Under the pieces are notes generated by a model, which worked only from the letters and a program-made list of their open reading frames with translations, searched no databases and had not been told where the DNA came from. Shown one piece after another: positions 1-64,000 of a DNA stretch of 64,000 bases. The translations under genes and the position numbers were made by a program. Source of the DNA: an uncultured Maribacter sp. (GTDB taxonomy: Bacteria > Bacteroidota > Bacteroidia > Flavobacteriales > Flavobacteriaceae); contig NZ_CANMDU010000009.1 in the NCBI RefSeq assembly GCF_947496775.1, positions 1-64,000 of the forward strand, read 5' to 3'. Each line of letters begins with the position of its first letter. Within the stretch, counting starts at the first letter, position 1.

Positions 1-40
1 TGGTACTGCTACACCAAGTGGGAGAGTAGGAAGCCGCCTT
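1..40 (+). rRNA. rrf: 5S ribosomal RNA, 3' end only
   Basis: The first 40 bases read like the 3' end of a bacterial 5S rRNA: GGTACTGC, then GTGGGAGAGTAGG and GCCGCCTT, which form the closing helices. The 5' part lies outside the window, so an rRNA operon ends at the left edge. A strong terminator follows directly, as expected for the last gene of such an operon. The exact 3' end is approximate. Confidence 0.88.
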
Positions 41-44
41 CTTC

Positions 45-80
45 AAAGTCCGATACATTACGTATCGGACTTTTTTTTTT
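45..80 (+). terminator. Rho-independent terminator of the rRNA operon
   Basis: A perfect 10-bp stem, AGTCCGATAC paired with GTATCGGACT, has a 5-nt loop and runs into ten T residues (71-80). It lies a few bases after the 5S rRNA end. Confidence 0.93.
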
Positions 81-444
81 GACTATAAATTAAAAATTAA
101 CCCCTTTATGTATACGGATATCAGAAACCAATGATTTTGATTAGGATTCTTTTTCTATAAAATAGAAACTCTATAGGGAAATTGGAGGTGTAACTTGTGA
201 GTTTAACATATTTTACTCGATAATCGAGATTTAAATGCTCCGACGCAAGCGTCGAAATCAATGCTAATTTTCCTTCTAATGACTCGTGGACTTGACCCGA
301 GGTTGTTTGCTATTAGACTCTATGATAGGTCGTTGGTTACGAAAATATGTTATTTAGATTAGGAGCAATCAAAGTTTAAATAACGTGTCAAAGACTTAAT
401 AACAGCAGATATTTCAGGTAAAATTGCTAAAGTAACATAAGGCC
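81..444. other. Non-coding stretch with three short inverted repeats
   Basis: No open reading frame of note lies between the 5S terminator and the insertion-sequence remnant. Three small inverted repeats occur close together: CTCGAT/ATCGAG at 216-228, CGACGC/GCGTCG at 241-254, and a nested structure at 275-317 with outer arms TCTAAT/ATTAGA around CTCG/CGAG. They could be a short interspersed repeat or the left end of the decayed element. No terminal inverted repeat could be matched to the right end. Confidence 0.4.
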
Positions 445-1201
445 AGAGCAGAGCATTTAGCAGAACGAGTAGATAAGAAGACTATCATTTTTGATATGTT
501 AATCGATTTGGCTGAAAAAGAATATGATATTCAAATAAGAAAAAATTACAAGCCCAAGTTATTGGAGAGTTCAAAGAAGAACACAAAGAAACTCTAGTTT
601 CTATCTGTAATTTACTTGAGCTAGATAGACAGGTATACTATCGATCCATTAAGGCTAAAGTTTATAAACAATCTATAGTACAGTAAGTGATATTGCCTAT
701 TTAGGTACAAGGAATAATCCAACCTATTTAGCTTTAATTACTGATGCTTATTCTAAAATAATAGGTTGTAAGGTATCTAATTCTCTAGTAGTAGAAGGTT
801 CGCTAAGAGCATTGCAAAAGGCTCTTTATAATAGAAAAAACAAAAACATTCCTCTAATACATCATTCAGATAGAGGACTGTAGTATTGTTTTAATGATTA
901 TCAAAACTTGTTGGTTCAGAATAATATTCAAACTAGTATGGCTGAAAAATATGGCCATTATAAAAATGCAATAGCATAAAGAGTCAATGGGATTTTAAAA
1001 CAAAAATTTAATATAAATCAGAAAGTAAACGACTTAAATATCAAAACTAAATTAATTAGAGATGTTATAGAAGTTTACAACCACATTAGACCACATGTAT
1101 CACATATACTTACTCCCAAGCAAATGCGTCAACAAAGGAAACTAAAATCAAAACAGTATAAAACAAAAATTCTCAGAGAAGTTAGCTTCTCTGAGAATTA
1201 A
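445..1201 (+). pseudogene. Degenerate IS3-family transposase (OrfA end plus OrfB)
   Basis: Pieces of an IS3/IS150-type transposase can be read on the plus strand in more than one frame. A first piece at about 455-585 gives AERVDKKTIIFDMLIDLAEK, typical of the OrfA end. A second piece near 580-665 resembles the OrfB N-terminus. The integrase core follows in one frame from 686 to the stop at 1199-1201, with SDIAYLG, ALITDAYSK, HHSDRG and YNHIRPH. The core is broken by TAG at 881-883, directly after HHSDRGL where Gln is normal, and by TAA at 977-979, where the third catalytic residue (Glu of the D35E motif) is expected. About 80 residues also seem to be missing between the two OrfB parts near 665-686. 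The element cannot make an active transposase. Confidence 0.88.
1161..1198 (-). terminator. Probable gltBD terminator inside the IS remnant
   Basis: A perfect 13-bp stem (1169-1181 with 1186-1198, loop TTAG) lies 62 bases beyond the gltD stop codon. Read on the minus strand it is followed by TTTTTGTTT (1169-1161), the layout of a rho-independent terminator for gltB-gltD. The same bases encode the last residues of the dead transposase on the plus strand. Confidence 0.7.
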
Positions 1202-1259
1202 ATAATAATTTTAATTATCAATAATCTGTATCGATTATTCAGGACTAGTCAATTTTATA

Positions 1260-2723
1260 TTATACACCAGGTAAATCTCCCACAGCATTTTTGGAAGATA
1301 AATCGGATTTTCCCATTAGGTATATATCTACTTGGCGAGCAGCTTCTCTACCTTCTGATATAGCCCAAACAATTAATGATTGTCCACGACGCATATCACC
1401 TGCTGTAAATATATTAGAAACATTAGTCTGGTATTTTCCATAAGCTGCCTTATAATTAGAACGAGCGTCTTTTTCTAGTCCTAATTTATCTGCAAGTGTG
1501 GTCTCCGGTCCTGTGAATCCAAGCGCTAATAAAGCTAAGTCACAAGGCCAGGTTTTTTCTGTTCCTTCTATTTCAATTAATTTAGGACGTTGTCCAGGAA
1601 CCATTTCCCATTCTACATTAACGGTTTTAAGAGCTGTAAGCTTTCCGTTTTCATTCGTTACGAACTCTTTGGTGTTAATTAACCAGTTACGTTCTACTCC
1701 TTCTTTATGCGAAGAAGAAGTTTTTAATTGTAAAGGCCAAAAGGGCCATGGAGTAGTAGGGGAACGATGCCCAGGTGGTTTTGGCATAATTTCAAAATTT
1801 ACTACTGATTTTGCTCCTTGACGGTTGGATGTTCCGATGCAATCTGAACCAGTATCTCCCCCTCCAATTACAATAACATTTTTGTCTGTAGCTAGAACTT
1901 GGTTTTTAATTTCTTGTCCAAAAACTACTTTGGTTTGCTGTGTTAAAAAATCCATAGCTTGTACTACACCGTCAGCATCTATACCTGGAGTTGGTAAGCT
2001 TCTTCTTTCTGTAGCACCACCACAAAGGACAATGGCGTCAAAAGATTTTAGTTCTTCTACATCGTAGTTTACACCAACATTTACATTTACTTTAAATATA
2101 ATGCCTTCAGCTTCAAGGATAGCGACACGTCTATCAATAATTCCTTTTTCTAATTTAAAATTTGGAATACCGTATCGTAGCAATCCACCAATTTCATCAT
2201 CTCTTTCAAAAACAGTAACTGTGTGACCAGCTCTATTTAACTGCTGAGCAGTTGCCAATCCGGCTGGACCAGAACCAACAACCGCAATTGTTTTTCCTGT
2301 TCTTGTTTTAGGAGGTTGTGGTTTAATCCAACCTTCTTTAAAAGCACGTTCTACTATGTTTTTTTCTATATTTTCTATAGATACAGGATCCTCTATTATA
2401 CCTAAAACACATGCTTGTTCGCATGGTGCTGGGCATAAACGCCCTGTAAATTCAGGAAAATTGTTAGTAGAGTGTAATATCCAAGAAGCTTTTTGCCATT
2501 CTCCTTGGTGTACCATGTGATTAAAATCTGGGATTAAATTACCAAGTGGACAACCACTATGGCAAAAAGGTATTCCACAATCCATACAACGAGAACCTTG
2601 CTCTGTGATTTTTTTCTCACTCAAAGGAACTGTAAATTCATTATAATGCTCTACACGATCTTTTACAGGTGTGTATGCTTCATCTTTTCTTTCGAATTCT
2701 TTAAAACCTGTTACTTTTCCCAT
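1260..2723 (-). CDS. gltD: Glutamate synthase (NADPH), small (beta) subunit
   Basis: The 487-residue protein supplies electrons from NADPH through FAD and iron-sulfur clusters to the large GOGAT subunit, which makes glutamate from glutamine and 2-oxoglutarate in the cytoplasm. The N-terminal Cys cluster (CMDCGIPFCHSGCP, about residues 46-59, then CPAPCEQAC) binds 4Fe-4S. An FAD-binding GSGPAG lies near residue 150 and a second dinucleotide motif, GGGDTGSD, near 290. Length is normal for the family. It starts 4 bases after the gltB stop, so the two form one operon on the minus strand, probably ended by the hairpin at 1161-1198. Confidence 0.96.
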   Translation of the reverse strand: MGKVTGFKEFERKDEAYTPVKDRVEHYNEFTVPLSEKKITEQGSRCMDCGIPFCHSGCPLGNLIPDFNHMVHQGEWQKASWILHSTNNFPEFTGRLCPAPCEQACVLGIIEDPVSIENIEKNIVERAFKEGWIKPQPPKTRTGKTIAVVGSGPAGLATAQQLNRAGHTVTVFERDDEIGGLLRYGIPNFKLEKGIIDRRVAILEAEGIIFKVNVNVGVNYDVEELKSFDAIVLCGGATERRSLPTPGIDADGVVQAMDFLTQQTKVVFGQEIKNQVLATDKNVIVIGGGDTGSDCIGTSNRQGAKSVVNFEIMPKPPGHRSPTTPWPFWPLQLKTSSSHKEGVERNWLINTKEFVTNENGKLTALKTVNVEWEMVPGQRPKLIEIEGTEKTWPCDLALLALGFTGPETTLADKLGLEKDARSNYKAAYGKYQTNVSNIFTAGDMRRGQSLIVWAISEGREAARQVDIYLMGKSDLSSKNAVGDLPGV

Positions 2724-2727
2724 TGTC

Positions 2728-5700
2728 CTATGCTGTTGTTAATTCTTCTACCATTACTTCACCTTTTGCTAAACGAGCTAATGCTTTTTTGTATTCTGTA
2801 GGCATTACTCTTACAAAATTCTTTAAGCTATTATCCCAGTCTGCTACTAATTTTTTTGCCAAAGCACTATTTGTATATGTAATATGTTTTCCAATCCATT
2901 GTTTTAAATCTGCAGCGTCTTCTGGTAAGATTTCTTCAAAATCGATAGTTTCTGTATTACATAATCCATTTGTAAATTTATTTTCAGGATCATATACGTA
3001 GGCAATACCGCCACTCATTCCAGCAGCAAAGTTTCTTCCAGTATTTCCTAAAACTATAACTTTTCCTCCAGTCATATATTCGCAGCCATGATCACCTACC
3101 CCTTCTACAACGGTTGTGGCTCCAGAGTTGCGAACAGCAAATCTTTCTCCTGCAATACCGTTTATAAATGCTTCTCCTTCTACAGCGCCAAACAAACATA
3201 CATTACCTACTATAATATTGTTTTCGGCAATAAAATCTGCTTTAGCAGGTTTCTTTACAATAATTTTTCCGCCAGATAGCCCTTTTCCTAAATAATCGTT
3301 GGTATTACCTTCTAAATTAAATGTTACTCCGTTTGCTCCAAAAGCTCCAAAACTTTGACCAGCTGATCCGGTGAAATTTAAGTTTAACGTATTTTCTGGT
3401 AATCCAAGATGTCCGTGTCTTTTGGAAATTTCATTGCTAATAATGGCACCTACTGTTCTGTCTATATTACATATAGGATATTCTAAAGTAGTTTGTACTT
3501 TATTTTCTATAGCATTTTTAGCATCTTTTAAGATGGTAAAGTCTAAAACATTTTCTAAGTTATGATCTTGCTTTTCAGAATTTTTAACAGACATCTCTCT
3601 ATAAGACTCAGGTCTGTAAAGTATAGAGGATAAATCTAATCCTTTGGCCTTATAATGTTTAATAGCCTTGTTAGCATTTATTTTATGGGTTTGACCAATC
3701 ATTTCATCCATGGTTCTAAAACCTAATTGTGCCATAATACCTCTTAATTCATTTGCTACATAATAGAAGAAGTTGATTACGTGTTCTGGGGTACCTTTAA
3801 AGTTTTTACGTAATTCTTTATCCTGGGTAGCGATACCCACTGGGCACGTATTTAAATGGCATTTTCGCATCATAATACATCCAGAAGCTACTAATGGAGC
3901 AGTTGCAAAACCGAATTCTTCAGCACCTAAAAGTGTTGCAATTGCAACATCACGTCCTGTTTTTAACTGTCCGTCACATTCTACAACAATACGAGAACGT
4001 AAGTTGTTTAGAACTAATGTCTGTTGTGCTTCGGCTAAACCAAGCTCCCAAGGAAGGCCTGCATGCTTTAAAGATGTTAATGGAGAGGCTCCAGTACCAC
4101 CATCATAACCAGCAATTAAAACAACATCTGCTTTAGCCTTAGAAACTCCTGCTGCAATAGTACCTACGCCAACTTCGGATACTAATTTAACATTTACTCT
4201 GGCCTCGCGATTTGCATTTTTTAAATCATAAATTAATTGGGCTAAGTCTTCAATAGAATATATATCGTGATGCGGTGGTGGAGAAATTAACCCTACAAAA
4301 GGAGTAGAATTTCTTGCTGCCGCAATCCATGGTAATACTTTTTCTCCAGGTAATTGTCCCCCTTCACCTGGCTTAGCTCCTTGAGCCATTTTTATTTGAA
4401 TCTCTCTGGCATTTGTTAGATAATGGGATGTAACACCAAAACGACCAGATGCAACTTGCTTAATTGCTGAGTTACGACTATCTCCATTAGCATCTGGAAT
4501 AAAACGTTTTCTGTCTTCACCACCTTCACCAGAATTAGATTTACCTCCAATTCGGTTCATAGCAATTGCCAAATTTTCATGCGCTTCTCTAGATATAGAT
4601 CCATAAGACATTGCCCCTGTTTTAAAACGTTTTACAATTTCTGTCCAAGGTTCTACTTCGTCGAGTGGAATAGGGTCAAGGTTGTCAAATTCAAATAATC
4701 CTCGAATAGTCATTAAATTCTCGGACTGTTCATTTACTGCCTTGGCATATACATTATAGCTGTCTTGATCATTTAATCTTACAGCTTGCTGTAGTTTAGA
4801 AACGGTAGTAGGATTAAACATATGTCTTTCTCCATTACGTCTCCATCTGTAATCTCCACCAATATTAAGACCTAATCTTTTATCTATAAATGTGTCTGGA
4901 TATGCATATTTGTAACGCTCAGTAATTTCTTTTTCAATTTCATATAACCCAATACCCTCTATTCTTGAAGCAGTATATGGGAAGTATTTTTCTACGAATT
5001 GAGAATTGAAACCAACTATTTCGAATATTTGAGAACCTCTATACGAATGTAATGTAGAGATTCCTATTTTGTTCATCACTTTTAGGATTCCTTTACCAAT
5101 AGCTTTGTTAAAGTTATCTACAGCTTTTTGTTCATCTATGCCTGTAATGAAACCTTCTTTAACCTGCATTCTGATAATTTCATTTACCATATATGGATTT
5201 ATGGCACTAGCGCCATAACCAAATAAAGTGGCAAAATGATGTGGCTCACGCGGTTCCGCAGATTCTATGATAATATCAAAATAAGACCGCTTACGAAGTC
5301 TGTTTAATTGATGGTTTACATAAGAACAAGCTAATAAGGCTGGGATAGGAGCTAAATCTTTATTTACACCTCTATCAGATAAAATAATAATATTAGTTTT
5401 TCTTTCTAGTGCTTTTTCAACTTGTACTACAATATCTTCTAGGGCATCTTCTAAACCATTTAATCCTTTGGCTTTAGGGTATAACATATGAATGGTCTCC
5501 GCTTTGAAGCTTTCTACGGATACCGCTCTAATTTTTTCTAAATCGGCATTAGATATTACCGGATTTTGGATTCTTAATTTTCTACACTGTCTCTCGGTAA
5601 TGCTGAAAATATTTCTGTCTTTTCCTAAATTTAAACTAATATCAGTTACTATTTCTTCACGAATTCCGTCTAGTGGCGGGTTGGTAACTTGAGCGAATAA

Positions 5701-7245
5701 TTGTTTAAAGTAGTTAGATATTAATTGTGGTCTGTCTGATAAAACAGCTAAAGGGGTATCAATCCCCATAGAACCTAGTGCTTCTTTACCTACAATGGCC
5801 ATAGGGGTAATTACTTCCTGAATATCTTCAAAAGTGTAATTAAATAAACGTTGTCTTGTTTTAATATCTATAGTTTCTATAGGACAAGTTTCGTTATTAT
5901 AAGGTATATCTTTTAAGTGAAGTCTTGTTTTGTCTAACCATTCTTTATATGGTCTTTCTAAAACAATTTTATCTTTAATTTCTTCATCTTTAATAATACG
6001 TCCTTCATTCATGTCTACCAAGAACATTTTTCCCGGTTCTAAACGTCCATGACTTTCTACGTCTTCTGGGGCAACTTCTACAACACCAATCTCTGAAGAC
6101 ATGATAAGCTTGCCGCTTTTGGTAACGGTATATCGAGAAGGTCTTAATCCGTTACGATCTAAAAGTGCACCTATATAATCTCCGTCTGTAAAAGGAACAG
6201 AAGCTGGTCCATCCCAAGCTTCCATGATACAAGCATTATACTCGTAGAAAGCTTTTCTTTCCTCGGACATTGTTTTGTGCTTTTCCCAGGCTTCAGGAAT
6301 CATCATCATCATTACTTCTGGTAAAGACCTTCCGGTATGCGTTAGCAGTTCTACTACCATATCCATAGAGGCAGAATCAGATTTTCCAGGTAATATTATT
6401 GGAAATAATTTATCTATCTGAGGGCCAAAGACATCACTCTTCATGATTTCTTCTCTAACACGCATTCTACTTACGTTACCACGTAATGTGTTTATTTCTC
6501 CATTTTGACACATGAAGCGGAATGGTTGTGCTAATTCCCAAGAAGGCATAGTATTCGTGGAAAAACGTTGGTGTACTAATGCCAAACGAGTTACTAGATC
6601 TTTCTCTTGTAAATCTTTATAGTATGGCCCAATATCTTCGGGCATTATAATACCTTTGTATATTAAGGTAGTGTTAGATAAACTAGGAAGGTAAAAATAG
6701 TCGGCTTGCGACATTTTAGATTTTCTAATCGTATGTTCCGTGATTTTACGAGCGGCGTATAACTTAGCTTTAAAATCTACTTCTGTTATTTCTTCTGTTT
6801 GCCCAATAAAAATTTGCTCAATATTAGGCTCAGAGGCTAATGCAATTTCTCCTAATTGGGTTGAATCTACAGGAACTTCTCTCCAACCTAGAATAGAAAG
6901 TCCTTGTGCTTTTATTTCTTTCTCAAATTCTTTTTTGCAGTAGTTGTATTGGTTTTTTGTTTTAGGTAAAAATACCATACCTACACCATACTTTCTTTGC
7001 TCCGGAATGTCAAAATCGCATACCCTTTTAAAGTAGTCATGAGGAATATCAATCAATAACCCGGCTCCATCTCCTGTTTTTCCGTCAGAACTAACACCTC
7101 CACGATGTTCTAGCTTTACTAAAATTTCTAAAGCATCATGAATGATTTGGTTGTCCTTTTCTCCTTTAAGGTTGCAAATAAAACCTGCTCCACAGTTTTC
7201 ATGTTCAAATTCTGGTAGGTATAACCCTTGTTTTTTCCACTTCAT
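2728..7245 (-). CDS. gltB: Glutamate synthase, large (alpha) subunit
   Basis: This 1505-residue enzyme carries the glutaminase and synthase activities of GOGAT. Cys18 in ENCGAGFI is the expected class II amidotransferase nucleophile, exposed after removal of a short propeptide. The FMN-binding synthase domain includes GAKPGEGGQLPG, and CIMMRKCHLNTCP is the 3Fe-4S ligand segment. The C-terminal third is the glycine-rich GXGXG beta-helix domain. Length matches bacterial GltB. It is the first gene of gltB-gltD and, together with the dehydrogenase at 8962, marks a nitrogen assimilation neighbourhood. Confidence 0.97.
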   Translation of the reverse strand: MKWKKQGLYLPEFEHENCGAGFICNLKGEKDNQIIHDALEILVKLEHRGGVSSDGKTGDGAGLLIDIPHDYFKRVCDFDIPEQRKYGVGMVFLPKTKNQYNYCKKEFEKEIKAQGLSILGWREVPVDSTQLGEIALASEPNIEQIFIGQTEEITEVDFKAKLYAARKITEHTIRKSKMSQADYFYLPSLSNTTLIYKGIIMPEDIGPYYKDLQEKDLVTRLALVHQRFSTNTMPSWELAQPFRFMCQNGEINTLRGNVSRMRVREEIMKSDVFGPQIDKLFPIILPGKSDSASMDMVVELLTHTGRSLPEVMMMMIPEAWEKHKTMSEERKAFYEYNACIMEAWDGPASVPFTDGDYIGALLDRNGLRPSRYTVTKSGKLIMSSEIGVVEVAPEDVESHGRLEPGKMFLVDMNEGRIIKDEEIKDKIVLERPYKEWLDKTRLHLKDIPYNNETCPIETIDIKTRQRLFNYTFEDIQEVITPMAIVGKEALGSMGIDTPLAVLSDRPQLISNYFKQLFAQVTNPPLDGIREEIVTDISLNLGKDRNIFSITERQCRKLRIQNPVISNADLEKIRAVSVESFKAETIHMLYPKAKGLNGLEDALEDIVVQVEKALERKTNIIILSDRGVNKDLAPIPALLACSYVNHQLNRLRKRSYFDIIIESAEPREPHHFATLFGYGASAINPYMVNEIIRMQVKEGFITGIDEQKAVDNFNKAIGKGILKVMNKIGISTLHSYRGSQIFEIVGFNSQFVEKYFPYTASRIEGIGLYEIEKEITERYKYAYPDTFIDKRLGLNIGGDYRWRRNGERHMFNPTTVSKLQQAVRLNDQDSYNVYAKAVNEQSENLMTIRGLFEFDNLDPIPLDEVEPWTEIVKRFKTGAMSYGSISREAHENLAIAMNRIGGKSNSGEGGEDRKRFIPDANGDSRNSAIKQVASGRFGVTSHYLTNAREIQIKMAQGAKPGEGGQLPGEKVLPWIAAARNSTPFVGLISPPPHHDIYSIEDLAQLIYDLKNANREARVNVKLVSEVGVGTIAAGVSKAKADVVLIAGYDGGTGASPLTSLKHAGLPWELGLAEAQQTLVLNNLRSRIVVECDGQLKTGRDVAIATLLGAEEFGFATAPLVASGCIMMRKCHLNTCPVGIATQDKELRKNFKGTPEHVINFFYYVANELRGIMAQLGFRTMDEMIGQTHKINANKAIKHYKAKGLDLSSILYRPESYREMSVKNSEKQDHNLENVLDFTILKDAKNAIENKVQTTLEYPICNIDRTVGAIISNEISKRHGHLGLPENTLNLNFTGSAGQSFGAFGANGVTFNLEGNTNDYLGKGLSGGKIIVKKPAKADFIAENNIIVGNVCLFGAVEGEAFINGIAGERFAVRNSGATTVVEGVGDHGCEYMTGGKVIVLGNTGRNFAAGMSGGIAYVYDPENKFTNGLCNTETIDFEEILPEDAADLKQWIGKHITYTNSALAKKLVADWDNSLKNFVRVMPTEYKKALARLAKGEVMVEELTTA

Positions 7246-7513
7246 AGATTATCGTATTTCTTCAAAAATATCATTTTATTTAAGTTTTTTGTAGCGTTAA
7301 ATGTTTAATGCTAAAAAAAACCTAATGATTATAATAAAACCTTTAAAAATATGTAAATAGTGATGTTTGTAAGGTTAAAATTATCATAATGATAAAAGTA
7401 ATGCTTTGAAGACAGTTGAAAAAGGTTTTTCGGGGGGTGATGCTTTGGATTAAGTGTTTTGTAACAAATAACCCTAATAATATTAATGAGGTAACAGGGG
7501 AGGGGTGAAAATA
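7246..7513. other. Intergenic region upstream of gltB
   Basis: AT-rich, with no credible coding frame. On the minus strand TATTTTTG (7270-7263) matches the flavobacterial -7 box TAnnTTTG, but it lies only about 18 bases before the gltB start and has no TTG at the expected -33 distance, so I do not call it as a promoter. Confidence 0.5.
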
Positions 7514-7554
7514 AAAATAGCTCTACCCTAAAATGTAAGGGGTAGAGCTATTTT
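7514..7554 (-). terminator. Terminator of the acyl-CoA dehydrogenase gene
   Basis: A 15-bp perfect inverted repeat (7514-7528, AAAATAGCTCTACCC, with 7540-7554) and an 11-nt loop lie 20 bases after the stop codon of the minus-strand dehydrogenase. On that strand the right arm ends in a T-rich run, so it fits a rho-independent terminator. It also has T residues on the plus strand and may work both ways. Confidence 0.82.
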
Positions 7555-7573
7555 GTTGTAAGATGTTTTTGGT

Positions 7574-8716
7574 TTAATTTTTTAAGATACCTCTAGAGAT
7601 AACGATTTTTTGAATTTCAGAGGTTCCTTCATATATCTGGGTAATTTTAGCATCTCTCATTAAGCGTTCTACATGGTACTCTTTTACAAATCCATTACCT
7701 CCATGTATTTGTACAGCTTCAATGGTTGTGTCCATTGCAACTTTAGATGCGTAAAGTTTGGCCATAGCGCCAGATAGGTCAAAATTATGCCCTTTATCTT
7801 TGTCCCATGCTGCTTTGTAAACAAGGTGTCTTGCAGCTTCAATTTGGGTATGCATATCTGCTAATTTAAATGCTATAGCTTGGTGGTTAGAAATTTCTGT
7901 GCCAAATGATTTACGTTGATTAGAGTATTCTTTAGCTAATTCATAAGCGCCTGTAGCAATTCCTAATGCTTGAGAAGCAATGCCTATTCTTCCTCCGGAT
8001 AAAGTTTTCATAGCAAATTTAAAACCAAAACCGTCTTCGCCAATTCTGTTTTCTTTTGGGACTTTTACATCATTAAAAATTAAAGAATGCGTATCACTAC
8101 CTCTAATCCCTAATTTATTTTCTTTAGGACCAATTTCAAAACCTTCGGCTCCTTTTTCCACTATTAAGGCATTAATGCCTTTATGCCCTTTTTCTTTATC
8201 GGTTTGTGCAATAACGATATAAACGCTAGCAGTACTGCCATTTGTAATCCAGTTTTTGGTGCCATTTAGCACATAATAGTCTCCTTTGTCTATTGCTGTT
8301 GTTTTTTGTGAGGTTGCATCGCTACCAGCTTCTGGTTCTGATAAGCAGAAGGCTCCAATAATTTCTCCAGTAGCTAGTTTAGTAAGATATTTTTCTTTTT
8401 GCTCTTCTGTTCCGTATGCTTCAATACCATAACAGACCAAGGAGTTATTTACGGAAACAACTACAGAAGAAGAGGCATCTACTTTGGATAACTCTTCCAT
8501 TACAATGGCGTAGGAAACAGTGTCTAATCCGCTGCCTCCGTATTTTGGATTTACCATCATTCCAAGAAAACCTAGCTCTCCCATTTTTTTTACTTGTTCC
8601 GTTGGAAACTGTTGCGCATCGTCTCTTTCTATTACTCCAGGAAGTAATTCGTTTTGAGCAAAATCCCTTGCGGCTTGTTGTATCATTTTTTGCTCTTCTG
8701 TTAAAGTATAGTCCAT
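7574..8716 (-). CDS. Acyl-CoA dehydrogenase
   Basis: A 380-residue flavoprotein that introduces the first double bond of an acyl-CoA (fatty acid or branched-chain amino acid breakdown) and passes electrons to ETF, whose genes are at 43849-45610. Family signatures are present: GAFCLSEPEAGSD for FAD/substrate binding in the middle and QIHGGNGF followed by RDAKITQIYEGTSEIQ at the C-terminus, which includes the glutamate base. The reading frame is open further upstream to 8803, but those residues do not fit the family. ATG at 8716, giving MDYTLTEEQKMIQ, is the normal start. Single gene with its own terminator. Chain-length specificity cannot be told. Confidence 0.93.
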   Translation of the reverse strand: MDYTLTEEQKMIQQAARDFAQNELLPGVIERDDAQQFPTEQVKKMGELGFLGMMVNPKYGGSGLDTVSYAIVMEELSKVDASSSVVVSVNNSLVCYGIEAYGTEEQKEKYLTKLATGEIIGAFCLSEPEAGSDATSQKTTAIDKGDYYVLNGTKNWITNGSTASVYIVIAQTDKEKGHKGINALIVEKGAEGFEIGPKENKLGIRGSDTHSLIFNDVKVPKENRIGEDGFGFKFAMKTLSGGRIGIASQALGIATGAYELAKEYSNQRKSFGTEISNHQAIAFKLADMHTQIEAARHLVYKAAWDKDKGHNFDLSGAMAKLYASKVAMDTTIEAVQIHGGNGFVKEYHVERLMRDAKITQIYEGTSEIQKIVISRGILKN

Positions 8717-8755
8717 ATAATTGAAATTATGATAAAATATAATCGCTAATATAAG

Positions 8756-8781
8756 GTTATAATGCGATATTCGCATAATTA
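8756..8781. promoter_or_regulatory. Imperfect palindrome upstream of the acyl-CoA dehydrogenase
   Basis: ATGCGA and TCGCAT are separated by three bases, with partial symmetry continuing outward. It lies about 40-65 bases before the minus-strand start codon at 8716, in the space between divergent genes. The position suits a repressor operator, for example of a TetR-type regulator; this is inference from symmetry and place only. Confidence 0.3.
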
Positions 8782-8795
8782 GAAGGCTATTAATT

Positions 8796-8826
8796 TTGTG
8801 CAAATACAGCTGTTTGTATATATTTG
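8796..8826 (+). promoter_or_regulatory. Candidate promoter of the Glu/Leu-type dehydrogenase gene
   Basis: TTG at 8796-8798 and TATATTTG at 8819-8826 match the Bacteroidota housekeeping promoter (TTG, about 19 bases, TAnnTTTG) with a 20-base spacer. Transcription would start near 8832, leaving a leader of about 130 bases before the start at 8962. Confidence 0.55.
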
Positions 8827-8961
8827 CTTTTCTAGAATTGATTTTTAATAATATTATATGAGGCAGCAGTAACCCCTTTTTTTGGGGAAACAGATTTTAT
8901 TTTTTTCGGAGATTATTTAGAAAACAAATATCATATACTAATTTTATTATAATTAATTCTT

Positions 8962-10194
8962 ATGAAAGAATTACTACATACATACGAGAATAAGCAAGCT
9001 GAAATAGTTTTTAATTGGAAAGATTCTGAAACAGAGGCTGAGGGTTGGACAGTAATAAACTCTTTAAGAGGAGGCGCCGCCGGAGGAGGAACCAGAATGC
9101 GAAAAGGGTTAGATGTTAATGAGGTTTTGTCTTTGGCAAAAACTATGGAAGTAAAGTTTACGGTATCTGGGCCTGCTATTGGTGGAGCCAAGTCGGGGAT
9201 TAATTTTGATCCCAATGACCCTAGGAAAAAAGGAGTTTTAAAGCGTTGGTATAACGCTGTTGCGCCATTATTAAAAAGTTATTATGGAACTGGTGGTGAT
9301 TTAAATGTTGATGAAATTCATGAAGTAATTCCTATTACGGAAGATGCTGGAGTTTGGCACCCGCAAGAAGGTGTTTTTAATGGGCATTTTAAACCAACAG
9401 AGGCAGATAAAATAAATAGAATAGGGCAACTTAGGTTAGGAGTTATAAAAGCTATAGAAAACGCTAATTATTCTCCTGAAGTTTCTAGGAAATATACCGT
9501 TGCCGATATGATTACTGGGTATGGTGTTGCAGAGGCAGTAAAGCATTATTATACTATTTACGAAGGAGATGTAAAAGGAAAAAGAGCCGTAGTCCAAGGT
9601 TTTGGGAATGTGGGAAGTGCTGCGGCATATTATTTGGCTTTAATGGGTGCTACCATAGTGGGTATTATAGATCGTGATGGGGGAATTATTAAAGAAGAAG
9701 GTTTTTCATTTGATGAGATTAAAGGTCTTTTCTTGAATAAAAACGGAAATACTTTAGTTGCTCCCAAAGCTGACTTTATTCCTTTTGAGGAAATCAATGA
9801 ACGTATCTGGACCTTAGCTACAGAGATTTTTGTACCGTGTGCGGCATCTAGATTAATTACAAAGGAACAAATATCTAAAATGATAGATACCGGCTTAGAG
9901 GTTATATCTTGTGGGGCTAATGTTCCTTTTGCCGATAAGGAAATATTTTTTGGACCTATAATGGAATATACCGATGGTAAAGTAAGTTTAATTCCCGATT
10001 TTATTTCTAACTGCGGAATGGCAAGGGTGTTTGCATATTTTATGGAAAAAAGAGTTGGTATAGATGATGAGTTGATTTTTACAGATACCTCTAATACAAT
10101 TAAGGAAGCATTGTTAAAAATATATCAACAAAATTCTTCTACATTAAATATTAGTAAAACAGGATTTGAAATTGCATTGAAGCAATTGGTGTAA
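8962..10194 (+). CDS. Glu/Leu/Phe/Val dehydrogenase
   Basis: A 410-residue NAD(P)-dependent amino acid dehydrogenase. The substrate pocket segment GPAIGGAKSGI contains the conserved lysine (Lys77), followed by GTGGDLNVDE. The Rossmann motif VVQGFGNVG lies near residue 205. These are hallmarks of the Glu/Leu/Phe/Val dehydrogenase family, which reversibly deaminates an amino acid to its 2-oxo acid. Flavobacterial homologues are usually annotated as glutamate or generic Glu/Leu/Phe/Val dehydrogenase, and the exact substrate is uncertain. It is monocistronic, with a consensus promoter upstream and a strong terminator downstream. Confidence 0.92.
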   Translation: MKELLHTYENKQAEIVFNWKDSETEAEGWTVINSLRGGAAGGGTRMRKGLDVNEVLSLAKTMEVKFTVSGPAIGGAKSGINFDPNDPRKKGVLKRWYNAVAPLLKSYYGTGGDLNVDEIHEVIPITEDAGVWHPQEGVFNGHFKPTEADKINRIGQLRLGVIKAIENANYSPEVSRKYTVADMITGYGVAEAVKHYYTIYEGDVKGKRAVVQGFGNVGSAAAYYLALMGATIVGIIDRDGGIIKEEGFSFDEIKGLFLNKNGNTLVAPKADFIPFEEINERIWTLATEIFVPCAASRLITKEQISKMIDTGLEVISCGANVPFADKEIFFGPIMEYTDGKVSLIPDFISNCGMARVFAYFMEKRVGIDDELIFTDTSNTIKEALLKIYQQNSSTLNISKTGFEIALKQLV

Positions 10195-10218
10195 AACGGT
10201 TTTATTAATGGAGTGATA

Positions 10219-10255
10219 AAAAAACTACTATTGATTCAATCAATAGTAGTTTTTT
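10219..10255 (+). terminator. Terminator after the Glu/Leu-type dehydrogenase
   Basis: A 12-bp perfect stem (ACTACTATTGAT at 10224-10235 with 10239-10250) and a 3-nt loop are flanked by A residues on the left and five T residues on the right. It lies 25 bases after the stop codon. Confidence 0.92.
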
Positions 10256-10484
10256 GTAACATAATATTTACTGTTATATGCTATGCTATTACATTATAAT
10301 TTTTTATGAATATATCTTGTGCACCTTTTAAAAGGTAGCAAATTTTTTTTATTCCTATTTTCTGCCACTTCTTTTGCTGATAAAAAGTCAATTTTGAATA
10401 TCTTTAGCAAAAATTCTTCAAAGTTTATTATAAACAAGGATTTAGTATTAACATTGAAATCCACTAATTTAAACCAATCCAAAA

Positions 10485-11822
10485 ATGGAGACTATAATTA
10501 TTATTGTTTTTTTGGCAGGATATTTAGCCATTACCTTAGAACACAACCTTAAAATTGATAAATTAATCCCAGCCTTGGCTATGATGGCTATTTTATGGGC
10601 AATAATCGCATTAACGCATATGGATGTTTTTGAGGTTAATGCGGAGCTAAGAGAATTAGAGCCGACCCAGATTGAAGAAATACTGCTGCATCACTTAGGG
10701 AAGACAGCAGAAATTTTAGTTTTCCTATTGGGTGCGATGACCATAGTAGAGATTATTGATTATTTTGATGGTTTTGCTACTATTAAAGGGTATATACGAA
10801 CAAGAAGTAAGCGTAAGCTTTTATGGTTATTTTCAATTTTAGCATTTATTTTATCCGCTATAATAGATAACTTAACAGCTACTATTGTTTTAATAACAAT
10901 TCTTCAGAAAGTTATAAAAGATAGAGAGACAAGACTATGGTTTGCTGGTATGATAATTATAACTGCCAATGCAGGTGGAGCTTGGTCTCCTATTGGGGAT
11001 GTTACCACTACTATGTTGTGGATTGCTAATAAAGTGTCTGCTTTAGAGTTAGTGAAACATGTATTGTTGCCATCTATAGTTTGTATGGTTGTTCCTGTTT
11101 TATTGGCGAGTAGATTTAAAGCTTTTAAAGGAAACATAGATAGTGAATTAGGTGGTTTGGAAGAGCCTAAATCTAAGTTTGGTTCCACTATGTTGTATTT
11201 GGGTTTAGGAGCAATAATTTTTGTTCCTTTCTTTAAGACGATTACACATTTACCTCCTTATGTTGGTATGATGCTTTCTCTTGCAGTTGTTGCAACTTTT
11301 GCAGAGATATATAGTAATTCTAAATTTAGTATTTCTAATGTAGAGGGTGAAGGAGATGATATCGTGGGGCACCATAGTCCAGTACATCATTCGTTATCTA
11401 AAATAGAGCTGCCAAGTATATTATTCTTCTTAGGGATATTGTTAGCAGTTGCTGCTTTAGAGTCTTTAGGGATGTTATTCCATTATGCGGAAGGACTGAA
11501 TTCAGCGATTCCCAATACAGACATTGTAGTTATGTTATTTGGTGTTGGTTCTGCTGTTATTGATAATGTGCCTTTAGTTGCAGCGAGTTTGGGAATGTTT
11601 TCTGAAGGAATGGATAATCCTTTATGGCATTTTATTGCTTATTCTGCTGGAACAGGTGGTAGTATGTTGATAATTGGTTCAGCCGCTGGTGTAGTTGCTA
11701 TGGGAATGGAAAAGATAGATTTCTTTTGGTATTTCAAGAATATTGCTTGGTTGGCGCTTATTGGTTTTCTTTCTGGAGCAGGCGCATTTATATTTTTACG
11801 TGATTTTGTGCTTCATGGATAA
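10485..11822 (+). CDS. nhaD: Na+/H+ antiporter, NhaD family
   Basis: A 445-residue integral membrane protein with about a dozen hydrophobic helices that exchanges sodium for protons across the inner membrane. NhaD/ion-transporter-superfamily motifs include DNLTATIVL near residue 127, GGAWSPIGDVTTTMLW near residue 163, and a second charged motif, VIDNVPLVAASLG, in the C-terminal half; the repeated Asp-Asn pairs fit an inverted-repeat transporter. A short His-rich loop (GHHSPVHHS) lies in the middle. It fits marine sodium bioenergetics together with the probable Na+-pumping pyrophosphatase at 50102. It is separate from the ExbB operon that follows by 50 bases. Confidence 0.93.
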   Translation: METIIIIVFLAGYLAITLEHNLKIDKLIPALAMMAILWAIIALTHMDVFEVNAELRELEPTQIEEILLHHLGKTAEILVFLLGAMTIVEIIDYFDGFATIKGYIRTRSKRKLLWLFSILAFILSAIIDNLTATIVLITILQKVIKDRETRLWFAGMIIITANAGGAWSPIGDVTTTMLWIANKVSALELVKHVLLPSIVCMVVPVLLASRFKAFKGNIDSELGGLEEPKSKFGSTMLYLGLGAIIFVPFFKTITHLPPYVGMMLSLAVVATFAEIYSNSKFSISNVEGEGDDIVGHHSPVHHSLSKIELPSILFFLGILLAVAALESLGMLFHYAEGLNSAIPNTDIVVMLFGVGSAVIDNVPLVAASLGMFSEGMDNPLWHFIAYSAGTGGSMLIIGSAAGVVAMGMEKIDFFWYFKNIAWLALIGFLSGAGAFIFLRDFVLHG

Positions 11823-11872
11823 TTTAATAGATAAAATGGCGTTATAATGGCAACTCCAATAAGAGAAATTAT

Positions 11873-12565
11873 ATGTTATTGTTTCAAGATTTAGCGCAGG
11901 ATACTCCTGCTGGAGAGGTAATCTCCGAAGAAAAAACATTATCTGTTGTAGACCTAATTTTTAATGGTGGTACAGGAAGTGTAATTATTATATCTGTATT
12001 ATTTATTATGTTGGCCGTGGCTCTATATATTTATTTTGAGCGATTGTTGGCGGTAAATGCTGCTTCAAAAATTGATAAAAATTTCATGAATCAGATACGT
12101 GATCATGTCACCAATGGAAAGTTAGAAGCGGCCAAGTTGTTATGTGCTCAAACCGATTCTCCTGTAGCTAGATTAACAGAGAAAGGGGTTTCTAGAATAG
12201 GAAAACCTTTGGATGATATAAATACCGCAATTGAAAATGCAGGTACTTTAGAGGTCTATAAATTAGAGAAAAATGTAAGTATATTGGCAACGGTTGCTGG
12301 GGCTGCGCCAATGATTGGTTTCCTTGGAACTGTAATTGGTATGATTTTGGCATTCCATGAAATGGCAAGTAGCGGAGGACAAGCGGAAATGGGGTCTTTG
12401 GCTTCTGGTATTTATACGGCAATGACAACAACAGTAGCAGGTTTAATTGTTGGTATTATAGCGTACATCGGATATAACCATTTGGTGAATAGAACGGATA
12501 AGGTGGTGCATAAAATGGAGGCAAATGCGGTAGATTTCTTAGATTTATTAAACGAACCTCTTTAG
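11873..12565 (+). CDS. exbB: MotA/TolQ/ExbB proton channel family protein
   Basis: A 230-residue inner-membrane protein with one N-terminal and two C-terminal transmembrane helices; the pair around residues 140-215 contains GTVIGMILAFHEMA and TTTVAGLIVGIIAYI. With ExbD it forms the proton-driven motor that energises a TonB protein. It is followed 9 bases later by exbD and then by a TonB-like gene, so the whole complex is encoded as one operon. Size and motif order are typical. Confidence 0.94.
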   Translation: MLLFQDLAQDTPAGEVISEEKTLSVVDLIFNGGTGSVIIISVLFIMLAVALYIYFERLLAVNAASKIDKNFMNQIRDHVTNGKLEAAKLLCAQTDSPVARLTEKGVSRIGKPLDDINTAIENAGTLEVYKLEKNVSILATVAGAAPMIGFLGTVIGMILAFHEMASSGGQAEMGSLASGIYTAMTTTVAGLIVGIIAYIGYNHLVNRTDKVVHKMEANAVDFLDLLNEPL

Positions 12566-12574
12566 AAACACTGT

Positions 12575-12961
12575 ATGAAACTAAAAGGAAGAAATAAAGT
12601 AAGTCCAGACTTTAGTATGTCCTCCATGACAGATATAGTTTTTCTGTTGTTAATATTTTTTATGCTTACAGCAAATTCTCCGAATGCTCTAGATTTACTA
12701 TTACCTAAAGCAAAGGGGAAATCTACTAATACACAAAACGTGTCCGTTAGTATAGATAAAAATTTGCAATACTACGTTAATAATGAGAGAATTAACGGAG
12801 AATATATTGAAATTGAATTAAAAAAGGCACTAGAAGGACAAGAAAAACCCACTATTATTCTTAGAGCAGAAGAAAGTGTTGCTATTAAAGAGGCGGTAAA
12901 CGTTATGGATATTGCAAATAGAAATAGTTATAAGGTTATTTTGGCAGTGCGACCAAATTAA
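12575..12961 (+). CDS. exbD: ExbD/TolR biopolymer transport protein
   Basis: A 128-residue protein with one N-terminal transmembrane helix (about residues 20-36) carrying Asp20 in SSMTDIVFLLLIFFM, the proton-conducting aspartate of ExbD/TolR. The remainder is a small periplasmic domain. The stop codon TAA overlaps the ATG of the next gene by one base, which indicates translational coupling inside exbB-exbD-tonB. Confidence 0.95.
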   Translation: MKLKGRNKVSPDFSMSSMTDIVFLLLIFFMLTANSPNALDLLLPKAKGKSTNTQNVSVSIDKNLQYYVNNERINGEYIEIELKKALEGQEKPTIILRAEESVAIKEAVNVMDIANRNSYKVILAVRPN

Positions 12962-13860
12962 TGGCATTTTTAGACACTAAACATAAGAAAAATTCTTTCA
13001 CTATAACTACACTTTTATTAAGTGTGCTTTTACTTGTCCTTTTTTATATAGGTCTTACGTATATGGATCCACCAGAGGAAAATGGTATATCTGTAAATTT
13101 TGGTACAACCAACTTTGGAAGTGGAAGAGTGCAACCTAAAGAAAAAATTAGATCAGAGCCTTTGGATACGCCTCCAGAGGAAATTATGCAAGAGGAGGTG
13201 GTAGAGGAGCAGGTGCAAGAGCAAGTTTCGGAGCCAGAAGTTGCAAAAGAAGCGCCTACTGAGAAAGTTCTTACTCAAGAAAGTGAAGAATCTATTAAGG
13301 TGAAACAGCAGCAAAAAGCAAAGAAAAAAGCAGATGATGCTGCTAAGAAAGCAAAGGCTGAAGCGGCGCGTATAGCTAAAGAAAAGCGAGACGCTGAAGA
13401 AAAAATAAGAAAAGAAAAAGCAGCAAAAAAAGCAAAATTAGATGCTATGATGGGTGGCTTAAATAAATCGGATGGAACGGCTTCTGGTAGTGAGGGAGAT
13501 GATGCTAAAGCAGGAGATAAAGGGCAACCTAATGGAAATCCTTATGCAACTAGTTATTACGGTAGTCCAGGTTCGGGTAGCGGTACAGGTGGCTATGGGT
13601 TAAATGGTAGATCTTTAGTAAACAAAGGGAAAGTTGCGCAAGAATGCAATGAAGCCGGTAGAGTGGTAGTAAAAATAATTGTAGATAGAAATGGAAAAGT
13701 TATAAGTGCCACTCCAGGTGTTAGAGGTACTACAAATAATAACCCATGCCTATTAGAGCCTGCTAAACGAACTGCATTTAAGCATAAATGGAACTTGGAT
13801 TCCAAAGCTCCAAGCCAACAAGTTGGTTTTGTTGTTGTTAATTTTAAACTAGGAGAGTGA
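12961..13860 (+). CDS. Energy transducer TonB-like protein
   Basis: A 299-residue protein with an N-terminal transmembrane anchor (about residues 15-35), a long charged and alanine/lysine-rich periplasmic spacer (about 100-165), a Gly/Ser-rich linker, and a TonB C-terminal domain from about residue 220 (RVVVKIIVDRNGKVISA). It should carry the energy of the ExbBD motor to outer-membrane TonB-dependent receptors. The operon position after exbB and exbD supports this. The spacer is low in the usual Pro-Lys/Pro-Glu repeats and looks instead like a TolA-type helix. Confidence 0.88.
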   Translation: MAFLDTKHKKNSFTITTLLLSVLLLVLFYIGLTYMDPPEENGISVNFGTTNFGSGRVQPKEKIRSEPLDTPPEEIMQEEVVEEQVQEQVSEPEVAKEAPTEKVLTQESEESIKVKQQQKAKKKADDAAKKAKAEAARIAKEKRDAEEKIRKEKAAKKAKLDAMMGGLNKSDGTASGSEGDDAKAGDKGQPNGNPYATSYYGSPGSGSGTGGYGLNGRSLVNKGKVAQECNEAGRVVVKIIVDRNGKVISATPGVRGTTNNNPCLLEPAKRTAFKHKWNLDSKAPSQQVGFVVVNFKLGE

Positions 13861-15068
13861 CCTATTTAGAAACCTTGGATTGGATGTTCGGGCAACTTCC
13901 AATGTATCAGCAAAAAGGGAAATCTGCTTTTAATGCTAAGTTAGAAAATATAAAAAAACTAGCATTACATCTTCAAAATCCGCATCTAAAATTTAAAACT
14001 ATACATGTAGCTGGAACTAATGGTAAAGGGTCTAGTAGTCATATGTTGGCATCCATTTTACAGGAAGCAGGCTATAATGTTGGTTTGTATACATCACCGC
14101 ATTTAAAAGACTTTAGAGAACGAATTAGAATTAATGGTCTTCCTATTTCAGAATCATATGTTGTTAATTTTATAGAAGAGAATAAAGCTTTTTTTGAAGC
14201 TAATAATTTGTCTTTTTTTGAGATGACAGTGGGAATGGCCTTTGATTATTTTGCTGATGAAAAAGTAGATGTAGCTGTGATTGAAGTAGGGTTAGGAGGT
14301 AGATTAGACTCTACTAATATTATTATGCCAGAAGCTACTTTAATAACCAATATAGGATTAGATCATACCGATTTATTGGGAGATACTTTACCAAAAATAG
14401 CTTTTGAAAAAGCAGGGATTATAAAAGAGAATATTCCAGTTGTTATTAGTGAATACCAAGAGGAAACGGCTAATGTTTTTAATGATATAGCTAAAAAGAA
14501 TAATGCAGAAATAATTTTTGCATCTACTTTGGATAGTAAGGAATATATAACGGATTTATTAGGATCGTATCAAACGAAAAATATAAAAGGGGTAGTAGCT
14601 CTTTTAAAGGTTTTAAAGACTTTTAAAGTCACAGAAGAGAATATTAAGCAAGGTTTAAAAAATGTAGTAAATAATACAGGTTTATTAGGTAGGTGGCAGG
14701 AGCTAGGCTCTAAACCTTTATTAGTTTGTGATACTGCTCATAATCAAGAGGGATTAAAATTAGTTGTTAATCAGATAAAAAAGCAAAACTACACAGATTT
14801 ACATATTGTTTTAGGTTTTGTAAAAGATAAGAATTTAGAAACGGTATTGCCGTTATTTCCAAAAAGTGCAAAATATTATTTTTGTAGACCAAATATTTTT
14901 AGAGGATTAAATGAAGGTGATTTAAAAAGTAAAGCGAAACTTTTTGGTTTAAAAGGAAGTGTATATAACTCAGTTTCAGAAGCTTTAATTGCGGCGAAGA
15001 AAAACGCTAACGAATCTGATTTTATTTTTGTTGGTGGAAGTAATTTTGTAGTAGCAGAAATACTTTAA
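13857..15068 (+). CDS. folC: Folylpolyglutamate synthase / dihydrofolate synthase
   Basis: A 403-residue Mur-ligase-family enzyme that adds glutamate to dihydropteroate or folates in the cytoplasm. The ATP-binding loop HVAGTNGKGSS is at about residues 50-60, and the folate-binding/Mg segment EVGLGGRLDSTN and TNIGLDHTDLLG follow. The start is GTG at 13857, overlapping the TonB-like gene's TGA by four bases (GTGA), so translation is probably coupled. Length and order of motifs are normal. Confidence 0.94.
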   Translation: MTYLETLDWMFGQLPMYQQKGKSAFNAKLENIKKLALHLQNPHLKFKTIHVAGTNGKGSSSHMLASILQEAGYNVGLYTSPHLKDFRERIRINGLPISESYVVNFIEENKAFFEANNLSFFEMTVGMAFDYFADEKVDVAVIEVGLGGRLDSTNIIMPEATLITNIGLDHTDLLGDTLPKIAFEKAGIIKENIPVVISEYQEETANVFNDIAKKNNAEIIFASTLDSKEYITDLLGSYQTKNIKGVVALLKVLKTFKVTEENIKQGLKNVVNNTGLLGRWQELGSKPLLVCDTAHNQEGLKLVVNQIKKQNYTDLHIVLGFVKDKNLETVLPLFPKSAKYYFCRPNIFRGLNEGDLKSKAKLFGLKGSVYNSVSEALIAAKKNANESDFIFVGGSNFVVAEIL

Positions 15069-15086
15069 AATTTTTCATTTTTTCTT

Positions 15087-15116
15087 TTGACAAAGTAAAA
15101 AACTATTATATATTTG
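15087..15116 (+). promoter_or_regulatory. Consensus promoter of tRNA-Val
   Basis: TTG at 15087-15089, exactly 19 bases, then TATATTTG at 15109-15116: a perfect Bacteroidota sigma-A promoter. Transcription would begin near 15122, just before the tRNA at 15131. Confidence 0.85.
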
Positions 15117-15130
15117 CACACCCTTAACAA

Positions 15131-15205
15131 GGGCTCTTAGCTCAGTTGGTTCAGAGCACCTGCCTTACAAGCAGGGGGTCACTGGTTCGAATCCAGTAGG
15201 GCCCA
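15131..15205 (+). tRNA. tRNA-Val (anticodon TAC)
   Basis: A complete cloverleaf can be folded: acceptor stem GGGCTCT with AGGGCCC, D-loop CAGTTGGTTCAG, anticodon stem CCTGC with GCAGG around CTTACAA (anticodon TAC), and T-arm CTGGTTCGAATCCAG. The discriminator is A at 15205. The 3' CCA is not encoded, which is common in this group. Confidence 0.97.
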
Positions 15206-15212
15206 CAGTAAT

Positions 15213-15247
15213 AAAAAAGCTTCCAATTCATTGGAAGCTTTTTTTAT
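15213..15247 (+). terminator. Terminator after tRNA-Val
   Basis: A 14-bp stem (15213-15226 with 15231-15244, core GCTTCCAA) with loop TTCA ends in a run of T residues, directly after the tRNA. Confidence 0.93.
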
Positions 15248-15336
15248 TTGTGCTAAGTTAGACCGAGGAATTTTGGCTCAACACAAAAAGTTATGGAGTA
15301 GTTAAATAAGGGTGAACTTTGAGTTTAAGAATTTCT

Positions 15337-16581
15337 ATGTCCTCAGGCGCTTTATTTGTAGCTGCTAATTTATTACTTCCCGAAGGCCTTGTTCGGTATT
15401 TTGATATGACCAAGCATGAGATTAAAGGAGAAGAGATACACTTTTACTTTACAGTATTAAATACAGTACCCCAAAAGAATTTAAAGAAGCCAATCTAAAT
15501 TCCAAAGGTTTCTTTGGAGAAGCTGCGGTTCAATATTTTCCTATGCCTGGTACGAATGTATTTCTACATATTACACGACGTAAATGGCTTAATGAATCTA
15601 CGCAAAAGGTAGTTACAAGAGATTGGTAATTAGTAGCAAAAGGAACTAGAATTACTAGTGGTTTTGCTGCTTTTTTTAAAAGAGATCCATTAGTGGCAAT
15701 GCATCCAGTGCGGCAGTTGTATCGAAGTTCTATGGTGTGAACCCTAGAAGTATGCAAAGGCAACACAAAGATTATTTAAGCGACTTACTGTCTTGGAATC
15801 AAAAGAAACATGCAAAAAATTGGATGTTGTTTCCTAAGAATCTAGGAACTTATCTTTCTTTGGACGAAACCGCTTTTTCCAATGGAGATCTATATACCAT
15901 ACTGACCAAAAAAAAGCAAAAGAAAGAAGCCGTAACAGCTATGATTAAAGGAACCAAAGCAGAAGTGGTCATTAAAATTCTACGCAAGATTCCTGTAAGA
16001 CAACGAAAAAAAGTAAAAGGGGTTACTTTGGATATGGCTGATAATATGGGACTCATTGCTAAAAAATCATTCCCTAATGCCACACAGGTTATAAATAGGT
16101 TTCATGTACAGAAACTAGTCTTGGATGCCCTTCAAGAAATCGGAATTAAGCGTAGACGGGAAGCTCTCGATATTGAAAACGATGCAATAGAAAACTCTAG
16201 AAATAATCTTTGAAATATACCCCCTGAACTATTTACTAATGGAGATGCCTTAAGACAGCTTTAACCCGAAGTAGATATCTGCTATATAAGAACAGAGGTA
16301 AATGGGCGCATAATCAATCCGAAAGAGCAAAAATACTCTTTCAGCGATATCCTGATATTGAAAAAGTGTACAAGTTGTGCTAAAACCTATCTTGGATTTT
16401 TGACAACACCAAAGACAAAACTTCGGCACTAATATGATTGGTTAAATGGGATAGAAAAGTAGGACAGGTCAAATTCAAAAGCTTTAATAGTATATCTAGA
16501 ACAATGTCTATTCATTACAAGAACATCCTAAACTACATTGATAGCAGAAGCACCAATCCTTCTGCGGAATTTTTTAGTTAG
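15337..16581 (+). pseudogene. Degenerate ISAon1-like transposase
   Basis: Two-part ISAon1/ISL3-like transposase, heavily decayed. The N-terminal region begins at ATG 15337 (MSSGALFVAANLLLPEGL) and shifts frame near 15465; TAA at 15627-15629 and TGA at about 15738 add breaks. The longest intact piece is 15737-16213, with the first catalytic Asp in LSLDETAFSNGDLYTIL. At 16094-16096 the normally conserved Asp of DRFHVQK is Asn (NRFHVQK). After 16213 more stops and frameshifts follow, yet blocks such as RAKILFQRYPDIEKVY and HYKNILNYIDSRSTN are readable. The reading ends at NPSAEFF and a stop, before the usual C-terminus. Inserted next to the tRNA-Val terminator. No terminal repeats found. Confidence 0.85.
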
Positions 16582-16659
16582 TTTGTTGAAAACTATTTGG
16601 GTAGGTTTGGGGAAGTAAATCTTTATTGTTGTTGCAATAAATTAAAGTTTAAGGATATT

Positions 16660-17937
16660 TTACAAAACATCTAAAATTCTTTCTAATGCCATGCCACGGG
16701 AACCCTTAATTAATAGGGAGGATTTTTTTGGCACCTTGTTTTGTTTTAAATAAGTCTTAAGGTTTTCGAAAGTTGCAAATTTCTTAAGGGAAGTTCTGGT
16801 TTGGTAAAAATTTTCTCCAATTAAATACACAGACTTAAAATTTAATTCCTGAGCTATATCTGCAATATTTTGATGTTCCATATTGGAAGAGCTTCCGAGT
16901 TCAAACATATCACCTAAGAATAAAACTTTATTATCCTCTTTAATGTTGTTAAAATTCTCCAAAGCGGCTATCATACTAGTTGGGTTGGCATTGTATGCGT
17001 CGAGTATTATTTTATAACCTTTCTTTTTTATAATTTGAGAGCGGTTGTTTTCTGGAACATAACCTTCTATTGCATCTTTTATTTGGGGTAGTGGAATCGA
17101 AAAATACTTTCCTGTAATAATAGCGGCACAGCAATTTGTAAAATTGTATTTACCTATAAGTTGAGATTCTATTGTGTTATTTTCTACCTTTAGAGTAACA
17201 AAAGGATTGGAACTTAAAAGTTCAATTATATAATACTGCGTTTGTTTTTGAGAAAAGCCATATTTTTTAATATAATTGCTTAATTTGTTTTTTTGAATTG
17301 GGTCATCCGCATTTAAGAAAACTTGCTTTTGATTTGTAGTTAAGTAATTGTATAATTCGCTTTTTCCTTGAATAACACCTTCGATGCCTCCAAAGCCTTC
17401 TAAGTGCGCTTTTCCAAAATTTGTAATATAACCGTAGTCTGGTTCAGCAATAGAGCATAAAAAAGCAATCTCTTCTTTATGGTTTGCGCCCATTTCAACA
17501 ATGGCAATTTCGGTATCCTTTTTTATGGATAAAAGGGTTAGTGGAACGCCTATATGGTTATTTAAATTTCCTTTAGTAGCTATGGTCTTGTATTGTTTTT
17601 TTAGTACTGTATGAATAAGTTCTTTGGTGGTTGTTTTTCCATTACTACCAGTAATACTTATTACTTTTGCTTTACAATGTTGTCGATGGAAATTAGCTAA
17701 TTGTTGTAGAGTATTTAAAGCGTCTTTTACGAGAATAACATTGTCATTTTCAGGAAATAAATCTTCATCAACAATTGCAAGATGTGCTCCTTTAGAGATG
17801 GCTTCTTCAGCGTATAAATTGCCGTTAAATTTTTCTCCTTTAAGGGCGAAAAAAATACTATTATCATTTATTTTTCTGGTATCCGTACTAATTTTAAAGG
17901 AGCGTAAAAAATGGGAATGTAATTCTTCTATTGTCAT
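16660..17937 (-). CDS. murF: UDP-N-acetylmuramoyl-tripeptide--D-alanyl-D-alanine ligase
   Basis: A 425-residue cytoplasmic Mur ligase that adds D-Ala-D-Ala to the peptidoglycan precursor. The ATP-binding loop SITGSNGKTTTKEL is near residue 95, the Mg/substrate segment VEMGANHKEEIAFL near 145, and the C-terminal part contains YNANPTSM and a phosphate-binding KGSRGMALE. Length is a little short but within the Bacteroidota range. It lies downstream of gldJ on the minus strand with a terminator-like hairpin between them; this gldJ-murF neighbourhood is common in flavobacteria. Confidence 0.95.
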   Translation of the reverse strand: MTIEELHSHFLRSFKISTDTRKINDNSIFFALKGEKFNGNLYAEEAISKGAHLAIVDEDLFPENDNVILVKDALNTLQQLANFHRQHCKAKVISITGSNGKTTTKELIHTVLKKQYKTIATKGNLNNHIGVPLTLLSIKKDTEIAIVEMGANHKEEIAFLCSIAEPDYGYITNFGKAHLEGFGGIEGVIQGKSELYNYLTTNQKQVFLNADDPIQKNKLSNYIKKYGFSQKQTQYYIIELLSSNPFVTLKVENNTIESQLIGKYNFTNCCAAIITGKYFSIPLPQIKDAIEGYVPENNRSQIIKKKGYKIILDAYNANPTSMIAALENFNNIKEDNKVLFLGDMFELGSSSNMEHQNIADIAQELNFKSVYLIGENFYQTRTSLKKFATFENLKTYLKQNKVPKKSSLLIKGSRGMALERILDVL

Positions 17938-17950
17938 GGTTCGAAGATAT

Positions 17951-17982
17951 AAAAAAAGCCCTTTTTGTAAAGGGCTTTTTTA
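17951..17982 (-). terminator. Terminator-like hairpin between gldJ and murF
   Basis: AAAAAGCCCTTT pairs with AAAGGGCTTTTTT across a small loop, with A/T runs on both sides, so it could terminate on either strand. On the minus strand it follows the gldJ stop by 18 bases and ends 14 bases before the murF start codon, leaving no visible room for a separate murF promoter between them. Partial read-through is likely. Confidence 0.8.
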
Positions 17983-18000
17983 ATCGTTTTTTAAGAGAAA

Positions 18001-19665
18001 TTATTTTGCTTTCTTTCCTCTAATTGTTTTGTTTTTAGTTTTAGACTTAGAACCTACTCTAGACATTGCGCATCTAAAGCCAATGTAATCTGTAGCCATG
18101 TATTGTGGCATGTATCTTCTTTGTGCGGGATCTAGCCAATATGCTCTGTCTCTCCAAGAACCACCTTTAAAAACTCTTACTTCATTGTTAATTAAAGATG
18201 TCCTGTTGTTAGATTTGTCGTACTCACGTATTAAATTACCCAAAGAATCTTTTTGCACACTATGTTTAGGTGCGTCATACATCTTTTTTTGATTTTCTTC
18301 ATCTTCATCACTGAATCTATCATAAAATCTAGAAGAACTTGCGTCACCATCTCTGTAACCTCTATTGTCACTAGAAGAAAAATTTGTTCTTAGGTAAGTT
18401 TCGTCTTCATCAACTGGAATCATTTTTATTTCGCCAGGTAAATTTAAAGCGACAACTTTTCCGTTTGGTAGCGTATCATAAACTATAGAATCTCTAAGCA
18501 CGTTTACTTTTCCGTCTTCTCCAATAGCCGTTTTCATATAGATATTACCTCTGTAATAATTAAAGTCACTTACTTCGTCATCTACTATCGGTCTATATAC
18601 GTCAGAAACCCATTCTGCAACATTACCAGCCATATCGTATAAGCCTAAATCATTTGGTTTGTAGGACATTACTTGAGCGGTAATATCTGCTCCATCATCG
18701 GACCACCCTGCAATTCCGCCATAGTCTCCTTTTCCTTGTTTAAAGTTGGCTAATTGGTCTCCACGGCCAACACGTTGTCCATTTCTAGTATAATCACCTT
18801 CCCAAGGATATTTTTTTCTACCTCTATAGTTGTTGTATTCTCTAGATCCAGATTGTGCTTGAGCTGCGTATTCCCATTCTGTTTCAGTTGGTAATCTATA
18901 TTCTGGCATAATTACTCCACTACTTCTGTTAGCAAAATTGCTAACACTATCTTTTTTCATTTTACCTTGCAATGAGTCTATTTGTCCGTTATAAACAGAT
19001 TCAGGTCTATTTAAATACGCTTCCGTATTAAAAGTTCCTGCATCTTCTCCAGAAAGGGCTTTATATTTAGCATCTTTAGCTAAATATCCTTCTCTTTCTA
19101 GCATTACTTCATTTACTCTATCTGTTCTCCATTCTGCAAATTGTGTTGCTTGAATCCAGTTAACACCTACTACTGGGTATTCCGCATATGCAGGATGACG
19201 TAAATAATTATTAGTCATAGTTTCGTTAAAACCTAATCGATTTCTCCATACTAAAGTATCAGGTAATGCTCCTTTATATATGTTTGCATATTTAGGGTTT
19301 TCAGGAGGGTATACGCTTTTTAAATAATCTAAGTACTCTAAGTACATAACATTGGTAACTTCTGTTTCGTCCATATAAAAGGACTGTACGTGCTGGGAAG
19401 TTGGCGTATTGTTCCAATCATGCATTACATCATCTTGTACTTTACCTTTGGTAAAAGTACCGCCTTCAATAAAGACTAAACCAGGAGCAGTTTCTTGCTC
19501 TTTAAAATCTGAATTGAATTGGAAACCACCTTCTTTTGCATTTATTTTCCAGCCGGTAGCTCTCGATACATTTTTAGAAGATGAGGTCTTTTTACAGCTG
19601 GTAACTGAAAAACCTCCTGCTATTACAGCACATGAGAGTACAACTTTAATAAACTGTTTTTTCAT
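18001..19665 (-). CDS. gldJ: Gliding motility lipoprotein GldJ
   Basis: A 554-residue lipoprotein of the gliding/type IX secretion apparatus, anchored in the outer membrane facing the periplasm. The signal peptide ends in a lipobox at Cys24 (VTSCKK). The body has the formylglycine-generating-enzyme-like (SUMF1) fold seen in GldJ: FIEGGTFTKG, YMDETEVTN, RLPTETEWEYAAQA, GLYDMAGNVAEWVSD and the C-terminal GGSWRDRAYW and DYIGFRCA. The neighbourhood (murF next, porV nearby) is the usual one. In F. johnsoniae gldJ mutants lack gliding; here function is inferred from family. Confidence 0.96.
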   Translation of the reverse strand: MKKQFIKVVLSCAVIAGGFSVTSCKKTSSSKNVSRATGWKINAKEGGFQFNSDFKEQETAPGLVFIEGGTFTKGKVQDDVMHDWNNTPTSQHVQSFYMDETEVTNVMYLEYLDYLKSVYPPENPKYANIYKGALPDTLVWRNRLGFNETMTNNYLRHPAYAEYPVVGVNWIQATQFAEWRTDRVNEVMLEREGYLAKDAKYKALSGEDAGTFNTEAYLNRPESVYNGQIDSLQGKMKKDSVSNFANRSSGVIMPEYRLPTETEWEYAAQAQSGSREYNNYRGRKKYPWEGDYTRNGQRVGRGDQLANFKQGKGDYGGIAGWSDDGADITAQVMSYKPNDLGLYDMAGNVAEWVSDVYRPIVDDEVSDFNYYRGNIYMKTAIGEDGKVNVLRDSIVYDTLPNGKVVALNLPGEIKMIPVDEDETYLRTNFSSSDNRGYRDGDASSSRFYDRFSDEDEENQKKMYDAPKHSVQKDSLGNLIREYDKSNNRTSLINNEVRVFKGGSWRDRAYWLDPAQRRYMPQYMATDYIGFRCAMSRVGSKSKTKNKTIRGKKAK

Positions 19666-20073
19666 AATTAGGACTTGAGTTCAAATTGTTTACTACAATA
19701 AGCAGTAGTATGGAAATTTGTATTTAGATTAATTTTAGGCTTACTTTCGGGATATAAAACGGCAATTTGTATAGAATATTTTATAGATTAAAAATATTTT
19801 TGAAATCACATTAAATATATATCCAAAAGATAGGTTATAAAATGGATAACGCTGGAAATCCTGTTATATTATTAGTAAAAGCGAATCTTTTATTATGAAA
19901 TTATTGTGTTTAAATTGGAAAATATATTATATGTAGGAAAAAGCTTATTAAGTGAATTGTGAAATAATATTGTTACTCAACACAAGATATCAAAGAAATG
20001 GTCGTTTACCTGTTGAGTAGCTACGTTAAAGATTTGTAGTTAATTATTAGATTCCTAAATCAACTTTTGTAAA
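19666..20073. other. gldJ-porV intergenic region without porU
   Basis: The 408 bases between divergent gldJ and porV have no long open frame. Only short fragments occur, such as one beginning MDNAGNPVILLVKAN at about 19841. An inverted repeat TACTCAACA / TGTTGAGTA occurs near 19975-20021. The T9SS sortase gene porU, commonly placed between these two genes in flavobacteria, is not here, and I could not read any convincing PorU fragment. Confidence 0.6.
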
Positions 20074-21222
20074 ATGAAAAAATTATCGTTACTTTTTTTA
20101 ATCGTTTTTGCTTTTAAATTAAGCGCTCAAGATGACCGTGTAATTACTACTGCGGTTCCTTTTTTAACAATTGCGTCTGACGCTAGAGCAGCAGGTATGG
20201 GAGATATGGGAGTAGCCACTTCCACTGACGCTTTCTCGCAACAATGGAATCCTGCTAAATTTGCTTTTGCAGAAAGAAAAATGGGAATAGGAGTTAGTTA
20301 TACTCCTTACTTAGAAAGTATCATTACGGATATAGCTTTGTTAAATGCAAGCTATTTTAACAAGATAGATGATAGAAGTGCTTTTGCTCTTAGTTTGCGT
20401 TATTTTACGTTAGGAGAAATAGAATTAAGACAATTTGCAAATGACCCTGGTTCTTTGGCTAAACCAAATGAATTGGCTTTAGATGGTTCCTATTCTTTAA
20501 AATTAAGTGAAACATTTTCAATGGCAGTGGGAGGTAGATTTATAAGGTCTAATCTGAAAATTCCTCAGGCTAATAATTCAGAAGATTCGCAAGCAGCTAC
20601 TTCGTTTGGGGTGGATATTGCTGGTTTTTACCGTTCTCGAGAGGTTGCGTACAGTAGCTTTGATGGTCGCTGGAGAGCAGGCTTTAACTTGTCTAATTTG
20701 GGAGGTAAAATTCAGTATGACGAAGGAGGACAAGAGAATTTTTTGCCAACTAATTTGAAATTTGGACTTGGCTTCGATTTTATTTTAGATCAAGATAATA
20801 CCATAGGATTAACGACAGAATTTAATAAACTTCTAGTGCCTACGCCTCAGGATTTTGACAATGATGGCGATGTGGATAGTGTGGATAATGATGAATATCA
20901 ACAAATAGGAGCTTTTGAAGGAGTATTTAAATCCTTTGGAGATGCGCCAGATGGTTTTGGAGAAGAACTAAAAGAATTTACTTGGGCGTTGGGAGCGGAA
21001 TATACGTACCAAGACTCTTTTATGTTAAGAACGGGGTATTTTAATGAAAGCGAAGAAAAAGGTTCTAGGAAGTTTTTTACTTTAGGGGCTGGTTTTAGAT
21101 TTAACTCTGCTCAGATAGATTTATCTTATTTGTTTTCCACATCACAAGTTAGAAACCCTCTAGAAAATACGTTACGTTTTTCTTTGACATTTAATTTAGG
21201 TGAAGAATTTTTTAATGAGTAA
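20074..21222 (+). CDS. porV: Type IX secretion outer-membrane protein PorV (LptO)
   Basis: A 382-residue outer-membrane beta-barrel with an N-terminal signal peptide (cleavage after about residue 18, KLSA/QDD). The N-terminal segment TIASDARAAGMGDMGVATSTD and WNPAKFAF are typical of the PorV/PorQ family. PorV shuttles T9SS cargo from the translocon to the PorU attachment complex. A short Asp-rich loop at about residues 260-272 (DFDNDGDVDSVDND) resembles a thrombospondin type 3/EF-hand calcium site. A terminator follows at 21241. porU, the usual neighbour, is missing upstream. Confidence 0.95.
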   Translation: MKKLSLLFLIVFAFKLSAQDDRVITTAVPFLTIASDARAAGMGDMGVATSTDAFSQQWNPAKFAFAERKMGIGVSYTPYLESIITDIALLNASYFNKIDDRSAFALSLRYFTLGEIELRQFANDPGSLAKPNELALDGSYSLKLSETFSMAVGGRFIRSNLKIPQANNSEDSQAATSFGVDIAGFYRSREVAYSSFDGRWRAGFNLSNLGGKIQYDEGGQENFLPTNLKFGLGFDFILDQDNTIGLTTEFNKLLVPTPQDFDNDGDVDSVDNDEYQQIGAFEGVFKSFGDAPDGFGEELKEFTWALGAEYTYQDSFMLRTGYFNESEEKGSRKFFTLGAGFRFNSAQIDLSYLFSTSQVRNPLENTLRFSLTFNLGEEFFNE

Positions 21223-21240
21223 GAAGTATAAAAACTAAAT

Positions 21241-21271
21241 AAAAAAAAACCTGCAGTAATGCGGGTTTTTT
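21241..21271 (+). terminator. Terminator after porV
   Basis: AACCTGCA pairs with TGCGGGTT (one G-T pair) around GTAA, with eight A residues before and seven T residues after. It lies 18 bases after the porV stop. Confidence 0.88.
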
Positions 21272-21526
21272 TATTCCCATTAGTGGGTTTATAAAAGCAA
21301 ACTTTCTTTAGTGTTCTAACGCGTTTCCAAGATATTGCATCTTTATATATTAAGGTAAAGATTGTTTAGCATTTTTTACTCAGATTATGGGAAGATGTTC
21401 TAATTTTAGAAAAAGTTTACTTACGTTAACCAAGATTTAAGTTTTCGAGGCTTATCTTGGGATAAAAATTAGTTTCCAATTAATGCCTAGAAAGTTTATC
21501 TCGTGGTAGATAACTAGAATATAATT
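21272..21526. other. Intergenic region between porV and cdd
   Basis: AT-rich and without a credible coding frame; no perfect TTG-N19-TAnnTTTG promoter was found, though a promoter for cdd must lie here or further left. Confidence 0.45.
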
Positions 21527-22009
21527 ATGATAAAACAAAATATAAGTTTCGATATCTCTGTATATGATTCCATAGAAGAATTATTGTTGGGAGATAAAGA
21601 ACTAATGCAATTAGCAATTTTAGCCAGAGAAAAAGCGTATGCACCATACTCAAGTTTTAATGTTGGGGCTGCAGTTTTGTTAGAAAATGGTAAAATAGTA
21701 ACAGGTAGCAATCAGGAAAATGCGGCATACCCTTCAGGTTTATGTGCAGAAAGAGTAGCGGTTTTTTATGCCGGTGCTAATTATCCTGGAATTAAAATAG
21801 AAAAAATTGCAATAACAGCAGCATCGATTAATTATGTTGTAGAGAAACCTGCCGCTCCTTGTGGTAATTGTAGGCAGGCAATTTCGGAATATGAGGTTAA
21901 GCAAAAAGCTCCTATAGCCCTACTCTTGATGGGGGAAAAGGGGAAAGTGTTAAAATGTGATGCAATAGCAGATATTTTACCGTTAGCTTTTACTAGTAAT
22001 TATTTATGA
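21527..22009 (+). CDS. cdd: Cytidine deaminase
   Basis: A 160-residue zinc hydrolase of the homotetrameric type that deaminates cytidine and deoxycytidine to uridine forms in nucleoside salvage. Zinc and catalytic residues are visible in CAERVA (about residues 74-79) and PCGNCRQ (about 110-116). YAPYSSFNVGAAV is the nucleoside-binding N-terminal motif. Length is typical. In flavobacteria cdd often lies between porV and pdhA, as here. The nucleoside transporter at 41650 and thymidylate synthase at 40709 belong to the same metabolism. Confidence 0.95.
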   Translation: MIKQNISFDISVYDSIEELLLGDKELMQLAILAREKAYAPYSSFNVGAAVLLENGKIVTGSNQENAAYPSGLCAERVAVFYAGANYPGIKIEKIAITAASINYVVEKPAAPCGNCRQAISEYEVKQKAPIALLLMGEKGKVLKCDAIADILPLAFTSNYL

Positions 22010-22134
22010 AAAAAAGAGTTGTGTTTTATTCTTTTTTGTATCGGGCAAAACGTTTTTTAACAAAAGCTATTTTAAAGGTTAATTTTTACTTGTACGTTTT
22101 ACTGCATTTTTTTTTATCCATTCATTAATATGTG

Positions 22135-22142
22135 TATTTTTG
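22135..22142 (+). promoter_or_regulatory. Candidate -7 box of pdhA
   Basis: TATTTTTG matches TAnnTTTG and is followed by CGC. No TTG lies at the expected distance upstream. The same ten bases, TATTTTTGCG, occur before pdhB (45737). A start near 22148 would leave a 64-base leader to the pdhA ATG. Confidence 0.45.
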
Positions 22143-22211
22143 CGCTTCCTAATTAGATGAAACTTGTTTTATTTAGTTAATGATATAGAATCCTAATAAA
22201 AGACCTGATTA

Positions 22212-23210
22212 ATGGAAAAAATCACAAAAGAAACGTATCTAAATTGGTATAAGGACATGTTGTTCTGGAGAAAGTTTGAAGATAAACTTGCTGCAGTTTA
22301 TATTCAACAAAAAGTAAGAGGGTTTCTTCATTTATATAATGGGCAAGAAGCTGTTTTGGCCGGAGCGTTACATGCGATGGACTTGACAAAAGATAGAATG
22401 ATAACAGCCTATAGAAATCACGTGCAGCCAATAGGTATGGGTGTAGATCCAAAGCGAGTTATGGCTGAGCTTTATGGAAAAGTTACGGGAACATCCAAAG
22501 GAATGGGTGGTTCCATGCATATTTTTTCTAAAGAGCATAGATTTCATGGAGGACATGGAATAGTTGGTGGTCAGATTCCTTTAGGAGCAGGTATGGCGTT
22601 TGGAGATAAGTATCATGGAAGTGATGCAGTTACGTTATGTTATATGGGAGATGGAGCAGTAAGACAAGGGGCTCTTCACGAGACTTTTAACTTAGCAATG
22701 TTGTGGCAGTTGCCAGTAGTTTTTGTTTGCGAAAATAATGGTTATGCAATGGGTACATCTGTTGCTCGTACCGCCCATACAGAAGAAATATGGAAGTTAG
22801 GATTAGGATATGAAATGCCATGTGGACCTGTAGATGGAATGAACCCCGTTACTGTAGCACAAGAAATGAGTAAAGCCATTGAAAGAGCAAGAAATGGCGG
22901 AGGACCTACTTTCTTAGAAATGAAAACATACAGATATAGAGGTCACTCTATGTCAGATGCTCAACATTATAGAACAAAAGAAGAAGTTGAGGAATACAAA
23001 AAAATTGATCCTATTACGCAAGTGTTAGATGTAATTAAGGAGAATAATTATGCAACTGAAGAAGAAATAGCACAAGTAGCTAAAGATGTTAAAGCTTTGG
23101 TATCTGAGTGCGAAAAATTTGCAGACGAATCAGATTATCCTCCAATAAACCAATTATATGATATGGTTTATGAAGAAGAAAATTTTCCATTTGTAGAACA
23201 TAAAATATAA
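22212..23210 (+). CDS. pdhA: Pyruvate dehydrogenase E1 component, alpha subunit
   Basis: A 332-residue subunit of the heterotetrameric E1, which decarboxylates pyruvate with thiamine diphosphate and acetylates E2. The TPP/Mg motif starts at GDGAVRQGALHE and ends at ENNGYAMGTS. YRYRGHSMSD is the regulatory/phosphorylation-loop motif of E1-alpha. Four bases separate it from pdhC. The partner E1-beta gene (pdhB) is not here but about 22.6 kb downstream at 45789. Confidence 0.96.
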   Translation: MEKITKETYLNWYKDMLFWRKFEDKLAAVYIQQKVRGFLHLYNGQEAVLAGALHAMDLTKDRMITAYRNHVQPIGMGVDPKRVMAELYGKVTGTSKGMGGSMHIFSKEHRFHGGHGIVGGQIPLGAGMAFGDKYHGSDAVTLCYMGDGAVRQGALHETFNLAMLWQLPVVFVCENNGYAMGTSVARTAHTEEIWKLGLGYEMPCGPVDGMNPVTVAQEMSKAIERARNGGGPTFLEMKTYRYRGHSMSDAQHYRTKEEVEEYKKIDPITQVLDVIKENNYATEEEIAQVAKDVKALVSECEKFADESDYPPINQLYDMVYEEENFPFVEHKI

Positions 23211-23214
23211 GTAA

Positions 23215-24822
23215 ATGGCAATAGTAATTAATATGCCTCGCCTCAGTGATACAATGGAGGAAGGTACAGTAGCTAAGTGGCTTAAAAATGTTGGTGATAA
23301 AATTGAAGAAGGAGATATCCTTGCAGAGATAGAAACTGATAAAGCTACGATGGAATTCGAATCTTTTAATGAAGGTACTTTGCTTCATATTGGTATTGCC
23401 GAAGGAGATGGGGCACCAGTAGATACTTTGTTGGCAATAATTGGAGATGAAGGTGAAGATATTTCGGGTCTATTAAACGGTTCTGGAGTATCGGCTGAAG
23501 AGCCAGCTGTTGTTGAAGAAGCAATAGAAGAAGTTGTTTCAACAACAGAATCTGTAGAAATTCCTGAAGGTGTAGTTATTATTAATATGCCTAGATTGAG
23601 TGATACCATGGAGGAAGGTACTGTGGCCGCTTGGTTAAAAAATGTTGGCGATAAAGTAGAAGAAGGCGATATTCTGGCAGAAATTGAAACGGATAAAGCT
23701 ACTATGGAATTTGAGTCCTTTAATGAAGGTACTCTATTACATATAGGTATTGCTGAAGGTGAAGGCGCACCTGTGGATACTTTGCTGGCGATTATTGGTC
23801 CAGCAGGTACGAATGTAGATGGGCTTTTAAATGGGGTTCCCGTTGCGGCTCCGAAAGAAGCTACAGTTGCAGTGGAAAAAACAGCAGAAACGAAAGTTGT
23901 TCCTGCAAATGAAGCTACCTCTGTTCCTGATGGTCAAAGAGTGTTTGCATCACCCCTAGCTAAAAAAATAGCGAAAGATAAAGGTGTTAATTTAAGAGAT
24001 ATAAAAGGTTCCGGAGATCATGGTAGAATTGTAAAGAAAGATGTTGAGGGGTATACTCCATCACAATCTGCTTCCGTAGAACCAGTTGTAGCAACTACGG
24101 CAATTGCAAGTGCTGCCCAATTAATTTTACCAGTAGGAGAAGAGAGCTCAGAAGAAGTGAAAAATTCTTCTATGCGTAAGACTATAGCTAAAGTGTTGGT
24201 AAACTCTAAGACTACGGCACCACATTTCTATCTAACTATAGAAGTAGATATGGATAATGCTAAAGCTTCTAGGGCACAAATTAATGGATTACCGGACACT
24301 AAAGTATCTTTCAATGATTTAGTAGTAAAGGCTTGTGCAATGGCACTACAAAAACATCCTCAAGTAAATACTTCATGGAATGGTGATACTACTAGATATA
24401 ACAAACATATTAGCGTAGGTGTCGCTGTAGCAGTGGATGAAGGATTAGTTGTTCCTGTTTTAAAGTTTACGGATCAAATGAGTTTATCTCAAATAGGTGC
24501 TTCTGTAAAAGAATTAGCAGGAAAGGCTAGAAACAAAAAGCTTACTCCAGCTGAAATGGAAGGTAGTACATTTACAGTATCTAACCTTGGTATGTTTGGT
24601 ATTACTGAATTCACTTCTATAATAAATCAGCCAAATTCAGCTATATTATCTGTTGGCGCTATTGTTCAAAAGCCAGTAGTTAAGAATGGAGAAATTGTTG
24701 TTGGTAATACTATGAAAGTTACATTAGCTTGTGATCATAGAACGGTAGACGGAGCAGTAGGAGCACAATTCTTAATGACTTTAAGGTCGTTCTTAGAAAA
24801 TCCAGTAACAATGTTGGCATAA
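23215..24822 (+). CDS. pdhC: Pyruvate dehydrogenase E2, dihydrolipoamide acetyltransferase
   Basis: A 535-residue core protein of the pyruvate dehydrogenase complex. Two tandem lipoyl domains carry the lipoylated lysines Lys43 and Lys161, each within ETDKATMEFES. A peripheral-subunit-binding domain follows at about 243-280 (FASPLAKKIAKDKGV), and the catalytic domain ends with DHRTVDGA (His508, Asp512). The two lipoyl domains are nearly the same in protein but differ at many third codon positions. It is translated with pdhA and ends at a strong terminator. Confidence 0.97.
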   Translation: MAIVINMPRLSDTMEEGTVAKWLKNVGDKIEEGDILAEIETDKATMEFESFNEGTLLHIGIAEGDGAPVDTLLAIIGDEGEDISGLLNGSGVSAEEPAVVEEAIEEVVSTTESVEIPEGVVIINMPRLSDTMEEGTVAAWLKNVGDKVEEGDILAEIETDKATMEFESFNEGTLLHIGIAEGEGAPVDTLLAIIGPAGTNVDGLLNGVPVAAPKEATVAVEKTAETKVVPANEATSVPDGQRVFASPLAKKIAKDKGVNLRDIKGSGDHGRIVKKDVEGYTPSQSASVEPVVATTAIASAAQLILPVGEESSEEVKNSSMRKTIAKVLVNSKTTAPHFYLTIEVDMDNAKASRAQINGLPDTKVSFNDLVVKACAMALQKHPQVNTSWNGDTTRYNKHISVGVAVAVDEGLVVPVLKFTDQMSLSQIGASVKELAGKARNKKLTPAEMEGSTFTVSNLGMFGITEFTSIINQPNSAILSVGAIVQKPVVKNGEIVVGNTMKVTLACDHRTVDGAVGAQFLMTLRSFLENPVTMLA

Positions 24823-24850
24823 TATATATTGCAAATGTTGCTCAGAATAT

Positions 24851-24882
24851 AAAGCATTCAGATTTATCTGAATGCTTTTTTT
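24851..24882 (+). terminator. Terminator after pdhA-pdhC
   Basis: A 12-bp perfect stem (AAAGCATTCAGA at 24851-24862 with 24867-24878), loop TTTA, and a T run to 24882. Confidence 0.93.
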
Positions 24883-24906
24883 ATCTTTATAACTTAAAGT
24901 AAGTTT

Positions 24907-25950
24907 ATGCTAAAAATAATTCAAATTGCAATTTTAATATTGCTCGTAAGTTGCGGGTCTACAAAATTGAAAGAAACTGATGCTTCCAATATACCCAATA
25001 ATCCAGAAGGGGTAAAAGGCAAAATTGTAGAAAATAAAGATAGTAGTGATAATTCTTTAATAGCTAATAAAGATTTAGCGGAAAAGGTGGAATTTTCGTC
25101 TGCGGAAGGTATTTCCTCAATAATGGCTTTTTTGGCATCTGATGAACTCCAGGGAAGAGATTCTGGAAGCGAAGGAATAGAAAAGGCAGCAAAATTTATT
25201 GAAACGAAATTTAGTAAAACTGGGGTGCTTCCTTTTTTTGAAAATTACCGAGATACCATTTCTAATTTTGATAAGGCTGCTTATAATATGGTTGGTATTG
25301 TAGAGGGTAGTGATCCTGTGTTGAAGAATGAGTATGTTATTATAGGGGCACATTATGATCATATAGGTATCCTTTCGGGAGGAGAAGATACTATTGCGAA
25401 TGGGGCAAATGATAATGCGTCTGGAACCAGTGTTGTTTTAGAATTGGCACGCTATTTTGGAAAGAATAAATTAAATAAGCGTAGCATTATATTTGCTTTG
25501 TTTACTGCGGAGGAGAAAGGTTTATTAGGGTCTAAGCATTTGGCAAAAACTCTTAAGACCAAGAATTTAAATCTTTATGCTATGTTGAATTATGAAATGG
25601 TTGGAGTGCCTTTAGTGGATAAAGATTATTTAATGTATGTTACAGGATACGAACTATCTAATCTTGCAACTATTAGTAATAATTATGGAGGAGAAAAAGT
25701 AATTGGCTTTCTTCCAAAAGCTAAAGAATTTAATCTTTTTAAAAGATCAGATAATTATCCTTTTCATGAAACTTTTAATGTGCCATCTCAGACTTTTTGC
25801 ACTTTTGATTTCACGAACTTTGAGCATTATCATAAAGTAGGAGATGAGAATGAGTTAATGGATTTTAATCATATGGCAAATGTTGTAAATACATCCATTC
25901 CAATTATAGAAGGAATAGTAAATTCTAGAACAAAAGAGATACATTACTAA
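24907..25950 (+). CDS. M28 family metallopeptidase, lipoprotein
   Basis: A 347-residue zinc aminopeptidase-like protein with a lipoprotein signal peptide (lipobox ending at Cys16, LLVSCGS). The di-zinc M28 motifs are visible in order: GAHYDHIG, NDNASGTSV, and AEEKGLLGSKHL with the catalytic Glu. The Asp/His ligand region near FHETFN follows. It probably acts on peptides at the cell surface or in the periplasm. Its TAA overlaps the next gene's ATG by one base, so the SDR gene is coupled. Confidence 0.92.
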   Translation: MLKIIQIAILILLVSCGSTKLKETDASNIPNNPEGVKGKIVENKDSSDNSLIANKDLAEKVEFSSAEGISSIMAFLASDELQGRDSGSEGIEKAAKFIETKFSKTGVLPFFENYRDTISNFDKAAYNMVGIVEGSDPVLKNEYVIIGAHYDHIGILSGGEDTIANGANDNASGTSVVLELARYFGKNKLNKRSIIFALFTAEEKGLLGSKHLAKTLKTKNLNLYAMLNYEMVGVPLVDKDYLMYVTGYELSNLATISNNYGGEKVIGFLPKAKEFNLFKRSDNYPFHETFNVPSQTFCTFDFTNFEHYHKVGDENELMDFNHMANVVNTSIPIIEGIVNSRTKEIHY

Positions 25951-26630
25951 TGGCAAACGTTATTATTACAGGTACTAGTCGTGGAATAGGATTTGAACTG
26001 GCTAAGCTTTTTGCAGAAGAAGGACATAATGTACTGGCTCTTTCTAGAAATAGTAAACCAATTGAAGAATTGAATCATAGTTTAATTCAGACATTTCCTT
26101 TTGATATAAATGAAGAAAAAGACATCCAAACAGTTAGGTCTTATTTAGAAGATAATTGGAAAACCGTGGATGTGTTAATAAATAATGCGGGAGCCTTATT
26201 GAATAAACCTTTTTTAGAAACTACAGCAGAAGAGTTTCATGAAGTGTACAAGGTTAATGTATTTGGAGTTGCTGAAATTACAAAAGCGGTGTTGCCTTTT
26301 ATGGTTAAAAATAGTCATGTGGTTACGATAAGCTCTATGGGAGGTGTGCAGGGAAGTGCAAAATTTTCTGGCTTATCGGCTTATAGCTCTAGTAAAGGAG
26401 CAGTAATAACTTTAACAGAGTTATGGGCAGAAGAGTTTAAAGAAACTGGACCATCGTTTAATGTTCTTGCTTTGGGAGCTGTGCAAACGGAAATGTTAGA
26501 AGAAGCTTTTCCTGGATACGTAGCGCCAACGACCGCATTAGAAATGGCGTCTTATATTAAGGAGTTTGCTATAAACGGTCACAAGTTTTATAACGGTAAA
26601 ATGCTTCAAGTGTCTAATAGTACACCATAA
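25950..26630 (+). CDS. SDR family oxidoreductase
   Basis: A 226-residue short-chain dehydrogenase/reductase. The NAD(P)-binding motif TGTSRGIGFELA is at residues 8-19, NNAG lies near 77, the catalytic Ser near 126 (TISSM) and YSSSK near 145. The substrate cannot be told. It begins inside the stop codon of the M28 peptidase gene and heads a tightly spaced run with the SprT-like and manC genes. Confidence 0.9.
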   Translation: MANVIITGTSRGIGFELAKLFAEEGHNVLALSRNSKPIEELNHSLIQTFPFDINEEKDIQTVRSYLEDNWKTVDVLINNAGALLNKPFLETTAEEFHEVYKVNVFGVAEITKAVLPFMVKNSHVVTISSMGGVQGSAKFSGLSAYSSSKGAVITLTELWAEEFKETGPSFNVLALGAVQTEMLEEAFPGYVAPTTALEMASYIKEFAINGHKFYNGKMLQVSNSTP

Positions 26631-26657
26631 TTTTGATTGAATTTTATTTTAACTAAA

Positions 26658-27260
26658 ATGGAGAGTACTTTAATAAAATATTTACCGGAAAGAGCTGTGG
26701 TTATGTGCTTACAGCTTATTAAAGTAAATAGAGTACATCTTAAAATAGTAAACGAAAGAGTTACACGGCACGGAGACTATAGGAGGTTGTCCAATGGACA
26801 ACATCAAATCACGGTAAATGTTAATTTAAACAAATATAGGTTTTTGATAACTCTTGTGCATGAAATTGCGCATTTAGTGGCTTTTGAAAAATACGGAAGA
26901 GCTATAAAACCTCATGGTACGGAGTGGAAACGTACTTTTCAATACTTAATGTTGCCTTTTATAAGGCCAGAAATTTTCCCATCGAATATATTGCCGTTAT
27001 TGGCAAGACATTTTAAAAATCCAAAGGCTAGTAGCAGTACAGATGAAAAATTATTTATAGCATTAAAAAAGTATGACGCACAACAATCAGAAAATTCTTA
27101 CGTTTTTGAAATACCAATAGGCAGTATTTTCAGAATTTATAATGGTAAATTATACAAAAAAGGAAATAGAAGAGTTAAAAGAATAGAGTGCATAGAACTC
27201 GCAACTGGTAGGATGTTTTTGTTTCAACCAAATGCAGAGGTAGAATTAATAAAAGATTAG
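26658..27260 (+). CDS. SprT-like zinc metalloprotein
   Basis: A 200-residue protein with a SprT/zincin motif: HEIAHLVAFEKYG, about residues 72-84, with a further His in PHGTEWKRTF. A C-terminal basic region could bind nucleic acid or a second metal. The frame is open from TTG at 26637, but ATG at 26658 (MESTLIKYLPERAV) is a better start. The SprT family includes a DNA-protein crosslink protease in eukaryotes (Spartan); the bacterial role is not known. It lies one base before manC. Confidence 0.85.
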   Translation: MESTLIKYLPERAVVMCLQLIKVNRVHLKIVNERVTRHGDYRRLSNGQHQITVNVNLNKYRFLITLVHEIAHLVAFEKYGRAIKPHGTEWKRTFQYLMLPFIRPEIFPSNILPLLARHFKNPKASSSTDEKLFIALKKYDAQQSENSYVFEIPIGSIFRIYNGKLYKKGNRRVKRIECIELATGRMFLFQPNAEVELIKD

Positions 27261-27261
27261 T

Positions 27262-28341
27262 ATGAATAAGAATTATTATGCCGTTTTAATGGCGGGAGGC
27301 GTTGGTTCAAGATTTTGGCCAATTAGTACATCGGAATATCCTAAGCAATTTCATGATATGCTTGGAACAGGAAAGACATTAATCCAAAAAACTTTTCAGC
27401 GTTTAAATAAATTTGTACCAACAGAAAACATACTTATTCTTACTAATGAAAGGTATAATGATTTGGTTTTGGAACAGTTGCCAATGGTAACTCAAAATCA
27501 AGTAGTATTGGAACCTGCAATGCGTAATACTGCGCCTTGTATTTTGTATGCTTCTTTAAAAATTCAGAAAATGAATCCTAATGGCGTTATGATAGTTGCG
27601 CCAAGTGATCATTGGATAGAGGATGAAGATGCTTTTGCAAAAGATGTAACAGCATGTTTTGATAAATGTGAAAAGGAAGATGTATTGTGTACTCTAGGAA
27701 TTAAGCCAAGTTTTCCGAATACAGGATTTGGTTATATAGAATATAATAAGACAAGCGAGACGGCGATAAAAGAGGTGAATCAATTTAGAGAAAAACCGGA
27801 TTATGAAACGGCTAAAGATTTTTTGGCCCAAGGCAATTTTCTCTGGAATGCAGGTATTTTTATGTGGAGTGTATCTACTATTGTCAATGCATTTAAGAAT
27901 TTTCAGCCAAGTCAATATGCATTGTTTGAAAAAGGATTATCGGTCTATAACACCTCTTCTGAACAAAATTTTATTAATGAAAATTATCCTAAAGCAGAAA
28001 ATATTTCTATTGATTATGCTATTTTGGAGCAATCTAAGTCCATTTTTGTTTTACCAGCAACATTCGATTGGAACGATTTAGGTACATGGGGCTCTTTATA
28101 TGATAAGTTAGATAAAGACTCAGAAAACAACGCTGTTGTAAATAGTAAAGCCTTAACAGAAGATGCCCAAGGGAATATGATTCGTTCTCCTAAAGGAAAA
28201 ATTGTTGTTGTTGATGGTTTAAATGATTATATTATTGTAGATAAAGAAGAAGTTTTATTAATTTATCCTAAAACGAAGGAACAAGATATAAAAAAGGTAC
28301 TCAATAAGGTTAAAGAAAAATTCGGAGATGAGTACGCTTAA
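27262..28341 (+). CDS. manC: Mannose-1-phosphate guanylyltransferase
   Basis: A 359-residue nucleotidyltransferase making GDP-mannose for surface polysaccharides. The N-terminal signature LMAGGVGSRFWPIS contacts GTP, APSDHWI is the middle motif, and FREKPD contains the pyrophosphorylase Lys. It has the single-domain length, without the C-terminal mannose-6-phosphate isomerase domain of fused enzymes. It follows the SprT-like gene by one base and precedes the DUF389 gene by six. Confidence 0.94.
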   Translation: MNKNYYAVLMAGGVGSRFWPISTSEYPKQFHDMLGTGKTLIQKTFQRLNKFVPTENILILTNERYNDLVLEQLPMVTQNQVVLEPAMRNTAPCILYASLKIQKMNPNGVMIVAPSDHWIEDEDAFAKDVTACFDKCEKEDVLCTLGIKPSFPNTGFGYIEYNKTSETAIKEVNQFREKPDYETAKDFLAQGNFLWNAGIFMWSVSTIVNAFKNFQPSQYALFEKGLSVYNTSSEQNFINENYPKAENISIDYAILEQSKSIFVLPATFDWNDLGTWGSLYDKLDKDSENNAVVNSKALTEDAQGNMIRSPKGKIVVVDGLNDYIIVDKEEVLLIYPKTKEQDIKKVLNKVKEKFGDEYA

Positions 28342-28347
28342 TTAATT

Positions 28348-29814
28348 ATGAGTGAAAATTTAGATCAAGAAAATTCTAATAGTGTTATTGAAGAGGTTAA
28401 TAGCGAAGAGGTAAAAAAGGACTTTCAAGGACTTCTTGGAAGTGCAAAACAGTTTCTGAAAGAGTTATTAGATATTCGCCAAAACACAGACTTAGAAGCT
28501 ACTAAGGAAGCTATTATCGCAGATATACCTTTTAAAGGGCATACTTCTTGGATTTTAATTTGTTCTATTTTTATTGCTTCTATAGGTTTAAATGCAAATT
28601 CTACCGCAGTAGTAATAGGCGCCATGTTAATTTCACCTCTTATGGGGCCTATTTTAGGTATAGGTATGTCCCTTGCAATTAACGATGTAGATACTTTACG
28701 GCGATCTTTGAAAAACTTTGCTGTAATGGTAGTTCTAAGTATATTAACTGCTTATTTATTTTTTGTTGTATTTCCACTTCGAGACGAATCGTCAGAGCTT
28801 TTGGCGCGTACTGCTCCAGATATTAGAGACGTTCTTATTGCATTTTTTGGAGGCTTAGCATTGGTAATTGCCAGAGCTAAAAAAGGAACCATGGCATCCG
28901 TAATTTTTGGTGTTGCTATTGCAACAGCTTTAATGCCTCCGCTCTGTACCGTCGGTTTTGGTTTGGCAATAAACAATTATGAATATGCTTTAGGTGCAAT
29001 GTATTTATTTAGTATAAATACAATATTTATAGCGTTAGCAACCTTTTTAGTTTTAAAACTTTTGCGTTTTCCAATGGTACGCTACGCAAACTCTCAAAAA
29101 AGAAGGCGTATAGGAAGAATAGCATCATTAGTAGCGATTTTGGTTATGATACCTGCGGGAATGACTTTTTGGGATGCGCTACAAGAATCTTTATTTAAAA
29201 AACAGGCGCAGAGTTTTATTACAGAAAAAGTAGCGCCTTACCAATTTTCTGGCTCTGGTAGGTTTATGGAAGATTTTACTGATATAGAATTTAATGGAGG
29301 AAAGGAGCCGTTTATTGAGTTGGTTTTTATGGGTAATGAAACAATACCAGATAATATTATTGCTACATGGAAAAAACAAAAGAATGAGGATGAAGATTTT
29401 GCAAGATTAAAGGGGGCAGAATTACATATTATTCAAGGTGCAAAAAATGAGCAAGTAGATCAATTGAAATATGTGGATCAATTATATGAATCTCAAAAAA
29501 CCGAATTAATAGATAAAGATGCTCGAATCCAGCTATTAGAAAAAACATTAAGTAAATTAGGTAAGTTCTCTATTCCTTTTGAAAATATTAGTTTAGAGGC
29601 AAAAACGAATTATGAGAATTTGGAAGCCTTAAGCTTTTCCCCGAAAATACAAACCAATTTTACGAAATTGGATACTATTCCTGTTTTTGAAATACAATGG
29701 AAAAGAGAAGCAAAAAGATTTCAAACCGAGGCAGATACTAAGAAACTGCACGCATGGTTAATATTAAGACTGAAAGACAGTACTATACAGTTAAAAGAGA
29801 TTATTCAAGATTAA
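28348..29814 (+). CDS. DUF389 domain-containing membrane protein
   Basis: A 488-residue protein with an acidic N-terminus, a block of about six transmembrane helices (residues 65-285) containing the DUF389 signature GAMLISPLMGPILGIGMSLA, and a soluble C-terminal half of about 200 residues with a coiled-coil-like stretch. The biochemical role of DUF389 proteins is not established. It is the last gene of the run that begins at 24907, and its 3' end overlaps the convergent ABC ATPase gene by four bases. Confidence 0.85.
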   Translation: MSENLDQENSNSVIEEVNSEEVKKDFQGLLGSAKQFLKELLDIRQNTDLEATKEAIIADIPFKGHTSWILICSIFIASIGLNANSTAVVIGAMLISPLMGPILGIGMSLAINDVDTLRRSLKNFAVMVVLSILTAYLFFVVFPLRDESSELLARTAPDIRDVLIAFFGGLALVIARAKKGTMASVIFGVAIATALMPPLCTVGFGLAINNYEYALGAMYLFSINTIFIALATFLVLKLLRFPMVRYANSQKRRRIGRIASLVAILVMIPAGMTFWDALQESLFKKQAQSFITEKVAPYQFSGSGRFMEDFTDIEFNGGKEPFIELVFMGNETIPDNIIATWKKQKNEDEDFARLKGAELHIIQGAKNEQVDQLKYVDQLYESQKTELIDKDARIQLLEKTLSKLGKFSIPFENISLEAKTNYENLEALSFSPKIQTNFTKLDTIPVFEIQWKREAKRFQTEADTKKLHAWLILRLKDSTIQLKEIIQD

Positions 29815-30578
29815 TTTCGTTCCTCTACAAACATTTGACGTACCTTTTTAAATAAGTCAGAGGAATATACAAAATCGGTTACGGCTTTATTATCCGTTTT
29901 AAATATTTCATTTTTAGAACCTTCCCATTCTTTTAGACCATTTTTAAGAAACACAATTTTTTCTCCGATTTCCATAACAGAATTCATGTCATGCGTATTA
30001 ATAACGGTAGTGATATTGAATTCTTGCGTTATTTCTTGAATTAAATTATCAATAATAATAGCTGTTTTAGGGTCTAATCCTGAGTTCGGCTCATCACAAA
30101 ATAAATATTTAGGGTTCATTACTATGGCTCTAGCTATAGCTACTCTTTTTTGCATACCCCCGGAAATTTCTGATGGATATTTATGATGGGCATCGACTAG
30201 ATTCACTCTCTTTAAAACGGTATCTACACGATCCTGCATTTCGGACTTTCCTTGTTTAGTAAACATTTCCAACGGAAACATTACATTGCCAGCAACGGTC
30301 ATAGAATCAAATAAAGCACTTCCCTGAAATACCATCCCCATTTCTTGCCTTAAATCTCTCTGTTCACTTTGTGTTAGTTCCGTATAGACTTTACCGTCAT
30401 AGGAAATATTTCCTTCTTCGGGAATAAAAAGGCCTAATAAACATTTAAGGAAAACAGTTTTGCCAGAACCACTTTGTCCTATTATTAAATTTGTTTTCCC
30501 CTTTTCAAAAAGTGTCGTAACACCTTTAAGAATATGGGCTTTGTCAAAAGATTTGTGAATATTATTTACTTCTATCAT
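29811..30578 (-). CDS. ABC transporter ATP-binding protein (MlaF-like)
   Basis: A 255-residue ABC ATPase: Walker A GQSGSGKT near residue 35, signature ISGGMQKRVAIARA, Walker B YLFCDEPNSGLDP, and the switch His in INTHD. The best functional match by context is MlaF, the ATPase of the lipid-transport system that keeps outer-membrane asymmetry, because the next gene encodes an MlaE-type permease. Its start overlaps the permease stop by one base. No MlaD-like MCE gene lies beside them. Confidence 0.9.
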   Translation of the reverse strand: MIEVNNIHKSFDKAHILKGVTTLFEKGKTNLIIGQSGSGKTVFLKCLLGLFIPEEGNISYDGKVYTELTQSEQRDLRQEMGMVFQGSALFDSMTVAGNVMFPLEMFTKQGKSEMQDRVDTVLKRVNLVDAHHKYPSEISGGMQKRVAIARAIVMNPKYLFCDEPNSGLDPKTAIIIDNLIQEITQEFNITTVINTHDMNSVMEIGEKIVFLKNGLKEWEGSKNEIFKTDNKAVTDFVYSSDLFKKVRQMFVEERN

Positions 30579-31315
30579 TAGCCTAAAAGGAGTTGCGTTA
30601 GTATGTAATTAAATATTATAATGACTACACTTGTCCAAACAAAAGAGGTGGTACTAGCTTTTCCTACCTCTAGTGCACCGCCTTTCATATAATAGCCATG
30701 AAAAGATGGAATGGTAGCTAGTACAAAGGCAAACACTATTGTTTTTATAAAAGAATACGTTATGTGAAACGGAATAAAATCTAGCTGAAGGCCTTCAATA
30801 AAATCTGCACTGGTACTGAAACCCCCAAAAACCCCGGCAAACCAACCTCCGAATATACCAACATACATTGCTATGGCTATTATAAAGGGGTAAAGCATTA
30901 ATGCAATAATTTTGGGAAAGACTAAATAGTTTAAGGCGTTTACGCCCATAACTTCTAAAGCATCTATTTGTTCCGTAACTCGCATTGTTCCAATACTGGA
31001 TGTTATATACGAGCCCACTTTGCCTGCCATTATAATAGAACAAAATGTAGGGGCAAATTCTAAAATAATAGATTGTCTTGTGGCAAAGCCCACTAAATTT
31101 TTAGGAATTAATTCGCTAGTTATATTTAATGCTGTTTGTATAGCAACTACACCACCGATAAAAAAGGAGATAAAAATAAGTATTCCTAAAGAACCATAAA
31201 TAAGTTCATCAATTTCCTTGAGAATCAAAGATTTCATTATGCTCCATTTGGTAGGTTTTTTAAAAACCTCCTTTATCATTAAAGCATAACTGCCGATTGA
31301 CGCTATATAATTCAT
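30578..31315 (-). CDS. MlaE family ABC transporter permease
   Basis: A 245-residue inner-membrane protein with five to six hydrophobic helices and the MlaE signature: GVVAIQTALN, GKVGSYITSSIGTMRVTEQIDALEVMGVN, with the conserved Glu in EQIDALE. MlaE permeases work with MlaF and an MCE protein in phospholipid transport between membranes. It is the first gene of the two-gene operon and is divergent from the phosphatase gene at 31429. Confidence 0.93.
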   Translation of the reverse strand: MNYIASIGSYALMIKEVFKKPTKWSIMKSLILKEIDELIYGSLGILIFISFFIGGVVAIQTALNITSELIPKNLVGFATRQSIILEFAPTFCSIIMAGKVGSYITSSIGTMRVTEQIDALEVMGVNALNYLVFPKIIALMLYPFIIAIAMYVGIFGGWFAGVFGGFSTSADFIEGLQLDFIPFHITYSFIKTIVFAFVLATIPSFHGYYMKGGALEVGKASTTSFVWTSVVIIIFNYILTQLLLG

Positions 31316-31428
31316 ATATTAAATATATATTTCTTTGCGTAAAAATAACAATAAAGCTTGTCATTTAACTTCCATTTAATTTTTTTAAGAGGTATTTTAT
31401 TTACTTTTACCTCGTCAATTTAGATATT

Positions 31429-33099
31429 ATGCATGCCAAGAAGATTATAGCATTAGTATTACTTTCTTTATTTTTTAATTTTTCAAATTATAACTACGGT
31501 CAAAGGAAAAAAAAGGTAGAAAATAAAGAGAAAGAAGTAACAAATCCAAAATTAGTGGTTGGAATAGTCGTTGATCAAATGCGATATGATTATCTAACTC
31601 GTTTTTTTAATCATTATGGAGAAGGTGGTTTTAAGAAGTTATTAAGGGAGGGGTATAGTTGCAGAAATAATCATTTTAATTATGCGCCAACAAGTACTGG
31701 ACCTGGTCATACCTCAATATATACAGGAACTACTCCTGCAACACATGGAATTATAGGGAACAATTGGTATGATAAAGAGGAAGGTGTATCGGTATATTGT
31801 GCAGCAGATTCTACATATTCATCTGTGGGAACAAAGACAAAAGCTGGCGCCATGTCACCGCACAGAATGTCCGTTACAACTATGACGGATCAATTAAGAT
31901 TACATACCCAAAATAGAGGAAAAACAATAGCAATTGCTTTAAAAGATAGAGGAGCTGTGTTACCAGGAGGCCATACGGCAAATGCGGCATATTGGTTTTA
32001 TGGAGGCAATGAAGGTAATTGGATAACAAGTACTTTTTATATGAATGCTTTGCCTCAATGGGTTGCGAAGTTTAATTCTAGCAGAAGAGTAGATGCTTAT
32101 AAAAAATCCTGGAATACAATCAAGGATATTAATACGTATAAAGAAAGTGGATTAGATAACACCATGTACGAAGGGCTTTTTATAGGGGAATCTGCCCCTA
32201 TATTTCCGCATAACCTTTTTTCTTTATGGGACGCAAATGAACATTATGATATTTTAAAAGCTACTCCTTATGGAAACAGTATAACGACAGATTTTGCTAT
32301 TGAAGCGTTAAAAGGTGAAAATTTAGGTAAAGACAATAACACCGATTTCTTAGCAGTTAGTTTTTCTAGTACAGATTATGTGGGGCATAAGTTTGGTGTT
32401 AATTCTAAAGAAATACAAGATACTTATCTGCGATTAGATAAAGACTTAGAACGTTTATTTATTGCATTAGACAAGGAAGTAGGTAAAGGAGAGTACACAC
32501 TATTCCTAACTGCAGATCATGCTGCAATACATGTTCCTGCTTATTTAAAAGATAATAAAATACCTGCAGGTTATGTTGAGAATAAAGGGATGAAACTTAG
32601 ATTAAAGGAATTTTTAGAATATACATATGGAACTACCGATATTGTGAAGAATTTTTCTAATCTTCAATTTTTCTTAGATCATAAAATCATCAAAAATTTA
32701 GAATTAGAGGTTAGTGAGGTACAGGAGGCAATAGCAAAAGAAGTTTTAAGTTATTCTGATGTTGATAGGGTTTATACAGGGAATCAAATGTGGAAAAATC
32801 AATACACTAACGGTATTCCTTATATATTACAAAATGGTTTTAATCAAAAGCGTTCAGGCGATGTATTAGTTGTTTTAGCTCCTGGCACTATTCATTATCC
32901 TAAAACAGGCTCGACTCATGGTTCTCCTCAAATTTATGACACTCACGTTCCTTTATTGTTTTATGGAAAAGGAATTAAAAAAGGATATACATTTGAGAGA
33001 ACAGAAATACCTGATATAGCACCAACAATAACTTCATTGTTAGGTATAGCTTTTCCAAGTGGAACTACAGGAAAACCAATTGTTTCTGTTTTAGAGTAA
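31429..33099 (+). CDS. Alkaline phosphatase superfamily protein, PafA-like
   Basis: A 556-residue secreted phosphatase with an N-terminal signal peptide (about residues 1-25). Metal and active-site motifs of the PafA type are present: VVDQMRYDYLTRF, NYAPTSTGPGHTSIYTGTTPATHGI with the Thr nucleophile, SSTDYVGHKFG, and TADHAAIHVP. PafA is a phosphate-insensitive monoesterase widely used by flavobacteria to get phosphate from organic matter. It is the first gene of a likely unit with murI, 9 bases downstream. Confidence 0.93.
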   Translation: MHAKKIIALVLLSLFFNFSNYNYGQRKKKVENKEKEVTNPKLVVGIVVDQMRYDYLTRFFNHYGEGGFKKLLREGYSCRNNHFNYAPTSTGPGHTSIYTGTTPATHGIIGNNWYDKEEGVSVYCAADSTYSSVGTKTKAGAMSPHRMSVTTMTDQLRLHTQNRGKTIAIALKDRGAVLPGGHTANAAYWFYGGNEGNWITSTFYMNALPQWVAKFNSSRRVDAYKKSWNTIKDINTYKESGLDNTMYEGLFIGESAPIFPHNLFSLWDANEHYDILKATPYGNSITTDFAIEALKGENLGKDNNTDFLAVSFSSTDYVGHKFGVNSKEIQDTYLRLDKDLERLFIALDKEVGKGEYTLFLTADHAAIHVPAYLKDNKIPAGYVENKGMKLRLKEFLEYTYGTTDIVKNFSNLQFFLDHKIIKNLELEVSEVQEAIAKEVLSYSDVDRVYTGNQMWKNQYTNGIPYILQNGFNQKRSGDVLVVLAPGTIHYPKTGSTHGSPQIYDTHVPLLFYGKGIKKGYTFERTEIPDIAPTITSLLGIAFPSGTTGKPIVSVLE

Positions 33100-33108
33100 T
33101 TTTATATT

Positions 33109-33897
33109 ATGGATAATAGGCCTATTGGTATTTTTGATTCTGGAATTGGAGGCACTTCTATATGGAGAGAAATACAGGCGCTTCTTCCTAATGAGAATAT
33201 TATTTATTTAGCTGACAGTATCAATGCACCATATGGTGAAAGGCCCAAAGAAGAAATACTAAAGTTGAGTATTAAAAATACGGAGTATTTATTAGCGCAA
33301 AATTGTAAGTTAGTTGTTGTGGCATGTAATACAGCAACAACTAATGCAATAGATTACCTAAGAACAAATTACGCTATTCCTTTTATTGGTATAGAACCAG
33401 CGATTAAACCAGCAGCATTACAATCTAAATCTAAAATAATAGGCGTTCTAGCAACAAAAGGAACGCTTTCTAGTAGTTTATTTCATAGTACAGCCGAAAA
33501 CCATGCTAATGGAATTAAAATAATAGAAAGAGTTGGTAAGGGATTGGTTCCTTTAATTGAAAGTGGAGAGTTAAAAGGAGAAAAAATTAAAACCCTTTTA
33601 TTAGGGTTTTTAAATCCTATGCTAAAGGAAGGAATGGATTATTTAGTTTTAGGTTGTACGCATTATCCTTACTTAATACCTGTTTTAAAAGAAATTCTAC
33701 CAACGGATGTAAAAATTATAGATTCAGGTGAGGCAGTAGCTAGACAAACAAAATCAGTATTAGAAAAAAATGGAATTTTAAATACTTTAAATTTTAAAAG
33801 TAAGCATCAATTTTTTACGAATGCAGAGGAAGAGGTCCTTGAGAATATGGTGCAAAATGAAGATATGATGGTCTCTGTATCTTATTTAGATTTTTAA
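33109..33897 (+). CDS. murI: Glutamate racemase
   Basis: A 262-residue enzyme making D-glutamate for peptidoglycan. Both catalytic cysteines are visible: ACNTATT (near residue 73) and LGCTHYPYL (near 184). DSGIGGTS lies at the N-terminus. The 3' end overlaps that of the convergent folA gene by 12 bases (33886-33897). Confidence 0.96.
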   Translation: MDNRPIGIFDSGIGGTSIWREIQALLPNENIIYLADSINAPYGERPKEEILKLSIKNTEYLLAQNCKLVVVACNTATTNAIDYLRTNYAIPFIGIEPAIKPAALQSKSKIIGVLATKGTLSSSLFHSTAENHANGIKIIERVGKGLVPLIESGELKGEKIKTLLLGFLNPMLKEGMDYLVLGCTHYPYLIPVLKEILPTDVKIIDSGEAVARQTKSVLEKNGILNTLNFKSKHQFFTNAEEEVLENMVQNEDMMVSVSYLDF

Positions 33898-34377
33898 ATA
33901 CGTTAAATAAGTAAAGGCATATTTGTGCTTGTCGTCTTTGGGATGATGTTCTTTCTGTGTTAGTTTCCAAATACTATTATTAATTTCTGGAAAGAATGTA
34001 TCCGCATCTAATGAAGTATGTACTCTTGTTAATTCTATTTTAGTAGCAAATGCTTCTCCTTGCTTATATATTTCTCCACCACCGATAATAAAACAATCTT
34101 CATTTTTTACCCATGCGAAGGCTTCTTCAAGAGAGTGCACAATAATACAATCGGGATAATTTACCGTATAATTAATATCTCGTGTAATAATTATATGAAC
34201 TCTATTAGGTAATGGTTTAGGAAAACTCTCGAAAGTTTTTCTACCCATTATTATTTTATGTCCCGTTGTTAGTTTTTTAAACCTTTTAAAGTCATCCGGT
34301 AAATGCCATAATAAGTCATTGTCTTTTCCTAAAGCATTGTTTTCTGCAGCTGCAGCTATCATAGTTATGTTATACAC
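33886..34377 (-). CDS. folA: Dihydrofolate reductase
   Basis: A 163-residue enzyme regenerating tetrahydrofolate with NADPH. Typical elements are AAAENNALGKDNDLLWHLPDD with the acidic active-site residue, GRKTFESFPKPLPNR, and FIIGGGEIYKQ. It starts where the next upstream gene stops (34377). It works with thymidylate synthase (40709-41533), which is on the same strand but not adjacent. Confidence 0.96.
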   Translation of the reverse strand: MYNITMIAAAAENNALGKDNDLLWHLPDDFKRFKKLTTGHKIIMGRKTFESFPKPLPNRVHIIITRDINYTVNYPDCIIVHSLEEAFAWVKNEDCFIIGGGEIYKQGEAFATKIELTRVHTSLDADTFFPEINNSIWKLTQKEHHPKDDKHKYAFTYLTYLKI

Positions 34378-34763
34378 TACTCTTTTTTTTTATTGATGTT
34401 ATGTGTTGGAAATTCAGTTTCTATTTCTTTCTGAATTTCTAGAATACGTTTTTTTTGTTTGGAAACTAGTTTTTCTCTTTGTAGTCTTTCCCAATCTTTG
34501 CCCATAAATTTTTGAGTAAAAAAAACATTGAAAATATGAATAACAAATAAAAATGCCCAAAAGGTTATACCCCAGATAAACCAATTGTACTCCTCTCCGT
34601 ATTTAAGAATTTTATTCACTAGAATTAAAAATACACTTCCAATCAAGAAAATTACAAAATGAGTATATAAACGTTTCTTTTGTTTAATACGTATTTGAGC
34701 GTTTTCTAATAGTTCATGTTGTTCAACATCTAAAGATGGTGCTTTTTTATTCTTGGAAAACAT
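34377..34763 (-). CDS. 2TM domain-containing membrane protein
   Basis: A 128-residue protein with two central transmembrane helices (about residues 35-55 and 65-85) and a basic, coiled-coil-like C-terminus. This is the common Bacteroidota 2TM-domain layout; no function is known. The frame extends upstream to 34862, but ATG at 34763 (MFSKNKKAPSLD) fits family starts better and avoids overlap with the divergent gene at 34819. It overlaps folA by one base. Confidence 0.8.
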   Translation of the reverse strand: MFSKNKKAPSLDVEQHELLENAQIRIKQKKRLYTHFVIFLIGSVFLILVNKILKYGEEYNWFIWGITFWAFLFVIHIFNVFFTQKFMGKDWERLQREKLVSKQKKRILEIQKEIETEFPTHNINKKKE

Positions 34764-34818
34764 GGCAATACTTATATTTACATCAAAGATACAGTAATTC
34801 GTAAATAACACGGTGCAT

Positions 34819-35904
34819 ATGGATAAGCTAAGAAGTAAATTTCCAGTATTAAGACAATACATTTATGCCAATACAGCTTCTTTAGGTTTATTTTCTGAGG
34901 ATTTATTAGATTGGAGACAGGAACATGATTTAGACTTTTTATTGGGAGGAAGTACCATGAGGTCCAAAAGTTTAGAAATAATACAACGAACAAGAGAATC
35001 AGTAGGTTCTATGTTTCATTGCAAAAGTGATTCTGTAGCTTTGATTTCTAATTTTTCTCTTGGTATTAATATGGTATTAAGTTCTTTAGAAAAAAATAGA
35101 AAAATATTATTACTGGAGAATGATTACCCTTCGGTAAGTTGGCCGTTTGACTCTCGCGAATTTAATATATTAAAAATTCCTGTTTCTACTGTTTTAGAAA
35201 AAGATATAGAAGAAGTTGTAGAAAAGGAAAAAATTCAGGTTCTGGCATTAAGTATTGTTCAATGGGTTAATGGAGTGAAAATAGATTTAGATTTTCTAAA
35301 GAAATTAAAGGCCCAAAATCCTAATTTATTAATAATTGCGGACGGTACTCAGTATTGCGGAACAGAAGATTTTAATTTTGAAGAATCTGGTATAGATATT
35401 CTTGCGGCAAGTGCTTATAAATGGTTGTTATCGGGGTACGGAAATGGCTTTATGCTTTTCAAAGAATCTGTTAAAGATAAATTTAATATTCCTATCATTG
35501 GTTTTTCAGCTGCAGGAGCAGATGAAACCCAAAAAAACAATATACCTTTTGTTAAAAAGTTCGAGCCAGGACACTTGTCCTGTTTGGTTTTTGGAAGTCT
35601 AAACTTTTCTGTTGAATTTATGATGAAAATAGGTATGGATAAAATTGAAAAGAGGATAAAAGAAATATCTGCCTATGCAAAAGAAGAATTCATCAAATTA
35701 GATGTATTAGAAGACCTCGTAGTAAATAGGAAGATACATAGTTCTATATTTTGCATAAATGGGAATGATAAACTATTTCAACACTTAACGGATAATGGTG
35801 TGGTTTGTTCACAAAGAGGAGAAGGAATAAGGTTTAGCTTTCATTTTTATAATACAGAGAAAGACGTACAAGAAATAGTTAAAATTGTAAAAGCTGCAAA
35901 ATAA
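34819..35904 (+). CDS. Class V aminotransferase-fold PLP-dependent enzyme
   Basis: A 361-residue PLP enzyme of the class V/cysteine desulfurase fold. The cofactor lysine lies in ILAASAYKWLLSGYG, preceded by the Asp/Gln-containing LLIIADGTQYCG. The N-terminus FPVLRQYIYANTASLG is typical of isopenicillin-N-epimerase-like and EgtE-like members. ATG at 34819 is preferred over GTG at 34813. The substrate is not known. The egtD-egtB genes about 1 kb downstream lack an obvious egtE, so this protein is a candidate C-S lyase for that pathway, but this is only inference. Confidence 0.82.
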   Translation: MDKLRSKFPVLRQYIYANTASLGLFSEDLLDWRQEHDLDFLLGGSTMRSKSLEIIQRTRESVGSMFHCKSDSVALISNFSLGINMVLSSLEKNRKILLLENDYPSVSWPFDSREFNILKIPVSTVLEKDIEEVVEKEKIQVLALSIVQWVNGVKIDLDFLKKLKAQNPNLLIIADGTQYCGTEDFNFEESGIDILAASAYKWLLSGYGNGFMLFKESVKDKFNIPIIGFSAAGADETQKNNIPFVKKFEPGHLSCLVFGSLNFSVEFMMKIGMDKIEKRIKEISAYAKEEFIKLDVLEDLVVNRKIHSSIFCINGNDKLFQHLTDNGVVCSQRGEGIRFSFHFYNTEKDVQEIVKIVKAAK

Positions 35905-36054
35905 AAATTGTATTTGTAGGAAAAATGAGAGGTCTTTTTTCGTTTTAGGTGTTAAATGTTATTAATATATTATTAAATCGATAATAATGATATTAATCAT
36001 TGTTAATGAGGTGGTTATTGTGTTATTTTACGCTGTATTTTAACTTATTATATC

Positions 36055-36351
36055 ATGGCTATTGCAAAACAGTATTTAAAAACGAAACCAATTTGTAAGG
36101 TAACCTTTACAGTTCCTGCAAGTGAAGCAAAGAAAGTGGAAGTTGTTGGGGATTTTAATAATTGGAAACCAAAAGGAGCAGCTTTAAAGAAATTAAAGAA
36201 TGGTACTTTTAAAGGTACTATGAATTTACCTAGAGAGTCTTCTTTTGAATTTAAGTATCTTATCGATGGTGCTTATGTAAATGAAGTCGAGGCAGATGGT
36301 TATCAGTGGAATGAGTATGCTGGTTCGGAGAATGCGGTGTTAAAACTATAG
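36055..36351 (+). CDS. Small protein with glycogen-binding (isoamylase early-set) domain
   Basis: A 98-residue protein that is almost wholly one CBM48/early-set domain: KVTFTVPA, then VVGDFNNWKPKG and FEFKYLIDGAYVNE, the usual order for glycogen- or AMPK-beta-type domains. There is no signal peptide and no catalytic domain, so it may bind carbohydrate or regulate another protein. It stands alone, convergent with the DUF427 gene. Confidence 0.85.
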   Translation: MAIAKQYLKTKPICKVTFTVPASEAKKVEVVGDFNNWKPKGAALKKLKNGTFKGTMNLPRESSFEFKYLIDGAYVNEVEADGYQWNEYAGSENAVLKL

Positions 36352-36364
36352 TTTTAAGTAAACT

Positions 36365-36403
36365 TAGAATACGTTACGCTTTACTTTATAGTAACGTATT
36401 CTA
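36365..36403. terminator. Inverted repeat between convergent genes
   Basis: A perfect 13-bp repeat (TAGAATACGTTAC at 36365-36377 with 36391-36403) with a 13-nt loop lies between the stop codons of the plus-strand gene ending 36351 and the minus-strand gene ending 36413. No long T run follows on either strand, so it is only a possible bidirectional terminator. Confidence 0.5.
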
Positions 36404-36412
36404 GGTATATTA

Positions 36413-36694
36413 TTATTCTGTTATCTCAACACCTTTCCAAAAGGCTACATGATTCTTAATTGTTCTGGCGAGTTCACTAACTTCTGGGTAAAACCAAGCT
36501 GCGTCTAAATTTTCCTTACCATCTACATCTATAGTGTAGTAAGATGCTATTCCTTTCCAGGCACAAGTAGTATGCGTGTTACTTTCTCTGAAATATTCTT
36601 TTTTTATGCTATCAGCAGGAAAATAGTGATTGTTTTCAATAACTACGGTGTTATCACTTTCTGCTATTATTGTATTATTCCAAATTGCTTTCAT
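36413..36694 (-). CDS. DUF427 domain-containing protein
   Basis: A 93-residue protein matching the DUF427 family: MKAIWNNTIIAESD at the start, YFPADSIKKEYF, CAWKGIASYYTI and AAWFYPEVS. The family has a small beta-barrel fold and no established function. The frame is open to 36775 and would overlap egtD, but ATG at 36694 gives the family N-terminus. It follows egtB-egtD on the same strand and is likely co-transcribed. Confidence 0.88.
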   Translation of the reverse strand: MKAIWNNTIIAESDNTVVIENNHYFPADSIKKEYFRESNTHTTCAWKGIASYYTIDVDGKENLDAAWFYPEVSELARTIKNHVAFWKGVEITE

Positions 36695-36716
36695 AAGATG
36701 TCTTTTTAGTCTGGAT

Positions 36717-37700
36717 TTAAATATTACTAGATTGTTTACGGAAAATATAATTTTTATAATATGTTTTTTCGTCACTAAATTGTGTTACAATTTCTAAGCC
36801 TGCGGATTTTGCAATATGTTCCACGGTTTGGTCATCATACTTTTGAGAGACTTCCGTATGTATGGTTTCCCAAGCTTTAAATTCTATTTTTAAATCTAAA
36901 TTTTTTAGTGTTACCTCTTGGTCTTTTGTAGAAACTAAATAACTTTTAGCGGTACCCGTTTCTGGGTTGTAAGTTTCCCAGTGTTTAAAGGCGTCTAAAT
37001 TAAAGTTCGCATCTAAAGAGGTGTTAATTCTTAATAGAATGTTTTTGTTAAAAGCAGCAGTTATTCCTGTAGGGTCATTATAAGCATCGAGTATGGTTTG
37101 CGGGTTCTTTTTTAAATCGAACCCCACTAAAAATAAATCTTCGGAATGCATATAATCCCCAATAGAATTTAAAAAATCAATGGCCTCGTGGTGTAGCATA
37201 TTCCCAATATTAGAGCCTAGAAAGAGAATAATTTTTTTTACATCATTCTGTATATGTGCTTTGTTTAAAGCATCAAAATAACTCCCCTGTAATTTTTCTA
37301 CAGTTACATTTGGTAGCTCTTGGTTTAAGGATTTTTCTAAGAGATCTAATGCATTTTGACTAATATCTATAGGTTGGTATTTAAAATCTATTTTTTTATG
37401 AGAAAAATATTCTAATAATATTTTGGTCTTTTTGCCGTCTCCAGCGCCTAATTCAATAAAACTAAAGGCTTGTTCATGCTTGTAGAAAAGGGCAGATATT
37501 TCTTCTTTATACTTTTCTAAAATAGAGAATTCGCAATCTGTTAAATAGTATTCTGGCATTTTCATTATATCCTGAAAAAGCTTATCTCCATTAGCGTCGT
37601 AAAAATATTTAGAAGATAATTGTTTAGGATATTTTGTTAGACCGTTATAGATGTCCTCCTCAAAAGCATTAGTGAAAAGAACTTTAGTGTTTTCTTGCAT
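36717..37700 (-). CDS. egtD: L-histidine N-alpha-methyltransferase
   Basis: A 327-residue SAM-dependent enzyme that trimethylates histidine to hercynine, the first step of ergothioneine synthesis. SSKYFYDANGDKLFQDI and PEYYLTDCEFSIL are the conserved N-terminal blocks, FIELGAGDGKKTKILLE is the SAM-binding loop, and LFLGSNIGN follows. It lies 16 bases after egtB. Use of SAM links it to metK at 55812. Confidence 0.93.
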   Translation of the reverse strand: MQENTKVLFTNAFEEDIYNGLTKYPKQLSSKYFYDANGDKLFQDIMKMPEYYLTDCEFSILEKYKEEISALFYKHEQAFSFIELGAGDGKKTKILLEYFSHKKIDFKYQPIDISQNALDLLEKSLNQELPNVTVEKLQGSYFDALNKAHIQNDVKKIILFLGSNIGNMLHHEAIDFLNSIGDYMHSEDLFLVGFDLKKNPQTILDAYNDPTGITAAFNKNILLRINTSLDANFNLDAFKHWETYNPETGTAKSYLVSTKDQEVTLKNLDLKIEFKAWETIHTEVSQKYDDQTVEHIAKSAGLEIVTQFSDEKTYYKNYIFRKQSSNI

Positions 37701-37716
37701 TTTCTCTTTGTCGTAA

Positions 37717-38892
37717 TTATTTGGCTAACCTTAATCCTGTAAATTGCCATCTAATATTTGTTGGAAAAAAATTGCGATATGTATGTCGGGTATGGTTTAA
37801 AGGAGTAGCAATAGAACCTCCGCGGAGTACTTTTTGGTTAACCATAAACTTACCATTATATTCTCCCAATGCACCATCCGCTTTTGCGTATTCAGGGTAT
37901 GGTAAATAGGCACTTTCTGTCCATTCCCAGCGTTTTCCCCAATCAAAATGACTTTGCGCAACTTCCCATTCGAACTCCGTGGGAAGTCTTAATTTTTTGT
38001 ATTGCGCATAGGCAAAAGATTCATAATAAGAAATATGGGTTACAGGGGCCTCTAGGTTAATTTCTTGAAGACCATTAAGGGTATAATAGTGCCATTTATC
38101 CTCTATTTTGTGCCAGTATAAAGGTGTTGTAATTTTATTGGAGTTTACCCAGTCCCAAGCTTCAGCATGCCAATAATTATGATTGTTGTAGCCGCCAGCT
38201 TCTATAAAAGCAATATATTCTTTATTAGTTACTAATTTGTTAGCTATTTGGTATTCCTGTAGGTATACCTTATGAACGCCTAACTCATTGTCATAGCAAA
38301 AAGAGTCATTTTTATGTCCAATTTTGTAAACACCTTCGCTTATGGAAATCCATTCTTGTTCTATGTTTTCAATGGAGCACTCTTTTATAATAGTATTATA
38401 TTTTGGCAATAAAGGGTTGTTCCCTAGAATATATTTAATATCTGTAAGAAGTAACTCTTGGTGTTGTTTTTCGTGGTGAATTCCTATTTCTAGTAGTTTC
38501 AACAGTTCAGTGCTAGGAGCAGATTTCATGAGTTCTTCTATAGCCTTAGTAACATATCTTCTGTAATCGTATATTTTTTGTACAGAAGGTCTAGATAAAT
38601 TACCTCTATCAGAACGAACAACTCTTTTGCCAACAGACTCATAATAGCTATTAAAAACAAAAGAAAAATCGTCATTAAAGACAGCGTATTTTTTGGAATG
38701 TGGCTTAAGAATAAACTCTTCAAAAAACCATGTAGTATGCCCTAAATGCCATTTGGGTGGCGATACATTTGCTATTGGCTGTACAACATAATCTTCGGTC
38801 TCTAAAGGGCTACATATATCTTCGGTATGCTTACGTGTCTCCATAAAAAGGTTGAGATACGAGTTTGTAAGGGTCATAAAATGATTTTCCAT
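37717..38892 (-). CDS. egtB: Ergothioneine biosynthesis protein EgtB (iron sulfoxide synthase)
   Basis: A 391-residue non-heme iron enzyme that joins hercynine to a thiol using oxygen. The N-terminal DinB-like domain supplies the three His ligands: one in KWHLGHTTWFFEEF (His49 or His52), and HHEKQH with His140 and His144. The C-terminal half (about residues 165-391) is the FGE/SUMF1 domain, with RLPTEFEWEVAQ and RGGSIATPLNHTR. It forms an operon with egtD and the DUF427 gene. No egtA or egtC is nearby, so the thiol donor (cysteine or gamma-glutamylcysteine) is open. Confidence 0.92.
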   Translation of the reverse strand: MENHFMTLTNSYLNLFMETRKHTEDICSPLETEDYVVQPIANVSPPKWHLGHTTWFFEEFILKPHSKKYAVFNDDFSFVFNSYYESVGKRVVRSDRGNLSRPSVQKIYDYRRYVTKAIEELMKSAPSTELLKLLEIGIHHEKQHQELLLTDIKYILGNNPLLPKYNTIIKECSIENIEQEWISISEGVYKIGHKNDSFCYDNELGVHKVYLQEYQIANKLVTNKEYIAFIEAGGYNNHNYWHAEAWDWVNSNKITTPLYWHKIEDKWHYYTLNGLQEINLEAPVTHISYYESFAYAQYKKLRLPTEFEWEVAQSHFDWGKRWEWTESAYLPYPEYAKADGALGEYNGKFMVNQKVLRGGSIATPLNHTRHTYRNFFPTNIRWQFTGLRLAK

Positions 38893-38944
38893 TAAAGATA
38901 AGGATTATGTAAAAGACAAAAACAGTTAAAATAGCCGAAAGGCT

Positions 38945-39778
38945 TTATTGTAATCTAAAAGAAATGGGAATAGAAAAAGGAATGGGTGTTGGTTTTCCGT
39001 TAATTAAGCCAGGTTCACATTTAGGAATAAGCTTAATTATTCTAATGGCTTCTTCTTCCAATATTTTATGCGGCCCTTTAGTTTTAATATTACTAATAGT
39101 ACCTTCTTCATTTATTTTAAACATAATAGAAACTCTACCTTGTAGTCTCATTTTTTGAGCCTTATTAGGGTATCGAAAATGTTGTCTAATATGTGCTTCC
39201 ATTTGATTGTTGAAGCATACTCTGGCATCCTTATTAGTTAGATTTTCGCAACCTTGAAAAACAGGAACTTTTTCTACAACACCACCTGTGTATTTTTTTT
39301 TATTTGGGATTGGATGAAGTTTTGTTTCTTTCCCATTTTTACGGATATAAAATTTATACCATAAATTATGATAAGAAATAAGTGGTGTTTTTTTGTTTGC
39401 AATTTCTTTAATATTGGTGTTTAGGAAAATAGCATTGATTACGGGGTCTAGTTTTTGCAATTTTTTACCAGAAATCCATGTGTAGCTGTTATCTTTATTT
39501 AAGCTTTGGTCTGGATTAAAAACAAGCCTAGCTCCTACGTAAACTGTATCTTTTTTTTGTTTAGAAATTAGTTTTAGATACTTCTTTTCATGGAGTTTGT
39601 TGTTTACTGATTCCTGAAAATAAGTCACAAGACATTCGTTAGTATCCGTAGCATCGCTACAATTCTCTAGTATTATTTGTTCTTGAGGAAAGTAAATAGA
39701 AGAATCTTTATTTTGAGAAAAAACGAGATTACTTAAAGTGAAAAATAGGATGCTTAGTAGTTGTAATTTAGTCATCAT
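38945..39778 (-). CDS. TonB C-terminal domain protein
   Basis: A 277-residue exported protein: signal peptide at about 1-22 (SNLVFSQ), a middle region of unknown fold, and a TonB-type C-terminal domain from about residue 195 (FRYPNKAQKMRLQGRVSIMFKINEEGTIS). It has no transmembrane anchor beyond the signal peptide and no Pro-rich spacer. It may be a variant TonB or a periplasmic protein using the fold for another purpose. Single gene. Confidence 0.78.
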   Translation of the reverse strand: MMTKLQLLSILFFTLSNLVFSQNKDSSIYFPQEQIILENCSDATDTNECLVTYFQESVNNKLHEKKYLKLISKQKKDTVYVGARLVFNPDQSLNKDNSYTWISGKKLQKLDPVINAIFLNTNIKEIANKKTPLISYHNLWYKFYIRKNGKETKLHPIPNKKKYTGGVVEKVPVFQGCENLTNKDARVCFNNQMEAHIRQHFRYPNKAQKMRLQGRVSIMFKINEEGTISNIKTKGPHKILEEEAIRIIKLIPKCEPGLINGKPTPIPFSIPISFRLQ

Positions 39779-39893
39779 AACGAATTATAGTTCGTATGGC
39801 TAAGATATTACAATAGCAATTAATTTTATAGGTATTTAATCATGGATACTGATGGTTTTTCCTTCAAAATAAAATTTAAAAGTATAATTAAAT

Positions 39894-40685
39894 CTATCGA
39901 AATAGTTTTATGGTATAATCGAACAATTCTGTTCCGCCCCAATTTCCATGACCCGGAATTATAACTTTTGCGTTTGGGTACTGCCATTTTATTTTTAGTA
40001 CAGTTTTAGACCATTGCGCTGTGTTTGCATCTCCTAAATAACCTTTGCTTGCGCCAACACCTTTTATTAAGCATCCACCAAAAATGGCATTATCTTTAGG
40101 AAAGTATCCTATAATATTATCTTTTGTATGCCCTTCTCCATAAAAATCGGCATAAATATTTTCATCTCCGATACTAAGTATTAGGTTATTGTCAAATTCC
40201 GTGATAGGTTTTGAAAACTTTTGTCCTTTCTTCTCTAGTAATTCAAGAGTACGTTTGTACACATGTAGTTGTATGTTGTGTTTTTCAAACTCTTGTAAGC
40301 CGCCAATACAATCTTCATGGAAATGTGTTGGAATTAAAGCGATTATTTTACTATTTAGTTTTTTGGTAGTAAAGTTTATTAGTTCTTGGGAACTTTTGTT
40401 ATCTGTAGGGGTGTCAAAAACAATAACCTTATTGTCATTTAGAACTAACATTCCGTTACAGGCTACTTTTCCGTAATCTTCTGTATATAAATAAGAAATA
40501 TGTGCGTAAATATGATTAGTAATCTTTTTAATAATTAAGTTGTCCGTTTTATAAATCGGGCTATCCTTAGGAAGTTTTCTTTGCAATCGTTCATTGGAGA
40601 AACTAGCCGTACTAACTTTTGTTCCTTTGCATGAAAAAAACACTATTGCTATACATAGGAAAGGCACGGATAATAACTTATTCAT
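39894..40685 (-). CDS. Subclass B1 metallo-beta-lactamase, lipoprotein
   Basis: A 263-residue zinc hydrolase with every B1 metal ligand in place: His121, His123 and Asp125 in THFHEDCIGG, His186 in GEGHTKDN, Cys205 in GGCLIKG, and His246 in PGHGNWGG. Lys208, which contacts the carboxylate of the drug in B1 enzymes, is also present. The N-terminus is a lipoprotein signal with Cys19 (VFFSCKG), so the enzyme is probably membrane-anchored. No mobile element flanks it and its composition matches its neighbours, so it looks like a resident gene, as known in several flavobacteria. Activity and spectrum cannot be read from sequence. Confidence 0.93.
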   Translation of the reverse strand: MNKLLSVPFLCIAIVFFSCKGTKVSTASFSNERLQRKLPKDSPIYKTDNLIIKKITNHIYAHISYLYTEDYGKVACNGMLVLNDNKVIVFDTPTDNKSSQELINFTTKKLNSKIIALIPTHFHEDCIGGLQEFEKHNIQLHVYKRTLELLEKKGQKFSKPITEFDNNLILSIGDENIYADFYGEGHTKDNIIGYFPKDNAIFGGCLIKGVGASKGYLGDANTAQWSKTVLKIKWQYPNAKVIIPGHGNWGGTELFDYTIKLFR

Positions 40686-40708
40686 TAATATTACTTTTTA
40701 GAATAAAA

Positions 40709-41533
40709 TTATATAGCTACTATTCCTTTAATATGGGGGTGAGGATTATAATCACTTAAAGTGAAATCCTCAAAATTAAAATCAAAAATATCTTTAACTT
40801 TTGGATTTAAAGTCATTTTTGGTAGAGGTCTTGGCTCTCTACTCAATTGTAGTTCTACTTGCTCCATATGATTGTTGTATATATGGGCATCACCAAAGGT
40901 GTGTATAAATTCTCCAACTTCGTACCCACAAACTTGTGCCATCATCATGGTAAACAAGGCATATGATGCAATGTTAAAAGGAACGCCAAGAAAAATATCG
41001 GCACTACGTTGGTATAATTGGCAAGAGAGTTTACCATCTGCTACATAAAACTGAAAAAAAGCATGGCAAGGAGGTAGGGCTGCTTTACCATTGGCAACAT
41101 TCTCTGAAAAAGATTTAGAAGTATCAGGTAATACGCTAGGATTCCAAGCAGAAACTAACATTCTTCTGCTATTTGGGTTGGTTTTGAGAGAGTGAATAAC
41201 CTCTTTTATTTGGTCAATTTCATCGTTGTTCCAATTACGCCATTGGTGTCCGTAAACTGGTCCTAAATCTCCATTTTCGTCTGCCCATTCGTTCCAAATA
41301 CGAACGCCATTTTCTTGCAGGTACTTAATGTTGGTATCTCCTTTTAAGAACCAAAGCAACTCATACACGATAGATTTTAAATGTAATTTTTTTGTAGTAA
41401 CCATGGGGAACCCTTTACTTAAATCAAAACGCATTTGATGTCCAAAAACACTAACAGTTCCGGTACCAGTACGGTCTCCTTTTTGGTTTCCTGTTTCTAA
41501 TACGTGTTTTAGTAAATCGTGATATTGTTTCAT
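40709..41533 (-). CDS. thyA: Thymidylate synthase
   Basis: A 274-residue enzyme converting dUMP to dTMP with methylene-tetrahydrofolate. The catalytic Cys lies in [12 protein letters not shown], the phosphate-binding segment is [19 protein letters not shown], and [13 protein letters not shown] is at the N-terminus. Length and motifs are standard. Dihydrofolate reductase for folate recycling lies at 33886 on the same strand. Confidence 0.97.
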
Positions 41534-41649
41534 AAAAATGTGTTGCTTAATATTAGTAAAAATAGAAAAAGAATTTGTGGTACGGCAAGGAGAAAGTTAA
41601 TAATTATCCATTAATTATTAACTGCTAATTTTAAGTTAAGAGTAAGTAT

Positions 41650-43107
41650 TTATCCCAGAATCATTCCGGCAATGGTAGCGGAAAGTAAAGAGGCTAAAGA
41701 GCCTCCTAAAACGGCTTTCATTCCAAATTCTGAAAGTGTTTTTCGTTGCCCTGGTGCTAAGGAACCAATGCCACCTATCTGAATACCGATAGAGGCAAAA
41801 TTGGCGAAACCGCATAGCATATAGGTTGCCATAATGATGGATTTGTTATATGTAAAATGCGTGGCGTTGGCCATATCTTTAAGTTCTGCTAATTGTATGT
41901 ATCCTATAAATTCACTAGCAGCTAATTTAATTCCTAAAAGCTGCCCCATGAGCATAATATCTTCATTAGCTACACCAATGAGCCACATTAAAGGGGCAAA
42001 TATAGTTCCTAATATAGCTTCTAAAGAAAGTCTTTCATAAGACGTGTTCTCAACTAAAAAATTATTTATATGGGTTAATTCACCAAATGCTCCAAAAACC
42101 CAATTTATCATTGCAATAAATGCCACGAATACAAGAAGCATAGCGCCGACGTTTACAGCTAATTTTAGACCTTCTGTTGTACCATTTGCAATTGCATCTA
42201 AAAAATTAGCACCTATTTTTTCAGAAGAGACATTAACATCTGTGTTTATTTCTTCTGTTTGGGGGTATAGTATTTTAGAAATAACAATTGCTCCTGGTGC
42301 AGCCATTACAGATGCGGCTAATAAGTGTTTCGCAAATTGCAAGCGTAATACGGGGTCATCTCCTCCTAAAAAACCGATATATGCGGCAAGAACAGCCCCA
42401 GCAACGGTTGCCATACCACCAATCATAACCAAAAGAATTTCCGATTTGGTCATTTTTTCTAAATACGCTTTTATTAATAAAGGCGCTTCGGTTTGTCCTA
42501 GGAATATATTGCCTGCAACACTTAAACTTTCTGCACCCGATATGCCTAAAGATTTAGATAATAACCAAGCTAAACCTTTTACTACTTTTTGTATTATTCC
42601 TAGATAAAACAATACAGATGTTAGAGCAGAGAAAAATATAATGGTGGGTAGTACTTGAAAAGCAAATATAAACCCAAAGGTATCCATGTCTACAACAAGT
42701 CCTTCAAATAGAAATTGACTTCCAGCTCTTGTAAAGTCTAGGATTTTTACAAAAACCTGACCTAAACCTTCAAATATTTTCTGAATAAAAGGAACTTTTA
42801 ATACTCCAATAGCAATAAACAATTGAATAGCCAATCCAATACCAACGGTTTTCCAGTTTATGGCTTTTCTATTGGCACTAAATAAATAGCATATAAAGAG
42901 CAAAACAAGCATGCCCAAGACACCTCTTGATAGACTGTTGAAAGAAAAGCCTGCATTAGGTATTACTTTATTAGTCGGAGCAGATATGTCGTTAATAATA
43001 GTGGTCTGGTTTAAGGTAGTTATGCTGTCTTGTATACCAATTTCTTGTGAGAATGATGAAAAAGTAAATAAGAAAAACACAAGTACTACCAAACTCCAAC
43101 TTTTCAT
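41650..43107 (-). CDS. Concentrative nucleoside transporter (NupC/CNT family)
   Basis: A 485-residue inner-membrane transporter using an ion gradient to import nucleosides. The CNT core is visible: FVFGFQ-type helix pairs (FIFAFQVLPTIIFFSAL), LGQTEAPLLIKAYL with its conserved Gln-Thr-Glu, and the C-terminal YMLCGFANFASIGIQIGGIG. An N-terminal segment ending in FSSFSQ looks like a signal peptide, and a spacer follows before the first core helix, as in other Bacteroidota members. ATG at 43107 is preferred over 43128 because it avoids a near-overlap with the upstream gene. Confidence 0.92.
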   Translation of the reverse strand: MKSWSLVVLVFFLFTFSSFSQEIGIQDSITTLNQTTIINDISAPTNKVIPNAGFSFNSLSRGVLGMLVLLFICYLFSANRKAINWKTVGIGLAIQLFIAIGVLKVPFIQKIFEGLGQVFVKILDFTRAGSQFLFEGLVVDMDTFGFIFAFQVLPTIIFFSALTSVLFYLGIIQKVVKGLAWLLSKSLGISGAESLSVAGNIFLGQTEAPLLIKAYLEKMTKSEILLVMIGGMATVAGAVLAAYIGFLGGDDPVLRLQFAKHLLAASVMAAPGAIVISKILYPQTEEINTDVNVSSEKIGANFLDAIANGTTEGLKLAVNVGAMLLVFVAFIAMINWVFGAFGELTHINNFLVENTSYERLSLEAILGTIFAPLMWLIGVANEDIMLMGQLLGIKLAASEFIGYIQLAELKDMANATHFTYNKSIIMATYMLCGFANFASIGIQIGGIGSLAPGQRKTLSEFGMKAVLGGSLASLLSATIAGMILG

Positions 43108-43124
43108 GCAAATCTTTTTAAAAA

Positions 43125-43760
43125 TCAATTACGTTTGGATATTTCATCCCTTAATTTAGCAGCTTTTTCGTAGTCTTCACTGGCTACTGCTTTATTTAAT
43201 TCTTTATGAAGTTCGTCGGTAGTTAACTCTGTGTAGCCATCTGTAGCTCCAGATTCTATTTCTACAGGTTCCCCACCTTCTTGTAAAATTTCGTCAACCA
43301 TTATGCTATCGTCATTTTCTTCTTCTTTATCTTTGTCTTTTGAAGAAAATTTCAAGAAAATACCGGCCTTATCTAAAATGGTCTTATACGTAAATATTGG
43401 AGCGCTAAAACGTAAGGCTAATGCAATAGCATCACTTGTTCTGGCATCTATTATTTCTTCTATACCATCCCTTTCACAAATAATACTAGAATAGAATACT
43501 CCATCTACTAGTTTGTGAATAATTACTTGTTTTACAATAATCTCAAAACGATCCGAAAAATTTTTAAATAAATCGTGGGTTAGGGGTCTAGGAGGTTTTA
43601 TTTCCTTTTCCAATGCTATTGCTATAGATTGAGCTTCAAAAGCCCCTATTACAATAGGTAATTTACGGTCGCCTTCCACTTCATTTAAAATGAGGGCATA
43701 TGCGCCATTCTGCGTTTGGCTATAGGAAATACCTTTTATTTTTAATCTTACTAAGCTCAT
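43125..43760 (-). CDS. Bifunctional nuclease family protein (DUF151 plus UVR motif)
   Basis: A 211-residue protein: a DUF151/BFN domain at about residues 5-125 (IVIGAFEAQSIAIALE and IDARTSDAIALALRFSAPIF), an acidic linker, and a C-terminal UVR-type helical hairpin (LNKAVASEDYEKAAKLRDEI). BFN proteins have been described as nucleases in plants and are of unclear role in bacteria. ATG at 43760 (MSLVRLKIKG) is the family start; the longer frame runs through the etfA terminator. It lies just upstream of the nucleoside transporter. Confidence 0.9.
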   Translation of the reverse strand: MSLVRLKIKGISYSQTQNGAYALILNEVEGDRKLPIVIGAFEAQSIAIALEKEIKPPRPLTHDLFKNFSDRFEIIVKQVIIHKLVDGVFYSSIICERDGIEEIIDARTSDAIALALRFSAPIFTYKTILDKAGIFLKFSSKDKDKEEENDDSIMVDEILQEGGEPVEIESGATDGYTELTTDELHKELNKAVASEDYEKAAKLRDEISKRN

Positions 43761-43770
43761 AAATAATTGT

Positions 43771-43823
43771 AAAAAAGAAAAAGGCTGTTTAAATAGATGG
43801 GTATCCCGAATATTTAAACAGCC
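43771..43823 (-). terminator. Terminator of etfBA
   Basis: A 13-bp perfect stem (GGCTGTTTAAATA at 43783-43795 with 43811-43823), followed on the minus strand by TTTTTCTTTTTT. It lies 26 bases past the etfA stop. Confidence 0.85.
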
Positions 43824-43848
43824 CATTAAGAGCACAAATTAACAAAAA

Positions 43849-44817
43849 TTAAGTGTTTTGAGCTTTAAATTCTTTTAATTTTTCGATGAGTTGAGGAACA
43901 ACCTCAAAAGCATCTCCTACAATACCATAGTCAGCGGCTTTAAAAAAAGGAGCCTCAGGGTCCGTGTTTATAACAACTTTGGTTTTGGAGGAGCTTACCC
44001 CAGCTAAGTGTTGTATTGCTCCAGAGATACCAATAGCAATATATAGATTACTAGCGACCGGTTTTCCAGTTTGTCCTACATGTTCTCCATGTGGTCTCCA
44101 TCCAAGGTCAGAAACAGGTTTGGAACAAGCAGTAGCTGCACCTAAAACTTCCGCAAGCTCTTCTATCATTCCCCAATTTTCGGGACCTTTTAATCCTCTA
44201 CCTCCAGATACAACAATTTCAGCATCTGCAATAGTTGCTTTTCCAACTACTTTGTCTACTTCTACAGATTTTGTAGAAAAATCGGTATCGTTTAAGGATA
44301 CTGAAAAATCTTCTACACTTGCTGTAGTATTGTTTTCTGTAATTCCGTACGAATTGTTAGAAACGGCTATAACTTTTATATCCGTTTTTATTTCTGTAAA
44401 GGCAAAGCCTTTATTACTAAAAGTAGTTCTTTTTACTATAAAAGGACTTGTGCTTTCTGGAGTAGCGACAACATTAGGTGTGTAACCAGCTTTTAAAGAA
44501 GCGCTAACTAGAGGGGCAAGATACTTAGCATCTGTACTAGAGCTTGTTATAATAACTTTTGCATCTTCAGCTTTAGCCGCCTCAATGATAGTATTAGCAT
44601 AGGCCTTTGCATTAAAGTCTTTTAAGCTGTCATTGTTTACTTGAAGTACTTTAGAAACACCGTAAGTGCCCAGAGTGGCATTTTCTTCACAATTTATGGA
44701 TATAGCTGTTACCGTAGTTCCTAATTGCTTAGCAACTTCAGCGGCATAAGAAGCAACTTCAAAAGCATTTTTTTTGAATTTCCCGTTTTCGGATTCCGTA
44801 TATATTAAGACTGACAT
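43849..44817 (-). CDS. etfA: Electron transfer flavoprotein, alpha subunit
   Basis: A 322-residue FAD-binding subunit that passes electrons from acyl-CoA dehydrogenases to the respiratory chain. The C-terminal FAD domain is clear: VSGGRGLKGPENW, GQTGKPVASNLYIAIGISGAIQH and INTDPEAPFF. The start is taken at MSVLIYTES (44817), 8 codons inside the open frame. It is the second gene of etfB-etfA, 46 bases after etfB. A likely electron donor is the acyl-CoA dehydrogenase at 7574. Confidence 0.96.
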   Translation of the reverse strand: MSVLIYTESENGKFKKNAFEVASYAAEVAKQLGTTVTAISINCEENATLGTYGVSKVLQVNNDSLKDFNAKAYANTIIEAAKAEDAKVIITSSSTDAKYLAPLVSASLKAGYTPNVVATPESTSPFIVKRTTFSNKGFAFTEIKTDIKVIAVSNNSYGITENNTTASVEDFSVSLNDTDFSTKSVEVDKVVGKATIADAEIVVSGGRGLKGPENWGMIEELAEVLGAATACSKPVSDLGWRPHGEHVGQTGKPVASNLYIAIGISGAIQHLAGVSSSKTKVVINTDPEAPFFKAADYGIVGDAFEVVPQLIEKLKEFKAQNT

Positions 44818-44863
44818 TTTTCTTGAGTTTTCGAGTTCCAAAAAGTGGAACTTGGGATTTATA

Positions 44864-45610
44864 TTAAATTACTTTGGCCTCGTTGTGAAGAAGGTTAATC
44901 AATTCGTCAACATTGTTAGCATCGACCATTTTAACTGCACCTTTGGCTGTTGGCTTTTCAAATTTAGTATCCGCAGTTGCATTTAATGCTTCTATAGGTT
45001 CCAAAACGGTTAGTTTCTTTTGTCTAGCCATCATAATTCCTCTCATGTTGGGAATTTTTAAATCGGATTCTTGAACCAATCCTTTTTGACCACCAATAAT
45101 TAAAGGTAAGGACGTGGATATGGTTTCTTTACCACCGTCAATTTCTCTTTGAGCAGTAGCATTTTCTCCGTCTATTTCAAGACTTATACAAGTATTTACA
45201 AAATTCATGTTTAATAATGAAGCCAAAATCCCTGGAACCATTCCTCCGTTGTAATCTATTGATTCTCTACCGGCTATTACAAGATTGTAATCTCCATTTT
45301 TAACAACTTCAGCTAATTGTTCTGCAACAAAGAAACCATCTGTAGGTTCTGCATTTACACGAATAGCTTCATCTGCTCCAATGGCTAAGGCTTTACGAAT
45401 AGTTGGTTCTATGGTTGGGCCTCCAACAGATACCACGTGTACTGTTGCTCCTTGTTTTTCTTTAAACCACATGGCTCTTGTAAGTCCAAACTCATCATTT
45501 GGGTTTATAACAAATTGCACACCATTGGTGTCAAACTTTGTGTCACCATCCGTAAAATTAATTTTGGAAGTAGTGTCTGGTACGTTACTAATACAAACTA
45601 ATATTTTCAT
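44864..45610 (-). CDS. etfB: Electron transfer flavoprotein, beta subunit
   Basis: A 248-residue partner of EtfA that binds AMP. KILVCISNVPDTTSKI at the start, the middle AGRESIDYNGGMVPGILAS and the LxxPNMRGIMMA recognition-loop region are typical. It is the first gene of the etfBA operon and divergent from pdhB; the intervening 178 bases hold a perfect 28-bp palindrome. Confidence 0.96.
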   Translation of the reverse strand: MKILVCISNVPDTTSKINFTDGDTKFDTNGVQFVINPNDEFGLTRAMWFKEKQGATVHVVSVGGPTIEPTIRKALAIGADEAIRVNAEPTDGFFVAEQLAEVVKNGDYNLVIAGRESIDYNGGMVPGILASLLNMNFVNTCISLEIDGENATAQREIDGGKETISTSLPLIIGGQKGLVQESDLKIPNMRGIMMARQKKLTVLEPIEALNATADTKFEKPTAKGAVKMVDANNVDELINLLHNEAKVI

Positions 45611-45661
45611 CTAATAAATTGGCTTTTAAAAATGATTGGGCTAAGATAGCTAATAATTTTC

Positions 45662-45689
45662 AAATTTACTATGCATGCATAGTAAATTT
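45662..45689. promoter_or_regulatory. Perfect 28-bp palindrome between etfB and pdhB
   Basis: The arm AAATTTACTATGCA (45662-45675) is followed at once by its exact reverse complement (45676-45689), with no loop. It lies 52 bases before the etfB start codon and about 48 bases before the candidate pdhB -7 box. A gapless symmetric site in a divergent promoter region suggests the operator of a dimeric repressor, for instance of the MarR or TetR type. The regulator is unknown. Confidence 0.65.
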
Positions 45690-45736
45690 ATAACTTTTTT
45701 TGATAATTATGGTTCTTATTTTGATATATATTTTCC

Positions 45737-45744
45737 TATTTTTG
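45737..45744 (+). promoter_or_regulatory. Candidate -7 box of pdhB
   Basis: TATTTTTG fits TAnnTTTG, 44 bases before the pdhB ATG. No TTG lies at the ideal distance; TTC occurs two bases off. The ten bases TATTTTTGCG also occur upstream of pdhA at 22135. Confidence 0.45.
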
Positions 45745-45788
45745 CGTGCCTTTAGGGTATTTAATTTAGGAATATTATTGTTATAAAT

Positions 45789-46766
45789 ATGAAAACACTA
45801 CAATTTAGAGAAGCTATAGCGGAAGCTATGTCCGAAGAAATGAGAAGAGACGAATCCATTTATTTAATGGGTGAGGAAGTTGCTGAATATAATGGAGCTT
45901 ATAAGGCCTCTAAAGGAATGTTAGATGAATTTGGTCCAAAGAGAGTTATAGATACTCCTATTTCAGAACTTGGTTTTGCTGGTGTTGGTGTTGGGTCTAC
46001 AATGACTGGTAATAGGCCAATTATAGAATTTATGACTTTTAATTTTGCGTTAGTAGGCATAGATCAAATTATAAATAATGCGGCTAAAATTAGACAAATG
46101 TCTGGTGGTCAGTTTCCATGCCCTATTGTATTTAGAGGGCCAACAGCATCTGCAGGTCAATTGGCTGCAACACACTCTCAAGCTTTTGAGAGTTGGTACG
46201 CAAACTGTCCAGGTTTAAAAGTAGTAGTACCATCTAATCCTAAAGATGCCAAAGGATTACTTAAGGCAGCCATAAGAGATAATGACCCTGTAATATTTAT
46301 GGAGTCAGAACAAATGTATGGCGATAAAGGAGAAATGCCAGAAGGAGAGTTTGTTATTCCGTTAGGAGTAGCGGATATCCGTAGAGAAGGATCAGATGTA
46401 ACTATAGTTTCTTTTGGTAAAATTATCAAAGAAGCAGATAAAGCAGCCGATGAGTTAGCGAAAGAAGGTATTAGTTGTGAAATTATAGATTTGCGTACGG
46501 TTAAACCGTTAGATTATAAAGCGGTTTTAGATTCTGTTAAAAAAACGAATCGTTTAGTAATTTTAGAAGAGGCTTGGCCTTTCGGGAATGTAGCTACAGA
46601 AATTACATACCATGTACAATCCCATGCGTTTGATTATTTAGATGCACCAATAGTTAAGATAAATACTGCAGATACACCAGCACCTTACTCTCCAGTTTTA
46701 TTGGATGAGTGGTTACCAAACCATGAGGATGTAGTGACAGCCGTTAAAAAAGTGTTATATAAATAA
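45789..46766 (+). CDS. pdhB: Pyruvate dehydrogenase E1 component, beta subunit
   Basis: A 325-residue partner of PdhA in the E1 heterotetramer. The N-terminal pyrimidine-binding part includes GEEVAEYNGAYK and FRGPTASAGQLAATHSQ, and the C-terminal transketolase domain includes SFGKIIKEADKAADEL and LEEAWPFGNVATEI. The gene is isolated from pdhA-pdhC, a split seen in other flavobacteria. A strong terminator follows. Confidence 0.96.
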   Translation: MKTLQFREAIAEAMSEEMRRDESIYLMGEEVAEYNGAYKASKGMLDEFGPKRVIDTPISELGFAGVGVGSTMTGNRPIIEFMTFNFALVGIDQIINNAAKIRQMSGGQFPCPIVFRGPTASAGQLAATHSQAFESWYANCPGLKVVVPSNPKDAKGLLKAAIRDNDPVIFMESEQMYGDKGEMPEGEFVIPLGVADIRREGSDVTIVSFGKIIKEADKAADELAKEGISCEIIDLRTVKPLDYKAVLDSVKKTNRLVILEEAWPFGNVATEITYHVQSHAFDYLDAPIVKINTADTPAPYSPVLLDEWLPNHEDVVTAVKKVLYK

Positions 46767-46797
46767 AATAAACACCACTTTTTTGTAAAAGTATTAT

Positions 46798-46833
46798 AGC
46801 TTCGCCGACAGAAACTGTCGGCGAAGCTTTTTT
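46798..46833 (+). terminator. Terminator after pdhB
   Basis: A GC-rich 14-bp stem (AGCTTCGCCGACAG at 46798-46811 with 46815-46828), loop AAA, then a T run to 46833. Confidence 0.95.
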
Positions 46834-46879
46834 ATTGGTATGCTTTTTGCGTATACAGATGATTAGAACATAAGATTAA

Positions 46880-49381
46880 ATGAAAAAAATAGTTTTTGTA
46901 TTGTTGTTTTTGGCAACAATATTGGGGCATTCACAAACCAAGGTGTCTGGAATTGTAATAGATGACTTGGGAGAGCCCGTAGCATTTGCTAATGTATTAT
47001 TTAAGAATTCTACAGAAGGAACTATTACCAATGATAATGGTAGGTTTTATATGGAATCTGAAAGTGATTTTAAAACTTTAGTAGTTTCTTTTATTGGCTA
47101 TGAAAGTAAAACCATAACATTGACCAGTAAGGTAACTTACGAGATGAAAGTGGTTTTAGAGCCTTCTAGAGAGCAGTTAAATGAGGTGGTGCTTATAGCA
47201 GGCAAACAATCTAAGAAAAATAATCCTGCGGTTGATATTTTACGCAAAATATGGGCTAAGAAGAGAGAAAATGGAGTGCGTAAGTTTAAGCAATATGCTT
47301 TCGATAAATATGAGAAAGTGGAATTCGATTTAAATACAATAGATAGTGCTTTAATGAAACGCAAAATCTTTAAAGGGTTAGAATTTGTCTTTCAAGATTT
47401 AGATACTTCAAGAATTACGGGAAAAACGTATTTGCCCATATTTTTAAATGAAACTTTTTCTAAGGTGTATGGAGATAATATTACCAAGCAAGAAAAAGTA
47501 GAAGTTCTGGGGAATAAAAACTCTGGTTTCGACAACAACCAAGCTATAATAGCCTTTGTAAAGGATTTGTATCAAGATTATGATATATATGACAACTACT
47601 TAAAGTTTTTTGATAAAAGTTTTACCAGTCCCTTATCTAGGACAGGAATAGACACATATAATTATGCGTTAAGAGATAGTGCCTACATAGATAATAAATG
47701 GTGTTATAATATTGTGTATTACCCAAGAAGAAAAAATGAATTAACTTTTAAAGGAGATTTTTGGGTAAACGACTCTACCTATGCTATTAAGAGTATAAAT
47801 TTAGAAGTTACCAAAAGCGCAAATATAAATTGGGTAAAAGAGATTTATATAGAACAGGATTTTGATGTGGTGAATGATTCCGTTTTTCTTTTAAAAAGGG
47901 ATTATATGTTAAGTGATTTTAGTTTTAAAAAGAAGGAGAAATCTAAAGGGGTTTACGGAAAAAGAACAACAGTTTACGATAGGTATAAGTTTGATAATGA
48001 AAAACCAAAAGATTTTTATAAGACAGATGGTAATCCGTTTGATCCCGAAGTTGTTGTAAAAGATGATGCATTTTGGGCAAAAAATAGGTTAGAGGCTTTA
48101 AATAAAGATGAATCTGGTATATACAAACTGTTAGATACCTTGAAGACCGTTCCGAAATTTAAGTCTTACTATAATATAATTAGTATTCTGGGGTCTGGTT
48201 ATGTAGAAATTGATAAATGGAACATGGATATAGGTTCAGTGTATGATGTTTTTGGATTTAATGATGCAGAAGGTCCCAGGGTTCGTTTGGGGGCGAGAAC
48301 ATATTACGGGTCTAATGACAAATGGCGTATAGAAGGGTATGCTGCATATGGTTTTAAAGATCGTAAAGTAAAGCATGGAATATCGGCCAAATTTTTATTA
48401 GATAATAAGAGTAGACTAATTATTTCTGGAGGTAATAGAAGAGATATAGAACAACTTGGGGTTAGTTTAACAGCAACTAATGATGTTTTAGGTAGAAGTA
48501 TAGCATCATCTTCATTACTTACAGTAGGAGCAAATAATAGGCTTACTAATATTAACTTAAGTGCGCTAAGTATAGAGGCGGAGCCTTTAGCTAATGTGAG
48601 AGTCTCTGTTGGAGGTACGTATAGAAAATTAAATTCCGCATTGCCAGATGACTTTAGTTTAGATTATGTTGATTTAGAAAATCCTACAGGAATATCCTCA
48701 GAGGTAAGACAGTTCGATTTTAATACTATTTTAATATATACTCCAGGTAAGAAAACAATTGGTCATGGAGTAGAAAGAAGAGATATTAATGATAATTATA
48801 GTACCCTCTTATTAAATTATACAAAAGGTTTAGATGGGGTTATGGATAGCGATTTTAACTATAGTAAGCTTCAGTTTTCGTATAGTCAACCCTGGCAAAT
48901 TGGAGGATTTGGTAGATTGTATAGTACTTTAGAAGTTGGAAAAACTTTTGGAGAAGTTCCTTTAGGTTTGTTAAATGTTATACCCGGAAATCAGACATTG
49001 TTTTCTAATTACGGAACCTTTCCTAATTTGGATTTTTATGAATTTGTAACAGATACCTATGCAGCTTTGCATTTAGAGCATAATTTTAATGGAAGACTTT
49101 TTTCTAGAATACCGCTAATTAGAAAATGGAATTTAAGAGAAATTGTTGGTTTAAGAGGGGTTTGGGGAGACCTTTCGGATGGGAATATAGCACTAAATAC
49201 CCCAGCAAATAGTAGTACTCCTTTATTGGCCCCATCTCAAAAGATTTATTATGAATATTCTTTTGGAATAGGTAACATTTTTAAAATTTTTAGAATAGAT
49301 TTTAACTTCAGGGGTAACTATTTAGATGCTCCAGAAGCAAGGCCGTTTAGCGTAACAGGTTCTTTTGGGTTTAAATTTTAA
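46880..49381 (+). CDS. DUF5686 family outer-membrane protein with carboxypeptidase-like N-domain
   Basis: An 833-residue exported protein: signal peptide (about 1-19, LGHSQ), a CarboxypepD_reg-like beta-sandwich (about 20-105; KVSGIVIDDLGEPVAFANV and SFIGYESKTI) as in TonB-dependent receptors, then a long region matching the DUF5686 family and a C-terminal beta-strand-rich half ending in FSVTGSFGFKF, typical of an outer-membrane barrel. No plug domain is obvious, so it is not a standard receptor. Function is unknown. It stands alone between pdhB and ppa. Confidence 0.85.
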   Translation: MKKIVFVLLFLATILGHSQTKVSGIVIDDLGEPVAFANVLFKNSTEGTITNDNGRFYMESESDFKTLVVSFIGYESKTITLTSKVTYEMKVVLEPSREQLNEVVLIAGKQSKKNNPAVDILRKIWAKKRENGVRKFKQYAFDKYEKVEFDLNTIDSALMKRKIFKGLEFVFQDLDTSRITGKTYLPIFLNETFSKVYGDNITKQEKVEVLGNKNSGFDNNQAIIAFVKDLYQDYDIYDNYLKFFDKSFTSPLSRTGIDTYNYALRDSAYIDNKWCYNIVYYPRRKNELTFKGDFWVNDSTYAIKSINLEVTKSANINWVKEIYIEQDFDVVNDSVFLLKRDYMLSDFSFKKKEKSKGVYGKRTTVYDRYKFDNEKPKDFYKTDGNPFDPEVVVKDDAFWAKNRLEALNKDESGIYKLLDTLKTVPKFKSYYNIISILGSGYVEIDKWNMDIGSVYDVFGFNDAEGPRVRLGARTYYGSNDKWRIEGYAAYGFKDRKVKHGISAKFLLDNKSRLIISGGNRRDIEQLGVSLTATNDVLGRSIASSSLLTVGANNRLTNINLSALSIEAEPLANVRVSVGGTYRKLNSALPDDFSLDYVDLENPTGISSEVRQFDFNTILIYTPGKKTIGHGVERRDINDNYSTLLLNYTKGLDGVMDSDFNYSKLQFSYSQPWQIGGFGRLYSTLEVGKTFGEVPLGLLNVIPGNQTLFSNYGTFPNLDFYEFVTDTYAALHLEHNFNGRLFSRIPLIRKWNLREIVGLRGVWGDLSDGNIALNTPANSSTPLLAPSQKIYYEYSFGIGNIFKIFRIDFNFRGNYLDAPEARPFSVTGSFGFKF

Positions 49382-49452
49382 AAAATAATCTATAATTAAT
49401 ACAATTTCATTAAGGAGCTCACGTTCATTTGTTAACTTTGCATATGAAAAAA

Positions 49453-49992
49453 ATGACTAAAAAAATGGCAGAAAAGAATAATATAACTTTTGATGTTTTA
49501 ATTGAAATACCAAAAGGGAGTAGAAATAAATATGAGTACGATTTTACATTAAATAAAATTAGGTTTGATAGAATGCTTTTTTCTTCTATGATGTACCCTG
49601 GAGATTACGGTTTTGTTCCGGAGACATTAGCATTAGACAGCGATCCTTTAGATGTTTTAGTACTAGGTCACCTGCCAACTTATCCAATGGTAGTCATGGA
49701 AGTAAGGCCAATAGGCGTTTTTCATATGACAGATGAAAAAGGACCAGATGAAAAAATAATTTGCGTACCCGTTTCTGATCCTATTTGGAGTAATAATAAA
49801 GATATTAGCGATTTAAATCCTCACAGATTAAAGGAGATTGAGCACTTTTTTAAGGTGTATAAAGACCTTGAAAAAAAGAAAGTTGATACCGGTGGTTGGG
49901 GAAATGCTGATGAGGCAGTTAAAATATATCATGAATGTGTGGAACGTTATGAAAAAAGCGAGCACAAAAAGAAACGTACTTTTACAATCTAA
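49453..49992 (+). CDS. ppa: Inorganic pyrophosphatase (soluble, family I)
   Basis: A roughly 179-residue cytoplasmic enzyme hydrolysing pyrophosphate. Signature residues are in EIPKGSRNKYEYD, MYPGDYGFVPET and the metal-binding DSDPLDVLVL. The frame is open from TTG at 49429, with ATG codons at 49444, 49453 and 49468. A -7-like TAACTTTG at 49433-49440 would start the transcript near 49446, so the first ATG is doubtful and 49453 or 49468 is preferred. It is followed by a terminator and then by a membrane-bound pyrophosphatase, so both forms of the activity are adjacent. Confidence 0.93.
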   Translation: MTKKMAEKNNITFDVLIEIPKGSRNKYEYDFTLNKIRFDRMLFSSMMYPGDYGFVPETLALDSDPLDVLVLGHLPTYPMVVMEVRPIGVFHMTDEKGPDEKIICVPVSDPIWSNNKDISDLNPHRLKEIEHFFKVYKDLEKKKVDTGGWGNADEAVKIYHECVERYEKSEHKKKRTFTI

Positions 49993-50007
49993 ACTATTGA
50001 AAATCAT

Positions 50008-50045
50008 AAAAAAAGCCGCTTTTAATTTTAAAAGCGGCTTTTTTT
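50008..50045 (+). terminator. Terminator after ppa
   Basis: GCCGCTTTTA (50015-50024) pairs with 50029-50038 around ATTT, with seven A residues before and seven T residues after. Confidence 0.93.
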
Positions 50046-50101
50046 ATAGTTATTGATTTCATACTTTTACTATCATATAACTAACAAATTGATAATATCA
50101 T

Positions 50102-52522
50102 ATGGAATTAATTGTAAATTATTTATGGGCCTTTGGTATTTTGGCCCTGATTTTTGTCGGAATAAAAAATGCATGGGTTTCCAAGCAAGATGAAGGAGAT
50201 GATACGATGGCAAAAATCGCTAAGAATATTGCAGAAGGAGCAATGTCATTTTTAAAGGCAGAATACAAAGTTCTGTCTATTTTTGTTATTGGGGTAGCGG
50301 TATTACTTTATTTTAAGGGTAATTCGGAGCAAGGCTCTAATGGAATGGTAGCGGTTTCTTTTATTGTTGGGGCTATTTGTTCTGCTCTAGCAGGTTTTAT
50401 AGGAATGAAAGTTGCAACCAAAGCTAATGTAAGAACAACGCAGGCAGCAAGAACATCTTTAGGAAAGGCTTTAGAAGTAGCTTTTGCAGGTGGTGCAGTA
50501 ATGGGACTGGGAGTTGTTGGTTTAGGTGTTTTGGGTCTTAGTGGATTATTTATGATTTATAGTGGACAAGGATGGGGCTTAGGAGAAGTATTAAATGTAC
50601 TTTCGGGATTTTCTTTAGGGGCATCTTCCATAGCACTTTTTGCTCGTGTTGGAGGTGGTATTTACACAAAAGCAGCTGATGTTGGGGCCGATTTAGTAGG
50701 TAAAGTAGAAGCTGGTATTCCAGAGGATCATCCATTAAATCCGGCGACAATTGCAGATAATGTTGGGGATAATGTAGGAGATGTTGCGGGTATGGGAGCA
50801 GATTTATTTGAGTCCTATGTTGGGTCTATTATAGGTACAATGGTTCTTGGAGCGGTTTACGCTAGTTTGCCAGAGTTTCAAGCCTCTTTTAATGGTTTAG
50901 GAGCGGTTTATCTTCCTTTGGTTCTTGCTGCAGTAGGTATTTTAATGTCTATTTTAGGAACATTTTTTGTTCGTGTTAAGGATGGAGGAAATCCACAAAC
51001 AGCTCTTAATATTGGAGAGTTTGGTTCTGCTGGTTTAATGTTGGTAGCTTCCTTTTTTATTATTCAAAAAATGTTACCAGAATCTTGGGTAGAAGCAGGA
51101 ACTACATATACCTCTATGGGAGTGTTTTGGGCAACGATAGCTGGGCTAGTTGCTGGATTGTTGGTAGGTAAAATTACTGAGTATTATACGGCAACTGGAA
51201 AAAAACCAGTTATGGATATTGTAAAGCAATCGGAAACTGGAGCAGCAACAAATATAATTGCAGGTTTAGGAGTAGGAATGATGTCTACGGCTATTCCTAT
51301 TTTGTTAATTGCAGCAGCGATTATGATTTCTCATAACCAAGCAGGTCTTTACGGTATTGCAATTGCAGCGGTAGGGATGCTAGCAAATACAGGAATACAA
51401 TTGGCGGTAGATGCTTATGGCCCTATTTGTGATAATGCTGGTGGTATTGCAGAAATGGCAGAATTACCAAGTGAAGTAAGGGAGCGTACCGATAAACTAG
51501 ATGCAGTTGGTAACACTACGGCGGCAATTGGTAAAGGATTTGCTATAGCATCTGCAGCTTTAACGGCATTAGCTTTATTTGCGGCTTTTATGAAAACAGC
51601 AAATGTTACTTCTATTGATGTCTCTAGACCAGATATTATGGCAGGACTTTTAATAGGGGGTATGTTGCCATTTGTATTCTCTGCATTGTCTATGAATGCT
51701 GTAGGTAGAGCAGCTATGGCAATGATAGAAGAGGTACGTCGTCAGTTTAGAGATATTCCTGAATTGAAAGCGGCATTAGGAGTTATGCGTAAGTATGATA
51801 CAGATATGTCTAAGGCTTCTGCAGAGGATAGGGCAATATTTGATGCAGCGAATGGTGTTGCGGATTACGGAAAATGTATAGATATTTCTACTAAAGCGTC
51901 TATTAAAGAAATGGTATTTCCAGGCCTTTTGGCTATAGCGGTTCCTGTTATTGTAGGTTTTGGAGGAAAGCTAGTAGGTATAGGTGGTGCTGAAATGTTA
52001 GGGGGACTTTTAGCGGGAGTAACTACTTGTGGTGTTCTTATGGCAATCTTTCAGTCTAATGCTGGTGGGGCTTGGGACAATGCTAAAAAGACGATTGAAG
52101 AAGATGGTCGCAAAGGAACGGATGTTCATAAAGCAGCAGTGGTTGGTGATACAGTTGGTGACCCTTTTAAAGATACTTCTGGACCATCTTTAAATATTCT
52201 TTTAAAATTAATGTCGGTAGTGGCATTGGTAATAGCACCGAGTATAGCATTAGATGCTGAAGAAGGGGTTGCGGCTTATGTTAGTGAAAAGAATACAGAA
52301 ACTGCAAATGTAGAAATGACTGTTATAAATAAAGATGTAGCAGAAGCTACTGTAGTTTATGCTTCAGTAGAAAATGGAAAAAAAATAACAGAGGAAAAAA
52401 TATTTTCAGGAACAAAAACAGAAGTAGAAAAGCAATTGCAAAACTTTGAAAGTGTAAACGTGAAAAGTAGGGATGAGTCAACGGATATTACTGTTGAAAA
52501 AATAGAAGTTAAGAAGAATTAA
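50102..52522 (+). CDS. hppA: K+-dependent, probably Na+-pumping membrane pyrophosphatase
   Basis: An 806-residue protein with about 16 transmembrane helices that couples pyrophosphate hydrolysis to ion export. Catalytic segments are [44 protein letters not shown] and [25 protein letters not shown] has Ala where K+-independent enzymes have Lys, which indicates K+ dependence. Glu in DLFESYVG is in the place described for Na+-transporting enzymes. After the last helix (about residue 720) an unusual hydrophilic tail of about 80 residues follows. Monocistronic, with a terminator at 52547. Confidence 0.94.
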
Positions 52523-52546
52523 GTTTTATTTTTTAATTAATAATAA

Positions 52547-52578
52547 GGCCGTCTTACTTTTATGTGAGACGGTTTTTT
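52547..52578 (+). terminator. Terminator after hppA
   Basis: CCGTCTTAC (52549-52557) pairs with GTGAGACGG (52564-52572, one G-T pair), followed by six T residues. Confidence 0.9.
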
Positions 52579-52605
52579 ATATTTAGTTTTAGGGAAACAA
52601 ATAAT

Positions 52606-53604
52606 ATGTTTAAGAAAGATAAGTTACAAATTATTCCATTTAAAACCTATGGGACTTTAACTGATTTATATTTAAGAGGAAGGGCTCTAGAAGATGAAAA
52701 CATAGATTTACATAAAAAAGGGTTGTGGTCTGTATTTGTAAATACTTGGAAAAGATTTGAAACAGACGAAATAGAAAATGCTGCTTTGAAAATTGAGCTT
52801 AAAAATGAAGTTTCGTTATATGTGAAAACGGATTCGGAAGGGTATTTTTTGGTAGATGAAGCTACGGAAAATTTATCGAAAAATATATCTAAAGATGGAT
52901 GGTTAAATTATACCATTCAATATGAAAACCCTGCTGCTTTTAAAAATGAGATAGTGGCAAATAATACTTTTACAGGAGAAATGCTAGTAGCTCTTCCAAA
53001 TACGGAATATGGTGTTATTAGCGATATTGATGATACTATTTTGCATACAGGTGTTGCCTCAAAATTTAAATGGAGGGCAGTTTTTAATACTTTTTTTATT
53101 CATGTTATGAGTAGAAAAGCATTAGAAGGGGCAGCAGATTTTTATAGTCAATTGCATAGAGGAAAATTAAAAAACAATTGTAACCCCATTTTTTATGTGA
53201 GCAATAGTCCGTGGAATTTATATAAGTATCTAGATTTTTTTCTTAAAAAAAATAACTTTCCTAAAGGAGCAATTTTACTTAGAGATTTAAGGCATTTGTT
53301 TGATAAAACACCAAAACCAAAAATACCGCATAAGTATCACGAGATTCAGAATATATTAGATACGTATCCAAAGTTATCTTTTATTTTAATTGGGGACTGT
53401 GGCGAGCATGACCCCGATATTTATCTAGACATAGTTGCGAAAAACCCTAATAGAATATCTGCTATTTACTTAAGATCTGTAAAGAATAAGAAAAAAATGT
53501 CTCGAGTTACGCAATTGTTTAAAGATTACACGGAGGTAGATGTTTTGTTGGTGTATAATACTAACGAAGCTATTAGGCATGCAAAAGATTGCGGTTTTAT
53601 TTAA
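52606..53604 (+). CDS. App1 family (DUF2183) phosphatase-like protein
   Basis: A 332-residue protein with the App1/DUF2183 catalytic domain: VISDIDDTILHTG (about residues 144-156) is the DxDxT motif of HAD-like phosphatidate phosphatases, with FYVSNSPWNLYKYL and LIGDCGEHDPDIY following. Yeast App1 is a phosphatidate phosphatase; the substrate of bacterial relatives is not known. GTG at 52564 lies inside the hppA terminator stem, so ATG at 52606 (MFKKDKLQIIPF) is the real start. It is convergent with pepE. Confidence 0.88.
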   Translation: MFKKDKLQIIPFKTYGTLTDLYLRGRALEDENIDLHKKGLWSVFVNTWKRFETDEIENAALKIELKNEVSLYVKTDSEGYFLVDEATENLSKNISKDGWLNYTIQYENPAAFKNEIVANNTFTGEMLVALPNTEYGVISDIDDTILHTGVASKFKWRAVFNTFFIHVMSRKALEGAADFYSQLHRGKLKNNCNPIFYVSNSPWNLYKYLDFFLKKNNFPKGAILLRDLRHLFDKTPKPKIPHKYHEIQNILDTYPKLSFILIGDCGEHDPDIYLDIVAKNPNRISAIYLRSVKNKKKMSRVTQLFKDYTEVDVLLVYNTNEAIRHAKDCGFI

Positions 53605-53607
53605 AAG

Positions 53608-54318
53608 CTACTTTAAATAATGTAAAGAGGTTTTAGGTTCTACTTCATATGGTACTTTGTCTTTCTCAAAAATGCGAGCGGTTAAAGATTTTCCTTCTAA
53701 AATACAGATATCGTTTTGAACTCTTATCCAGCTTCCTTCTCTAAGACCTACCACAGGTGTTTTGTTGAATTGATGGAACTCCTTTATTCTTGTTTCTCTA
53801 GTTTCGCCTTTATGAGTAGAATTTGGGTCTGGATCTAGATAGTGGGCGTTAATGTTAAAAGGAACAATCCCTAAAGTTTTAAAACTTGGGGTGTACACAA
53901 CGGGCATATCATTCGTCGTTTTCATACTAACACCAGCAATATTACTTCCTGCGCTTGTTCCTAAATATGGTGTTCCGTTTAATATAGAATCTTGTAAAGG
54001 TTGTATCAGGTTTTTTCTATATAATGTAGAGACTAGAACAAACGTATTTCCTCCTCCGGTAAAAATTCCGGTAGCTTTTTGTATTGCTTCTATTGGATCT
54101 TTAAAATCTTGAATCCCAATTAGTTTTTTTCCAATCTTATTAAAACCTTTTTTTGCGATGGAAGTATATTCTTCGTACGAAATGCCACTGGGCCTCGCAT
54201 ATGGTATAAAAAGCACTTCTTTGGTATCTTTATATAATTCGTTTATAGCATCAAAAAGATATTCTAAATAAGTACTGTTGTGAATGGTTGAAGTACTAGC
54301 AAGTATACATTTAGTCAT
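53608..54318 (-). CDS. pepE: Peptidase E (alpha-aspartyl dipeptidase, S51)
   Basis: A 236-residue serine peptidase with a class I glutamine-amidotransferase-like fold that cleaves Asp-X dipeptides. GGGNTFVLV and the nucleophile elbow LGTSAGSNIAG (Ser near residue 125) are typical, and INAHYLDPDP follows with His of the active site. Length is standard. Its start overlaps the stop of the kinase gene by one base, so the two are a minus-strand operon. Confidence 0.93.
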   Translation of the reverse strand: MTKCILASTSTIHNSTYLEYLFDAINELYKDTKEVLFIPYARPSGISYEEYTSIAKKGFNKIGKKLIGIQDFKDPIEAIQKATGIFTGGGNTFVLVSTLYRKNLIQPLQDSILNGTPYLGTSAGSNIAGVSMKTTNDMPVVYTPSFKTLGIVPFNINAHYLDPDPNSTHKGETRETRIKEFHQFNKTPVVGLREGSWIRVQNDICILEGKSLTARIFEKDKVPYEVEPKTSLHYLK

Positions 54319-54932
54319 TAGAAGAGACCATTAATTTCGGCGTCAATTTTATTGATAATTGTTCCTAAATCCTCCGGTTTATCAACAAAATCTAATTCAT
54401 CTACATCTATAATTAATAATTTACCCTTACTGTATTTGTGTGCCCATGCTTCGTAACGCTCGTTTAAACGACTTAAATAATCAATAGAAATAGTATTTTC
54501 ATATTCTCTTCCTCGTTTATGAATTTGACTAACCAAGTTGGGTATAGAACTCCTTAAATATATGAGTAAGTCGGGTGGTTGCACTAAAGTTTCCATAAGC
54601 TCAAATAGGCTAGAGTAATTGCTAAAGTCTCTATTTGTCATTAAGCCCATTGCGTGTAGGTTAGGAGCAAAAATATGTGCATCTTCATAAATAGTACGAT
54701 CCTGAATAATACTTTTTCCGCTTTCTCTGATTTCAAGAATTTGTCTATATCTACTATTTAAAAAATAAATTTGTAGATTAAAGCTCCAGCGTTCCATTTG
54801 ATTATAAAAATCATCTAAATATGGGTTGTCCGCTACTTCTTCAAAATGAGGTTCCCATTGGTAATGTTTGGCTAGTAACTTGGTTAATGTTGTTTTTCCT
54901 GCGCCAATATTTCCTGCGATAGCAATATGCAT
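54318..54932 (-). CDS. Deoxynucleoside kinase
   Basis: A 204-residue dNK-family kinase for nucleoside salvage. The P-loop is GNIGAGKTT at residues 7-15, the substrate base is supplied by FEEVADNPYLDDFY, and IIQDRTIYEDAHIFA contains the DRS-like catalytic motif. The nucleoside is not certain (deoxyadenosine/deoxyguanosine/deoxycytidine types look alike). First gene of an operon with pepE. Confidence 0.93.
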   Translation of the reverse strand: MHIAIAGNIGAGKTTLTKLLAKHYQWEPHFEEVADNPYLDDFYNQMERWSFNLQIYFLNSRYRQILEIRESGKSIIQDRTIYEDAHIFAPNLHAMGLMTNRDFSNYSSLFELMETLVQPPDLLIYLRSSIPNLVSQIHKRGREYENTISIDYLSRLNERYEAWAHKYSKGKLLIIDVDELDFVDKPEDLGTIINKIDAEINGLF

Positions 54933-55189
54933 TTTTAGATGTTTTTGTGGTTAGATTTCTAATGAAAAAATAATGCATCACAATATACAAGATAACAATA
55001 GGAAGATAAAATCTTTAGAGAAATATCCGATGAAAAAAATAAATTTCACCTTATAGAGAATAAATAGGCCAAAACAGTTAATGGAAAATAGAGTTTTTTA
55101 CAGGTAATAGGCATTTTTGTTATAATAGGTTAAACCTTTAATTATGCAAAAAGTGGAGTTTATGCTTTGAAGCTAAAATATAAAAGTTA
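54933..55189. other. AT-rich intergenic region, no gene seen
   Basis: No credible coding frame, RNA or strong hairpin was recognised between the kinase gene and the decayed fragment that begins near 55190. Confidence 0.5.
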
Positions 55190-55547
55190 TGTACTTCTTA
55201 ATATGCTCTTGTTGAGCACATAGAATAACGGTTATGCTCAAGACTTTCAAGCTAAAGCGTCGTTTGTTGTTCTAGAAAATTGAATACAGTAGGTTTTAAT
55301 CGTCGTTTCTTAAAAATTTTATAACAACCTCTGATTGTAATTATACAGATAAAGCGAATAGATTAGATAATACATATACTTTTTTAAAGTCTAAATTAAC
55401 TACTCAAAAAAAGATAATACTTAGGAATTTGGAATAAAAGGGGCAAGCTTATTAAATACAGATAGTACTAATGATTTTTATATAGCTACTGTATCCTATT
55501 TAGTGCAACCAAGATATACTATAGAAACTGCAAAGTATGAGTTGTAA
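55190..55547 (+). pseudogene. Decayed remnant of an exported protein gene
   Basis: Short coding-like pieces occur in different frames. One resembles the end of a signal peptide and mature start (NNGYAQDFQAKASFVV, about 55215-55275), interrupted by stops on both sides. Another ends at TAA 55545-55547 and reads GASLLNTDSTNDFYIATVSY and onwards to TAKYEL. Spacing suggests a gene of roughly 120 residues broken by several frameshifts. I cannot name the family. Confidence 0.4.
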
Positions 55548-55636
55548 GTAAAACGAATAACTTTAGAGTTTAAAGTGTTTAGAATTTGTAACAAAGCACT
55601 TTTTCTCTTTTACGCAATTTATTTTGGTAATCTATT

Positions 55637-55666
55637 TTGACATATTTTTGAATAGCACTACTTTTG
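55637..55666 (+). promoter_or_regulatory. Consensus promoter of metK
   Basis: TTG at 55637-55639, exactly 19 bases, then TACTTTTG at 55659-55666 match the Bacteroidota promoter perfectly. Transcription should start near 55672, just before the riboswitch aptamer at 55680. Confidence 0.85.
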
Positions 55667-55679
55667 TATCTTAAATCTA

Positions 55680-55728
55680 CGAGGAAAGATTTGACTGCTT
55701 GCAACCTCTAAAAATGCTAAAAAACAGA
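55680..55728 (+). ncRNA. SAM-II riboswitch upstream of metK
   Basis: The segment has the conserved SAM-II layout: GAGG (55681-55684) pairs with CCTC (55705-55708), with GATTTG and TTGCAA between them, then an A-rich stretch, TGCTAAAAA and CAG (55725-55727), which can pair with CTG (55695-55697) as the pseudoknot. Compared from memory with known alphaproteobacterial and marine metagenomic examples, the GATTT, TTGCAA and GCTAAAAA blocks match. Its place in the leader of SAM synthetase, about 8 bases after the predicted transcription start, supports the call. It should bind SAM and lower metK expression. Confidence 0.8.
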
Positions 55729-55760
55729 TTTTAATACTCTAATCTTTGGAGTATTAAATC
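55727..55760 (+). promoter_or_regulatory. Hairpin directly after the SAM-II aptamer
   Basis: AATACTC (55733-55739) pairs with GAGTATT (55749-55755), and outer bases GATTT and AAATC extend the stem with one bulge. It begins at the last base of the pseudoknot arm (G727 in the 55,000s), so stem base and pseudoknot may compete. No T run follows, so it is not a standard terminator. Confidence 0.5.
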
Positions 55761-55811
55761 TATTATAGCACAGGTCTATACAGGAATGTTTTTTCTCATT
55801 AAAATAGTGTT

Positions 55812-57068
55812 ATGTCTTATTTATTTACATCAGAATCTGTTAGTGAAGGACACCCAGATAAAGTGGCGGACCAAATTAGCGATGCCTTATTAGATAGTTT
55901 TTTAGCTTTTGACCCAGAAAGTAAAGTAGCTTGTGAAACTCTTGTAACAACAGGGCAAGTAGTATTGGCAGGGGAGGTAAAAAGTAATACCTATTTAGAT
56001 GTGCAGAATATAGCTAGAACGGTAATCAATAAAATAGGGTATACAAAAGGAGAATACCAATTTAGTGGAGATTCTTGTGGCGTAATTTCTCTTATTCATG
56101 AGCAATCGCAAGATATTAATCAAGGGGTAGATAGAGGGGAAAAAGAGCAACAAGGAGCTGGTGATCAGGGAATGATGTTTGGTTATGCAACCAAAGAAAC
56201 AGAGAATTACATGCCACTGGCTTTGGATATTTCTCATAAAATTCTTCAGGTTTTGGCGGAGTTAAGAAGAGAAAATAAAGAGATAAATTATTTAAGGCCA
56301 GATGCTAAGTCTCAAGTTACTATAGAGTATTCTAATGATAATGTGCCACAGCGTATAGATACCATAGTTGTTTCTACCCAGCACGATGCTTTTAATGCTG
56401 ATGATGAGGTAATGCTTGCAAAAATTAAAAAAGATATTGTTTCTATTTTAATACCTAGAGTTAAGGCGCAATTGCCCGTAGATACGCAAGCTTTATTTGA
56501 TGATCAAATTACATATCATATAAACCCAACAGGGAAATTTGTAATAGGAGGACCTCATGGAGATACTGGGTTAACAGGTCGCAAGATAATCGTGGATACT
56601 TATGGAGGAAAAGGAGCTCATGGAGGAGGTGCTTTTAGTGGTAAAGACCCAAGTAAAGTGGATAGAAGCGCGGCTTACGCGGCAAGACATATTGCTAAAA
56701 ATTTAGTTGCCGCTGGGGTTGCAGATGAAATATTAGTACAAGTTAGTTATGCAATTGGTGTAGTAGAACCGACCTCAATTTTTGTAGATACTTACGGAAC
56801 GGCTAATGTAGATTTAACAGATGGAGTTATAGCGGAAAAAGTATCTGGACTTTTCGATATGCGTCCATTTGCCATAGAAAAACGTTTAAAATTAAGAAAC
56901 CCTATTTATTTAGAATCTGCTGCTTATGGGCATATGGGTAAAGAACCAAAAATTATAACTAAAGTGTTCGAGTCGCCGTACAATGGTAGAGTAGAAAAAG
57001 AGGTAGAGTTGTTCACTTGGGAAAAATTAGATATGGTAAATGAAGTTAAAACATCTTTTAATTTGTAA
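55812..57068 (+). CDS. metK: S-adenosylmethionine synthetase
   Basis: A 418-residue enzyme making SAM from methionine and ATP. The N-terminal [19 protein letters not shown], the [12 protein letters not shown] signature and [20 protein letters not shown]-loop signature are all intact; metal-binding Asp and Lys residues are in these blocks. Length is slightly above E. coli MetK, as usual in this group. A single gene with consensus promoter, SAM-II riboswitch and terminator, which makes it a self-contained feedback unit. Confidence 0.97.
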
Positions 57069-57093
57069 GTCATCTATTTTTTTAAAATTATAA

Positions 57094-57120
57094 AAGAAGA
57101 ACCTTAGCGGGTTCTTTTTT
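57094..57120 (+). terminator. Terminator after metK
   Basis: AAGAACC pairs with GGGTTCTT (57097-57116), flanked by A residues and a T run to 57120. The stem is short but the T tract is good. Confidence 0.82.
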
Positions 57121-57156
57121 GTTTTTAGTAAATTTAAGCGACTAATTAAATGAAAT

Positions 57157-59082
57157 ATGAAAAGTAATGTTTGGTTATTTATTATAGCCTTATTTGTAGT
57201 GTCTTGTAAAGAAGTTGTAACACTTAAAAATACAGAAGAAGATACTTATGTAAAGGATAACTATTCTAAGCAAGAAGTAGAAATAAAAATGCGAGATGGA
57301 GCAACACTGCATACTACCATTTATACCCCTAAAGATACTTCTAAAGATTACCCTATTTTAATGCAGCGAACTCCATATAGTTCTAGTCCGTATGGAGAAG
57401 GGAAGTTTAAAAAGAATATTGGACCAAATATTCACCTTATGAGAGAAGGAAATATTTTTGTTTACCAAGATGTTCGTGGACGGTGGTTAAGTGAGGGGTC
57501 TTATGAAAATATGCGTGCTTATATTCCTAATAAAAAAACAGATAAAGATGTAGATGAAAGTTCAGATACTTATGATACCATTGAGTGGTTGGTGAATAAT
57601 GTGAAGCATAATAATGGTAAAGTTGGTATATGGGGAATATCTTATCCAGGGTATTATTCAACTTACGCTACTGTTGATGCGCACCCGGCTTTAAAAGCAG
57701 CTTCTCCTCAGGCTTGCATAGGAGACTTCTTTTTTGACGATTTTCACCATAACGGAGCGTATATGTTAAGTTATTTTAGGGCTACATCTCTTTTTGGAAC
57801 CAAAAGACCTAATGGAGATCAGCCTATTGATACGGCATGGTATTCTTTGCCAAAATTACCATCGGAAGATCAATATCAATTTTTTCTGGATGCAGGTCCT
57901 TTAAAGAATTTAAATTCTTTTTTTCAGTATGAAACGGAAGATACTCCTAGAATAGGAACAAAAAATATGGTCGATGATTTCTTTTGGAATGAATTAAAAG
58001 AACATCCTAATTATGATGAACTATGGCAAAGTAGAGGGTTAATTCAACACTTAAGGAACGTGAAATCTAGTGTGGCAACCATGATAGTTGGTGGTTGGTT
58101 TGATGCCGAAGATTTATACGGGCCTTTAGAGACTTATAAAAACATAGAGAAATATAATAAAGATAATTATAATACGATTGTTTTTGGTCCTTGGGATCAT
58201 GGAGCATGGTCTAAAAGAAGAGGAAAAAATATAGTAGGAAATTATTATTTTGGGGATTCAATCTCAGAGTTTTTTCAAGAAAAAATAGAGACCAAATTTT
58301 TTAATCACTTTTTAAAAGGCAAAGGGGATCATAATAGTGGATTGCCCGAAGCATATGTGTTCGATTCTGGGAGAAAAAGCTGGAAAACATATGATAGTTG
58401 GCCACCAAAAGAAATTATTAAACAAGAATTTTTTCTTTTAGATAATGAGGTTTTAGGTATAGAAAAAGGGAAGGAAACAAGAATTAGGTTTATAAGTAAT
58501 GTTAAAAAGCCTGTACCATATTCTGAAGATATAAAATCGGTATTTACTCCAAGAAAGTACATGACAGATGATCAGCGTTTTGCTGCTCGTCGTTCCGATG
58601 TTTTAGTTTTTGAAACAGGGGTTATGGATAAAGATTTAACCCTTGCAGGGGATATATTGGCAAAACTTAAGGTGGCAACTACAGGGACAGCGGCAGATTG
58701 GATTGTAAAGGTTATAGATGTGCATCCTTCAGATACAGAGACACATGAAGACATGCAAAAACATTTAAAAATGAGTAATTATCATATGATGGTTCGTAGT
58801 GAAGTATTACGAGGTAGGTTTAGGAATAGTTTTTCTAATCCAGAACCTTTTATTCCAAACAAAAAAACAGAAGTAAATATTAAACTTCAAGATGTTTTTC
58901 ATACAATCAAAAAGGGACATAAATTACAAATACAGGTACAGAGTACTTGGTTTCCGCTTATAGATTTAAATCCGCAGACCTATGTAGATAATATTTTTAA
59001 AGCAGAAAAGGATGACTTTAAAACGCAGACACATACCGTATTTACAGGCTCTAGTATAGAATTTTCTATATTAAAGCCATAA
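57157..59082 (+). CDS. CocE/NonD family hydrolase, lipoprotein
   Basis: A 641-residue serine hydrolase with a lipoprotein signal (Cys17, FVVSCKE). The alpha/beta hydrolase domain includes RTPYSSSPYG, DVRGRWLSEG and the nucleophile GISYPGYYS (Ser near residue 169); GWFDAEDLYGP and FGPWDHGAW supply the Asp and His. The C-terminal third is the jelly-roll domain of the X-Pro dipeptidyl-peptidase/cocaine-esterase/glutaryl-7-ACA-acylase group. It probably hydrolyses esters or amides at the cell surface. It has no clear link to the methionine genes on both sides. Confidence 0.9.
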   Translation: MKSNVWLFIIALFVVSCKEVVTLKNTEEDTYVKDNYSKQEVEIKMRDGATLHTTIYTPKDTSKDYPILMQRTPYSSSPYGEGKFKKNIGPNIHLMREGNIFVYQDVRGRWLSEGSYENMRAYIPNKKTDKDVDESSDTYDTIEWLVNNVKHNNGKVGIWGISYPGYYSTYATVDAHPALKAASPQACIGDFFFDDFHHNGAYMLSYFRATSLFGTKRPNGDQPIDTAWYSLPKLPSEDQYQFFLDAGPLKNLNSFFQYETEDTPRIGTKNMVDDFFWNELKEHPNYDELWQSRGLIQHLRNVKSSVATMIVGGWFDAEDLYGPLETYKNIEKYNKDNYNTIVFGPWDHGAWSKRRGKNIVGNYYFGDSISEFFQEKIETKFFNHFLKGKGDHNSGLPEAYVFDSGRKSWKTYDSWPPKEIIKQEFFLLDNEVLGIEKGKETRIRFISNVKKPVPYSEDIKSVFTPRKYMTDDQRFAARRSDVLVFETGVMDKDLTLAGDILAKLKVATTGTAADWIVKVIDVHPSDTETHEDMQKHLKMSNYHMMVRSEVLRGRFRNSFSNPEPFIPNKKTEVNIKLQDVFHTIKKGHKLQIQVQSTWFPLIDLNPQTYVDNIFKAEKDDFKTQTHTVFTGSSIEFSILKP

Positions 59083-59132
59083 TTGAGGTTTTAAAATTAG
59101 GGAGGTAATTTGTTATTTTATTAAAAAAAGTA

Positions 59133-59162
59133 GTGGAATTAAATTTTCCCGATATATATTTG
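59133..59162 (+). promoter_or_regulatory. Promoter of the metY operon
   Basis: TATATTTG at 59155-59162 is a perfect -7 box; 19 bases upstream is GTG (59133-59135), one mismatch from TTG. The start of transcription would be near 59168, about 25 bases before the SAM-I aptamer. Confidence 0.65.
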
Positions 59163-59192
59163 TAGCTCAAAAGTTCAAACACGTATTGAATT

Positions 59193-59308
59193 GTTATCAA
59201 GAAAGGTGGAGGGATTAGACCCTTTGAAACCTTAGCAACCCTTTATTTTAGTAAAGAAGGTGCTAAATTCTACCAGAAATCAGAATATGATTTTATAAGG
59301 CAGATAAC
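59193..59308 (+). ncRNA. SAM-I (S-box) riboswitch upstream of metY
   Basis: P1 is a perfect GTTATC (59193-59198) with GATAAC (59303-59308). Inside are the S-box blocks in order: AAGAAAGGTGGAGGGATTAGACCC split across the J1/2-P2 region, GAAACC, TTAGCAACCC, AAGGTGCTAAATTCTACCAG, and a variable P4 hairpin. These are the conserved SAM-binding core and kink-turn elements of SAM-I. The genes that follow make homocysteine/methionine precursors, as expected for a SAM-repressed unit. Confidence 0.95.
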
Positions 59309-59440
59309 GAAATAAGCTATTTTATAGCGATTTTCCATTTTCTTTTTAACTCTTTGATTTTTCTTAAATGCAAAAAGTCTGCATTTTGTGAAGTTTGGAT
59401 TTTTTAATCTAATTAGCAACTATTAAAAAATCAAAAAATC
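59309..59440 (+). other. Leader between the SAM-I aptamer and metY
   Basis: 132 AT-rich bases. Two small hairpins are visible, GCTAT/ATAGC around 59315-59327 followed by a T-rich stretch, and AAATGCA/TGCATTT around 59368-59388. Either might be part of the expression platform, but neither is a convincing classical terminator. Confidence 0.4.
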
Positions 59441-60718
59441 ATGAGTGATCAAAAAATTTCGACAAACGCTTTACATGCTGGTCATGATACAACGCAAACT
59501 GCAGGAACCAGAGCTGTGCCAATTTACCAAACTTCTTCGTATGTATTTAATGATACGGATCATGCCGCAAATTTATTTGCATTAAAAGAACTAGGGTTTA
59601 TTTATACCCGTTTAAATAACCCAACAAATCAAATTTTACAAGATAGGTTAGCTGCTGTTGAAGGTGGTGTTGGTGCTGTCGTTTTTGCATCAGGTACTTC
59701 TGCTATTTCTACAGGCTTACTAACGTTGTTAAAAGCTGGTGATCATATTGTAGCTTCTAGCAGTTTGTACGGTGGTACTTTTAATCTATTGAATGTAACT
59801 TTACCTAGATTAGGTATTACAACCACTTTTGTAGATGCATCGGATTCAGAAAATTTCGGGAAAGCAGTACAAGATAATACAAGAGCATTTTTCGTAGAAT
59901 CTTTAGGAAATCCGAAATTAGATGTGCTAGATTTAAAAGCAATTTCTAAACAAGCAAAAGCCGCTCAAGTTCCATTTATTGTCGATAATACAGTAGCTAC
60001 TCCGGCATTGTTAAATCCGATAGAGCATGGAGCTAACCTGGTAATTCATTCTTTAACTAAATATATCGGTGGGCAAGGAACTTCTTTAGGAGGAGCAATA
60101 ATAGACGCTGGTACTTTTGATTGGACTAATGGTAAGTTTCCGGAGTTTACAGAACCTTCTGCCGGTTACCACGGATTAGTGTATAGCGAAGCATTAGGGG
60201 CTGCAGCATTTACTTTTAAACTAATTTTAGAAGGATTAAGAGATTTTGGAGGGGCATTAAGTCCGTATAACGCATTTCAGATTATTCAAGGGTTAGAAAC
60301 GTTAAATGTTAGAATAAAGCAACATAGTGCTAATGCTTTAGAATTGGCAACTTGGTTAGAGGGTAGAGATGAGGTTGCATGGGTAAATTACCCTGGTTTA
60401 AAAAGTAGTACGTACAATGAATTAGCTAAAGAATACTTGCCCAAAGGACAAAGTGGATTAGTGACTTTTGGAATAAAAGGAGGGTTTGAAGCAGCCAAAA
60501 AAGTAACAGATGCTACTAAGGTCTTTTCGTTACTGGCTAATATTGGAGACACAAAATCTTTAATTATTCATCCAGCAAGTACTACACATCAACAGTTAAC
60601 AGTAGAACAACAAGCGGATGCAGGAGTAGGACAAGATTTAATTCGTTTGTCTGTAGGTTTGGAAGATATATCCGATTTAAAAGCCGATCTAGAGCAAGCT
60701 TTTGCCGCTATAAGCTAA
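59441..60718 (+). CDS. metY: O-acetylhomoserine aminocarboxypropyltransferase (sulfhydrylase)
   Basis: A 425-residue PLP enzyme that makes homocysteine from O-acetylhomoserine and sulfide. The family start STNALHAGHDTTQTAGTRAVPIYQT, the PLP lysine in IHSLTKYIGGQGTSLGG (Lys near residue 206) and FSLLANIGDTKSLIIHPASTTH identify the MetY branch of Cys/Met metabolism enzymes. The next gene makes its substrate O-acetylhomoserine, 27 bases downstream, and both lie behind the SAM-I riboswitch. Confidence 0.95.
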   Translation: MSDQKISTNALHAGHDTTQTAGTRAVPIYQTSSYVFNDTDHAANLFALKELGFIYTRLNNPTNQILQDRLAAVEGGVGAVVFASGTSAISTGLLTLLKAGDHIVASSSLYGGTFNLLNVTLPRLGITTTFVDASDSENFGKAVQDNTRAFFVESLGNPKLDVLDLKAISKQAKAAQVPFIVDNTVATPALLNPIEHGANLVIHSLTKYIGGQGTSLGGAIIDAGTFDWTNGKFPEFTEPSAGYHGLVYSEALGAAAFTFKLILEGLRDFGGALSPYNAFQIIQGLETLNVRIKQHSANALELATWLEGRDEVAWVNYPGLKSSTYNELAKEYLPKGQSGLVTFGIKGGFEAAKKVTDATKVFSLLANIGDTKSLIIHPASTTHQQLTVEQQADAGVGQDLIRLSVGLEDISDLKADLEQAFAAIS

Positions 60719-60745
60719 AGTATTAATTATATTAAAAAATATCAG

Positions 60746-63700
60746 ATGTTACATCATCTTACTATTACTAATTATAAAACATATAGCGGTGTGTCTCAAG
60801 ACATATCACTATCCTATCAATTATTTGGTCAACCATTGCATAAAGCGCCAATAGTATTAGTAAATCATGCCTTAACAGGTAATTCTAATGTTACAGGAAA
60901 AGATGGCTGGTGGTCCGCTATTGTTGGGGAAGGGAAGTGTATAGATACTAATAAATACACTATTCTAGCATTTAATGTTCCTGGTAATGGTTATGATGGT
61001 TTTGTAATAGAAAATTATAAAGATTTTATAGCAAGGGATGTTGCTAGAATATTTTTGGAAGGTCTAGAAGCTCTTGATGTCCATAAGCTATATGCTGTAA
61101 TTGGAGGCTCTATGGGCGGTGGTATTGCTTGGGAAATGGCTGCGCTTAATCCCAGTTTAACGGAGCATTTAATTCCTGTAGCTTCGGATTGGAAATCTAC
61201 AGATTGGCTTATTGGCAATTGTCAAATACAAGAGCAATTTTTGGTTAATTCTAAGCAGCCTGTTCATGATGCTCGTATGCATGCTATGTTGTGTTATAGA
61301 ACGCCAGAGTCTTTTAATGAGCGCTTTAATAGGAGTACTAATGAAGAATTAAAGGTTTTTAATGTAGAAAGTTGGTTAACACATCATGGAGAAAAATTGA
61401 AAGAAAGATTTCAATTATCGGCCTATAAATTAATGAACCAACTTCTTAAAACTATTGATATAACTAAAGGACAGGAGAAAGCCTTTGCGGTTTTACAAAA
61501 TAGCGAAACTAATATTCATATTATAGGAGTAGATTCTGATTTGTTTTTTACTGCTAAAGAAAATAGGGAAACTTTTAAGCAGATAGCGCAAGCTAATAAT
61601 AATGTAACCTATGGAGAAATACAATCTTTACATGGGCATGATGCTTTTTTATTAGAGTTTGATCAAGTTCAAAAATTGCTACACGGAATTTTTAATTTGG
61701 AAGAGGAGACATCAAAGGTTAAAGTATTAAAGTTTGGAGGTAAATCTTTGAGTAACGGAGAAGGTTTGGGTTATGTTTTAAATATTGTTTCTAATAAGGT
61801 AAAAGAAGGAGAAAATATTGCGGTTGTACTCTCTGCTAGAGAAAAGGCAACAGATCAACTAGAGCTTATATTGGATAAAGCAGCAGCAGGAAAAAATTAT
61901 GCAAAAGATTTTGAAGCTTTTGAAAAATATCAGACACATACTTATAAAAATGTAAATCTTTCTAAAGAATTTGCCGGTTTATTTCAGTTGTATGAGGGGG
62001 TTGCCTTGTTAGGGGATTATAGTGTAAAAATTAAGGATCAGGTATTGGCATATGGGGAGTTAATTTCGGCCAAGCTTATTACAAAATTACTTATAGGGAA
62101 AGGAGTGAAAGCTCAATTGATGGATTCTAGAGATTTAATCAAGACAGATGATAATTTTGGGGATGCCAGTGTGTTAGAAGCTATTTCTAAAGAAAATGTG
62201 GTACGGGAATTTGCTTTATTGCCTAAAGGAACAGTGCCCGTGTTTACAGGTTTTATAGCGTCTACTTTAGATGGGCAAACTACAACACTAGGAAGAAATG
62301 GCAGTAATTATTCCGCTGCTTTATTGGCTAATTTTTTAGATGCAGGAGAGCTTCAAAATTATACGCATGTAGATGGTATTTTTACGGCGAATCCAGATTT
62401 TGTGGATGATGCTAAACGAATTTCAGAACTTTCTTATAGTGAGGCTAATGAATTGGCAAATTTTGGGGCAACTATTTTACATGCAAAAACTATTATTCCG
62501 TTAATAGAGAAGAATATTCCTTTACGTATTTTAAATACCTTTAATAGTGGCAATGAAGGGACTCTAATAAGTGCTAAAACTAGTAAAGAAGGAATAAAAT
62601 CTATCTCGGTAATAGAAAAAGTAGCTTTAATAAACTTAGAAGGAAGAGGTTTGTTAGGCAAGGTAGGAGTAGATGCTCGTATTTTTAAAGCTTTAGGAGA
62701 TAGTAATATTAGTGTAAGTATTATTTCGCAAGGTTCTTCAGAGAGGGGAATAGGGCTAGTGGTAGATGCAGATATAGCTCAAAAAGCAAAGCAGGCATTA
62801 GACAGAGAGTTTACACATGATTATACCTCTAAGGATGTAAATAGAATTACAGTAGTTCGGGATGTTTCGGTTATATCTATAGTTGGGCAAGATTTAAGTT
62901 CGTTTCATAAACCATACAATTCTTTAATAAAGAATCAGATTATTCCATTGTTGTTTAATAATACAGTTACTGGTAAAAATGTGAGTTTGGTTGTAAAGAA
63001 AACAGATTTGCATAAGGCATTGAACGTAATGCATAGTCAGGTTTTTGGAATAAGTAAGAAAGTGAATATTGCTGTTTTTGGACATGGAAATGTCGGAGGT
63101 ACATTGGTAGATCAAATATTAAAATCTGCTAAAAATATTGACAAAAGGAAAGGGCTAGATCTTAGAGTGTTTGCTGTCGCAAATTCTAAAAAAGTGCTTT
63201 TAAATAAAAAAGGAGTTTCTAAAAATTGGAAATCCTTAATCAATGAAAAAGGGGAAGCGTATACCATAGATACCATTTTTGATTTTGCTAAGAGGCATCA
63301 TTTAGAAAATTTAATAGTAGTAGATAATACCGCGAGTGAAGATTTTGTAGCGTATTATTTTGATTTTGTAGAAAATGGATTCGACATTGTTTCGTCAAAC
63401 AAAATAGCAAATACTTTAGGTTTTGATTATTACCAGCTTTTAAGAGAAGAGTTAGTTAAAAATCAAAAACAATATTTATATGAGACTAATGTAGGTGCAG
63501 GTTTACCATTAATAGATACTATTAAACTATTGCATTTGTCTGGAGAAAATATAACCAGAATTAAAGGTGTTTTTTCGGGTTCATTAAGTTATATATTCAA
63601 TACTTTTTCAGAGGTAAATGTTCCTTTTTCGGCAATTTTAATAGATGCTATGAAAAAAGGATTTACAGAGCCGGATCCTAGAGAAGATTTGTCAGGGAAT

Positions 63701-64000
63701 GATGTAGGTAGAAAATTGTTGATTTTAGCAAGAGAATTAGAGTTGAGTAATGAATTTACCGATGTTAAAATTCAGAATCTTATACCAGAATTATTACAAA
63801 GTGGAGATACGAAACACTTTTTAGATAATCTGGATATGTTAGATGAGACGTTTAATCAGATAAAGAAAAATCAAAAACCGGATCACGTATTACGTTATGT
63901 GGGAGATTTGCATGGAAACCTTCAAGAAGAAAAAGGAGTTTTAGATGTAAAGTTAATCTCTGTTCCTAAAGAAAGTGCTTTAGGGCAAATAAAAGGGTCG
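60746..64000 (+). CDS. thrA: Trifunctional homoserine O-acetyltransferase / aspartokinase / homoserine dehydrogenase (3' end beyond the window)
   Basis: An unbroken frame from ATG 60746 to the window edge gives 1085 residues with no stop. Residues 1-320 are MetX-like: HALTGNS, nucleophile Ser122 in IGGSMGGG, Asp265 in GVDSDLFF and His298 in HGHDAFL. From 325 on it is aspartokinase (VKVLKFGGKS; TLGRNGSNYSAALLANF; YTHVDGIFTANP), then two ACT-type regulatory segments (about 600-755). Homoserine dehydrogenase begins near 770 (VAVFGHGNVGGT type, here NIAVFGHGNVGG), with NVGAGLPLIDTIK and GFTEPDPREDLSGNDVGRK. It ends in-window at ESALGQIKGS, so about 40 residues are probably missing. One chain would take aspartate (with one external step) to O-acetylhomoserine for MetY. 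KFGGKS has Lys where KFGGTS is usual. Confidence 0.93.
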   Translation, partial: MLHHLTITNYKTYSGVSQDISLSYQLFGQPLHKAPIVLVNHALTGNSNVTGKDGWWSAIVGEGKCIDTNKYTILAFNVPGNGYDGFVIENYKDFIARDVARIFLEGLEALDVHKLYAVIGGSMGGGIAWEMAALNPSLTEHLIPVASDWKSTDWLIGNCQIQEQFLVNSKQPVHDARMHAMLCYRTPESFNERFNRSTNEELKVFNVESWLTHHGEKLKERFQLSAYKLMNQLLKTIDITKGQEKAFAVLQNSETNIHIIGVDSDLFFTAKENRETFKQIAQANNNVTYGEIQSLHGHDAFLLEFDQVQKLLHGIFNLEEETSKVKVLKFGGKSLSNGEGLGYVLNIVSNKVKEGENIAVVLSAREKATDQLELILDKAAAGKNYAKDFEAFEKYQTHTYKNVNLSKEFAGLFQLYEGVALLGDYSVKIKDQVLAYGELISAKLITKLLIGKGVKAQLMDSRDLIKTDDNFGDASVLEAISKENVVREFALLPKGTVPVFTGFIASTLDGQTTTLGRNGSNYSAALLANFLDAGELQNYTHVDGIFTANPDFVDDAKRISELSYSEANELANFGATILHAKTIIPLIEKNIPLRILNTFNSGNEGTLISAKTSKEGIKSISVIEKVALINLEGRGLLGKVGVDARIFKALGDSNISVSIISQGSSERGIGLVVDADIAQKAKQALDREFTHDYTSKDVNRITVVRDVSVISIVGQDLSSFHKPYNSLIKNQIIPLLFNNTVTGKNVSLVVKKTDLHKALNVMHSQVFGISKKVNIAVFGHGNVGGTLVDQILKSAKNIDKRKGLDLRVFAVANSKKVLLNKKGVSKNWKSLINEKGEAYTIDTIFDFAKRHHLENLIVVDNTASEDFVAYYFDFVENGFDIVSSNKIANTLGFDYYQLLREELVKNQKQYLYETNVGAGLPLIDTIKLLHLSGENITRIKGVFSGSLSYIFNTFSEVNVPFSAILIDAMKKGFTEPDPREDLSGNDVGRKLLILARELELSNEFTDVKIQNLIPELLQSGDTKHFLDNLDMLDETFNQIKKNQKPDHVLRYVGDLHGNLQEEKGVLDVKLISVPKESALGQIKGS

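Follow-up and report, generated by a model that had tools for sequence, protein, structure and literature searches.

The gldJ–porV locus and its intergenic region

The window (the whole stretch of 64,000 nucleotides from an uncultured Maribacter sp. that was analyzed) carries the gldJ and porV genes in divergent orientation, and both encoded proteins score far above the cut-offs of their families (Table 1). An earlier note on this DNA had stated that only 408 non-coding bases, with no porU, separate the two genes, and this description was borne out. No open reading frame of 100 or more amino acid residues was found within the intergenic region, and when it was searched in all six frames with the PorU profile, no remnant of the gene was matched. 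The locus is situated well inside contig C9, so that the bare gap does not result from the assembly. Nor is it confined to the window, since a bare gap between gldJ and porV was also found in related genera (median 393 nt, range 119–1075 nt; n = 91 PorU-less loci).

Alignment of the intergenic region among eight genomes of the genus (alignment A1) revealed three short conserved blocks, which probably represent the two divergent promoters or leaders. The GGTCGTTTACC element before porV was considered as an ancestral porU promoter and was rejected as not general, being present in 16 of 90 PorU-less and 3 of 68 PorU-positive upstream regions. Elsewhere in the window, between a folC-like and a murF-like gene, an apparently degraded insertion-sequence transposase was noticed.

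Table 1. Positions of the features described in the text (window coordinates unless another locus is named)
Feature	Position	Strand	Description	Evidence
Degraded insertion-sequence transposase (apparent)	~15319..16600		ORFs 15319..15498, 15737..16213 and 16438..16581	
gldJ	18001..19665	-	Gliding motility/T9SS lipoprotein GldJ, 554 aa	NCBIfam TIGR03524 equivalog, 882 bits (cut-off 458), E 2.2e-265
gldJ–porV intergenic region	19666..20073	.	408 nt, non-coding; slot filled by porU (~3.8 kb) in relatives	
Conserved block abutting gldJ upstream	19666..19696	-	Probable gldJ leader/promoter	Alignment A1, 8 genus genomes
Second conserved non-coding block	19723..19805	.	Probable regulatory region	Alignment A1
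Conserved block ACACAAGATAT...GGTCGTTTACC preceding porV	19980..20016	+	Probable porV promoter/leader	Alignment A1
porV	20074..21222	+	T9SS outer-membrane carrier of type-A cargo, 382 aa	NCBIfam NF033710 equivalog, 545 bits (cut-off 250), E 7.2e-164
Lipoprotein gene	L139:786..1508	-	Paralogue of the lipoprotein in L145	
Lipoprotein gene	L145:1722..2402	+	Paralogue of the lipoprotein in L139	
Lipoprotein homologue	L060:14439..15140		Weaker homologue of the two lipoproteins	
Shortened or frame-broken porU (apparent)	L174:3969..6584		G226; truncated ORF	Two C25 matches

PorU is absent from the genome and from the genus

PorU is the type IX C-terminal signal peptidase/sortase and is regarded as a core T9SS component; in P. 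gingivalis, the PorU step trims and anchors cargo. The earlier note had proposed that porU was either moved elsewhere or lost, and only the second of these was upheld. In whole-genome searches with Peptidase_C25 (PF01364), neither the window genome (G000; 3.96 Mb assembly, 99.8% complete) nor its seven congeners gave a match, so that the close relatives do not carry porU at another place. With the PorU model NF033707, all eight genus genomes gave only CTD-like tails of other proteins (model positions ~920–1090), none of them above the cut-off. The recommended search of the rest of the genome for PorU, PorZ and PorQ detected none of the three.

A porU that was relocated, or that diverged past easy recognition, and is still functional is very improbable, and is already ruled out at the level of sequence. 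Although none of the 14 standard genomes provided a positive control for the C25 search, the identical search detected C25 in 20 relatives at E 1e-83 to 1e-115, and both the outcome with the full-length PorU model and the concurrent absence of PorQ and PorZ argue against a hidden gene. Incomplete assemblies, or one misassembled locus, have a negligible chance of accounting for the absence. Broken MAGs do explain some mixed patterns of presence (in G022, for example, porU is cut at a contig end; L125, L246), but 84 of the 249 genomes with a completeness of at least 90% gave no C25 match at all, several of the C25-less genomes consist of a single contig (G043, G054, G078, G122, G164, G165 and G241), and the gldJ–porV junction is contiguous.

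The ancestral order is gldJ–porU–porV

Among the named relatives fetched by GldJ, loci L025–L070 (GldJ 70–91% identical) lack porU at this position; they belong to Pelagihabitans, Maribacter, Arenibacter, Pareuzebyella, Eudoraea, Cellulophaga, Zeaxanthinibacter, Robiginitalea, Flagellimonas/Muricauda, Croceivirga, Galbibacter, Robertkochia, Leptobacterium and Sinomicrobium. In loci L071–L104 (Aequorivita, Altibacter, Olleya, Gelidibacter, Dokdonia and others; GldJ 65–70% identical), a porU gene of ~3.8 kb fills the slot, and the boundary between the two sets is sharp. In ten genomes of the same order but of other families, porU is likewise divergent from gldJ and is followed by porV. The typical gaps are 222 nt between gldJ and porU and 37 nt between porU and porV (n = 66), and in nearly all PorU-less loci gldJ and porV are adjacent. 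Because porU occupies the slot in these ten genomes and in almost all porU-bearing relatives, the arrangement gldJ–porU–porV, with gldJ divergent from the other two genes, is ancestral; the comparison of synteny called for in the earlier note thus confirmed the F. johnsoniae-type arrangement as the starting point.

In the nearly complete genome G226, porU is apparently shortened or frame-broken (Table 1), possibly because the gene is being lost or because the sequence contains an error.

porU was lost repeatedly

The regions flanking porV were collected from 80 genomes and outgroups, gldJ, porU and porV were located by profile, and a tree of 97 rows was built from concatenated GldJ and PorV. 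On this tree, the presence of PorU requires at least seven changes, all of them forced by well-supported (starred) branches, with the reservation that transfer of the locus could distort this count, as the tree is built from two T9SS genes. When the PorU-less Flavobacteriaceae were constrained to one clade, the topology was rejected (delta lnL 1287, p-AU 4.5e-52). In view of the constant position of porU at all PorU-positive loci and its presence in the outgroups, the changes are interpreted as losses. They fall on (1) G026, of another family; (2) G069, sister of the PorU-positive G290 of the same genus; (3) G241; (4) the group of G014, G053, G122 and G133; (5) G164; (6) G011/G260 and the small-genome groups around the PorU-positive G065; and (7) the large clade containing the window. 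The loss in the lineage of the window is old and clade-wide, and loss has occurred at least seven times.

For one of these independent lineages, there is direct evidence that porU decayed in place. On a contig of 3.1 Mb in G164 (L156), the C-terminal 39 residues of PorU (profile positions 1237–1275, E 4e-9) are still encoded between gldJ and porV; this fossil is in frame, ends immediately before porV and has stop codons upstream. No such remnant persists in the lineage of the window.

PorQ and PorZ are lost together with PorU, and PorV is retained

C25/PorU, PorZ and PorQ were each searched separately in 299 Flavobacteriaceae genomes, and two weak C25 matches (G151, G210) and six weak PorZ matches were set aside before tallying. 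All three proteins were found in 181 of the 299 genomes and none in 102, leaving 16 genomes with mixed patterns, mostly incomplete assemblies. With the weak matches set aside, PorU and PorZ do not disagree in a single genome of at least 90% completeness. Among the mixed genomes, the best case is G153 (L212; 100% complete), where PorU and PorZ occur without PorQ. In the window genome, the PorQ model (NF033711) gave no match at E 1e-60, and the PorV model, which detects PorQ as well in PorU-positive genomes, matched only PorV. The N-terminal propeller of PorZ (PF21544) was not matched in the window genome or its congeners. PorV was kept in 53 of the 55 PorU-less genomes tested, the two exceptions being genomes of 1.2 and 1.6 Mb. 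PorU, PorQ and PorZ were thus lost as one module, with the carrier PorV retained.

Two further arrangements of porV were observed. The PorU-less genomes G133 (L230) and G053 (L231) have a second PorV-family gene apart from gldJ, at 344–352 bits and above the cut-off, and G273 has two porV genes (L224, L225), neither of which adjoins gldJ.

PorV and type-A cargo after the loss of PorU

PorV remains highly conserved in PorU-less genomes, and when its divergence was compared with that of GldJ, PorV was only slightly faster in these genomes. A signature of PorU loss in PorV was rejected, and a single site remains as a lead. At residue 185 of the window PorV, most PorU-positive PorVs have Tyr and several independent PorU-less lineages have Phe; the change from Tyr to Phe tracks the loss in ~5 of 7 independent pairs and runs counter to it in none, but the site was selected after scanning the whole alignment and therefore gives only a lead to a putative contact site for PorU or the CTD.

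Type-A cargo was also retained. In the window genome, 15 type-A CTD matches (TIGR04183/PF18962) were found, on proteins that include a subtilase, a right-handed beta-helix protein (both with Pfam matches), a P-domain protein and a SprB-repeat protein. These tails have the canonical YPNP and GxY motifs, and canonical CTDs are retained in PorU-less genomes. In a set of 40 genomes, the genus of the window had 11–20 type-A tails, compared with 15–109 in PorU-positive members of the family. In the survey of 299 genomes, at most 18 type-A candidates were scored per genome, so that a count of 18 stands for at least 18; the median was 7 in PorU-less genomes (n = 102, four of them with at least 18) and at least 18 in the PorU-positive genomes on the tree (n = 23). 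Across ~6 phylogenetically independent pairs, tails were fewer without PorU in 5.4 and more in none, for which the sign test was borderline (median p 0.06). The type-A cargo set is therefore smaller in PorU-less genomes. G166 (L161), which keeps PorU, PorQ and PorZ and has only five scored type-A tails, indicates that cargo reduction is possible without loss of the module.

Proposed fate of type-A cargo

According to the published model, PorV collects type-A cargo at the translocon and hands it over to PorQUZ; there, PorU cleaves off the CTD and links the cargo to LPS that is supplied by PorZ (PMC10202324). Type-B cargo instead remains bound to its own carrier (PMC12635249). With PorU, PorQ and PorZ gone and PorV strongly conserved, the simplest reading is that PorV exports the cargo and that the CTD is not removed by a sortase. 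It is very probable that the 408-nt gap marks the former site of porU, in a T9SS that was stripped of PorQUZ and still uses PorV. The gene was deleted from the slot between gldJ and porV in an ancestor of the Maribacter/Arenibacter/Flagellimonas/Galbibacter/Sinomicrobium clade, the sorting and attachment module of PorQ, PorU and PorZ was lost as a whole with the carrier kept, and the same module-wise loss occurred at least six further independent times in the order.

Type-A cargo would then still be loaded onto PorV, and its CTDs would no longer be cut and joined to LPS by the PorU sortase. The consequence drawn in the earlier note, that T9SS cargo would escape the usual cleavage and attachment if porU was lost, may plausibly hold. 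If the CTD is not removed by a sortase, the cargo either stays bound to PorV or is shed with its CTD. It might be held on PorV through the intact CTD, as type-B cargo is on SprF/PorP-like carriers; alternatively, it might be shed with the CTD on, or be trimmed by general surface proteases. Cargo that stays on PorV or retains its CTD is favored over a dedicated replacement peptidase, and we would put it at nearly an even chance.

The replacement of PorU by an unrelated peptidase or sortase, by which type-A cargo would still be cleaved and perhaps anchored, is unlikely. The persistence of canonical type-A tails and of PorV, which indicates that the type-A route is still in use, would agree with such an enzyme, and an unrelated peptidase would escape the searches made here. 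Nevertheless, no candidate was identified by them, the cargo repertoire shrinks where PorU was lost, and the same replacement would be needed alongside each of the at least seven losses. It is similarly doubtful that type-A cargo is released with its CTD on and without a dedicated anchor, surface display being left to type-B cargo and lipoproteins. The reduced number of type-A cargos would fit such a release, as would the absence of PorQ and PorZ, the LPS suppliers to PorU in the published model (PMC10202324), but the exit of cargo from PorV without PorU would be left unexplained, and the sequence of PorV is little changed.

A broader and more tentative proposal is held at rather less than even: PorQUZ would be a single evolutionary cassette shed by flavobacteria at least seven times, and in the lineages concerned either PorV would serve as the terminal surface anchor or there would be a new release route, which would amount to a sortase-independent secretion of type-A cargo.

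Comparison with known systems

The canonical PorV and the type-A CTD tails resemble those of the PorQ–PorU–PorV–PorZ complex of P. gingivalis and its F. johnsoniae homologues, and the gldJ/porV locus is syntenic with that of F. johnsoniae except for porU. Unlike in these two species, no PorU, PorQ or PorZ is present, that is, no known CTD peptidase/sortase or LPS-delivery partner. The type-B cargo on SprF/PorP-like carriers, where an uncleaved CTD holds the cargo (PMC12635249, PMC9143113), is proposed as a model for PorV; the parallel is an inferred one, as PorV is a general type-A carrier and not a dedicated one.

The absence of PorU and PorQ is already known from two sponge isolates, Aa_F7 (closest 16S match Flagellimonas) and DN50, which form spreading colonies on agar; in that study, 27 motility and T9SS proteins were compared in a few dozen genomes, and the gldJ neighborhood was compared with that of F. 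johnsoniae (Gavriilidou et al. 2020, PMC7440613). Like these isolates, the window genome lacks PorU and PorQ beside gldJ (PMC7440613). Relative to the available text of the same paper, the observations on PorZ, the whole-clade pattern, the recurrence, the fossil and the cargo trend are additional. In the literature searched here, no earlier report was found of the co-loss of PorZ, the scale, the recurrence or the fossil.

About one third of the sampled Flavobacteriaceae, including cultured Maribacter, Cellulophaga, Flagellimonas and Arenibacter, are without PorU, PorQ and PorZ and have kept PorV and type-A cargo. This natural experiment separates export (PorV) from sorting (PorQUZ), and the fate of sortase-less type-A cargo is directly testable, with matched pairs available within one genus, such as G290 (with PorU) and G069 (without PorU). 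Type-A proteins of these genera should not be annotated as LPS-anchored.

Lipoproteins beside type-A cargo genes

Two paralogous lipoproteins, 38% identical, were observed in the window genome (Table 1), each encoded directly downstream of an unrelated type-A cargo gene, one for the beta-helix protein and the other for the P-domain protein; the one that was scanned gave no Pfam match. The neighborhoods of 40 cargo genes from PorU-positive genomes contained no such lipoprotein, and a role as a cargo partner is possible. A general replacement anchor was considered and rejected, because the lipoproteins adjoin just 2 of the 15 cargo genes. Orthologues of the lipoproteins are present in L287 and L288, and a weaker homologue is present in L060.
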